In this document: one piece after another, positions 1 through 44,089 of the stretch
Position numbering within the stretch: position 1 is the stretch's first letter
Layout: every line of letters starts with the position of its first letter
Source: a virus
Length of the DNA stretch: 44,089 nucleotides
Strand: one strand, 5' to 3'
IMG/VR virus record: IMGVR_UViG_3300022821_000035
Coordinates: 1-44,089 of that record
Notes under the pieces: generated by a model
Seen by the model: only the letters and a program-made list of their open reading frames with translations
What the model was told of the DNA's origin: nothing
Database searches by the model: none
Position numbers and translations under genes: made by a program

Positions 1-6900: not shown

Positions 6901-7089
6901 ATGAATAAAAATGATAATTCCTTATGGTTCGAGAACTGGACAACTAAAGAATTAAAGCAAGAAGCTATAAACTATGACGAACTAATAAATATTGGTTGTT
7001 ATGGTACTAGCGATGTTAGGATTTTGGAGGGAATAATGGCAGAACTTGATAAAAGAGGAGTTGAAAGCAAGAGAGTTTTAAAATTTTAA
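6901..7089 (+). CDS. Unknown 62-residue protein
   Basis: A short, acidic and mostly helical protein (NDNSLWFENWTTKELKQEAINY...). The C-terminal part (MAELDKRGVESKRV) is amphipathic. The start sits behind the same AAGCCAAGCCA leader as the gene at 6733; the stop of that gene is 9 bases upstream. No family is recognised. The Trp/Leu helix is reminiscent of small phage proteins with a 'LWF..W...EL' start. Confidence 0.5.
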   Translation: MNKNDNSLWFENWTTKELKQEAINYDELINIGCYGTSDVRILEGIMAELDKRGVESKRVLKF

Positions 7090-7098
7090 ATAAAATCT

Positions 7099-7278
7099 AT
7101 GGAGAAAAAAGCTGAGGCAGTTAAAAAAACATTTAATAAAAAGAGAAAAATTAAGATTGGATTTTCTGAGTCTGATATTTCAGATTTACAGAACGGCGGG
7201 AATTTTGACTGGACTTTTGACGATGTTGACGTCCATTTATTCAATGAAGACACCGAACCAGAAAAAATGGAGGATTAA
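7099..7278 (+). CDS. Unknown 59-residue protein with acidic tail
   Basis: ATG at 7099, TAA at 7276-7278. The N-terminus is Lys-rich (MEKKAEAVKKTFNKKRK), the C-terminus strongly acidic (WTFDDVDVHLFNEDTEPE). Spacing of 9 bases from the preceding stop fits the operon. No known domain; real status is supported by codon use and spacing only. Confidence 0.45.
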   Translation: MEKKAEAVKKTFNKKRKIKIGFSESDISDLQNGGNFDWTFDDVDVHLFNEDTEPEKMED

Positions 7279-7294
7279 GAACTAATATTTAAAA

Positions 7295-7369
7295 GTGAAC
7301 GAAGCTAAAGCAGATGTGATTATTTTCTTGGTGATTTTTGGGGTTTTTATTCTAAGCTATATTTTATGA
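7295..7369 (+). CDS. Possible 24-residue membrane microprotein (GTG start)
   Basis: A GTG at 7295 opens a 24-codon frame whose product is a polar start (NEAKAD) followed by a single hydrophobic helix (VIIFLVIFGVFILSYIL). Its TGA stop overlaps the ATG of the next gene (ATGA), a coupling signal used elsewhere in this window. There is no ribosome-binding site, so this remains tentative. Confidence 0.35.
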   Translation: MNEAKADVIIFLVIFGVFILSYIL

Positions 7370-7503
7370 AAAAAATTAAGATAAAATGCACCCATTGTGG
7401 AAAAGTTTATATTTATAAAACAGATGAGTTCAATACTAATTTTCACGATTTAGAATGTAAATATTGTAAAAAGGATATAGATAGTTGCGGTGTAGAAGTT
7501 TAA
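7366..7503 (+). CDS. 45-residue zinc-ribbon protein
   Basis: ATG at 7366, TAA at 7501-7503. It encodes a minimal four-cysteine ribbon, CTHCG near residue 8 and CKYC near residue 31, with a 20-residue loop between. It is one of several tiny CxxC proteins in this operon. A nucleic-acid- or protein-binding adapter is likely; nothing more can be said. Confidence 0.55.
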   Translation: MKKIKIKCTHCGKVYIYKTDEFNTNFHDLECKYCKKDIDSCGVEV

Positions 7504-7518
7504 AATTAAAGTAAGATT

Positions 7519-7863
7519 ATGAATGAAAAAGAATTTAAAAAGGAGTTTAAAAAAGAGTTTGGGGTTAGAATTGATGTTGACTATGAAGACGCTTTTAAAT
7601 TTTTGTGTCTTATAGAGGGAGAGTTGATATTTGAACTTCACGAGTCAGATTTTGGAGGAGGAGATGTTGTTTATCAAGCTAGAACTGGAATTGAAAAAAG
7701 AGGAAAATATTATTCAATAATTTTCAATCACGAGTTTATTTTTGATTTAAGTGAGTATGATGTGGAGGAATTGTGGGAATTAGTTGAAAAAACAGAATTT
7801 CAAGCGGGAGAAGTTGAAGAAATTTTTAATCCAACTAAAACTATCAAAACTGCCTTTAGTTAA
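7519..7863 (+). CDS. Unknown acidic protein
   Basis: A 114-residue, strongly acidic protein. It begins with two near-identical heptads (EFKKEFKKEFG), and the middle contains Phe/Leu-rich strands and a Gly-rich turn (HESDFGGGDVVYQ). The acidic, DNA-mimic-like charge is notable, but no known anti-restriction family is recognised. It is the last gene before an intrinsic terminator. Confidence 0.5.
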   Translation: MNEKEFKKEFKKEFGVRIDVDYEDAFKFLCLIEGELIFELHESDFGGGDVVYQARTGIEKRGKYYSIIFNHEFIFDLSEYDVEELWELVEKTEFQAGEVEEIFNPTKTIKTAFS

Positions 7864-7913
7864 AATGATATTCAGAGGTTAATGGAATTTAGTGTTGATA
7901 GTTTATTATTATC

Positions 7914-7944
7914 AAAGACAAGGCATTATAGTCTTGTCTTTTTT
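7914..7944 (+). terminator. Intrinsic terminator before P2
   Basis: A 9-bp stem (AAAGACAAG / CTTGTCTTT) with a 10-base loop and trailing T residues, ending 9 bases before the -35 box of P2. Confidence 0.8.
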
Positions 7945-7952
7945 ATTTACTC

Positions 7953-7981
7953 TTGACAATAATAATGTAATAGTTTAGAGT
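7953..7981 (+). promoter_or_regulatory. Promoter P2, sigma-70 type
   Basis: TTGACA at 7953-7958, 17-bp spacer, TAGAGT at 7976-7981. The -10 box begins exactly 33 bases before the ATG at 8009, as in P3 and P4. The leader would be about 20 nt. Confidence 0.8.
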
Positions 7982-8008
7982 TGAAATATAATAAATTAAA
8001 ATGCCAAG

Positions 8009-8608
8009 ATGTTAATGTATAAGAAAAAAGTTGTTGAGGAAAAACCAAGACTGGAAATTAGTTATGATGAAATGGTTGAAAGTCCAAGAGATTGGAGTAA
8101 TTTGGGGTATTTTATAACTTGTGATGGTAATTATTCTAGTCCAGATAATGTTTTTGAGGGAGAATTGAGAGATTGGATAAAAGAAACTGGTCAAGAAGTT
8201 GCAAGTCAAGATGAACACATCAAAGTAATTAAAGATTGGTTTAAATTAAATACTGATGAAAAAGTTTTAGAAATATACCCGATAACAAAATATGAACATT
8301 CGGGGGTTTCTTATAGTTTGGGCGATAAATTCGGGTTTGATTATTCTAACAATGGTTTTTATATAATAACCGATAAAACTCAAAAAGAAGTTGGAACTGA
8401 TAAAAAAGATTTTGAAAAAGTTATTGGAAGTGAGTTAGAAATTTATAATAAATATTGTAATGGAGAAATTTATAGATTTTATTTGCACGATAAAGACGGA
8501 GAAGAAGAGGATAGTTGTTGCGGTTTTTACGAAGTTGAAGATATTAGGGAATGTTTGCCTAAAGAATTTAAAGATGAGGATTTAATGGACTATTTTGTTT
8601 ATAATTAA
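8009..8608 (+). CDS. Conserved phage/plasmid orphan protein (PRDWSNLG...YEHSG family)
   Basis: A 199-residue protein of a very widespread but uncharacterised family of phages and plasmids. Family marks visible here are SPRDWSNLG near the N-terminus, an IYPITKYEHSGVSYS block, GFYIITDK, a middle YNKYCNGEIYRFYL, and the end DSCCGFYEVEDIRECL. A second ATG lies at 8015. The start follows the leader ATGCCAAG with no Shine-Dalgarno. It is the first gene after P2. Function unknown; a host-takeover or anti-defence role is possible but unproved. Confidence 0.75.
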   Translation: MLMYKKKVVEEKPRLEISYDEMVESPRDWSNLGYFITCDGNYSSPDNVFEGELRDWIKETGQEVASQDEHIKVIKDWFKLNTDEKVLEIYPITKYEHSGVSYSLGDKFGFDYSNNGFYIITDKTQKEVGTDKKDFEKVIGSELEIYNKYCNGEIYRFYLHDKDGEEEDSCCGFYEVEDIRECLPKEFKDEDLMDYFVYN

Positions 8609-8617
8609 ATTAAAGTA

Positions 8618-8827
8618 ATGGAAAAAAGAACACCAAAAACAAGAGAAGAGGCAACTCAATATGCTATTGATTGGCAATATTGGGCAAGTGAACAAAATCC
8701 TATTGGAGCGAAAGCAGATAAATGCAAGTTATATCAAATCGATATGATAGTATGGCAAGGAATTTTTGAAGAATTAGCTGATAAATTTGATTTAAATGAA
8801 GAGTTTAGAGAAAATGGAATAATTTGA
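8618..8827 (+). CDS. Conserved small phage protein ending in REFRENGI-like motif
   Basis: A 69-residue protein of a family often seen beside the previous one in phage accessory regions. Marks are TREEATQYAIDWQYWASEQ at the start, a central MIVWQGIFEELADKF helix and the end EEFRENGI. It is all-helical, soluble and acidic. It lies 9 bases after the P2 gene, so it is in the same transcript, which ends at the terminator just downstream. Role unknown. Confidence 0.7.
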   Translation: MEKRTPKTREEATQYAIDWQYWASEQNPIGAKADKCKLYQIDMIVWQGIFEELADKFDLNEEFRENGII

Positions 8828-8840
8828 TAAAAAGAATTAA

Positions 8841-8866
8841 AAGCAAGGCTTAACGGTCTTGTTTTT
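8841..8866 (+). terminator. Intrinsic terminator before P3
   Basis: A 9-bp stem (AAGCAAGGC / GTCTTGTTT, including G-T pairs) and a T-rich tail, ending 9 bases before the -35 box of P3. Confidence 0.7.
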
Positions 8867-8875
8867 AATTTACTA

Positions 8876-8904
8876 TTGACAATAATAAGGTAATGTTTTA
8901 TAGT
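8876..8904 (+). promoter_or_regulatory. Promoter P3, sigma-70 type
   Basis: TTGACA at 8876-8881, 17-bp spacer, TATAGT at 8899-8904. The -10 begins 33 bases before the ATG at 8932. The leader TTATTAAAACGCCAAG is shared with P4 almost base for base. Confidence 0.82.
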
Positions 8905-8931
8905 TATAATATAACTTATTAAAACGCCAAG

Positions 8932-9297
8932 ATGAAAAGCGATAAAAAATTATTAGAAGTTTACAATGAGGCGAAAGGCGATAATGAATATTATCAATTT
9001 GAGAGATTTAAAAGCGATGTTAAGGACTTTTTAAAAGATATTAAAAATTATAAGGTTATTTGCTCGATGACTGTTTCAAGGAGCGGAATGACACGACATT
9101 TCAATTTTGATAGTTATAATATGCTATTGAATATCTGTTATAACCAAAAAAATAATTGGGGAAACGTAAGGGTTGGGGGTTGTGGTATGGATATGTTATG
9201 GCATTTATTATTTAGCACTTGCGAAAAAGTTGAAACTAGAGGAAAGCTCGACAAGTATTATTTAAATTCAAGATGTAGCCATCAAAAAATATTATAA
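8932..9297 (+). CDS. Conserved phage/plasmid orphan protein (SRSGM...GGCGMDM family)
   Basis: A 121-residue protein. It shares the marks of another very widespread accessory family: a strand with TVSRSGMTRHFNF, then NVRVGGCGMDMLWHLLF near the C-terminus. The N-terminal 40 residues are a helical extension. Members occur together with the families of the genes at 8009, 8618 and 9504 in many phages, but no function is established. It is driven by its own promoter P3. Confidence 0.72.
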   Translation: MKSDKKLLEVYNEAKGDNEYYQFERFKSDVKDFLKDIKNYKVICSMTVSRSGMTRHFNFDSYNMLLNICYNQKNNWGNVRVGGCGMDMLWHLLFSTCEKVETRGKLDKYYLNSRCSHQKIL

Positions 9298-9310
9298 TTA
9301 AACTTAAATA

Positions 9311-9451
9311 ATGGATAAGTTTAAAAATAAAGTATTTTGTATTAGTCAAGGCGAAAAAGAATTTTTTTTATTTGTTTCAACTTGTTTATTTATCGGCTTG
9401 TTGTTGCTTATAATTGACAAAATTGTCAAGTCTTCTTTTATTTGCTATTGA
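9311..9451 (+). CDS. Small single-span membrane protein
   Basis: ATG at 9311, TGA at 9449-9451. The 46-residue product has a polar N-terminus (MDKFKNKVFCISQGEKE) and one long hydrophobic helix (FFLFVSTCLFIGLLLLII), then a short basic tail. The stop codon lies inside the -35 box of P4. It is the second gene of the P3 unit. Role unknown. Confidence 0.5.
   Translation: MDKFKNKVFCISQGEKEFFLFVSTCLFIGLLLLIIDKIVKSSFICY
9414..9429. promoter_or_regulatory. TTGACAA/TTGTCAA inverted repeat upstream of P4
   Basis: A perfect dyad of two 7-base arms with a 2-base centre, each arm containing the -35 hexamer TTGACA. It lies inside the small membrane-protein gene, about 19 bases before the P4 -35 box. It may be a protein-binding site or the stem of a weak terminator (T-rich sequence follows). 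Confidence 0.4.
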
Positions 9452-9476
9452 CAATAATAAAGTAATAGACTATAAT
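9448..9476 (+). promoter_or_regulatory. Promoter P4, perfect sigma-70 consensus
   Basis: TTGACA at 9448-9453, 17-bp spacer, TATAAT at 9471-9476. The -10 begins 33 bases before the ATG at 9504. This is the strongest-looking promoter in the window. Confidence 0.88.
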
Positions 9477-9503
9477 AAAAATATAATTTATTAAAACGCC
9501 AAA

Positions 9504-10037
9504 ATGCAACTTAATTTAAGCACAATTAAAAATGTTTATAAGTCTGAAATTGTAGAGATTGAAACATTAGAGTTAAAAGGTTATAAATTGATTAAAGAAT
9601 ATTTTGTTGATAGTTCTCAATTGGGGCTTGAATATGAGCCAGCCTTGACAAAATGTCAATTTGATAAGGAATTAGAGATAGATTTAAAAAAAATAAATAA
9701 AACTGTTTATAGTTTTATAATTAATGAGGGTCAATTTCAAGTTTATTTAGGATTATTTTCTAAAAGTAAAACAGAAAATAAAACTATTGCAAGGAATACG
9801 CTAGAGATTAAGACCAAAGACGGGTTTAAGATAAGATTATACAACACAAACATTATAGAAAAGACTAAAGACGGTTATATTTTAAATTCTGGAGGTTTTC
9901 AAACTGATACGACAAAAAGTAGAATAAACGACAATTTACCGATTGGTTATAAAGTTTTTCAAAAAGATTATGATTGGTTTATTCAAACACCTCAAAAAAT
10001 AGTTGAATTTAAAGACAATATTTTAATTAAAATTTAA
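9504..10037 (+). CDS. Conserved phage orphan protein (SGGF.T.TTKSRIN family)
   Basis: A 177-residue beta-rich protein. The C-terminal half contains ILNSGGFQTDTTKSRINDNLP, GYKVFQKDYDWFIQTP and a final VEFKDNI strand, which match a widespread small phage/plasmid family of unknown function. The N-terminal part is more divergent and begins with a short beta unit. It stands alone behind P4 and completes the set of four commonly co-occurring accessory families in this block. The start has no Shine-Dalgarno, only ACGCCAAA before the ATG. Confidence 0.68.
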   Translation: MQLNLSTIKNVYKSEIVEIETLELKGYKLIKEYFVDSSQLGLEYEPALTKCQFDKELEIDLKKINKTVYSFIINEGQFQVYLGLFSKSKTENKTIARNTLEIKTKDGFKIRLYNTNIIEKTKDGYILNSGGFQTDTTKSRINDNLPIGYKVFQKDYDWFIQTPQKIVEFKDNILIKI

Positions 10038-10067
10038 AAGAATATAAGGGTTTAGGGTATAAATAAT

Positions 10068-10096
10068 TAGTTGATTTTCTTTTATTGTGCTATAAT
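10068..10096 (+). promoter_or_regulatory. Possible promoter for the zinc-ribbon gene at 10162
   Basis: A perfect TATAAT at 10091-10096 with a poor -35 (TAGTTG) 17 bp upstream. It lies 66 bases before a gene that has a Shine-Dalgarno sequence. The short leader contains a small AGACT/AGTCT hairpin. Confidence 0.45.
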
Positions 10097-10161
10097 ATAG
10101 TCAATGGATAAGACTTTTAACAGTCTAAAAACGGCTTAAAACTCAAAACAAGGGGGTAAAA

Positions 10162-10359
10162 ATGACTAGATGTAAAGAATGCGGAAGTTATGAAGTGAAA
10201 ATGGTTGGGGATTATGTGGTTGGATTAAACAGAAAATCAATAATATTTAGTGATTTACTAGATTATAAATTATATAAATGTATTGATTGCGGAAATTCTT
10301 TTCCAGTTAAACAGTCCATTGTTATACACGACTTTCCAGCGGTTAAGTTAAAAGCATAG
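10162..10359 (+). CDS. 65-residue zinc-ribbon protein
   Basis: The ATG is preceded by AAGGGGG with good spacing, which fixes the start. The product has CKECG near residue 4 and CIDCG near residue 40, a four-cysteine ribbon with a long loop (about 32 residues), followed by a short basic C-terminus. Such ribbons resemble bacterial zinc-ribbon and transposase-like modules; function is unknown. It ends just before an intrinsic terminator. Confidence 0.6.
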   Translation: MTRCKECGSYEVKMVGDYVVGLNRKSIIFSDLLDYKLYKCIDCGNSFPVKQSIVIHDFPAVKLKA

Positions 10360-10376
10360 TTTAAAGAACTACAAAC

Positions 10377-10408
10377 AAACAAGGAACTAAAAAGCCTTGT
10401 TTTATTTT
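10377..10408 (+). terminator. Intrinsic terminator
   Basis: An 8-bp stem (AAACAAGG / CCTTGTTT) with a 10-base loop and a TTATTTT tail, 18 bases after the stop of the zinc-ribbon gene. Confidence 0.8.
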
Positions 10409-11171
10409 GGGCGGTAAATGTCAATTGAGATAGTTTAATAGTTATTATTAGTAAGTAAATAGTTGTAATGGTTATTTTTAATTAATGTAAATGTTTGTTT
10501 TAGTTGTTTGTTATTGGTTTTGATAGTTGTTTTTTTGTTTATTGGTTGTTTGCTAGTGGTTTACTGACCCTTAAATGGTTGGTTTATTGAGTAATATTGG
10601 GGCGGAAAGGTCTCAAAACAAGGCTTTTTAGTGAAATTATAAAAAAGGGAATTGACAAAAGATAGGTTATAGCGGTAGAATACAGGGACTAAGCCCTTGT
10701 TACCCTTAACACTAGCAAGTAGTAGGCAATAGCCCAGTAGTAGCCAGCACCAAGCCACTACTACCACACCCACCACCACACACCACCACCAACATAAGCG
10801 GGCTAAGGCTGAAACCCCCACCCCTATACACACACACACCAACACACCCATCTAGCAAGAGCCAAGCTTTTATCTAAGGTAAGGGCATAAGGACACTAAA
10901 CAAAAAGTTACCACCACGACAATACCGAACGACCCCCCGCCCCCCTTCCTGGAAAAGAGTTACTTGTCCCCTCACCCCAAAAACTACCTCTAAAAAGCCA
11001 AAAAACGACTATCCACCTAAAATTTTTCTATATTATTAAAAGGGAAAAAATATAAGAGGTTTTGTCAGAGAAGTTAAAAAATTCCTCAAAAAATCACCGA
11101 GAGATTTTTCAAAAAAGAGGATACCTTAGGGAAATAAAAAAATTAGAAATATTACCATATAATTATCAAGT
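10409..11171. other. Large non-coding region with strand-composition switch (candidate packaging/replication or leader region)
   Basis: About 760 bases with no credible gene. The left part (10441-10560) is T/G-rich on the plus strand, with one C and about 26 G by count. The part from about 10690 to 10945 is C/A-rich, with runs such as CACCACC, CACACACA and poly-C; C outnumbers G more than four to one at 10741-10860. The switch lies near the promoter at 10652. Two direct GTAGTAG repeats (10719, 10737) and an inverted CTACTAC (10758-10764) can pair in alternative hairpins. Position just upstream of the terminase genes fits a cos or pac site or an unstructured late leader. A 96-codon minus-strand frame here is low-complexity and not believed. 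Confidence 0.6.
10652..10681 (+). promoter_or_regulatory. Probable late promoter for packaging and structural genes
   Basis: TTGACA at 10652-10657, 18-bp spacer, TAGAAT at 10676-10681. It is the last clear promoter before the terminase genes and would give a leader of about 480 nt containing the C/A-rich stretch. Confidence 0.6.
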
Positions 11172-11882
11172 ATGCCCAAGCTAAAAGTCGAAAAAGCGTT
11201 AGATAAGCTAAAAAAGGTCAAATTGGATAAGAATGGGAAAGAGATTTCAGCCAAGTTAGGGAAGAGGGGGAAGGATAAAAAACCCCGAATATTTAAAAAA
11301 GCCTCATACGATGTAAATTATTGGTTGGCTACCCTGAAAATGGTTGCTGGAAGATTGGATGAATATTTAGAGGGAGAAGAGGTTTTAGAATATTATGCGA
11401 ATTTAGTTACTGGAAGTGGAAGACATCAGAAGCTGACCCCACACGATATTTCTAAGAGAGGGATTGAATATTTCCATTTCGTATTAGAGATGAACGGAAG
11501 CATGACAGTTTACGGTCTGGCTCTGCATTTAGGAGTAGATGTTGCAACTTTGATGAGAATGGAAAGGAATACCAAAGATAAACAGAATTATGTCACAGGC
11601 GTTTACAGACCTATCGTAAAAATATTAAAGTCGTTAGTAGGTTTGTTCCACGAGACTATGGGAAACGATAAAATCAACCCGAATTTCAATATGTTTGTTC
11701 TAAAGGCTCTCAGGAATGGATTTGAGGAGAGAGTCGAAGTAGAAGTTTCAGCCCCAGAAGGATTATCAATGGAGGCTAGAGAGAAATTGAGAAAGAAGGT
11801 TGCTGGTTTTTCAGAGAGTTTCACAGCCAAAAAGCAAATTGCACCAGTAAGCACACTGACCTATGGCAAAGAAAACGTTTAA
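11172..11882 (+). CDS. terS: Terminase small subunit (putative)
   Basis: A 236-residue protein directly upstream of the large terminase and overlapping it by 20 bases. The N-terminal 45 residues are extremely Lys-rich. The central part (TVYGLALHLGVDVATLMRMERN) resembles a helix-turn-helix of the type small terminases use to bind the packaging site. The C-terminus is helical and could mediate oligomerisation. A stretch near residues 108-121 reads MNGSMTVYGLALHL. Assignment depends on position, size and the HTH; sequence similarity to named small terminases is not obvious. There is no Shine-Dalgarno sequence. Confidence 0.7.
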   Translation: MPKLKVEKALDKLKKVKLDKNGKEISAKLGKRGKDKKPRIFKKASYDVNYWLATLKMVAGRLDEYLEGEEVLEYYANLVTGSGRHQKLTPHDISKRGIEYFHFVLEMNGSMTVYGLALHLGVDVATLMRMERNTKDKQNYVTGVYRPIVKILKSLVGLFHETMGNDKINPNFNMFVLKALRNGFEERVEVEVSAPEGLSMEAREKLRKKVAGFSESFTAKKQIAPVSTLTYGKENV

Positions 11883-13401
11883 ACAGGAAGTTTTGGACGC
11901 TCAGTTACAGGAATTATTAGCTGAGAACGATATAAAGAAGATTAAAGATTTTTTCACAGATATTTCAAATATGGAGGAGTTGGTTATTAAATGTGTTCTT
12001 TGGGGACATACTTTCATGCCAAAATATTTCAGTAAGGAGACCCCAGCGTTCCATTTTGAGTTAATTGAGAAGTTTTTTTCAAATAAGAATGAATATACTG
12101 CTTGCCCACGGGGATTCGGAAAGACCACTATTGTTCAGCTCTGTATTGCCTTCTCATGTGTTGTAGGACTAGATGAGTTCATAGTAGTCATTGAGAAGTC
12201 TTTTAACGAAGCATCAGAGGTTCTGGAAGCTGTCAGAGATGAATTTAAGTACGGAGAGATGATATTAGAATTTTATGGAGATATAACGAAGATTTCGCCG
12301 AGGTTGAAGGTTGATAAGAATTTGAAGGATACTGTTGGAGACTTTTTGATTAATGGAGTTAGGCTTCGAGGAAAAGGATTTGATGCTCCTATTCGGGGAT
12401 TAAAATCTGGACACACTCGACCTACTAGAATCGTATTGGACGATGTTGAGTCCGATGAACATATCGAAAATAACGACCAACGAGTTAAGTACCTTAATAA
12501 TTATGTGAAAAGTATTATTCCAGCCACGGATAATGAGTTGGGTGTAATTAAGATGTTCGGAACTATCTTGCATGATGATTCCTTACTGCAAACCTTGATT
12601 AACTCACACAACGGAGCGACCTATCGGGCTTGGGATAAGCAGAGACGATTGTTATGGGCTAGTAACTGGTCAGTAGAGAAGTTAGAAGCTAAGAGACAGG
12701 ATATGTCACTTAATTCTAAATCTGACGCAGCTTTCTACCAGGAGTATTTCAATGAACCAGTATCAGAAGAAGACCAGATTTTCAAACCTAGGTACTTCCG
12801 ATATTTCAACGATACTCAGTTGAAGCAAACTATTATGGCAAAACCTCACAAGTTTTACATCATGGTTGACCCAGCTATTTCCAAAAAGGAAACAGCTGAC
12901 TTCACAGCTATTGTCTGCGTATTAGTTAATACTATGAATGAGATGTATATAGTGGAGATTGTTAGAGCGAGGTTGAATCCGATTGAAACGATTAAGGAAC
13001 TGTTCGGAATGTACGAGAGATGGCAACCAGAGAAAGTCGGGATTGAAACGGTGGCTTATCAGAAGTCCTTAGTATATTTCATCGAGGAAGAGAAGAAACG
13101 AGCTAACTCAACTATTAGAGGGATGCAGATTCAAGAAATTAAAGCCGATACTGATAAGGGTAGGAAAATTAAAGGACTACAGCCCAGATATGCTATCAGT
13201 AGCGTTTACCATAGAGAGAATGACCCAATGACCAAGATATTAGAATCAGAGCTTACTAGATTCCCTAGAGCTTCCACGGACGATATTGTTGATGCGGTAG
13301 CCAGTATTTTACAGATGATTACACCAGCGAGAATGCCAGTTAAAGAGGAATACTCTAAATGGCAAAAGGTGAGGGAGGGACACTCGCAAGTAAGTTATTA
13401 A
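11863..13401 (+). CDS. terL: Terminase large subunit
   Basis: A 512-residue DNA-packaging motor protein. The ATPase domain has Walker A CPRGFGKTT (residues 81-89), Walker B IVLDDVE (190-196) with the catalytic Glu, and the coupling motif GTILHDDS (about 233-240). The C-terminal RNase H-like nuclease has YIMVDPAIS (Asp near 336), VGIETVAYQ (Glu near 395) and a third acidic site in TDDIVDAVAS. All expected residues are present, so the enzyme should be functional. It cuts concatemeric DNA and translocates it through the portal encoded next. Length is normal for the family. Confidence 0.95.
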   Translation: MAKKTFKQEVLDAQLQELLAENDIKKIKDFFTDISNMEELVIKCVLWGHTFMPKYFSKETPAFHFELIEKFFSNKNEYTACPRGFGKTTIVQLCIAFSCVVGLDEFIVVIEKSFNEASEVLEAVRDEFKYGEMILEFYGDITKISPRLKVDKNLKDTVGDFLINGVRLRGKGFDAPIRGLKSGHTRPTRIVLDDVESDEHIENNDQRVKYLNNYVKSIIPATDNELGVIKMFGTILHDDSLLQTLINSHNGATYRAWDKQRRLLWASNWSVEKLEAKRQDMSLNSKSDAAFYQEYFNEPVSEEDQIFKPRYFRYFNDTQLKQTIMAKPHKFYIMVDPAISKKETADFTAIVCVLVNTMNEMYIVEIVRARLNPIETIKELFGMYERWQPEKVGIETVAYQKSLVYFIEEEKKRANSTIRGMQIQEIKADTDKGRKIKGLQPRYAISSVYHRENDPMTKILESELTRFPRASTDDIVDAVASILQMITPARMPVKEEYSKWQKVREGHSQVSY

Positions 13402-13417
13402 GTAGTATTAACAAAAA

Positions 13418-15211
13418 ATGGACGAAGAGAAAAAAGAAAAATCCATAGAGGTAGAGTATTTCCCAACAGATGCACAATCTGAGGTGGTCAGTCGTATGTA
13501 CCAACGTTTCAACGACATGCGGGATGCCCGTGATGACAACCGAAGGGAATTTGATGGCAGAACTCTGACTGAATATGTTAATGATAATGTGGATTCTTAT
13601 AACGGTATTGTCCCTGACGAGATTAAAGAGACCAAGGAGGCTTGGCAGTCATTGATATTCGACCAAAAGACTAGAGGAAAGGTTAAGGCTATTGTCGCTA
13701 TGATTACATCAGGGCGACCTTTTATTAATCTGATAGGTGAAACTGAAACTGACCACCAGAACGCTGAGGACATCCGATTGGTGTTTGAAGATTCTCATAG
13801 GAGGGAAGAGGGACAATACAAATTGTACTTACAGACTTTGGACTGTGCGATTAAGGGAACTGTGATTGTTGAAGAAGGATACCGAGAAATTAAGAAGGAA
13901 GTTAAAACCATTATCGGGTTCAATCACGAGACTGGCTTAGCGAAGATTAAGAAGGAGACTATTATAGAAGGCGGAGCAGGTCATTGTTACACAGGGATTG
14001 TTCCTATATTGAACTTCTATCCTAACGAGAATTGCCCAGAACTGAAGCATGATTGCATCGTGGTAGAGGCTATTACCCAAGAAGTTTTTGATAAAAGATA
14101 TGGCAAATTTGAATATGCCAAATATGTTAAGACTGGAATCGCTTATGGTGACTTCGCTGATAGCGATTACAAAAGCACCATGGAGGATGACAGCGAATTG
14201 ATTGAAGTTTTTAAATACTACAACGAGGACATCGACGAGTTTATAATCGTCTGTAATGGGGTTTGGTTGAATCCTCAGGATAAAGATGAAGTTTGTCCTT
14301 TACCTTTCAACCACAAGCAATTACCTTTCGCCAAAACTGTATTTGAGCCAGCTGATACTGACTTGTTCTACGGGAAAGGGATGCCAGATATTATGGCTGG
14401 AGAGCAGGAGACTATCAATGCTCTATTAAGGATGACAGTTGACCAGGAGGTTCTTTCAATCCACAAGCCTATTATGTTAGGTCAAGGTTCAGAGTTAGAT
14501 TCCTATCAGTTGTTCCCAGGAAAAACATTCAGAAGTACAGGAGACCTAGACCAAGTTAGAGAAATGGATATTAGCGGAACTCAGAACTCTACTTTCCAAG
14601 TCCTAGAGTGGCTTGATAAGAAGTCTGACGTTAATACTTCCGTGAGTTCTAACACAATGGGAGTCGCAGGAGGAAGGAAGACCGCCAAGGAAGCTGTACT
14701 ACTTGACGAAAATGCTAAAAGAATGTCTGGTAACTTCCAAACTTTCATTTATCACCTCTTATACCAACGAGCTGAGATGAGAGTCAGAAATATTTGTCAG
14801 TTCTACAAAGACCCTATCAGTTACGATATTTTGAAAGACAAATACGGGAAGAAGAAACCAGGGAAGGGACAACCTAAATACAGAGAAGTCGCTATTGATA
14901 GAATTGGTAATGAGCCTTTCTGGGTGAAACTTAGCCCTGAGATGTGTGGAGCTAAACTTATTGTCAGACTGGAAGCTGATGTAGAACCATCAATGACCAG
15001 ACAGGAACAATTAGATGTAGCTTCTGCTTTGCTAGAAGAAGCCAAAGTGAACCCTCTTATAGACGCCGATGCCGCCACTATCAACTTCATCTTGAAGACA
15101 GGCTCAAACCCAGAGAAGTTCTACATGAAACCAACACGAGAAGATATGGAAGCCTCTAAGGATGGGAAAGTTGGGGAGACCCCTATTAAACCGCCTAACG
15201 TACAACAATGA
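13418..15211 (+). CDS. Portal protein
   Basis: A 597-residue protein in the canonical place between terminase and scaffold. It has an acidic N-terminus, a beta-rich wing region, and conserved portal features such as a GKGMPDIMAGEQETINALLR helix and a C-terminal stem/crown helix with TAKEAVLLDENAKRMSGNFQTF. The size matches the dodecameric portals of podoviruses with a large crown. It forms the head-tail channel and docks the terminase. The stop overlaps the next start by ATGA. A short Pro-rich tail (TPIKPPNVQQ) ends the protein. Confidence 0.9.
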   Translation: MDEEKKEKSIEVEYFPTDAQSEVVSRMYQRFNDMRDARDDNRREFDGRTLTEYVNDNVDSYNGIVPDEIKETKEAWQSLIFDQKTRGKVKAIVAMITSGRPFINLIGETETDHQNAEDIRLVFEDSHRREEGQYKLYLQTLDCAIKGTVIVEEGYREIKKEVKTIIGFNHETGLAKIKKETIIEGGAGHCYTGIVPILNFYPNENCPELKHDCIVVEAITQEVFDKRYGKFEYAKYVKTGIAYGDFADSDYKSTMEDDSELIEVFKYYNEDIDEFIIVCNGVWLNPQDKDEVCPLPFNHKQLPFAKTVFEPADTDLFYGKGMPDIMAGEQETINALLRMTVDQEVLSIHKPIMLGQGSELDSYQLFPGKTFRSTGDLDQVREMDISGTQNSTFQVLEWLDKKSDVNTSVSSNTMGVAGGRKTAKEAVLLDENAKRMSGNFQTFIYHLLYQRAEMRVRNICQFYKDPISYDILKDKYGKKKPGKGQPKYREVAIDRIGNEPFWVKLSPEMCGAKLIVRLEADVEPSMTRQEQLDVASALLEEAKVNPLIDADAATINFILKTGSNPEKFYMKPTREDMEASKDGKVGETPIKPPNVQQ

Positions 15212-15534
15212 GAAAATTCTTTTTAAACTTATTTTTCAGACTATACGAAGGGAAATCTTATAAGAAGATTAACGAGAAACAGATTACTACGATGTTCAAT
15301 TATTTGACTCGAACGGATGAGACAAAGCAGTTTGGAGATTTTCTCAGACAATGTGCTAGTGCCTATAAGACCAAATATTTTTACAGCAAGGATGAAACTC
15401 TGAAAGGAACTGCATTAGCTTTCGTTCAATTAGCTGAGAAGTTTGAAGAACATACTCCTAAGAGACAAGCCGCCGAAGAAGCCAGACAGGATAAGTTAGT
15501 CAGTAAGAACAAGGGTACAAAAGTTAATTACTAA
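15208..15534 (+). CDS. Unknown small head-region protein
   Basis: A 108-residue basic helical protein, translationally coupled to the portal gene. The N-terminus (MRKFFLNLFFRLYEGKSY) is amphipathic and aromatic; the rest is helical and charged, with a CASAYKTKYFY segment. Its place between portal and scaffold suggests a role in head assembly, or a portal-associated protein, but no family is recognised. Confidence 0.55.
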   Translation: MRKFFLNLFFRLYEGKSYKKINEKQITTMFNYLTRTDETKQFGDFLRQCASAYKTKYFYSKDETLKGTALAFVQLAEKFEEHTPKRQAAEEARQDKLVSKNKGTKVNY

Positions 15535-15550
15535 TTTTTAATAAGCCATC

Positions 15551-15566
15551 GCTGGATGCCACCAGC
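15551..15566 (+). promoter_or_regulatory. Small leader hairpin before the scaffold gene
   Basis: GCTGG / CCAGC around a 6-base loop, 27 bases before the ATG. The scaffold gene here also has a strong AGGAGG site, unlike most neighbours, suggesting control of its translation level. Confidence 0.4.
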
Positions 15567-15593
15567 AGTAAAAAAACAGGAGGCAACAAAATT

Positions 15594-16364
15594 ATGACAG
15601 AAGAAGAAAAAGTTAAGGCAGCCGAAGAAGCCGCAAAAGCAGCTGAGGCTAAAAAGTTAGCGGATGGGAAAGATGATTTCGCTAAAAAAGATGAGTTGGT
15701 AGATGCTAATCGACACAACCAAGCTCTACGAAAGTCGAGGGAGGCTGAGGCAGAAAAGCGAGAGCTAGAAGCTGAAAAGAAGGTATTAGCTGATGCAATC
15801 AAGAATCAACCAGTTCCTAAGACTCCAGTTCCTCCTGTGAAGAAGGAAGAGGACGAGGACGAGGAAGATGATTTCTGGGATGATAAAAAACCCCCAGTAG
15901 TCGTTCCACCTCAAGTTGACCCTGATGCTATCAACGCAATCATTAACGAAAAAATCAGACCATTTGTTGAGTCTGAACAAAAGAGAAATAAAGTCGAAAA
16001 GAAGAACGCCAGGGCTTCGTTTTACGAAGCACATCCAGAATATCTGAATGACCAAGAGAAATGGGCTGAACTCTTAGACGAACTTTCTAGCTCGATTGTA
16101 CCAAGTGCTGATTATTATCAGGATTTGGAAAAGGCTCATAGGATTATCGGAGGTGAAAATTTCAACCAAACTCAAATAGAGCAGAAGAAGAAAGACATTG
16201 CTAACGATGCAGGTGCAGGCTCAGGAACTCCCAAACCCAAAGCAGAAGATTTGAAGATTAGTGCTATGGACAAGAAGATTATGGAAGGGACTGGAGTCGA
16301 TGCCGAAACTATTAAGTCTATGAGGGATTTACAAAAAAGTGGACTTCTTAGTATAGAGTTTTAA
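15594..16364 (+). CDS. Capsid scaffolding protein
   Basis: A 256-residue protein with typical scaffold composition. An Ala/Glu/Lys-rich coiled-coil N-terminus (about 1-65) leads into a Pro-rich and then highly acidic linker (EEDEDEEDDFWDD, about 83-97), a helical second half, and a C-terminal segment ending in LLSIEF that may bind the coat protein. It sits right before the decoration and major capsid genes. It has an AGGAGG ribosome-binding site, rare in this genome and consistent with high output. No protease domain is seen, so the scaffold is probably released or cut by another protein. Confidence 0.8.
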   Translation: MTEEEKVKAAEEAAKAAEAKKLADGKDDFAKKDELVDANRHNQALRKSREAEAEKRELEAEKKVLADAIKNQPVPKTPVPPVKKEEDEDEEDDFWDDKKPPVVVPPQVDPDAINAIINEKIRPFVESEQKRNKVEKKNARASFYEAHPEYLNDQEKWAELLDELSSSIVPSADYYQDLEKAHRIIGGENFNQTQIEQKKKDIANDAGAGSGTPKPKAEDLKISAMDKKIMEGTGVDAETIKSMRDLQKSGLLSIEF

Positions 16365-16382
16365 TAAATAATTTTAAAAGCC

Positions 16383-16922
16383 ATGTTAAAGTTCGCTAGA
16401 ACTATCGGTGGTGTAGGACGAAAGTTAGTCTTGCGTGAACTTGGAGTTTCTCAAACCTTTGCGGTTGGAGATGCTGTCGAGGTTTACGTTCAAGGAGCTT
16501 GCACCCTAGGAACAGCTGCTCTTCCACTTTTGGGAGTGATAGCCTCATTTGCTGATTCCAAAGGGAACATCTTACGAGCCGATGCTGTTGTTGCTGGAAC
16601 TGCCAGCGGTAACGATAAAAGAAGTGCTGTAACTGATGCAACTAATTCAGATAAATTCTATGCTTTCGTAGATATTTCAACTTCTACTGTTTATTCAGCT
16701 GAAGTAAGTGGTACTATCGGAACGACTGTAGATTCAGATGAACCAGGATGTAGAGTTGATATTGATTCTGCTAATACTGATTACGGTCGATTGTTAGAAT
16801 CTACTGCTACTCGAACTATTGGAACTCCTGCTAATTTCTATTCTCACGGAGTAGATAGCACTGACTCAACTAGGTTAATGGTTTCATTAGCTATGAGTGA
16901 AATTTATGGAGTACAGGAATAA
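16383..16922 (+). CDS. Capsid decoration / stabilising protein (putative)
   Basis: A 179-residue, Ala/Thr/Gly/Ser-rich beta protein between scaffold and major capsid genes, where decoration proteins often lie. The start (MLKFARTIGGVGRKLVLREL) is basic; the rest has alternating strands (FAVGDAVEVYVQGAC, KFYAFVDISTSTVYSAEVSG) and no helices of note. No catalytic motif is present. A head-stabilising protein is the most likely call; the family is not recognised. Confidence 0.6.
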   Translation: MLKFARTIGGVGRKLVLRELGVSQTFAVGDAVEVYVQGACTLGTAALPLLGVIASFADSKGNILRADAVVAGTASGNDKRSAVTDATNSDKFYAFVDISTSTVYSAEVSGTIGTTVDSDEPGCRVDIDSANTDYGRLLESTATRTIGTPANFYSHGVDSTDSTRLMVSLAMSEIYGVQE

Positions 16923-16952
16923 TTGAAGTTTTAATTTTTAATTTAATTGACT

Positions 16953-17963
16953 ATGAATGTAGAATTACGTTCTAGTTGGGGAGAAGGTTGGATTACAGGA
17001 ACTGCTGCTAAGTTCGTTGAATCTTACAACCAAGCTGAAATGGCTTATTCTTTGGGAATAAAATCAGCATTGGGAGTTGAGAAAAACAACGCAACTTCAC
17101 TTTTCAAGCAAAAGACCTCTAATAAAGCCGAAGAGACCATCACTAGCAAAACTGGTGTTGGATACCCTCGACAAACTGATGAAGGTGAAGATTACGCTAT
17201 GGACGCCAGATTGCCTGGTTACAAAACTGTATTTAAGTTTGTTAAATACACTAGCGGTATTGAAATCACCGAGGAGTTTAAGGATGACCGAGATAAAGAT
17301 TTGCAAGACAAGTTCGATGAAGGAAGGGACTTGCACATCGGGTTCAAAATGATGTTTGATAAAAGTGCTTTCGGTGCTTTCAATTACGCATTTACTGCCC
17401 AGGCTAGTTTGCCAGCAGATTTGACCTTTTATTCAGACGGGAAACCATTGGCTTCAGTAGGACATCCTCGTAAAGATGGTGGTACTGCTCAATCCAATGC
17501 TTCAGCTACAGGTTTAGTTCTTTCAGAACCAAATTTGGAAGTTGGAAAACAAGCTGTCAGACGACAACTTGACGATAGAGGGCTACCAATGGCTATCGGA
17601 AGTGGACGACTAATCCTATTAGTGCCAGATTCATTGGAAAAAACTGCCGTAATTTTGACTGGTTCTACCAAAAGACCAGGTACAGCTAACAACGACATGA
17701 ACATCTACGATGGAACTGTCACAGTTATCTCTACAAAATGGATAAATTCCCAAAACGGTGGTTCAGATACTCAATGGTTCTTGATTGATTCATTGTTCTC
17801 ACCATTCATATTCTTCGAGCGACAGGGAGTTAAAAGCCGAATTTATGTAGATAACAAGAACAAGAATACAATTTACGATGCCTCAGCGAGATGGCAAGTA
17901 GGTTGGAAGAATTGGAGAGGTGTATGGGCTTCTAAGGGTGACGGAGCTTCTTACGCTGGTTAA
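16953..17963 (+). CDS. Major capsid protein (HK97 fold, putative)
   Basis: I choose the ATG at 16953 (MNVELRSSW) rather than the in-frame TTG at 16947. The 336-residue protein follows the scaffold and decoration genes, the usual place for the coat protein. Its layout fits an HK97 coat: a helical N-arm, an E-loop region around the GYPRQTDEGEDYAM segment, a long spine helix, a P-domain, and a C-terminal A-domain with FFERQGVKSRIYVDN and WQVGWKNWRGVWASKG. There is no N-terminal protease signature. The following untranslated region holds strong hairpins. Confidence 0.85.
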   Translation: MNVELRSSWGEGWITGTAAKFVESYNQAEMAYSLGIKSALGVEKNNATSLFKQKTSNKAEETITSKTGVGYPRQTDEGEDYAMDARLPGYKTVFKFVKYTSGIEITEEFKDDRDKDLQDKFDEGRDLHIGFKMMFDKSAFGAFNYAFTAQASLPADLTFYSDGKPLASVGHPRKDGGTAQSNASATGLVLSEPNLEVGKQAVRRQLDDRGLPMAIGSGRLILLVPDSLEKTAVILTGSTKRPGTANNDMNIYDGTVTVISTKWINSQNGGSDTQWFLIDSLFSPFIFFERQGVKSRIYVDNKNKNTIYDASARWQVGWKNWRGVWASKGDGASYAG

Positions 17964-18011
17964 TTAGAGAAGCAAGATTGTTTTAATGCAATCAGTTTCA
18001 ATACTTAAAGA

Positions 18012-18037
18012 GGGAGGAGTTTTCGACGACTCCTCCC
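18012..18037 (+). terminator. Hairpin after the major capsid gene
   Basis: A 9-bp perfect stem (GGGAGGAGT / ACTCCTCCC) with a TTTCGACG loop and no T-tract. It may reduce, rather than stop, transcription, or protect the 3' end of the capsid mRNA. Confidence 0.5.
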
Positions 18038-18058
18038 CGCAGAGTATCAGGTGGATAG

Positions 18059-18081
18059 GTCTCAGGGCTTTGAAGCTTGAG
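18059..18081 (+). promoter_or_regulatory. Second leader hairpin upstream of the beta-helix gene
   Basis: CTCAGGGCTTTGAAGCTTGAG can fold on itself (CTCA/TGAG outer pairs, GCTT/AAGC-like inner pairs). Together with the 18012 hairpin it makes the 170-nt untranslated gap 17964-18133 the most structured one in the head operon. Confidence 0.35.
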
Positions 18082-18133
18082 GGGTGCGGTAGGGTTTATG
18101 CTCGAAACGCTCATAAGAATTAAGAATAAAAAG

Positions 18134-19123
18134 ATGGGTAAAACTAATTTAGACGTTCTACAAGTCAATCAAATTGTAGGTGGTGGAGCAGGAGTTCCTG
18201 CTACTGCTGGGAAAGTTATTTATTGTGACTATGGAAATGGTGGTGATGGTAATAACGGAGAATCTCCAGAGGAAGCAGTAAAAACTATCGCTCAAGCTTA
18301 TTCTTTGGCGACTACAAATAAGTTCGACGTTATCGCTTTGATTGGTAATTCCACTCATGTTGTGACTGAGATGCTTACTGTAGCTAAAAATAGAGTAACT
18401 TTCGTTGGGATGGATGGTTCTTATGGCAGATTGACTGCTCAAAGTGCTAAAATCAGTATGGGAGTTACGACTGCCGCTACTGATATAGCGGTTGCTTTGA
18501 TAACTGGTACTAGAAATGCTTTCTATAACATTAAATTTATTAATGGTAATACGAAGGCTGAATCTTTATCTGTAGTTATCGACAACGGTGAAGGAACTGT
18601 TATCGAAGGATGCTCAATGGTTAAGATAGCTGGTCTTGCCAATGCAGGTTGGTGTAATTTCTGGATGGCTGGAGATTCATTGACTATGAGGAATTGTGTT
18701 CTTGGACAATCTAATACCCCAAGTGCTGTTGCTCATTACGGTATCAAGATTGATGGTAAGACAGGTGGAGCTACTGACGGAACAGTTAAGGAAAATTTCT
18801 TAGAAAATATCTATGCAAATATGTCTGTATCTACTGCCGCCGCTGCTACTGCTTGTTTCATCAAAGTTGTTGATGGAGCTGCTTTGAACTTCAATAATGT
18901 CATTAAAGATTTTAACGGTATCAACTTTGTTCAAAATGCAACTGGAACAATCATGACTGATGCTGTTTTAGGAGCTGCTTCTGTAGCTGGATACCTAAAC
19001 TTGATTCGACCTACCTTTATGGGTTGCACAGGTGTTGGTTCTGCTTCAGGTCAGGGAATTTATATTTCTCAATCCACAGCACCAGATGCTAATGGAGGGT
19101 TAGGAACTGAACTTACTGACTAA
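18134..19123 (+). CDS. Right-handed beta-helix protein (capsid or spike appendage)
   Basis: The ATG at 18134 is preferred to the upstream TTG at 18077, because the 5' extension crosses structured leader. The roughly 329-residue protein has the parallel beta-helix pattern: a short N-terminus with IYCDYGNGGDGNNGESPEEAVKTI, typical of pectate-lyase-like phage spikes, then rungs with repeated V-x-F/x-G-x-x and asparagine ladders (YNIKFINGNT, MRNCVLGQ, KENFLENIYANM). It could be a head spike or fibre, perhaps acting on host polysaccharide, but no catalytic residues are identifiable. It lies directly downstream of the major capsid gene, not in the tail block. Confidence 0.7.
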   Translation: MGKTNLDVLQVNQIVGGGAGVPATAGKVIYCDYGNGGDGNNGESPEEAVKTIAQAYSLATTNKFDVIALIGNSTHVVTEMLTVAKNRVTFVGMDGSYGRLTAQSAKISMGVTTAATDIAVALITGTRNAFYNIKFINGNTKAESLSVVIDNGEGTVIEGCSMVKIAGLANAGWCNFWMAGDSLTMRNCVLGQSNTPSAVAHYGIKIDGKTGGATDGTVKENFLENIYANMSVSTAAAATACFIKVVDGAALNFNNVIKDFNGINFVQNATGTIMTDAVLGAASVAGYLNLIRPTFMGCTGVGSASGQGIYISQSTAPDANGGLGTELTD

Positions 19124-19136
19124 TTGAATGATTCCT

Positions 19137-19159
19137 TGGGAGAGAACTTTTCTCTCTCA
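19137..19159 (+). terminator. Hairpin after the beta-helix gene
   Basis: A 10-bp stem (TGGGAGAGAA / TTCTCTCTCA) with a 3-base loop, no T-tract. Similar in style to the hairpins at 18012 and 19344. Confidence 0.5.
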
Positions 19160-19181
19160 GGATAATTATTAAATTATAAAT

Positions 19182-19328
19182 ATGGCTAAGAAAAAAGAAG
19201 TCGCCAAAAAGGTTGGCAAAAAAGTTGTTAAGGGGGAAGTCACTTTCGGGATGGAAATAATCAACGGAGAAGAACACACCGTTACTAAAGATAAAAAAGG
19301 GAAACTTATTTCCAAGAGTATCTTGTAG
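19182..19328 (+). CDS. Small basic protein of the head-spike region
   Basis: ATG at 19182 to TAG at 19326-19328. The 48-residue product is very Lys-rich at the N-terminus (KKKEVAKKVGKKVVKG), followed by a short beta-like unit (VTFGMEIINGEEHTVTKDKKGKL). It lies between two strong hairpins, so its mRNA may be processed separately. No family recognised. Confidence 0.5.
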   Translation: MAKKKEVAKKVGKKVVKGEVTFGMEIINGEEHTVTKDKKGKLISKSIL

Positions 19329-19343
19329 TATAAACTTTTCTTA

Positions 19344-19365
19344 GGTGAGTCACCGACGACTCACC
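19344..19365 (+). terminator. Hairpin after the small basic protein gene
   Basis: A perfect 8-bp stem (GGTGAGTC / GACTCACC) with an ACCGAC loop, no T-tract. An 11-codon frame (ATG at 19379) follows it. Confidence 0.5.
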
Positions 19366-19378
19366 AATAAAGAAGTTT

Positions 19379-19414
19379 ATGGCAGTAGGAGGGTTCGTAA
19401 ACTATAAATTTTAA
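19379..19414 (+). CDS. Possible 11-residue leader peptide
   Basis: ATG at 19379, TAA at 19412-19414, encoding MAVGGFVNYKF. It lies just after a strong hairpin and before the gene at 19424. It may be a translational leader or a chance frame; there is no independent support. Confidence 0.2.
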   Translation: MAVGGFVNYKF

Positions 19415-19423
19415 AAAAACACC

Positions 19424-19762
19424 ATGGAAGGAGAAGAAATTAAGGAAAAATTAAAAACAGAGGCAGAACTTGAAGAGGAACGTTATCAAGGTTTGGTCGA
19501 GGAGGAATTACTTTTGGTCAAAAGAGCTAACACGACTGCGACCATTGAAGATGATTCTTTGCCACCTGTGAATAAAGCTGATGAATATGGCAATCTAATG
19601 CCTCACTTGTTGATTGACGGCAAATATCTTCCTAAACCACTTGCTGACATTAAAATCCAAGAACGACTTGTAATTAGGGAATATCAAAACTTAGAGAGAA
19701 TCAAAAAAGAGGCTAAAGAGTATTTGAAGGTTAGTGAAGAAGGCAAAAAATCTAATAAATAA
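19424..19762 (+). CDS. Unknown acidic head-region protein
   Basis: A 112-residue, Glu/Lys-rich protein, largely helical with a Pro-rich middle (DDSLPPVNKADEYGNLMPHLL). No domain is recognised. It has an AAAACACC leader without Shine-Dalgarno. Spacing of 9 bases to the next gene suggests one transcript with the spike-base gene, so it may take part in attaching head appendages. Confidence 0.55.
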   Translation: MEGEEIKEKLKTEAELEEERYQGLVEEELLLVKRANTTATIEDDSLPPVNKADEYGNLMPHLLIDGKYLPKPLADIKIQERLVIREYQNLERIKKEAKEYLKVSEEGKKSNK

Positions 19763-19771
19763 TTTAAAAAA

Positions 19772-20038
19772 ATGAATCAAGGTCAAATGTTGATGAATAA
19801 GAAAGGTCATTCTTACCAACTAGCTTTTACGGATGCAGCCGCTATTACTCCCGCTGACGATGGAGACCATGATTACGATGCTGTTTATGTTGGAGGAACT
19901 GGAGACGTTAAAGTTGATACTCTCGATGGAACTGCCGTAACTTTTGTTGCTGTTGCAGCTGGTACAACTATAAATTTACAAATTACTAGAGTTTATGATA
20001 CTGGCACAGATGCCACTAGCATAGTTGGACTTAAATAA
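19772..20038 (+). CDS. Head spike base-like protein (Rcc01079-like)
   Basis: An 88-residue beta protein. The central block YDAVYVGGTGDVKVDTLDGTAV, then VAAGTTINLQITRVYDTGTDATSIVGL resembles the spike-base family named after Rhodobacter gene transfer agent protein Rcc01079. That family has the pattern A-hydrophobic-W/Y-hydrophobic-G-x-T-G-x-hydrophobic, D-x-V-T-F, then RV-x-x-TGT-x-ATxIV. In the gene transfer agent these proteins sit at capsid vertices and carry head spikes. Resemblance is recalled from memory; only this small domain is seen. Confidence 0.6.
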   Translation: MNQGQMLMNKKGHSYQLAFTDAAAITPADDGDHDYDAVYVGGTGDVKVDTLDGTAVTFVAVAAGTTINLQITRVYDTGTDATSIVGLK

Positions 20039-20043
20039 TATTT

Positions 20044-20346
20044 ATGTATAAAAAATTAATGCACCGAGAGTACATCGTTGAAACTCCTTCAACTGGTGAA
20101 TTTTCGACAAATACTATTAGACTGGAAGGAATTTGCCGTCAAATAGTTATAGAACCAGTTACAAGCACAACTGCTTACGAATTTCAGATTATCGATGATA
20201 GGGACATTGTGATATTTGAAACTGATACTGAGACTGGGAACTATCCAGAATTGACGACTTTGCCAATGTACGGAATTTATACAGTCAAAATATTTAACGC
20301 AACAGTTGACGAAGAGTTTAAATTACAACTAATCTTAGAAGTCTAA
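20044..20346 (+). CDS. Unknown beta-rich appendage protein
   Basis: A 100-residue, mostly beta protein. Regular strands (RQIVIEPVTSTTAYEFQIIDDRDIVIFE, YGIYTVKIFNATVDEEFKLQLILEV) look like a small jelly-roll or Ig-like unit. It lies between the spike-base-like gene and a short helical gene. Probably a structural appendage component. The stop overlaps the next ATG. Confidence 0.5.
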   Translation: MYKKLMHREYIVETPSTGEFSTNTIRLEGICRQIVIEPVTSTTAYEFQIIDDRDIVIFETDTETGNYPELTTLPMYGIYTVKIFNATVDEEFKLQLILEV

Positions 20347-20582
20347 TGTTAAACAAAATAAAACTTTGGAGGGCAAAGTTCAGATGGTTCATCGAGGCTA
20401 TCGACATTGTTATCAGGAATAAAGGTTCTAAATTTGAGAAGATTGAGGAAAAGAGAAAGGAAATTCGAAAAAAATTCTTGCTACTCGATAAAACTGCTAA
20501 CCGAGAAATGGATGTTGATTACATCGTGGCTTTGAAAGAATATAAGCTAATTAATGAAATAATAGGATGGCTAAAGGATTAA
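20346..20582 (+). CDS. Unknown small helical protein
   Basis: A 78-residue, Lys/Arg/Glu-rich protein with a hydrophobic patch near the N-terminus (FRWFIEAIDIVI) and a coiled-coil-like middle. It overlaps the next gene by 16 bases and shares the tail of the appendage operon. No family known. Confidence 0.45.
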   Translation: MLNKIKLWRAKFRWFIEAIDIVIRNKGSKFEKIEEKRKEIRKKFLLLDKTANREMDVDYIVALKEYKLINEIIGWLKD

Positions 20583-20878
20583 AACCAGCTTCTAATTATG
20601 TTTGGAATGGCACAAAATGGGTAAAAAATACCTCTCCTTCGACTGAAGCCAAGCAAGATTCAATTTTGGCTGCTATAAAAGGTAACTTTATGCTGGAAGT
20701 AGCAGAAAGCGGCGTGTACACTTATATTGGAAAAGCACCGATAGCTTCTTCAACAGCTTCAGCAGTTTGGCAGATTAAAAGAGTAGATGAAACTTCCTGT
20801 GTTGAAATAAAATGGGCTGACGGAGACTCTAATTTCGATAATACTTGGGATAATTATGCGTCATTAACTTATAATTAA
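20567..20878 (+). CDS. Fibre/spike-associated small protein
   Basis: A 103-residue protein. It starts with a Trp-rich motif (YVWNGTKWVKNTSP), followed by STEAKQDSILAAIK, common in linkers ahead of phage fibre proteins, then a beta domain with YIGKAPIASSTASAVWQIKRVD and IKWADGDSNFDNTWDN. I recognise the pair of motifs from other phage fibre regions but cannot name a function. The start lies inside the previous gene and the next gene is the fibre itself. Confidence 0.6.
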   Translation: MAKGLKPASNYVWNGTKWVKNTSPSTEAKQDSILAAIKGNFMLEVAESGVYTYIGKAPIASSTASAVWQIKRVDETSCVEIKWADGDSNFDNTWDNYASLTYN

Positions 20879-20883
20879 AAAGA

Positions 20884-22449
20884 ATGGCTGATGATTTTAC
20901 GTTAGTAAAAATGCTAGGGAGTATTCAGTTAAATCTTGACCATGGGTCTTTAACTGGTTTAACTGATGATGACCACCTTCAATATTTACTTGCAGATGGG
21001 ACAAGGGAATTAACTGGTAATTTAGCAGTAACAGCTTTGGCTACTATCGATGGCAGAGATATTTCCGTTGATGGCTCTAAGCTGGATGGGGTTGAAGCTA
21101 GTGCGGAAGTTAATAATATTTCAGATATAAACGCCACCGACTTAACAGATGGAGGGGATACTACCTTGCATGACCACGATGGAATTTCAGAGAATACAAC
21201 TCATAGAGGGTTAGTGACTGGAAATCCCCACGTAGTAACAAAAACAGAAGTTGGTCTAAGCAATGTTCCAAACACTGATTGCACTGATGCCTCTAATATT
21301 TCTAGTGGTACTCTCCCAAGTGCGGTGTTGCCACCAGTAGCTTTAACTTCTGTTCAAGTAGCAGTTAGTCAAGTTGCTATGTTAGCTCTCACTACTGAAG
21401 AGGGAGATGTTGTAGTGCGAAGTGATGAGAATAAATCTTACATGAAGAATGCAGGAACAGCAGGCACGATGGCTGACTTTTACGAATTACAAACACCAAC
21501 AGATTCAGTTCTCTCAGTTAATGGAGAAACTGGTACGGTAGTTTTAACAACGGGAGATGTTGGCGAAGATACGGATAAGAACTATGTCACTGACGCGGAT
21601 ATAACTCTTTTGGGTGATACTTCTGGTAGTAACTCTGGCGACCAATCTACCATAGTTGGAATCACAGGTACTAAAGCCGAATTTGACACCGCAGTAACAG
21701 ACGGCAACATAACTTATGACGGAGATGCTCCAACAGCTCACGCAACCTCACACACTGACGGCTCAGATGACATACAAGATGCTACAGCAGGACAGAAAGG
21801 AGTGGCTACAGCAACTCAGATAACTAAGTTAGATGGAATTGAAGCCTCTGCTGATGTGAATAACATTTCAGACGCTAACGCTGCCACCCTTACCGACGAC
21901 TCAATGGCAGATGCTCTTCATAGGCACTCAGAACTTTCAGCAAGCGATGGAACACCCAACCCAGCTTTGAGTGTGGACGCTAGCGGCAACGTCGGCATCG
22001 GGACTACGAGTCCGGGACATACATTACAGGTAACGGATGGAGGGGCTACAGATAAGGGACCAACTTTATTTTTAAACTCAGATTATGCGGCTGGTGGGAC
22101 TCATTCTACTTTTATAATGGCTGTAGATAATGCCGCATATGATAGTGCGAGTGACGCAAGATGGTTCCAAGTATCAGACGGGGCTATTTTAAATATAGGT
22201 GTAGGTAACGGTGCGGGTTCGCTAACGTCACAAGTTACAATATTAAATGACGGCAACGTCGGGATTGGGACGACAGACCCGACAGTTAAACTGGATATTA
22301 ATTCAGATATAATAAGATTAAGAACAGCCAAAACGCCAGCAACTGCGGGGGCGACTGGAGACCAAGGTTCAATTTGTTGGGACGCTGATTATATTTATGT
22401 TTGTACTGCGACAAATTCCTGGGAAAGAGCAGCTTTAAGTTCTTGGTAG
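20884..22449 (+). CDS. Tail fibre / adhesin
   Basis: A 521-residue repetitive fibre. An N-terminal LTDDDHLQYLLADGTRELTG motif, typical of phage fibre shafts, is followed by two versions of KLDGxEASAxVNNISDxNA (about residues 66 and 317). Near the C-terminus come two GIGTT units (DASGNVGIGTTSPGHTLQV and NDGNVGIGTTDPTVKLDI), common in metagenomic phage fibres. The protein ends with a small globular domain containing WDADYIYVCTATNSWERA. No intramolecular chaperone is obvious. It is followed by a convergent terminator and the antisense recombinase, so it ends this transcription unit. Confidence 0.8.
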   Translation: MADDFTLVKMLGSIQLNLDHGSLTGLTDDDHLQYLLADGTRELTGNLAVTALATIDGRDISVDGSKLDGVEASAEVNNISDINATDLTDGGDTTLHDHDGISENTTHRGLVTGNPHVVTKTEVGLSNVPNTDCTDASNISSGTLPSAVLPPVALTSVQVAVSQVAMLALTTEEGDVVVRSDENKSYMKNAGTAGTMADFYELQTPTDSVLSVNGETGTVVLTTGDVGEDTDKNYVTDADITLLGDTSGSNSGDQSTIVGITGTKAEFDTAVTDGNITYDGDAPTAHATSHTDGSDDIQDATAGQKGVATATQITKLDGIEASADVNNISDANAATLTDDSMADALHRHSELSASDGTPNPALSVDASGNVGIGTTSPGHTLQVTDGGATDKGPTLFLNSDYAAGGTHSTFIMAVDNAAYDSASDARWFQVSDGAILNIGVGNGAGSLTSQVTILNDGNVGIGTTDPTVKLDINSDIIRLRTAKTPATAGATGDQGSICWDADYIYVCTATNSWERAALSSW

Positions 22450-22452
22450 ATT

Positions 22453-22476
22453 AAATGGCTTCCGTGCAAGCCATTT
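22453..22476. terminator. Bidirectional hairpin between fibre and recombinase
   Basis: A perfect 9-bp stem (AAATGGCTT / AAGCCATTT), loop CCGTGC, located between convergent genes. T-tracts are short on both strands. Confidence 0.6.
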
Positions 22477-22478
22477 CA

Positions 22479-22494
22479 CCTAGCAATAACTAGG
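22479..22494. repeat. Short dyad CCTAG-N6-CTAGG at the recombinase 3' end
   Basis: Two 5-base arms around CAATAA overlap the stop codon of the antisense recombinase. Size and 6-base centre resemble the core of a tyrosine-recombinase crossover site, but it may be chance. Confidence 0.3.
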
Positions 22495-23286
22495 AACGAA
22501 TTTTTCGTAAGAGTTCTTTCGACAATAACCTTGACTATGGATGTAAATCATAGTTGTTTCAATTAGAGAATGTCTTAATTGATTTTTAACAGTTATTAGG
22601 TCAGCTCCCCTATTTATCATCGACGTAGCTAAAGAATGTCTGAATAAATAAGGGTAAACTCTCTTGTTTAGGTTAGCTTTTGCAGAAAGTTTGCAAACTA
22701 ATTTTCTCAAAGCTTGTTGATTATAATTTCTCTGTTCATCAAAAGTTTTAAACAGAAAATCATCATCGTTTCTTCGAAAATTGTTTAAATATTCTAGTAA
22801 AATTTTTACACAACTAGAAGAAAGATAGATTATCCCATCTTTAAAGCCTTTTCCTTGAACAATCAGTAATTCGTTTGAACCAAAATTAATATCTCCGACT
22901 TTGATATTAATTAATTCTTTAGGTCTAACGCCAGAATAAGCTAACACAGCGACAATAGTTTTTTCTCTGACATTGCTGCAACAAAATAATAGTCTGGTTA
23001 TTTCAGATTCTGATAATGTTGATTTGATAATTTGTTTAGGTTTCTTCTGCCTCGCAAAAAATAAAGGTCGTCCAATAAATTCAAAATAATATTCGATTGA
23101 TTTAACTTGGTTCGTTTTGTGAGAGTAAGAATAGTCAGATTTATATAGAGTAAAAACATAGTCTTCTATCGAGTTTTTATCTAATGTAGTTTTAACTTTT
23201 ATTCTTTTAATTGAGTTGATGTGGTTTTCGACTGTTACAGGCTGTAAACCTTTCTCAACATAAAGAAATTTTTCAAAATTTTTCAT
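22480..23286 (-). CDS. Tyrosine recombinase / integrase
   Basis: The only clear minus-strand gene; 268 residues. The N-terminal SAM-like core-binding domain (about 1-80) is followed by the catalytic domain. Arg121 is in GVRPKEL, Lys146 in GKGFKD, box II reads YLFRHSLAT with Arg216-His217, His239 in LRHS, and the nucleophile Tyr248 in TTMIYIH. The usual first His of the HxxR box is replaced by Tyr213. The length fits XerC/D-like or phage integrases. Possible roles are integration, resolution of dimers, or DNA inversion near the fibre. No att repeat could be found by eye. Confidence 0.88.
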   Translation of the reverse strand: MKNFEKFLYVEKGLQPVTVENHINSIKRIKVKTTLDKNSIEDYVFTLYKSDYSYSHKTNQVKSIEYYFEFIGRPLFFARQKKPKQIIKSTLSESEITRLLFCCSNVREKTIVAVLAYSGVRPKELINIKVGDINFGSNELLIVQGKGFKDGIIYLSSSCVKILLEYLNNFRRNDDDFLFKTFDEQRNYNQQALRKLVCKLSAKANLNKRVYPYLFRHSLATSMINRGADLITVKNQLRHSLIETTMIYIHSQGYCRKNSYEKFVPSYC

Positions 23287-23362
23287 TTGTGGATAATAAT
23301 TGTTAAACTAAAATAAAAGCACGGTTAAATTCTAGTTTTTTATAATAAATAATTTTAATAAA

Positions 23363-23599
23363 ATGGTAAATGTAATAAACTATATTGAAAAAAAAAGCAA
23401 AGGTCTAGCCGAGGTTGTAAAAGCTGGTGGGGGCTACGCTATCGCTATTAAAAAATTTGATTCAGAAACAGGTGAATTGGACTCGCCAGAAATACAAGCA
23501 GTCGGAATTGATGGAATAGATGCAGAAATAGTTTCTAAACAAGCTGAAATTGATGACTTGAACACTTTGAAAAAGGATATTAATTCATTAACTGTTTAA
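23363..23599 (+). CDS. Unknown small coiled-coil protein
   Basis: A 78-residue protein with a beta-like middle (GGYAIAIKKFDSETGELDSPEIQAVGIDG) and a C-terminal coiled coil (VSKQAEIDDLNTLKKDINSL). It is the first plus-strand gene after the recombinase and begins the tail block. The ATG follows an A/T-rich leader, with a TATAAT at 23341-23346 but no matching -35. It may be a fibre-attachment or tail chaperone-like protein; unknown. Confidence 0.5.
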   Translation: MVNVINYIEKKSKGLAEVVKAGGGYAIAIKKFDSETGELDSPEIQAVGIDGIDAEIVSKQAEIDDLNTLKKDINSLTV

Positions 23600-23603
23600 A
23601 ACA

Positions 23604-23915
23604 ATGAAGATTAAAGTAAACCAAGTATTGAAAGATTTAAAAGGAGAAGATTTAAAAGGTAAGAAAAAAGGAGAAAAAGTAGAATTAAAAACTATTTGCG
23701 TTAATGCTCTTCTCTCAGAAGTACCAGAAAAAGAAGGGGCTAAGATTGACGGAAATGAAAAGATGAAGAGATTTATATTGGCTGAAAAAATCCAAAAGGC
23801 TAATGAAATTGAATTAACAGTTGAGGAAATTTCAAAGATTAAAGCCATTATTGGCGGAGCTTTCCCTCCTTTAGTGGTAGGAAGAGCTTATAATGCCCTA
23901 GAAGGTAAAAATTAA
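23604..23915 (+). CDS. Conserved small phage protein of the tail region
   Basis: A 103-residue protein. Marks seen across many phages are VELKTICVNALLSEVP, then EKMKRFILAEKIQKANEIELTVEEISKIKAIIGGAFPPLVVGRAYNALE. It is a compact helical protein often near tail or replication genes; function is not established. It does not overlap the preceding gene in a way that would allow programmed frameshifting. Assignment of conservation is from pattern recognition only. Confidence 0.6.
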   Translation: MKIKVNQVLKDLKGEDLKGKKKGEKVELKTICVNALLSEVPEKEGAKIDGNEKMKRFILAEKIQKANEIELTVEEISKIKAIIGGAFPPLVVGRAYNALEGKN

Positions 23916-23925
23916 TTTTAATTAA

Positions 23926-25266
23926 ATGATTTTAAAATTCAAAAATCAAAGAATCATCAACGCTGGAACTCCGATTTCTTCCACTACAGCTCAGATGGAT
24001 GCTACTGATACTACAATAGCGGTTCTTTCTGACGACAGATTCGCTAGTGCTACTGACAAGTATGTTCTATTCGGTAATTTCGGAGACGAAAATTCAGAGC
24101 TAGTAGCGTTTACGAGTGCTACTGGAAATGTTTTGACTGTCGGTGCTGTTACTAAAGACCACCCAACAGGAACTCCAGCTTACTTGCTCAACGCCAACCA
24201 AGTTGAGTTCTTCTATTGTGCTACTGTTGACGGAACTTACGCCAGCCTATCCAAAGTAGCCATCGACCCAGAATCGTTAGTCACTACTTACGAAGATGCG
24301 GCTCACACAACTGGTTTCGGTAAGGCTATTTTCTACAATGCAGCTGCCGTAGAGACTTATCAGACTTACTGGGAGATTATTAAATATGACAATGACACTA
24401 GAGCTACCCGTGGTTTTGTAAAAAGAGTCTCAATGGATAGGCAAAATATCCCAGATGGAGACCCAGATGTGACTGAAGATTTTTTAAATGATGCCGTTAC
24501 CGAGTGCGACCAAAGAATCAAAGACGAGAAGATTAACTGGAAAGAAGAGTTCGCAGAATTAACAGTTGAGACTGTCGTCGGTCAAACTAAATATGATATT
24601 TCATCTTACTTCAAAGAACAATTGACCATCAGCAGTATCCTTTACGCTAAATGTGATGGGGTTGAAGTCCCAGCTACTACTTTCGATAATTTTTTAGCCA
24701 ATTTACTTGGTGCTGTAACTACGACCTTAGCCGCTGACATTGCATTAGTTGACGTCACGGTGACAGTAACTGATTCTTCAGACCTTCCAGACGAAGGTTC
24801 AATTATGGTAGGGTCAGATTCGATTGATTATACCGCCAACGATAGAGCTACTAATATTCTTTCTGGGGTTACTGAAATCACAGCGGTTCATTCTTCTGGA
24901 GACGAAGTTTGGTACAACCAGTCAACTGGTTCTCCTGAAGTTCTTTCAGTCATGAACGGCTATCTGTACACTTACCCGTTCATAAACGCTGACGCTGACG
25001 CCAAGACAATCACGATACTTTACAGCAAGGAATACACCAATATCACCCTAGACTCTGACGAGTTAGGATTCCCTTCATTCCTTTATATAAGTTTTCTGAA
25101 ATCAGCGATAGCCGCCAAGAAAGGGCAGAAAGACGCTCAAACCTTAGAGAGGAATTTCAATATAGATATTATGAAACATAAGGCTAAAGACGTCTCTCCT
25201 ACGGAGACTGGATTTAAACCTGGTATGGTTATTTATCCCAGCAGTCGTAGAGGGTCATTAAGATAA
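23926..25266 (+). CDS. Head-tail connector / tail protein
   Basis: A 446-residue protein. The N-terminal half contains beta-domain repeats (a TTIAVLSDDRFA domain and an ELVAFTSATGNVLTVGAVTKDHPTGT segment), and the same module recurs at about 266-325 (IALVDVTVTVTDSSDLPDEGSIMVGSDSIDYTA). The helical parts (about residues 185-240 and the C-terminal SFLYISFLKSAIAAKKGQKDAQTLERNFN) resemble gp4-like adaptor helices of podoviruses. It overlaps the next gene by one base. I call it a connector or tail-tube adaptor with moderate confidence. Confidence 0.6.
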   Translation: MILKFKNQRIINAGTPISSTTAQMDATDTTIAVLSDDRFASATDKYVLFGNFGDENSELVAFTSATGNVLTVGAVTKDHPTGTPAYLLNANQVEFFYCATVDGTYASLSKVAIDPESLVTTYEDAAHTTGFGKAIFYNAAAVETYQTYWEIIKYDNDTRATRGFVKRVSMDRQNIPDGDPDVTEDFLNDAVTECDQRIKDEKINWKEEFAELTVETVVGQTKYDISSYFKEQLTISSILYAKCDGVEVPATTFDNFLANLLGAVTTTLAADIALVDVTVTVTDSSDLPDEGSIMVGSDSIDYTANDRATNILSGVTEITAVHSSGDEVWYNQSTGSPEVLSVMNGYLYTYPFINADADAKTITILYSKEYTNITLDSDELGFPSFLYISFLKSAIAAKKGQKDAQTLERNFNIDIMKHKAKDVSPTETGFKPGMVIYPSSRRGSLR

Positions 25267-27185
25267 TGCTCAAACAATTTATTTGGCAGGAAACCCTTGC
25301 TGGCTTCAACGAAGAAATTATTATTAACAATAAACCGACAGCTCTCTACAAAGGGTTGAATTTGGATATGGAAAAACAGCCTGGCAGTTTAAGGAAAAGG
25401 AAAGGCTATAAGATTTTTGGTGCTCAAATCGTCAATGACAATGACTTATTGGGATTGTTCGATTTCCCCAAAAACGACGGTACACGAGTTCCTCTGTCAG
25501 TAATTGACGATACAGTAGCTATTACTAATGCGAGCTATAGCGACCCCGAAGTGACCCTCACAGTAGCATCTGGGCATGGGTTAGTTACTGGGGATACGAT
25601 AGTAATAACAGGGCTTGTCCCAACTGGCTACAATGTCACTACTACTTTAGATTCTGTGACCGCTACTGAGCTTGTTTATTCAGTAGCAGGGTTGGCTGCT
25701 TTATCTACCACGGAAGGAACTACAACCTTCTCTAAAATAATGTATTACTCAGCTGGTTGGACTTTAGCCGACAAAGGATATTCTCCTAGTCTCAAAGGAA
25801 GATTCGAGAGTTTCGTTGACTATTGTTTCTTTACTAATGGAACTGATTTGAAATCATCTGCCGATGGAATAACTTGGGGAACTACGAATCTTTTAAATAC
25901 GATTGATATTACAGCAGTAGTTTATGCTGACCCAGCAGTTACTTTGACAGTTGCTTCTGGACATGGGGTAGTTGTCGGTGATGAAATAACTATCACAGGA
26001 TTAGAACCTGCCGCTTACAATGTAACGGCGACAGTAACGGTAGTGACAGCTACTACTATAGTATTTTCTTTAGCTAGTCTAGCCGCAGTAACTGATGAAG
26101 TTGGCTCTTTAACAGTCCAATTCTCACTTGCAGCTAATGATGTAGTTAAATATGGGAGTGCTCTATTCTTAATCGGAATCTCTGGGTATAGAAGTGACCT
26201 TATGTGGACTGATTTGCCTGATAAAAATGATAGTGGAGATTATGAGTTAGCTTGGAATAGAAATAATAATGTTTCTGTAAATTTAGGTGACGGAGAAGAA
26301 CTAATAGCAGGTCAAGAATACCGAGGAGCTTTGTACTTATTCAAGAACAGTTCGATTGCTAGGACTTTAGTACCAGTTGCAGCTAATGGATTCAAAAACC
26401 TTAGTGGGAATATTGGAGCTAACAGCAAGGATTCTATTCAGGTTGTCTCTGGTCAAATGATATTTTTTAATGACGGTAAGAAAAACTCGAAGAAAGGCTA
26501 CTACTCATTCAATTCTCTAGCTGACGCTGAACCTAAGATTATTTCAGAGCCAATGCAACCTTACATCGACGGGATGGTAGCTGGTCACACAGTAATCTCT
26601 GGAGTTATAAATGACCTTTATGTTTCTTATATTGGAGCAGTAACTAATGCGGCTCACAACATTTCGATAGACCATTGTTACTTGATTTTTAATGCTAAAA
26701 CTAATAGATGGTTAGGAGCTTGGAGCTTAGACCATCCAGCTGAAATAATGTCGCTTCTCACTATAAGCAATGTTACTAAGTTGCATTTTGGAGACGATGA
26801 CGGGACAGTATGGGAAACTGACGAAGGAAACCGAGACGGATATGTTAGTGCTGGTACTACTGGAAGTGCGATTGCCATGAGAGGGTTAAGTCACCAATAC
26901 GACTTATCGAGAGGAGCTACTGGATACAGAGAAAATTACACCAAAAGGAAGGTCAAACAGATGTATCTTTCTGGCGAAAAACTTGAAAACTGTGTCTTTA
27001 GATACAGATTCGACAAGAAATTGTCTGAAAAGGGCGACTGGACTGAAATTGTTGGAATGAAATCACCTACTCATGAGTTCCCTATCAAGAATATCGACGC
27101 TCATTTATTCCAATATGAGATTATCCACATCGGAGACAAGGCGGATGAACCAATAATCAGGAAATTAATAATAGACCATGAATAA
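25266..27185 (+). CDS. Tail nozzle / stabilisation-like protein with duplicated beta inserts
   Basis: A 639-residue, beta-rich protein whose body resembles the propeller-like tail nozzle proteins of P22/T7-type phages: RKGYKIFG near the start, RFESFVDYCFFTNGTD, GALYLFKNSSIAR, IFNAKTNRWLGAW, and a C-terminal beta domain. Two near-copies of a 72-residue beta module are inserted, at residues about 85-156 and 214-286, each with VTLTVASGHGxVxGDxIxITGL and YNVT. These look like adhesion-type repeats. The first 7 bases of the next gene overlap it. Confidence 0.65.
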   Translation: MLKQFIWQETLAGFNEEIIINNKPTALYKGLNLDMEKQPGSLRKRKGYKIFGAQIVNDNDLLGLFDFPKNDGTRVPLSVIDDTVAITNASYSDPEVTLTVASGHGLVTGDTIVITGLVPTGYNVTTTLDSVTATELVYSVAGLAALSTTEGTTTFSKIMYYSAGWTLADKGYSPSLKGRFESFVDYCFFTNGTDLKSSADGITWGTTNLLNTIDITAVVYADPAVTLTVASGHGVVVGDEITITGLEPAAYNVTATVTVVTATTIVFSLASLAAVTDEVGSLTVQFSLAANDVVKYGSALFLIGISGYRSDLMWTDLPDKNDSGDYELAWNRNNNVSVNLGDGEELIAGQEYRGALYLFKNSSIARTLVPVAANGFKNLSGNIGANSKDSIQVVSGQMIFFNDGKKNSKKGYYSFNSLADAEPKIISEPMQPYIDGMVAGHTVISGVINDLYVSYIGAVTNAAHNISIDHCYLIFNAKTNRWLGAWSLDHPAEIMSLLTISNVTKLHFGDDDGTVWETDEGNRDGYVSAGTTGSAIAMRGLSHQYDLSRGATGYRENYTKRKVKQMYLSGEKLENCVFRYRFDKKLSEKGDWTEIVGMKSPTHEFPIKNIDAHLFQYEIIHIGDKADEPIIRKLIIDHE

Positions 27186-27690
27186 CAAATCAGACTTCCT
27201 AGAACCAATCCAACAAGAGTATCTCGGTATCCCTTTTAGGACTGAGAGGAGTTTGGTTGATGAGATTCTTAGGCAGGACATTTACAACCAGGAGACTATT
27301 TTAGACCAGAACGGGACTTACAGGCAGATTGAAGTGATTATAGCTGAGCCTGATTCAGCATTAGAGGCTAAAGATAAATCAGCCACGGTTACTGTCCCAT
27401 TCGACGCTGTGTTGGTTGATGTACATGCCTTTGTGTCTACAGCTTCGACCTCTGGTGTAGTGGAAGTTTCTTTAGAAGACAAGAACGGACATGATATTTT
27501 AGCTGGTTGGATTACGATTGACGCTAATCAGAACGGTTCTGAGACAGCCGCAAACCAACCAATCGCAGACCCTCTGTATAATACTTTGCTCAGATATGAC
27601 CAGATTAGTATAAATGTCGATTCGATTGGGACTGGAGCAACTGGGTTAGTTGTACAAATGTATTTCGTTGTTAGTAAATTTTATTACTAG
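27178..27690 (+). CDS. Unknown tail protein (beta-rich)
   Basis: A 170-residue protein. A helical start (EPIQQEYLGIPFRTERSLVDEILRQDIYNQ) is followed by a beta domain with SATVTVPFDAVLVDVHAFVST and VVEVSLEDKNGHDIL. This N-helix plus beta-sandwich design fits an attachment protein for the tail or a fibre. No name is known. It is translationally coupled to the nozzle gene. Confidence 0.55.
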   Translation: MNNKSDFLEPIQQEYLGIPFRTERSLVDEILRQDIYNQETILDQNGTYRQIEVIIAEPDSALEAKDKSATVTVPFDAVLVDVHAFVSTASTSGVVEVSLEDKNGHDILAGWITIDANQNGSETAANQPIADPLYNTLLRYDQISINVDSIGTGATGLVVQMYFVVSKFYY

Positions 27691-27693
27691 AAA

Positions 27694-28848
27694 ATGGCTA
27701 TAGAAATAGGGACAAGATATACGTTTGAGGATTATGGGACTAGATTTCCTAAAGGAAATAGGTGTGCTGGAATTGATTCTTATCGTGGAGTTATTCTATA
27801 TACTGCGAACAGGTATGCTTTGTTGAAAGCGTTCTCAGTAATTGGGTTAGTACCTTCTTTCGGGACTAGGGCTTTGGTACAAGCAGTCAGCGGTTCTAAT
27901 ACTTCTAGTTCATACGACGTAGCGAGACTATCTGATAGATACGGGGTTTCTTATGTCGGTAATTCGGTTGCGGGAGGTTTAAAATTAAGAGCTTTCGATA
28001 TTGGTACTTCTGGGACTACTATTACACAGGGGGCAGCGACAACTGTAAGTATGGGATACGCTTACCCAATTTACGCTATGTGCAAAATGTCAGCTACGAA
28101 AGTATTAGCAATGTCGTCAGGGTCTTTCTCATACCAGGTTACTAGAGCGGTAGTAGGAGATGTTAATACAGGCACTCTAGCGATAACTATCGGAAGCTAT
28201 TACGACCTTTCCGTTCATCAAACTGGTGCGACTAGAGCTAGTTTAGATAGTTTCAACGAGACTTACGCTGTTTATGTGAAGCAGGCTGGATATTTATTGA
28301 TACTTTCCATTTCTGGAACTGCAGTAACTTATGAAAGCAATTACTATGATGCTACCAAACCATTCTTCAACGTTAAATGTTTTGGAGAAGATAAATTTGT
28401 AGCTTTGTATATGTCGTATGTTTCTTCTGGGGTTTACTACTTGAGAGCTACTTTGTTCTCAAGAAGCGGGACAGTTATTACTGAAGAAGATGACATTGGT
28501 GTTTTTTCAACTATGTCTAGGTACTATCTCGATGATGCTGAAATAATTAAAGAAGACGATGATAAATTTATTGTAATTTTCCACGATGCAGGCAACCACA
28601 AGATTTATACTGAACAAATAGAGATTAAAGGAGATAATTTCAAGAAGGTTTTGAATAATTATGAGATAGAAGTTTTCGCTACTTATTCTGGTACTGCCCA
28701 TGCTATTGTTGGAGGAAGTTATTTCCCAGGAGCGACTGACCCAAGTGCTTACTTCGTTTATGACTATTTAGAGACTAATTACCAAGGAGGTTTAAGAGTC
28801 GGTAATCCTACCTGGGGCGGGTTTAAACCAAAAGTTATGTTAATATAA
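27694..28848 (+). CDS. Tail protein, probable beta-propeller or receptor-binding
   Basis: A 384-residue, beta-rich and Tyr/Ser-rich protein with repeating blades. Each block contains a strand like ...AVYVKQAGYLLILSISGT or ...KFIVIFHDAGNHKIY, with Trp/Tyr and Gly turns, spaced about 40-50 residues. No signal peptide is present. Position after the nozzle protein suggests a tail tip or adhesin protein. No catalytic motif is seen; a carbohydrate-binding propeller is the likeliest fold but not proven. Confidence 0.55.
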   Translation: MAIEIGTRYTFEDYGTRFPKGNRCAGIDSYRGVILYTANRYALLKAFSVIGLVPSFGTRALVQAVSGSNTSSSYDVARLSDRYGVSYVGNSVAGGLKLRAFDIGTSGTTITQGAATTVSMGYAYPIYAMCKMSATKVLAMSSGSFSYQVTRAVVGDVNTGTLAITIGSYYDLSVHQTGATRASLDSFNETYAVYVKQAGYLLILSISGTAVTYESNYYDATKPFFNVKCFGEDKFVALYMSYVSSGVYYLRATLFSRSGTVITEEDDIGVFSTMSRYYLDDAEIIKEDDDKFIVIFHDAGNHKIYTEQIEIKGDNFKKVLNNYEIEVFATYSGTAHAIVGGSYFPGATDPSAYFVYDYLETNYQGGLRVGNPTWGGFKPKVMLI

Positions 28849-28867
28849 TATTAAGTAATCAAAAAAA

Positions 28868-29683
28868 ATGGCAAAACTATCAAGGAGAGAGATTTGGGCA
28901 GCCAAAACTGGCAAGAATAAAAAGGAATATAAAAATTCTGCCGAGGGCAAAGGCTCAAGTAAAATCAAAAAGTATTACAAAGAGAAAGACAAGCTCGAAG
29001 ATAAGGGCTATGACATTAGTAAAGATAAACTTACTAAGGACTTTAAGTTGGTTTTGGAAGCCGCTGGTTTTGCCACGAGCGATTTACAAGAAGATTACGC
29101 TAGAAATATCAACAGACTGGAGGAGAACAAAGATACTGACATTGAAGGCTTAAATTATTATTTAGATACTAACAGAGGAAGGACTGAGGAAGACTTAGAT
29201 GTTGCTATCGGCAAAGAACTACGGAACTTTAATTTAACGATGGATAGAAGCGATGAGTCAATAGCCTCTAGGAATCTAGCCTTTTCTGGGTTGAGAGGTG
29301 TCCGAGGGAAGGAAGAGGGAGATATTTCCGCCGAACATGAATCAAAGAACGCTGATTATATGAGGTCTGCTCAAAGGTCTTTTCAAGACTTAGACCGACT
29401 CGAAACTGTCAAAAACTTAGCGATAGAAACACAATACGGCAGGGATGTTGAAGACACGGCTACCGCCAAGGAGAGAGGAATCAGAGATATTGACTTCGGA
29501 GTTAAAAAGGCGAAGCAAACTAAAGAATCTTCCATGGATAGTCTGAAGTTAGGTAAAGAGAAGATTAACTGGACTGATGATTATGCCAAAGATACTGCTC
29601 AGGCTTCAAATACAAGCATCTTTGACGCTCAACGTTTGAAAGAAAAATATGCTCAGCCACTTTGGCAACAACTAATGTCTTAA
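28868..29683 (+). CDS. Internal virion-type coiled-coil protein
   Basis: A 271-residue, very charged, Lys/Asp/Glu/Arg-rich helical protein, without hydrophobic core motifs. Long heptad-like stretches (NINRLEENKDTDIEGLNYYLDTNRG and SRNLAFSGLRGVRGKEEG) suggest an elongated rod. It lies just upstream of two further probable internal proteins and the giant polyvalent protein, so it may be packed in the head or ejected with DNA. Family not recognised. Confidence 0.55.
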   Translation: MAKLSRREIWAAKTGKNKKEYKNSAEGKGSSKIKKYYKEKDKLEDKGYDISKDKLTKDFKLVLEAAGFATSDLQEDYARNINRLEENKDTDIEGLNYYLDTNRGRTEEDLDVAIGKELRNFNLTMDRSDESIASRNLAFSGLRGVRGKEEGDISAEHESKNADYMRSAQRSFQDLDRLETVKNLAIETQYGRDVEDTATAKERGIRDIDFGVKKAKQTKESSMDSLKLGKEKINWTDDYAKDTAQASNTSIFDAQRLKEKYAQPLWQQLMS

Positions 29684-29692
29684 CATAAAAAA

Positions 29693-30760
29693 ATGGGTGA
29701 AGTAAACCAAGATGCAATAAATGACGCTATCGCTAAATTTGCTGGTGAGGATAGTGCTTATGCTGATAAACTTAAAGGTCATGTTGCCAACTATGTCGGT
29801 TATTCTAACCAAGTTGCTAGTATGCCCAAAGTTGATGACCCTGAGGCTGTAGCCAAAATGGGTGGAGGAGTAGACCAAAGCTATCTTAGAGGGAACATTA
29901 CACCTGGTGGTGTTACTGCTTTAGGTGGAGCTGGTGTTGGGCTTCTTAATAAAGAAACAAGTGCTTTGCAAAGTTTAGCTAAAGGAGCTAAGAGCAACGC
30001 TACTAAAAAAGGCGGAGAAGCCTACGAGGGATTAGCTGGCTTTGAAGCTAACGATTCTCTCGACAATGCAATCCAACGATGGATGAAGAACCCTAAGAAT
30101 GAAGAGGGCAATTACAAATCTTTAGATGAACTCCAGAAGGAATTAGAAGGAGCGGTTCTTGGAGGCGATGCTCAATGGAATGAAGAAGATGTTTCGGCTA
30201 GATTAGCCCAGAGAGTCCCAGAAGGAGCTAGAGAGACTTTGCAAGAAGATTTCTATAAGAGTATCGGGAATACTCAAACCGAAGCTGAAAATTTGATTAA
30301 ACTTGACCGTTACACTACTGGTCAAATGCCAGAATATGAATCTGACTTATATAAAATTACTGACCCAGGATTCGCAGCTAAGGCTGATATTATGAAAGAT
30401 AGCCCAGGATTACAAGCAGAACTCACTAAACTTCAGAGCGACAGCCCAGAAGCATTGCCTTATACAGACTTAGTAGAAAAATTCCCTAGCATCACACCAG
30501 AGATAGCTAAACCTTATTACAAACAAGCTGCGGCTAGTGATGTTCCAGCTATGATAGAAGAGAGAGCAATCCCAGTAATAAACGAGAATGGTAAAGCCGT
30601 TGTGCCAGAGGCTTTTTTGGGTGAATCCAAAGATGTTGCTAAGCTTCTAGGGTTAGAATATAAAGGAATTTTAAGTGCTCAAGAAATAGAAGATTTAATT
30701 TATCAATACTGGAAAGAAAAATCCAAAGGATTCCCGATTGATTTCGACGCAGCAATATAA
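29693..30760 (+). CDS. Unknown internal virion-like protein
   Basis: A 355-residue, Ala/Gly/Glu-rich protein. The middle has a Gly-rich flexible stretch (GNITPGGVTALGGAGVGLL). The C-terminal part carries FPSITPEIAKPYYKQAAASDVPAMIEE and ends in a helix (EIEDLIYQYWKEKSKGFP). No known domain is visible. It is followed 13 bases later by the giant gene, and the three genes 28868-38792 probably form one unit for ejection proteins. Confidence 0.55.
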   Translation: MGEVNQDAINDAIAKFAGEDSAYADKLKGHVANYVGYSNQVASMPKVDDPEAVAKMGGGVDQSYLRGNITPGGVTALGGAGVGLLNKETSALQSLAKGAKSNATKKGGEAYEGLAGFEANDSLDNAIQRWMKNPKNEEGNYKSLDELQKELEGAVLGGDAQWNEEDVSARLAQRVPEGARETLQEDFYKSIGNTQTEAENLIKLDRYTTGQMPEYESDLYKITDPGFAAKADIMKDSPGLQAELTKLQSDSPEALPYTDLVEKFPSITPEIAKPYYKQAAASDVPAMIEERAIPVINENGKAVVPEAFLGESKDVAKLLGLEYKGILSAQEIEDLIYQYWKEKSKGFPIDFDAAI

Positions 30761-30773
30761 TTAAAATACTAAA

Positions 30774-33700
30774 ATGGGTCTTTATTCATCACGAAAAAAA
30801 GCAGACGAAAAACAAACAAACGTAAGTACACCGCTCCAGCCTTCCAGGGATTCTGGAGTTGGAATTTTTGATTGGGTAAAAGCTTCAGCCTTCAAATCTG
30901 CTAGGGGTCTTTATGGTGGCTTAGAATTTTTCGCTGGAGGAGTAAAAGAAACAGGGGAGCAACTTAAACGGGGAACGACTTTGGAGAACTTCAACGAGAA
31001 TTTCATGAAACAGCCAGAAGGGTTTAAAACCAAAGCTCCAGATGTTGTTTTCACAGAAGAAGATAAACAGAAAATAGCCAAGAGGAAGGAAACTTTCCAA
31101 CCCCTAGATGATGTTGCTAAAAAAGCTCAGCAAGTAGCGGGGGCTGTTGTTCAACCAGTAGGCTCTTATGCGGAGAAAGCTTTTGAAGCTGTCAACGAAG
31201 GTCTGGATGCCAAAGCTAATGACTGGGTTCATAGTTTCTACCAAAAGCCGTTCACGAAAGAAGACGGTAGCACCGACTGGGGTTATGTCTTGAGACCAGA
31301 TGTCTCTTCTCAATATGTATTCGAGGTAGCAGGACAAATGTTGCCAGCATTGGCGACTGCTTACGTTTCAGGAGGCACAGCTCCGATTGCTGTTTATATG
31401 GGAGGAGTCGAGCTAGGACAATCCTATGAAGATTTTTCTGGTAGTCTCGCCGAACAAGAAGGAATCTCTGTAGAAGAGTTGACCGATGAGCAAAAAGAAG
31501 ACTCATTCTCTCAGGCATTTCTTTATGCTGGAGTTTCAGCTTACTTGGAGACTAGGTTATTCGCAGGAGTGGAGAAAACTGCGTTAAGACCTATCAGAAG
31601 TATGCTCCAACGAGCAATCAAGGAAGTTCCTTTGGATATGTTGAAGAGTGGACTTATAGAGGGTGGAACTGAGGGGCTACAACAATTCTCTCAGAATTTC
31701 ATTGCTAAAAAGGGAGGCTCTGACCCAGACAGAAATTTAATGGAAGGTGTCTTAGAGAGTGCTTACAAAGGATTCGTTTCTGGTTTAGCTTTCGGGATGT
31801 CAACTAATTTCCAAGCACCTAGAGGAACAGACGCTCAAATTAACTCTGTAGCTGACTTGCAGAAAGCTAAGGATTCTTACGCTAAAGAGTTTGCTAAAGC
31901 TAAACAAACCTTCGAGGCTGAACAGACAGCAGCAGGAGAAAAAGTTGTAGCAGACAATCAACTTACCGCTGATTATGCTCAAAAAATTTACACAGGTTCT
32001 AAATTCGGCAATGACGCTATGGGTGAGGGCGGTGTCGGTGCAAACATGGCTGACCCAGATGTTGCAGCGGTGCTTTTCGACGATACTGGTCATCTCTCCG
32101 AGTCTGCTATGAAGGGTAGGATTGATGATATAGGTCAAAAATTAGAATATAATATTAGTAAAGAAAGCGGAGATTTATTCAGGTCTAAAATGGAAGGTAA
32201 AAAATTTAAAAGCATAAAAGAGGCTGATGCAGCTTTTAAGACATTAATAGGAGAATCTTTGCCTCCCAACCAGTCTAAAAAATTCTTTGCTGAATCTGAG
32301 AAGACCTACAATCAATTAGAGAAAGAAGGGAATACTAAAATTAAAACAATCGGTGAAGCAGATGTTTCTGTAGCCAATGATGCTACACCAGCGACACTTG
32401 AAAGAGGAGCACAAGACCCAGAGTTTAACAATTTTGTTGAACAAATTACCAAGAGAGGAAAAATCGCCTTGAAAGAAACGACCGTTTCCTTAGAAAAACT
32501 TAATTACGAAGGCTTCTCTGAGGCTGATTTTGGAGGTGAAGGTAAATCAGCGAACGCTTTGGCGAAAGTGAAAGCAGGAGACATCTCACCTTTAGTCATA
32601 GATTTTGTTGATGGTAAATTAGTAATCAAAAATGGTAACCATACTAGATGGGCTTTAGGGCAAGAAGGTATTGAAAACGCTAAAGTTGTCATAAGCGAAA
32701 CTGCCTTAAAAGAGAGCGGGCTGGAAACAAAGGTGGCAGAAACTATAAAATCAGAAGAAGTACCGAAGACAACAGACAAACAAACAGACTTACAGAAAAA
32801 AGGCGAGGATATACAAAAAACTGAAGAGTTAAAAGCAAAGGTAGATAAACCTAGTGTAGGAGCTGATTTTGTTCCTAGAGAGAGCTTGACGGCTGTTTAT
32901 AAAGAAGCTGAAAGGCTCGGAGCAGGAGAAACCTTAGCTAAAGCGATAACCAAACCTCTAACTGGAGAAGAGATTGAGAGACTTTCTGATATGCAGATAG
33001 CCGTTGTTAATGCGGGTCTATCAGGAATAGCTCAGAACTCACCAGAGGCTATTGAAGTTATTAACCAGAACATTCAGGCATTGGGAGGAACTGCTGTAGA
33101 GACTTCTACTATTGTTGCTCCGACTGAACCAGTTAGTGCAGGAGAAACGCCAACTGAATCTGAAGTTAATATTAAAAAGACTGAAATTGAAAAAGCGGAA
33201 GCTCTATCAGGAAGAATTGCAAAAATGGACGAGGATGTGGCGACGGCTGACATAACCAAAAAAGAAGAAGCGTTAGCTACTAGAGAAGTTCAAAGGAAAG
33301 AAATATCAGCGTCGCTCAGAAAAGGAGCTGATACTTTTGTTGATGTCAAAGCTGGAAAGAAAAAAGCATCTGCCTTCACATTATCAGTTAAAAAACTTCC
33401 AAATCTTAAATATGGATACGCTATAACAATGAATACTCCAGACTCTACACAAGCCATAGACTATTCACCTAGATTCTCGTCTGAAGCTAAAGCCAAGAAG
33501 ATGGGTATTCAGCGAGCTATTAGGATGGTTGAAACTGCTAGACAAAGCGGTGTTTCAAAGGCGGGCTTAACTAAAATCAAGACTGCGTTGATGAAGGCGA
33601 ACAAGACTTTGGGCAAGTCAGCTTTGACGACTAAGAAAGTTAAAAAAGTAGTAAAAGAAACCCAGAAAAAACTTAAAACTAAGAAGGAAAAACAAACTGT

Positions 33701-36700
33701 TTATAAATCTCCTGTTAAGCAAGAAAAATTAACTAAAATACTTCGAGGAACTAAAGGTTTGACAGCTGAGGATATTCAGAAGAAGCTTCCCAATATAAAA
33801 CTGAAGAAAGATGTTCCAGCTAAAGATATTCATGGTAATAAGGTTATTATTCCAGAAGATGAGGTCTTAACTCCCTACGAACTGAAAGGCAATAAGATTC
33901 TGTTACAAGACGGGAAGACTTACATCGTGTCTAAAAATCAATTCGCTAATATTAAAGGAAATTCTGTCGGTGGCGAAGTTAAACCATTTGCACCTGAGTT
34001 AAAAGAAATTAAAGAAAGCGTGAAGAGTGATAAGGTCTTAGTAGATGAAATTGATGTCTTGTCTGAAAAAATGTTTGGTAAAAAATTTGAGGATTTGACA
34101 CCAAAGAAAAGAAGAGAAGTTTCTATTGAGAGAAATCAACAATCATGGAGAAACCCCAAATCAAATACTAAATACTCTGAATTGCAACTTCCAGGCGGAA
34201 AAAATTATAAAGAAATTATAATTCAAGCAAAATTAGATATTAAAACTGCGGAAAAATTAGGGTATAGTGTGAAACCAGCGAAAGGAGAGACAGTAAGCGG
34301 ATGGAGAGTCCATTATCCAGACGGTAGTTGGCAACAGTTTATACACAGTAGTAAAGAACTAGCAGAAGCTGAAATGCTTAGGACAGTTTCTTTACATGAG
34401 AAAGCTTATCCCTCTCCACATTGGGAAGAAATTAAAAATGTGTTAGCTCATATTAGAATGAATATGAGAAAGTTTAAGGGTAAAACAGTCGCCTTCTTGG
34501 AAGAGTTGCAGAGTGATTGGGCAAGAGAGGGGAGAGAGAAGGGGTTCGACTTATATGATGTCGTATCAGAAATAGAAGATGATACTCTAGGGTCTTTCGC
34601 TACAAAGAAAGAGGCTGAGGATTTCGCAAAAGAACAATCGACAGAAGAGACTAAATATAAAGTTATTGTTGGCGATGGTGTCCCAAACAACCAATTCCTA
34701 AAAAAATGGCAAGAAATGTCGATTAAAAGAGCTTTAATAGAAGCAGTGAATTCTAAGGCTGGATATTTCGCCTGGATTAATGGAGAGCAGACAAGTGCTA
34801 GATATAACTTAGATACTGTAGTCGATAGTATTAAGTGGGAAAAGGATGACTCTTCTCTTATTAGAAGAGCGGATGGAGTTAAGAATGTTATTATCAACCC
34901 AAAAGACGGTTCTTCAGCGTTCAACATTTTAGTAGATAAAGATGGAAAAATAATTTCGTCTGTGTACAGAGATTGGAATGGCAAAAAATTAGACGAAGCT
35001 CTAGGGAAAGGTTTAGCAGACAAGGTAATGGGAGAAGAAACAGGGACTTTATTAGGCGAAGGTCTTAAATTTGGGGGAGAATGGACTTCTAATCTTTACG
35101 ATAAGCAAGTTAAAAATATAGTAGAGGATTTAACTGGCGGAAAGGTTGAAGTTATGGATATGGGATTGCCCGTAGCTCCAGAAGGTAGCAAGATATTTAA
35201 TATCCAATTATCCAAAACAGGAAAACCAGTAAGACTGACTGAAAAGAATATGAAGATTGGTAAAACCATTTTTACTAGCGAAGGTGCTGGCGAGTATGTA
35301 ATCACCGATATTCTTGGAGAGGGAGCGTTCAAGGCAGTTGAAAAAGTGTTTTATGACAATATGAAAGCTAGGTGGAAAGACCTAGAGAACGACCCTAATT
35401 GGAAATTAAAATTAAGCGTAGCTGAAAGAAAATTTAATGTTTTAATTAAAAAAGTTGTCCAACAAGGCATTAAACTAACCCCTGAAATAAAAGCTAAAAT
35501 TAAAGGCAAAACTCTTGGCTTGAAAAACAGCGGAAAAATGTTTGCTTCTAAAGAAAATAGTAAGGGAGCTACACCAATAAGCGAGTTCGAGGAACTTCCC
35601 AAAATTGAGAAGGAATTTGACGCTAACGCTAAGAAGTTCAAACTTCACGAAAAATCTATCGAACTCATTAGAAAGTATGCTGCTAGGATTGGTGAAGGGA
35701 ATCTTCCTAGAGGAACAGCAGGAGTCTTCTGGCATGGTACTAATACAATCAGAACTAGGAGTTTAACTGAAATTTCTGTCGTAGCCCATGAAATAGCTCA
35801 TTATTTAGATTTTGTTAAAACTAATATAAGCGATGCGTTCTTAGGAGATAATAAAGGTCTTCAGTCAGATTTAGATGAGATTTATGTAGAATATTACCAT
35901 GGAGCTAGTTTATCCCATCCGAGAAGGCTACGAGTAGTTGAAGGATTCGCTACTCTATTGCAGAAATATGCTGAGATGCCGACTACAATGGAAACTACAT
36001 ACCCAGATTTAATTAATGCTTTCTTTAAAGAAGGAGGAGACTTTTATAATCCATTGTTTGCAGAAATAATAGCTGATTTAAGGAATATAGTTGGTGACTA
36101 TCAAGCGTTGAAACCTTTGGACAAGATTGCAGCCAGGATGCTTGATGGAGAGCTTAAAGTTGATAAAAAAATAATGAGTCTCTCTGACAAAATTAAATCT
36201 TTTATGGCTGATTTTATTTATCCTACTGAAGCTTTATCTAAGAAAGTTGGAAAGCATTTTACTAGCGATGATTTATCGTTATGGATGAGGTTATATAATA
36301 CGACCTTGCCAACAATGATTTCAAATAATATTTTAGGTCGCTCTGCTTTTGTTAAAGGTTACAGCAGGTTAGTAAATGGAGAAGTCAAACAAACTCTTAA
36401 ATATAATTGGTCTGATTTAGTTAAAAAATTAAAAGGGAGTGATAATGCTTTTGGAGCTTTTCTAATAGGAAGAACAATCTTTTATGAATATAAAGATTTA
36501 GGAAATTCAATAGAATTAAACGAAAGCAAAAAGTTTGAGATAGTTGAAATGAGTTTAGATTTGGATATTTTAACTGCCAAACTTGGAAGAGCTAGAAATA
36601 AAGACGTAAAAAAAGGAATTAGAGAAGAAATTAATGGCATTAAAACAGACCTAGCGATAGCTAAGCAAAGTTTTGAAGAAAGACAAAAGGTTATAGAAGA

Positions 36701-38792
36701 GTCAACTAAAAGACTTAAAAAAGACCAAATACCAGAAGAGGAAGCTACTAATGCCTTTGAACAAGGAAAAGCTCTTTATGAAGAAGAGACTAAAATGTTT
36801 GATGCTTTAACATCTGAAGACCTTAAATTTGCGAATGACCCTGCTGTTCAATTACTTACAAATAAAGAATTTTCAAGATTAAATTCTAAAGAAGGTTATG
36901 CTCCTCTCAAAAGAGCTTTCTATGACGAAATTTTAGGGACTAATGAAAATCTCCCTAAGCACATGAGAATGACTGAAGGTAAAATATCATCTCTGAAAAA
37001 AAGGACTGGTTCTCCTAGGGTTATTATTAACCCTGTCGCTGCTGCTATTTTAAATCACTCTGAATTTACTAAAAAAGGGTTGCAACAAATTGTTCGTAAC
37101 AAAGCGATAGATTACGCAGAACTTGCCCCAGATGTTATAGAGATAGTCCCTCTTAAAGCTTATAAAGATGAAAATACTGGACTTATTGTATTCCCACAGG
37201 AGAGCAAAAAAGAGATTATAATGGCTCGAAAAGACTACAAACGAGTTCCGCTTTTAGTTGACTCAACTATCAAGCAGATATTTGATAATGTTCTGACCCA
37301 CGAATCTGTTGATGACTTCGGTAAGTTTATGATGTCTTCTTCACGGCTCTTCTCAAAGGGAACAACTGGTCTTTATACTCAGTTTATTGTTCCTAATTTA
37401 ATGCTTGACCAAATTTCAGCTGCGGCTCAATCCAGTAACAACTACATTCCATTTTATACTGCTACTAAAACTCTCTATAAAACTTTGAGTGATAAAAACA
37501 GTCCTGAATCTGAGTTAGCTTTAGAATATTTAAGACTAGGAGGAGAAAGACAAACTGCGGCAGGTTGGTTAAACCAAAGCCCCGAAGAACTTAGTAGAAC
37601 CATCCGAAAAGAGAATAAGGGTATTGAAAGAATAGTTAAATTTATTGATAGAACTGGAGATGTTGTCGGAGTTCCTGCTACTTATAGTGAGATGGGGTCT
37701 CGAATGGTCGAGTATATAATGTCTAGGAAAAAAGGAGAACCACAAGTGGTTGCTTTAGAAAGAGCTGGTAGAGTTACTGCTCCATTTCATCATGTAGGTT
37801 CGTGGACTGGAAGTTTTGGTCAAACCTTCATTAAATCTATTCCTTTCTTCAACCCAGCCATACAAGTCGTTGCTCAAGCGGCTGAAACTTTGAATAGTCC
37901 TAAAGGAAGGCAGAAATATTTAATGGTGGTAGCAGCAGTAAGTGCAGCCCAAATTGGTTCGTTAGGATTAATTTTAGCTGGAGGAAGCGATGAGCAGAAA
38001 AGGAAATATGCTGGAATCCATCCAGACATGTTAGCTAACTACCTTTATTTGCCAAACCCTACCAATAAAACAGATTTAATTAAACTTAGAATACCAAGTC
38101 AATTCTCTGTCCTAAGTGTTGCTATGAACATGGTTATCGCAGATAAGTTCTTAGGAGCTGACTATAAATTTGGTGAATACTATGATGGGGTTACCGCCTT
38201 TATACCTGACCAATTAAATCCTGGTAATTTATTAAGTACATCAGGCTGGGCTAAGTTAGTGGCTGGATGGCTTCCACAGTTGTTAAAAATTCCTACTCAA
38301 TTGATGTTCAACAAGAGAGTATTCCCAGAAGTCATGCCATTAGAGGGATATTCGCTAGAGAAGAAACTTCCATCAGAAAGATATTTGGATTCGACATCTA
38401 AGGGTGCTAAGATGTTAGGGAAGGCTTTTGGTTTGTCACCCGTTAAACTTGATTTCTTTATGGAAGGATTTTTCGGACGATACATCGGGTATATGACAAT
38501 AAAACCAAGTGCTTATAACTTGAGGAAGGTTTATATTCAGGAAGAATATTTCAATAGTAGCCGTCAGGTCAAAAAATATTTTGATATGAAGGAGGAGAAC
38601 GACCAGAGATACACTACCTATAAAGGAAACCCCGACAAGAAGGTGGAGTTTGCTAGAGCCAAGAAAAAGCGGGAAGAGCTGAATAAGGTAGCCGACTATT
38701 TAAAGAAATTCAAAGAGGTCGATGAGGAGAAATTGCCCATTAAAGCCGAGGCTTATAGACAAAGGATTTTCTCATTAATCAATAAGTTATAA
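30774..38792 (+). CDS. Giant polyvalent internal virion protein (2672 aa) with metallopeptidase and ParB-like domains
   Basis: An 8-kb gene, the largest in the window. Domains visible: hydrophobic N-terminal segments (about 178-215, 246-262, 332-345); a ParB/Srx-like fold at about 565-645 with the KNGNHTRWAL motif; a Lys-rich linker (about 935-985); a polyvalent domain at about 1120-1480 with EELQSDWA and WINGEQTSARYNL, known from other giant phage proteins; a zinc metallopeptidase at about 1640-1730 with HEIAH (His1672, His1676) and a candidate third ligand Glu1723; a coiled-coil region; an LPD38-like domain (about 2180-2370); and a membrane-like segment (about 2383-2403). Such proteins are ejected into the host with the DNA. 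No lytic transglycosylase motif was found. Confidence 0.8.
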   Translation: MGLYSSRKKADEKQTNVSTPLQPSRDSGVGIFDWVKASAFKSARGLYGGLEFFAGGVKETGEQLKRGTTLENFNENFMKQPEGFKTKAPDVVFTEEDKQKIAKRKETFQPLDDVAKKAQQVAGAVVQPVGSYAEKAFEAVNEGLDAKANDWVHSFYQKPFTKEDGSTDWGYVLRPDVSSQYVFEVAGQMLPALATAYVSGGTAPIAVYMGGVELGQSYEDFSGSLAEQEGISVEELTDEQKEDSFSQAFLYAGVSAYLETRLFAGVEKTALRPIRSMLQRAIKEVPLDMLKSGLIEGGTEGLQQFSQNFIAKKGGSDPDRNLMEGVLESAYKGFVSGLAFGMSTNFQAPRGTDAQINSVADLQKAKDSYAKEFAKAKQTFEAEQTAAGEKVVADNQLTADYAQKIYTGSKFGNDAMGEGGVGANMADPDVAAVLFDDTGHLSESAMKGRIDDIGQKLEYNISKESGDLFRSKMEGKKFKSIKEADAAFKTLIGESLPPNQSKKFFAESEKTYNQLEKEGNTKIKTIGEADVSVANDATPATLERGAQDPEFNNFVEQITKRGKIALKETTVSLEKLNYEGFSEADFGGEGKSANALAKVKAGDISPLVIDFVDGKLVIKNGNHTRWALGQEGIENAKVVISETALKESGLETKVAETIKSEEVPKTTDKQTDLQKKGEDIQKTEELKAKVDKPSVGADFVPRESLTAVYKEAERLGAGETLAKAITKPLTGEEIERLSDMQIAVVNAGLSGIAQNSPEAIEVINQNIQALGGTAVETSTIVAPTEPVSAGETPTESEVNIKKTEIEKAEALSGRIAKMDEDVATADITKKEEALATREVQRKEISASLRKGADTFVDVKAGKKKASAFTLSVKKLPNLKYGYAITMNTPDSTQAIDYSPRFSSEAKAKKMGIQRAIRMVETARQSGVSKAGLTKIKTALMKANKTLGKSALTTKKVKKVVKETQKKLKTKKEKQTVYKSPVKQEKLTKILRGTKGLTAEDIQKKLPNIKLKKDVPAKDIHGNKVIIPEDEVLTPYELKGNKILLQDGKTYIVSKNQFANIKGNSVGGEVKPFAPELKEIKESVKSDKVLVDEIDVLSEKMFGKKFEDLTPKKRREVSIERNQQSWRNPKSNTKYSELQLPGGKNYKEIIIQAKLDIKTAEKLGYSVKPAKGETVSGWRVHYPDGSWQQFIHSSKELAEAEMLRTVSLHEKAYPSPHWEEIKNVLAHIRMNMRKFKGKTVAFLEELQSDWAREGREKGFDLYDVVSEIEDDTLGSFATKKEAEDFAKEQSTEETKYKVIVGDGVPNNQFLKKWQEMSIKRALIEAVNSKAGYFAWINGEQTSARYNLDTVVDSIKWEKDDSSLIRRADGVKNVIINPKDGSSAFNILVDKDGKIISSVYRDWNGKKLDEALGKGLADKVMGEETGTLLGEGLKFGGEWTSNLYDKQVKNIVEDLTGGKVEVMDMGLPVAPEGSKIFNIQLSKTGKPVRLTEKNMKIGKTIFTSEGAGEYVITDILGEGAFKAVEKVFYDNMKARWKDLENDPNWKLKLSVAERKFNVLIKKVVQQGIKLTPEIKAKIKGKTLGLKNSGKMFASKENSKGATPISEFEELPKIEKEFDANAKKFKLHEKSIELIRKYAARIGEGNLPRGTAGVFWHGTNTIRTRSLTEISVVAHEIAHYLDFVKTNISDAFLGDNKGLQSDLDEIYVEYYHGASLSHPRRLRVVEGFATLLQKYAEMPTTMETTYPDLINAFFKEGGDFYNPLFAEIIADLRNIVGDYQALKPLDKIAARMLDGELKVDKKIMSLSDKIKSFMADFIYPTEALSKKVGKHFTSDDLSLWMRLYNTTLPTMISNNILGRSAFVKGYSRLVNGEVKQTLKYNWSDLVKKLKGSDNAFGAFLIGRTIFYEYKDLGNSIELNESKKFEIVEMSLDLDILTAKLGRARNKDVKKGIREEINGIKTDLAIAKQSFEERQKVIEESTKRLKKDQIPEEEATNAFEQGKALYEEETKMFDALTSEDLKFANDPAVQLLTNKEFSRLNSKEGYAPLKRAFYDEILGTNENLPKHMRMTEGKISSLKKRTGSPRVIINPVAAAILNHSEFTKKGLQQIVRNKAIDYAELAPDVIEIVPLKAYKDENTGLIVFPQESKKEIIMARKDYKRVPLLVDSTIKQIFDNVLTHESVDDFGKFMMSSSRLFSKGTTGLYTQFIVPNLMLDQISAAAQSSNNYIPFYTATKTLYKTLSDKNSPESELALEYLRLGGERQTAAGWLNQSPEELSRTIRKENKGIERIVKFIDRTGDVVGVPATYSEMGSRMVEYIMSRKKGEPQVVALERAGRVTAPFHHVGSWTGSFGQTFIKSIPFFNPAIQVVAQAAETLNSPKGRQKYLMVVAAVSAAQIGSLGLILAGGSDEQKRKYAGIHPDMLANYLYLPNPTNKTDLIKLRIPSQFSVLSVAMNMVIADKFLGADYKFGEYYDGVTAFIPDQLNPGNLLSTSGWAKLVAGWLPQLLKIPTQLMFNKRVFPEVMPLEGYSLEKKLPSERYLDSTSKGAKMLGKAFGLSPVKLDFFMEGFFGRYIGYMTIKPSAYNLRKVYIQEEYFNSSRQVKKYFDMKEENDQRYTTYKGNPDKKVEFARAKKKREELNKVADYLKKFKEVDEEKLPIKAEAYRQRIFSLINKL

Positions 38793-38793
38793 T

Positions 38794-39015
38794 ATGAAGA
38801 AATTAATTGAAAGGTTCAAAGCTTTTTTTATCAAAGAAGCGATAGTAAGGCATCTACATTCTTTCGCAAAGACCTATGTTGTTGTGTTTTTAGGAATACT
38901 ATTAGCTGGATGTGCTGATGGAGCTAGTTGTCTAACGGGAGTATTTTTAATTCAGACTGCGAAAATATCGCTGATTTCTGTCCTGAGAAATATTTATAAA
39001 CTATTAACCGAGTAA
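38794..39015 (+). CDS. Holin-like membrane protein
   Basis: A 73-residue protein with an amphipathic basic N-terminus (LIERFKAFFIKEAIVRHLHSFAKT), a hydrophobic helix (YVVVFLGILLAGCA), and a second hydrophobic helix (CLTGVFLIQTAKISLISVLRNI). Two spans and size fit a class II-like holin; the FAKTYVVVFLGILL pattern resembles phage holins in which a basic helix precedes a TM span. It follows the giant gene by 1 base and is coupled to the next gene 4 bases away. Confidence 0.6.
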   Translation: MKKLIERFKAFFIKEAIVRHLHSFAKTYVVVFLGILLAGCADGASCLTGVFLIQTAKISLISVLRNIYKLLTE

Positions 39016-39019
39016 CTAT

Positions 39020-39322
39020 ATGGAATCTTTCTCAGCGTGGGTGGAAATGATAGGGTTTATTATCATGATTGTTGGTGTTATATTTTTAGTTTATAAAACC
39101 TTCAACGACCCTGATAACGCAGCCAAAAGTAGACTAGATGTTCTTGAGGCTTCTTGCGTCCTTAAAACAAAATCTATTAGAGAAAGTTTCTCTTCTATCA
39201 AGACAGATATTCGTAATATAAAAAACAATCACCTGTTCCATATCGAGAATGACATTTCAGACATCAAGGTAACATTAGCCTCGATAGAAACAGCTCTTGA
39301 GATTGGAAATCGAAAAAAATAA
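39020..39322 (+). CDS. XhlA/holin-accessory-like membrane protein
   Basis: A 100-residue protein with one N-terminal transmembrane helix (IGFIIMIVGVIFLVYKTF) and a long helical C-terminal domain with heptads (SSIKTDIRNIKNNHLFHIENDISDIKVTLASIETAL). The shape matches phage hemolysin/XhlA or spanin-like lysis accessories: a short N-terminal anchor and coiled coil. DPDNAAKSRLDVLEASC resembles the segment after the TM in similar phage proteins. It closes the late operon, ahead of an intrinsic terminator. Confidence 0.6.
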   Translation: MESFSAWVEMIGFIIMIVGVIFLVYKTFNDPDNAAKSRLDVLEASCVLKTKSIRESFSSIKTDIRNIKNNHLFHIENDISDIKVTLASIETALEIGNRKK

Positions 39323-39333
39323 GATAAAAAAGG

Positions 39334-39364
39334 AAAGCCCCTCTGCCATTGTAGGGGTTTTTCT
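39334..39364 (+). terminator. Late-operon intrinsic terminator
   Basis: A 9-bp stem (AAAGCCCCT / AGGGGTTTT, one G-T pair), a 10-base loop, then T-rich sequence. It ends 2 bases before the P5 -35 box. Confidence 0.82.
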
Positions 39365-39366
39365 TC

Positions 39367-39395
39367 TTGACAATGATTGGGTAATAGTTTAAGCT
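39367..39395 (+). promoter_or_regulatory. Promoter P5, for tRNA-Trp and replication/nucleotide genes
   Basis: TTGACA at 39367-39372, 17-bp spacer, TAAGCT at 39390-39395. The spacer part GGGTAATAGTT resembles those of P2-P4. About 80 nt separate the expected start from the tRNA; that leader shows no gene. Confidence 0.7.
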
Positions 39396-39484
39396 GTATT
39401 TATGTTATGTTGGTTTCGACGAATGTATCAGTAGAACCCTTTGTTGCTCCCTTGCTATTTAGTTCTGGGGTATCGGGGTTTGAT

Positions 39485-39556
39485 GCGGAAGTAGTATAAT
39501 GGCTAATACTGGGGTCTCCAAAGCCTTAAATATGGGTTCGATTCCTATCTTCCGTG
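39485..39556 (+). tRNA. tRNA-Trp (anticodon CCA)
   Basis: A 72-nt cloverleaf: acceptor GCGGAAG / CTTCCGT, D-stem GTAT / ATAC with an AATGGCTA loop, anticodon arm GGGGT-CTCCAAA-GCCTT (anticodon CCA at 39518-39520), 4-base variable loop, T-arm ATGGG-TTCGATT-CCTAT, discriminator G at 39556. No encoded CCA follows. The anticodon stem has three G-U pairs and is weak. Since it reads only UGG, it is not a suppressor. It is the only tRNA I can find in the window. Confidence 0.92.
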
Positions 39557-39589
39557 CGAACAAAAAGAACTAAACTTAATAAGAATATT

Positions 39590-39958
39590 ATGAAGAGAGT
39601 CGATATAAGTAAGAACTACAGCTTGAGGGAAGCGATTGATTATGTCCCTCTTAAAACGAAAGATACTTTATCCAGGTATGTTAATCGTTACCAAGGAGCT
39701 AGTTGGTCTATGGGAAAAATCCAGATTAAGAAAAGAGCAGAAGGGAAAGGAAAAACATCCACCCGTTACGTTATTTCTGGAGAGTGGATTAGGGAGTTTA
39801 ATAAACGTTATAAAGCAGGGAAGCTGACTGGATACGTTATTTTCACCCCAGATGAGGTTCGATATACTTTGAAGGATATGTTGAAATATTGCGAGGAAAA
39901 TCATATTGTGACTGTTCAAGAATTTATCAAAAAGAAAAATGAAGAAGAAACCAAATAA
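39590..39958 (+). CDS. Unknown basic DNA-binding-like protein
   Basis: I choose the ATG at 39590, since the longer frame from 39554 would begin inside the tRNA. The 122-residue, strongly basic protein opens with YSLREAIDYVPLKTKDTLSRYVNRYQG, which looks like a helix-turn-helix, then a basic hinge and a second helical part. It could be a small transcription regulator or an excisionase-like factor, but it lacks a diagnostic motif. It is coupled to the exonuclease gene by a 20-base overlap. Confidence 0.5.
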   Translation: MKRVDISKNYSLREAIDYVPLKTKDTLSRYVNRYQGASWSMGKIQIKKRAEGKGKTSTRYVISGEWIREFNKRYKAGKLTGYVIFTPDEVRYTLKDMLKYCEENHIVTVQEFIKKKNEEETK

Positions 39959-40802
39959 GTTTTATTTACTACCGACTGAGAAGAATCATTGGTATTATAT
40001 CCAGAACCAAGATTTCCCCAGCGGAGTTGAAATGCCTTCCGCTACTACTATTTTGGATATGTTCCCGAACCCAGGACTAGATTTCTGGAAGACGAACACC
40101 TCTCCAGAAGAGATTAAGCAGAAGCAAGAAGACGGAATGATTCAAGGAACTAAAGTCCATCATTATTGCTATTTGATTGCCCATGGTGAAACCGTTTTCC
40201 CGATAGGGCTTACCAAGAGACAAATCGAATTACTGCCGTTAGAGACTTCAGAAGATAAACAGAAAGACGACAAGTTGTTGAATTATTTGATGAAGCCATT
40301 AACTGACAGAGAATACAAGTGTATTCTAGGCTTCAAGAACTTCTGGCAGGAGTTCAAGCCAATTACAATCGGCAAAGAGTTGAAAGTTTATCATAAGAAA
40401 TTAAGATATGCTGGAACTCTGGATTGGGTTGGTTATTTATTTAACAAAAAGACTGGAAAGTACGAGTTATGGATTGTAGATTATAAAATTTCTAAACAGC
40501 ATAGTCGAGGATACGAAGGTCAGAATATGTGCTATTACAAGGCTCTTTGCGAAATGTACGGCAAGAGATTCAAGGCTAGGCTAGGTATTCTATATCTAGG
40601 TAAAGCTACCAAGAAGATGTTTCAGCTCAAAGAGATTGAAGACAAGAAGAGAGCTTGGGACGACTTTATGATTAGTAAGAAGTTGTGGCATACATTCAAT
40701 ACCCACGCTTCGCCTAAAATGGCTACTCCGAAAGATGCTATTTCAGTAGATATTTCTCACAAAGTTAAAGGAAGGACAGTAAAACTTAATAAACAGCACT
40801 AA
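39939..40802 (+). CDS. RecB/Cas4-like PD-(D/E)XK exonuclease
   Basis: A 287-residue nuclease of the PD-(D/E)XK superfamily, RecB-like branch. The family marks are in order: GTKVHHY (His74), YAGTLDWVG (Asp162), WIVDYKISK (Asp181, Lys183) and the QNMCYYKAL helix (Gln195/Tyr199). No iron-sulfur cysteine set is present, which separates it from Cas4. Such phage enzymes act in recombination with a single-strand-binding protein; a candidate lies two genes downstream. All catalytic residues are intact, so it should be active. Confidence 0.88.
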   Translation: MKKKPNKFYLLPTEKNHWYYIQNQDFPSGVEMPSATTILDMFPNPGLDFWKTNTSPEEIKQKQEDGMIQGTKVHHYCYLIAHGETVFPIGLTKRQIELLPLETSEDKQKDDKLLNYLMKPLTDREYKCILGFKNFWQEFKPITIGKELKVYHKKLRYAGTLDWVGYLFNKKTGKYELWIVDYKISKQHSRGYEGQNMCYYKALCEMYGKRFKARLGILYLGKATKKMFQLKEIEDKKRAWDDFMISKKLWHTFNTHASPKMATPKDAISVDISHKVKGRTVKLNKQH

Positions 40803-41053
40803 TGATGAAAAAAAATCCGTTGAAAAAGAAGGAGTTGATTAAAAGAATAGCGAAATTGGAAAGTTTCATAAAAAAACAAACTATTACCGAACACCGTCAA
40901 ATAAAGGAAAACGGTGATTTGAAAAGGGCTTTTAAAGAAGAAAAAGATGAGCTAGGAAAAGCGTTCAGAGGAGTTGAAATGATATTGGAAATTAGAGAAG
41001 AGGAGATTGAAAGATACGATAAAATTTTGGACTTATTAAATAACAACAAATAA
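40802..41053 (+). CDS. Unknown small coiled-coil protein
   Basis: An 83-residue Lys/Glu-rich helical protein whose start overlaps the exonuclease stop by one base; a second ATG follows directly at 40805. The middle (LESFIKKQTITEHRQIKENG) is amphipathic, and the C-terminal half has heptad repeats. Placement between the exonuclease and the putative ssDNA-binding protein suggests a recombination cofactor, unproven. Confidence 0.5.
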   Translation: MMKKNPLKKKELIKRIAKLESFIKKQTITEHRQIKENGDLKRAFKEEKDELGKAFRGVEMILEIREEEIERYDKILDLLNNNK

Positions 41054-41054
41054 A

Positions 41055-42017
41055 ATGGATGAACAACTAATGAAAGAGGCAGGGTTTGGTGGAGGATTTA
41101 CATCTTATCGAAACCTAACAGTAGATAATGGTTCTGATATTGCGGGCAAGGACGCCACAGGAGACTTTGTAGAGGTTTCATTTGATGAGAATGACAATAG
41201 GGTCAAGAAAGCTTTTAGCAATGAATTTGAAGGTGTTATTTTGCTACCCAGGGCGGTCTTAACATTTAGAGATAAAACTCAAACTAAAAAGAAGATTGCC
41301 GAGTCAGAAGAATTTAATCCAATCTTAAATAAAGAACGGGATGGAGCTAAAGCTTTAATTCCAATTTATAAATTAGACTTCCAAGGTAAACGACAAAAAA
41401 CTCCAGATGGTCAGTTCGTAGTTGAATATGCTTTCTATAATGACTTAAAGGAAAGAAAAGCAGCTGGAGAAAAAAACATGGACTTCGCTTACACTATTGT
41501 TCTTTATATCTTAGTAGATAAAGAAATTGTTAAACTTAGATTTAAAGGTGCTAGTCGTGGAAACTTTTTCAAACTTCAAAGTTCTTTATGGAAAGAATTT
41601 AAAGTTAAAGCCCCAGAAGTTTATGTTAAATTCGCTACTTATGTTGATGAGGAATATAAAAAATATGCTGTTTCTTTCAAGCCCATGGTAGAGGCTGATG
41701 GTCAACCAAAGAGATATAATGATATGACTGAGATTGAAAATAATATTGGAGATTTATTGACTTCTGCTCGTGATAAAAATGCCAGAATGATTACCCCTTC
41801 CAATAAAAGTGTCTTCAGAATTAATAATGGTGATATTGACTTAAACCCTCAACCAGTTGTGGAAGATTCAACAAGCACATTAGATATTGTTGAGGTAGGA
41901 ACTGGGGAGTCAACAACTAACGTCAATGCAGAAGACCAAGAACTACCACCAATTGAGGCTTATGAAGCCCAAGAAGAACCAGACAATAGTGAAGTTAAAC
42001 CAAGCGACTTTCAATAA
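41055..42017 (+). CDS. Putative single-stranded DNA-binding / recombination protein
   Basis: A 320-residue protein. The N-terminal 200 residues alternate beta strands with basic and aromatic residues (FEGVILLPRAVLTFRDKTQ, FAYTIVLYILVDKEIVKLRFKGASRGNFF) in the way of an OB-fold or phage SSB. The C-terminal 65 residues are acidic and disordered (VVEDSTSTLDIVEVGTGE, QEEPDNSEVKPSDFQ), resembling the acidic tails of ssDNA-binding proteins, although the usual terminal DDIPF is missing. Neighbouring exonuclease and small helical genes support a recombination role. No firm family match. Confidence 0.55.
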   Translation: MDEQLMKEAGFGGGFTSYRNLTVDNGSDIAGKDATGDFVEVSFDENDNRVKKAFSNEFEGVILLPRAVLTFRDKTQTKKKIAESEEFNPILNKERDGAKALIPIYKLDFQGKRQKTPDGQFVVEYAFYNDLKERKAAGEKNMDFAYTIVLYILVDKEIVKLRFKGASRGNFFKLQSSLWKEFKVKAPEVYVKFATYVDEEYKKYAVSFKPMVEADGQPKRYNDMTEIENNIGDLLTSARDKNARMITPSNKSVFRINNGDIDLNPQPVVEDSTSTLDIVEVGTGESTTNVNAEDQELPPIEAYEAQEEPDNSEVKPSDFQ

Positions 42018-42029
42018 TTAACTAAATTT

Positions 42030-42353
42030 ATGGAAAAGCGGAGGATAAGTTCCAAAGAAATGAACGCCAGATTGGACATGGCGAAAGAACTCAACGAAAA
42101 TTTCCCATTTTTGAAGGGACATTATAAAGTTCGTACTCACCTAAACGTCGATGAAGCTGGAGACGAAACTGGGACTCTTAGTGTAGAGATTTTTAATAAA
42201 CTCAAAGGCGGGGACGAGATAAGTCTTGGTATGATTTTGACTAAGTATATCAAAGAGGTCTTAACCTTAGATGTTAAAAAATCTTATGATTCAATTCATA
42301 AAGAGAATGTGAAGTTAAAAGCTAAGCTTGAAAAACATGAAAAAAAAGTTTAA
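42030..42353 (+). CDS. Unknown protein of the recombination block
   Basis: A 107-residue protein with a helical N-terminus (SKEMNARLDMAKELNENFP), a beta unit (HYKVRTHLNVDEAGDETGTLSVEIF) and a coiled-coil C-terminus (KENVKLKAKLEKHEKK). No known domain. It overlaps the next gene by 17 bases and has no Shine-Dalgarno sequence. Context: between the ssDNA-binding candidate and a basic protein. Confidence 0.5.
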   Translation: MEKRRISSKEMNARLDMAKELNENFPFLKGHYKVRTHLNVDEAGDETGTLSVEIFNKLKGGDEISLGMILTKYIKEVLTLDVKKSYDSIHKENVKLKAKLEKHEKKV

Positions 42354-42621
42354 TTCTGGGGATGTTTCATTAGAAGTTGTAGATTTCAGCACAGGGAAGG
42401 TGGAAATCAAAAAAGGGAAGAAAGTATTATTCAAATCTACCAGCCCAGTAATGTTATTAGATGTCCATAACGTCTTAACCCAACTAGCAGTAGAGCTTAA
42501 TAAAAATCAAAAACCACCAGAAGACAACCGTCAAGCTAAGAGAGCTAAAAAAAGAGCTGATAAGAAGAAGCTTGAAAAAGCTATTAAAAGAGCTAAAAGT
42601 GGTAGAAACGAATTGAAATAA
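42337..42621 (+). CDS. Unknown basic protein
   Basis: The ATG at 42337 (MKKKFNSGDV) is favoured over the in-frame TTG at 42328. The roughly 94-residue protein has a short beta N-terminus (VSLEVVDFSTGKVEIKKGKKVLFKS) and a long Lys/Arg/Ala-rich helix at the end (QAKRAKKRADKKKLEKAIKRAK), likely nucleic-acid-binding. Coupled to the upstream gene. Not recognised. Confidence 0.5.
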   Translation: MKKKFNSGDVSLEVVDFSTGKVEIKKGKKVLFKSTSPVMLLDVHNVLTQLAVELNKNQKPPEDNRQAKRAKKRADKKKLEKAIKRAKSGRNELK

Positions 42622-42638
42622 TTAATAAACCGTGAAAA

Positions 42639-43031
42639 ATGAAAAATGAAAGTGAGGTGACGTTTACCCTTAGAAAACGAGAGTCTGAAAGAATTTATGG
42701 AGAGTTTATGAAAGGCAGAAGGAAGGAGAATAAAAACTTCTGCCCGTTCTGCAACCGAGACTTAATGGTTAAGGAATTTAGAAATTGGATTATTGTTGAG
42801 AACAGGTTTCCATACGACAAAGTGTTCATTACCCATCACTTATTGGCTTCTAAACGGCACTTGAGAACCTATGAGGAATTAACCAACGAGGAAGTGTCTG
42901 AATTGAAGTCAATCGAATACCAAGTGATGAACAAACAGTTAGGAGATTACGATGTGATAATCATTAATATCCCAGCTAGGCAGAGCATACCGAGACATTT
43001 GCACTTCCATCTGGCTACTTATAAGAAATGA
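42639..43031 (+). CDS. HIT-family nucleotide hydrolase/transferase
   Basis: A 130-residue HIT-fold protein. The catalytic His-phi-His-phi-His-phi motif is RHLHFHLATYK (His120, His122, His124), and an N-terminal zinc pair is CPFC (Cys35, Cys38). Conserved HIT parts include NRFPYDKVFITHHLL and the KRHLRTYEELTNEEV helix. Members hydrolyse or transfer nucleotides; relatives include Ap4A hydrolases and the AMP-removing aprataxins. The substrate is unknown here. Its stop overlaps the next gene by ATGA. Confidence 0.85.
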   Translation: MKNESEVTFTLRKRESERIYGEFMKGRRKENKNFCPFCNRDLMVKEFRNWIIVENRFPYDKVFITHHLLASKRHLRTYEELTNEEVSELKSIEYQVMNKQLGDYDVIIINIPARQSIPRHLHFHLATYKK

Positions 43032-43369
43032 AGCGACTTAAAATAGCGTTCGATGTTGATGACACTCTAATAATTCCTAGCGTCGCTGGATATGCCAAGG
43101 ATGTACCAAATTACGAGACTATATCAATTTATAGATGGTTGCAGGCTCAAGGTCATTTTATGATTATCTGGAGCGGTAGTGGTGTTGATTGGGCTTCTAC
43201 TTGGGCTGAAAAGTTAGGGTTAGAGGCGGATGATTTCCCCCGAAAAGGAGAATACCCAGTAGACCTCGCTTTCGACGATTGCGATGTTGAATTAGGTAGA
43301 GTTAATTTAAAAGTCAAAAGAATAAACAACTCTATAAGCCGTAAAGAATGGAACAATGGCAAAAAATAA
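43028..43369 (+). CDS. HAD-superfamily phosphatase
   Basis: A 113-residue, compact HAD-like protein. Motif I FDVDDTL (nucleophile Asp9, acid Asp11), motif II-like IIWSGSG, and motif IV DLAFDDCD with the acidic pair are present; a Lys near residue 73 may be motif III. Short HADs of this type (no cap) dephosphorylate small molecules or nucleic-acid ends. Coupled to the HIT gene by ATGA, it is probably co-translated and may act on the same pathway. Substrate unknown. Confidence 0.8.
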   Translation: MKRLKIAFDVDDTLIIPSVAGYAKDVPNYETISIYRWLQAQGHFMIIWSGSGVDWASTWAEKLGLEADDFPRKGEYPVDLAFDDCDVELGRVNLKVKRINNSISRKEWNNGKK

Positions 43370-43547
43370 AGAGATAACTATTTGGTCAGCGGACAGTATT
43401 CCCTACAAAGAATATAAAGTTTCTACTTATTTGAGAGTTATGAAAGTTCAAGAATTTGTCGAGAAGGTTCAGAAGAAGCATAAGATAGTTGGGATTACTT
43501 TCGAGGATAACTTATTAGGATTTATACTAGATGAGAAAAAGATATAA
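43356..43547 (+). CDS. Unknown small beta protein
   Basis: A 63-residue protein with alternating strands and a short helix (EITIWSADSIPYKEYKVSTYLRVMKVQEFVEKVQ) and a hydrophobic C-terminus (IVGITFEDNLLGFIL). Its start lies inside the HAD gene and its end overlaps the next gene. No family is recognised; a HIT/HAD partner is only a guess from position. Confidence 0.45.
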   Translation: MAKNKEITIWSADSIPYKEYKVSTYLRVMKVQEFVEKVQKKHKIVGITFEDNLLGFILDEKKI

Positions 43548-43689
43548 AGAAAAGAAGCGGTCATGTGCGTTATGTAAGCCTCATAAAAGAACTTGGTCTA
43601 AACGTTGGACTCTAAAAGACATGATTACTTTAGAGGAATTTGAGCACCTAAAGAAACAAAGTATTGACAATAATAAGGTTACAGATTAA
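43531..43689 (+). CDS. 52-residue basic CxxC protein
   Basis: ATG at 43531, TAA at 43687-43689. The N-terminus is basic with a single zinc-like knuckle, SCALCKPHKRTWSKRW, followed by an acidic helix (MITLEEFEHLKKQ). CALCKPHK-type small proteins are common in phages. The promoter P6 lies entirely within the 3' end of this gene, its -10 box covering the stop codon. Confidence 0.55.
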   Translation: MRKRYKEKKRSCALCKPHKRTWSKRWTLKDMITLEEFEHLKKQSIDNNKVTD

Positions 43690-43692
43690 GAT
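43664..43692 (+). promoter_or_regulatory. Promoter P6, upstream of the candidate RNA gene
   Basis: TTGACA at 43664-43669, 17-bp spacer whose first half (ATAATAAGG) is identical to that of P3, TAAGAT at 43687-43692. No gene begins within 340 bases downstream, so this promoter points to the non-coding stretch. Confidence 0.78.
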
Positions 43693-43697
43693 GTAAA

Positions 43698-44012
43698 TAC
43701 GTTGTTATTTTGATTCTAAGGGTGGCTGAATAAGTCGCTATACAGGACTAAGGTATTTTTTTTTACTGAAACCTCGAAAGGGTTAGTAGGACTGGTGAGG
43801 GCTACTGCTGAGCTAGGTTTAAAAGTTGCGTGACCATATCAAGCATTGAACTATCACTTCAAAAGAGCTGATTACTACTGTAGAGGTCACACGTCTTGGA
43901 GAATGACAAGGTTTATTTGCTGGAAGGTCGTAATACTCTGATTTGGGGGAAGCCCTAATGAAAGACATGACCAAATGGCGGTAGGCTTTGGTTATCTCCC
44001 CCTTAGAATTAA
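43698..44012 (+). ncRNA. Candidate structured non-coding RNA, unknown class
   Basis: A stretch of more than 300 bases between the TAA at 43689 and the ATG at 44033 has no credible frame and a promoter (P6) at its head. Several local pairings are visible: AACC/GGTT (43770-43784), AGTAG/CTACT (43785-43806), GTGACC/GGTCAC (43830-43835 with 43885-43890), TTGAA/TTCAA inside that arm, GGGGGA/TCCCCC (43945-43950 with 43997-44002), then AGCC/GGCT, and a competing ATTTGG/CCAAAT. A 9-T run lies early in the stretch. It does not show tmRNA, RNase P, group I or group II intron marks. It may also be an extended leader of the gene at 44033. Confidence 0.5.
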
Positions 44013-44032
44013 GATAATAATTAAAAGAAATA

Positions 44033-44089
44033 ATGTCTGAAGAAATAAAATTAGGAAAAACAGTAGTTTGCGATATTTGTAATAAAGAT
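44033..44089 (+). CDS. Start of a CxxC protein, 3' partial
   Basis: ATG at 44033, open to the window end. The visible 19 codons include VVCDICNKD, a first zinc knuckle. The stretch upstream is the candidate structured RNA, so this gene may be controlled by it. Too short to classify. Confidence 0.45.
   Translation, partial: MSEEIKLGKTVVCDICNKD

Follow-up and report, generated by a model that had tools for sequence, protein, structure and literature searches.

What lies between the predicted start of a phage promoter and a start codon 334 nt away, when other promoters of the same family stand close to their genes? The question is raised by the end of a tailed-phage contig with terminase, portal and head genes, an IMG/VR virus record of 44,089 nt whose full length was analysed and is called the window here. 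Nearly all genes of this contig are on the plus strand. The closest relatives found share 76-78% terminase identity, and two separate queries found no relative in a scan of 84,980 genomes of bacteria and archaea. The first-pass annotation had proposed a new structured RNA or a switch-like leader of the CxxC gene at 44033. This remains the best frame, as the stretch is non-coding, promoter-driven, structured on one strand and without an Rfam counterpart, whereas the switch depends on a competing pairing that has no support in the predicted ensemble. The stretch is best read as a separate structured RNA with which the predicted transcript of the 44033 gene begins, and which may be either excised or a cis-acting leader. 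The features discussed are listed in Table 1.

Table 1. Positions of the features in the window and in related contigs (L002, L004, L039).
Feature	Position or length	Strand	Description
Window	44,089 nt		IMG/VR virus record of a tailed phage
Upstream ORF	43531-43689	+	52 aa, CxxC (RSCALCKPHK)
Sigma70-type phage-family promoter	43664-43692	+	TTGACA (43664)-17-TAAGAT (43687-43692)
Predicted structured RNA domain	43699-44023	+	No coding frame
P1, 5' strand	43701-43722	+	GTTGTTATTTTGATTCTAAGGG
Middle segment	43723-43897	+	One likely helix, remainder uncertain
3' arm	43898-43999	+	102-nt imperfect hairpin adjoining P1
P1, 3' strand	44000-44021	+	CCCTTAGAATTAAGATAATAAT; ends 11 nt ahead of ATG 44033
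Downstream gene	44033-44089	+	Begins MSEEIKLGKTVVCDICNKD...; cut by contig end; codon score 0.47
tRNA-Trp	39485-39557		Sole ARAGORN match and sole Rfam match in the window
G001 (L002) leader	545 nt		After HIT gene; whole-leader z -6.0
G002 (L004) leader	689 nt		After HIT gene; holds a short reading frame, about 30 codons
G007 (L039) leader	290 nt to endonuclease gene		Non-coding sequence resumes beyond the gene
Shared non-coding stretch	L002 8490-8835; L004 10217-10592; L039 4797-5224		Upstream of a small gene
CGACCGACCGACGGA/GAGGGAGGGAG pairing	L002 8624-8638 with ~8756-8775; L004 10341-10358 with ~10484-10502		Predicted

Promoter and coding potential

The site at 43664 fits the TTGACAATAAT...TAtaaT series found at 3112, 7953, 8876, 9448 and further positions, which confirms the family promoter of the first-pass annotation. 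The TAA of the upstream ORF does sit inside the -10, which matches at four of six positions. With the start set at 35 bases past the first base of the -35, transcription is predicted to begin at about 43699. Promoters 7953, 8876 and 9448 have exactly 21 nt between predicted start and ATG, and other family promoters in this phage and its relatives have 20-42 nt, compared to 334 nt for the 43664 promoter. Neither a terminator-like site nor a second promoter was found on the plus strand between the RNA domain and the 44033 gene.

The genes at 8009, 8932 and 9504, with family promoters and 21-nt leaders, have a common upstream box, TTAAAANGCCAA(A/G)ATG. Elsewhere in the window, a family promoter is located about 120 bases upstream of the tRNA-Trp gene with a leader between them (39367-39557), and a long stretch without plus-strand genes precedes the small terminase gene (10360-11171). 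It contains a perfect 18-bp inverted repeat (10386-10403/10615-10632) as well as a promoter-like site (10652) placed 485 nt ahead of the ATG, a distance similar to the 489 nt seen in a relative.

No part of the sequence from the predicted start up to the 44033 ATG is coding. The plus strand of 43690-44032 has no ORF of at least 40 aa, as had been noted before, and with codon scores trained on the genes of the window phage its frames reach 0.05, 0.00 and 0.01, compared to 0.2-0.5 in neighbouring genes. The minus frames have negative scores, including an 89-aa open frame (-0.16) for which Pfam and PHROG gave no match. Coding on either strand was ruled out by the ORF list, the codon scores and the Pfam and PHROG searches.

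A closing helix at the predicted transcript start

The most conspicuous element of the stretch is a helix, P1, that the first-pass list of pairings had omitted. P1 begins 2 nt past the predicted transcription start and consists of 22 uninterrupted pairs, 18 Watson-Crick and four G.U. The exceptions to Watson-Crick pairing are all G.U on the plus strand and would be A.C on the opposite strand. The 21 outer pairs have pair probabilities of 0.86-1.00, and the innermost pair is in competition with a neighbouring hairpin. Among stems with a span of at most 400 nt, P1 is the longest in the window on either strand, followed by stems of 18-19 pairs, and the maximum in 12 simulated windows was 18 compared to 22 for P1. 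The duplex formed by the 5' and 3' 45 nt has an energy of -30.5 kcal/mol, with a shuffle mean of -10.6 (sd 2.9) and none of 2,000 shuffles as good.

The whole domain folds on the plus strand at -101.4 kcal/mol (z -4.35, 0 of 200 shuffles), compared to a z of -1.36 on the minus strand; its folding energies are -101.4 versus -63.7 kcal/mol. The inner interval 43718-44010, which lacks P1, reaches a z of just -2.25, and the stronger signal is due to starting the fold at the predicted transcript start, which brings in P1. The 3' arm folds at -35.9 kcal/mol on the plus strand (z -4.13, 0 of 200 shuffles; minus strand z -1.01). The middle segment has a z of +1.0, and 171 of 200 shuffles fold as well; therefore, its predicted helices are without support. 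The most credible of these is GTGACC/GGTCAC (43830-43835/43885-43890), which is likely within the full fold (p 0.96). The structure signal of the domain is thus carried by P1 and the adjoining arm; it is real, strand-specific and moderate in size. The earlier view of a structured stretch holds for these parts and for the domain as a whole, and fails for the middle segment, so that "at least five paired segments" was an overstatement. The GGGGGA/TCCCCC terminal arm and the competing ATTTGG/CCAAAT pairing, both proposed at that stage, have pair probabilities of 0.0, and forcing either costs about 11-12 kcal/mol.

Searches for known classes and homologues

The statement that the stretch matches no known RNA class was upheld by an Rfam 15 search at the gathering score. 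At E-values up to 10 on 490 nt, just three chance-level fragments were returned, and the stretch was unmatched by families including RNase P, tmRNA, group I and II introns, 6S, SRP, GOLLD, ROOL and OLE. ARAGORN found no tRNA or tmRNA in it. Mutually exclusive pairings combined with an intrinsic terminator or a sequestered start region, as in a riboswitch or attenuator, were likewise missing, with no terminator-like site and zero probability for the proposed alternative pairings.

No homologue of the RNA was found by blastn in phages and plasmids, or in viral-contig scans via the neighbouring proteins, terminase, RNase H and a DNA pattern. A direct search of 15 related records gave matches of 13-28 nt alone, and Smith-Waterman alignments with shuffles against the counterpart stretches of relatives stayed at chance level. 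A single-sequence covariance model of 43823-43999, R1, run over 365 kb of contigs from related and other phages, found itself alone. Blastn, the related-record search and the covariance model likewise gave no homologues across which an aptamer could be compared. In these searches, the RNA is an orphan. A relative of the upstream 52-aa protein, in L063, was rejected as a lead, as the phage that carries it is unrelated and differs in the region downstream.

Counterpart stretches in related phages

Three relatives have a family-type promoter and, behind it, a long leader in the interval that follows the HIT gene. The non-coding stretches common to L002, L004 and L039 have z values of -3.1, -6.2 and -4.7, and share a hairpin, ACGAAG...CTCTTTGT, in which 6 of 25 pairs show both-sided changes that keep the pair. 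Its layout is ACGAAG, a stem and loop with TCACC, and CTCTTTGT, with no Rfam match. L061, a fourth contig, has a gap of 513 nt (z -3.5) directly ahead of the small gene that precedes its RNase H gene. The counterpart stretches of the relatives lie a short way upstream of genes for RNase H and SNF2 helicase, and their downstream genes are not alike.

These stretches resemble the window RNA in their position after the HIT gene and upstream of a small gene, in promoter type and in being structured. They differ in sequence and model: a search of the window for the ACGAAG...CTCTTTGT motif was negative, and blastn, Smith-Waterman and the covariance model revealed no resemblance of the window RNA to them. 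Since the contig stops 57 bases into the 44033 gene, before the following gene block, the positional match is putative, and the window RNA may occupy the same place as the RNA of the relatives or may precede a further such RNA. A P1-like closing helix as a feature of all relatives was considered and dropped after a shuffle test of the terminal pairing (window, 0 of 2,000; one relative weak, 57 of 2,000; three other relatives, none). The stretch of L002, L004 and L039 is arguably a better candidate for a non-coding RNA family than the window RNA.

Further observations concern the relatives only. A CGTTGAG loop occurs in L002 and L004 on wholly different stems, and the predicted CGACCGACCGACGGA/GAGGGAGGGAG pairing of both contigs alternates C-G pairs with repeated tandem G.A mismatches. 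Between promoter and RNA, L002 (8345-8420) and L004 (9925-9998) each have a pair of overlapping stems, arranged A-B-A'-B', and then 7-8 T, with entirely different sequences; they are like a pseudoknot or a terminator/antiterminator. In L039, an endonuclease VII/HNH-like gene is inserted in the non-coding interval (4278-4812), flanked by near-copies of the first 13 bases of the RNA, ACGAAGACCAATT and ACGAAGATCAATT.

Interpretation

We tentatively prefer the reading, to which we give slightly less than an even chance, that 43699-44023 is a self-contained structured phage RNA that is released by an RNase III-type enzyme and constitutes the main product. We infer that a transcript is produced from the 43664 promoter; the promoter match, the non-coding character, P1, the arm and the strand bias are computed. 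Transcription would start at about 43699 and, because no terminator intervenes, run on into the 44033 gene. The first nucleotides would pair with the last ones in P1, closing the domain and hiding the 5' terminus, which the duplex of roughly two turns may protect. A host RNase III-type enzyme could then cut P1 and so separate a stable non-coding RNA from the rest of the mRNA; this RNA, rather than control of the 44033 gene, would be the main product. Release of a discrete RNA appears the most likely outcome because RNase III could plausibly act on a helix of about two turns.

This reading is favoured by the length of P1, its position at the start and its G.U-only exceptions on the plus strand, by the difference in z between the strands, and by the distance to the ATG compared to that before ordinary genes. 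A GC content of 0.43 in the domain, compared to 0.37 in the contig, and the 290-690-nt leaders of relatives with the same promoter type and z values of -3.1 to -6.2 also speak for it. It is weakened by being based on a single sequence without homologue and hence without covariation, by a middle half that folds like shuffles, by terminal pairing that is weak in one relative and absent in three, and by the imperfect -10.

Since the RNA and the gene have no terminator between them, a plain leader would be equally simple, and a cis-acting 5' leader whose domain stabilizes or regulates the mRNA of the 44033 gene is the nearest rival, possible but somewhat doubtful. Structured 5' leaders with 5'-terminal stabilizing stems are known from bacterial mRNAs of the ompA type. 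As in these, the window helix begins right at the 5' terminus, and a start codon follows the RNA directly; in contrast to their local hairpins, the partner strand of P1 is about 280 nt away, and there is no homology. P1 would loop out a 320-nt domain and place the start codon about 11 nt from the 5'-end helix, mimicking the short leaders of other genes of the phage. The end of P1 11 nt from the ATG, the plus strand free of terminator and second promoter ahead of the gene, the leaders of about 21 nt of ordinary family-promoter genes and the Shine-Dalgarno-like motifs in just 7 of the 57 phage genes agree with this. However, 334 nt is long for a plain stabilizing leader, no expression platform such as a terminator or sequestered ribosome site is visible, the competing pairing is unsupported, and relatives have different downstream genes.

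A remnant non-coding stretch, in which a promoter, accidental folding and a young inverted repeat (P1) coincide without selected structure, would explain the chance-level middle segment and the lack of conservation in any collection searched. We consider it quite unlikely, as P1 is very improbable in the simulations and its position agrees with both the predicted start and the boundary of the gene, every non-Watson-Crick pair in it is G.U when read on the transcribed strand, and the 3' arm gives a second signal. Even less probable, to the point of being remote, is a replication-associated transcript that, like RNA II of plasmids, acts as an origin primer, here in the neighbourhood of genes for a nuclease, RNase H and an SNF2 helicase. 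A promoter together with a structured RNA, and the position of the relatives' counterparts shortly before the RNase H and SNF2 helicase genes, would suit such a primer; yet GC skew has no inflection at the stretch, the region lacks direct repeats and iterons, and the RNase H/helicase region is absent from the window.

For the phage group as a whole, it is conceivable, if rather unlikely, that the interval from the HIT gene to the RNase H/SNF2 block retains a promoter-driven long structured RNA of fast-turnover sequence. Phages whose terminases are about 77% alike would then carry RNAs that do not align, and these would make up a new class of phage RNA with the P1-closed form as one version.

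Relation to large phage RNAs

Closest in kind to the preferred discrete RNA are large phage-encoded RNAs such as GOLLD and ROOL, with no further tested feature in common. These are ornate RNAs of unknown function, and many GOLLD members exceed 800 nt (PMC12286853). Like them, the window RNA is phage-encoded, non-coding and structured, and its genome also has a tRNA gene. It differs in size, at about 320 nt, and matches neither in Rfam at E-values up to 10; a multi-pseudoknot architecture is not established for it, and the tRNA gene is about 4 kb away rather than adjacent.

If transcribed, the stretch would give a roughly 320-nt phage RNA whose closing helix is measurable and unusual and which has no Rfam 15 relative, and would offer a concrete target for asking what role large phage RNAs have. 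If it is just a leader, it would show how a phage with very short, mostly Shine-Dalgarno-less leaders accommodates one of 334 nt. Taken with the unrelated stretches of the relatives, the finding, if true, would point to a genome position that keeps large RNAs while their sequence is replaced.
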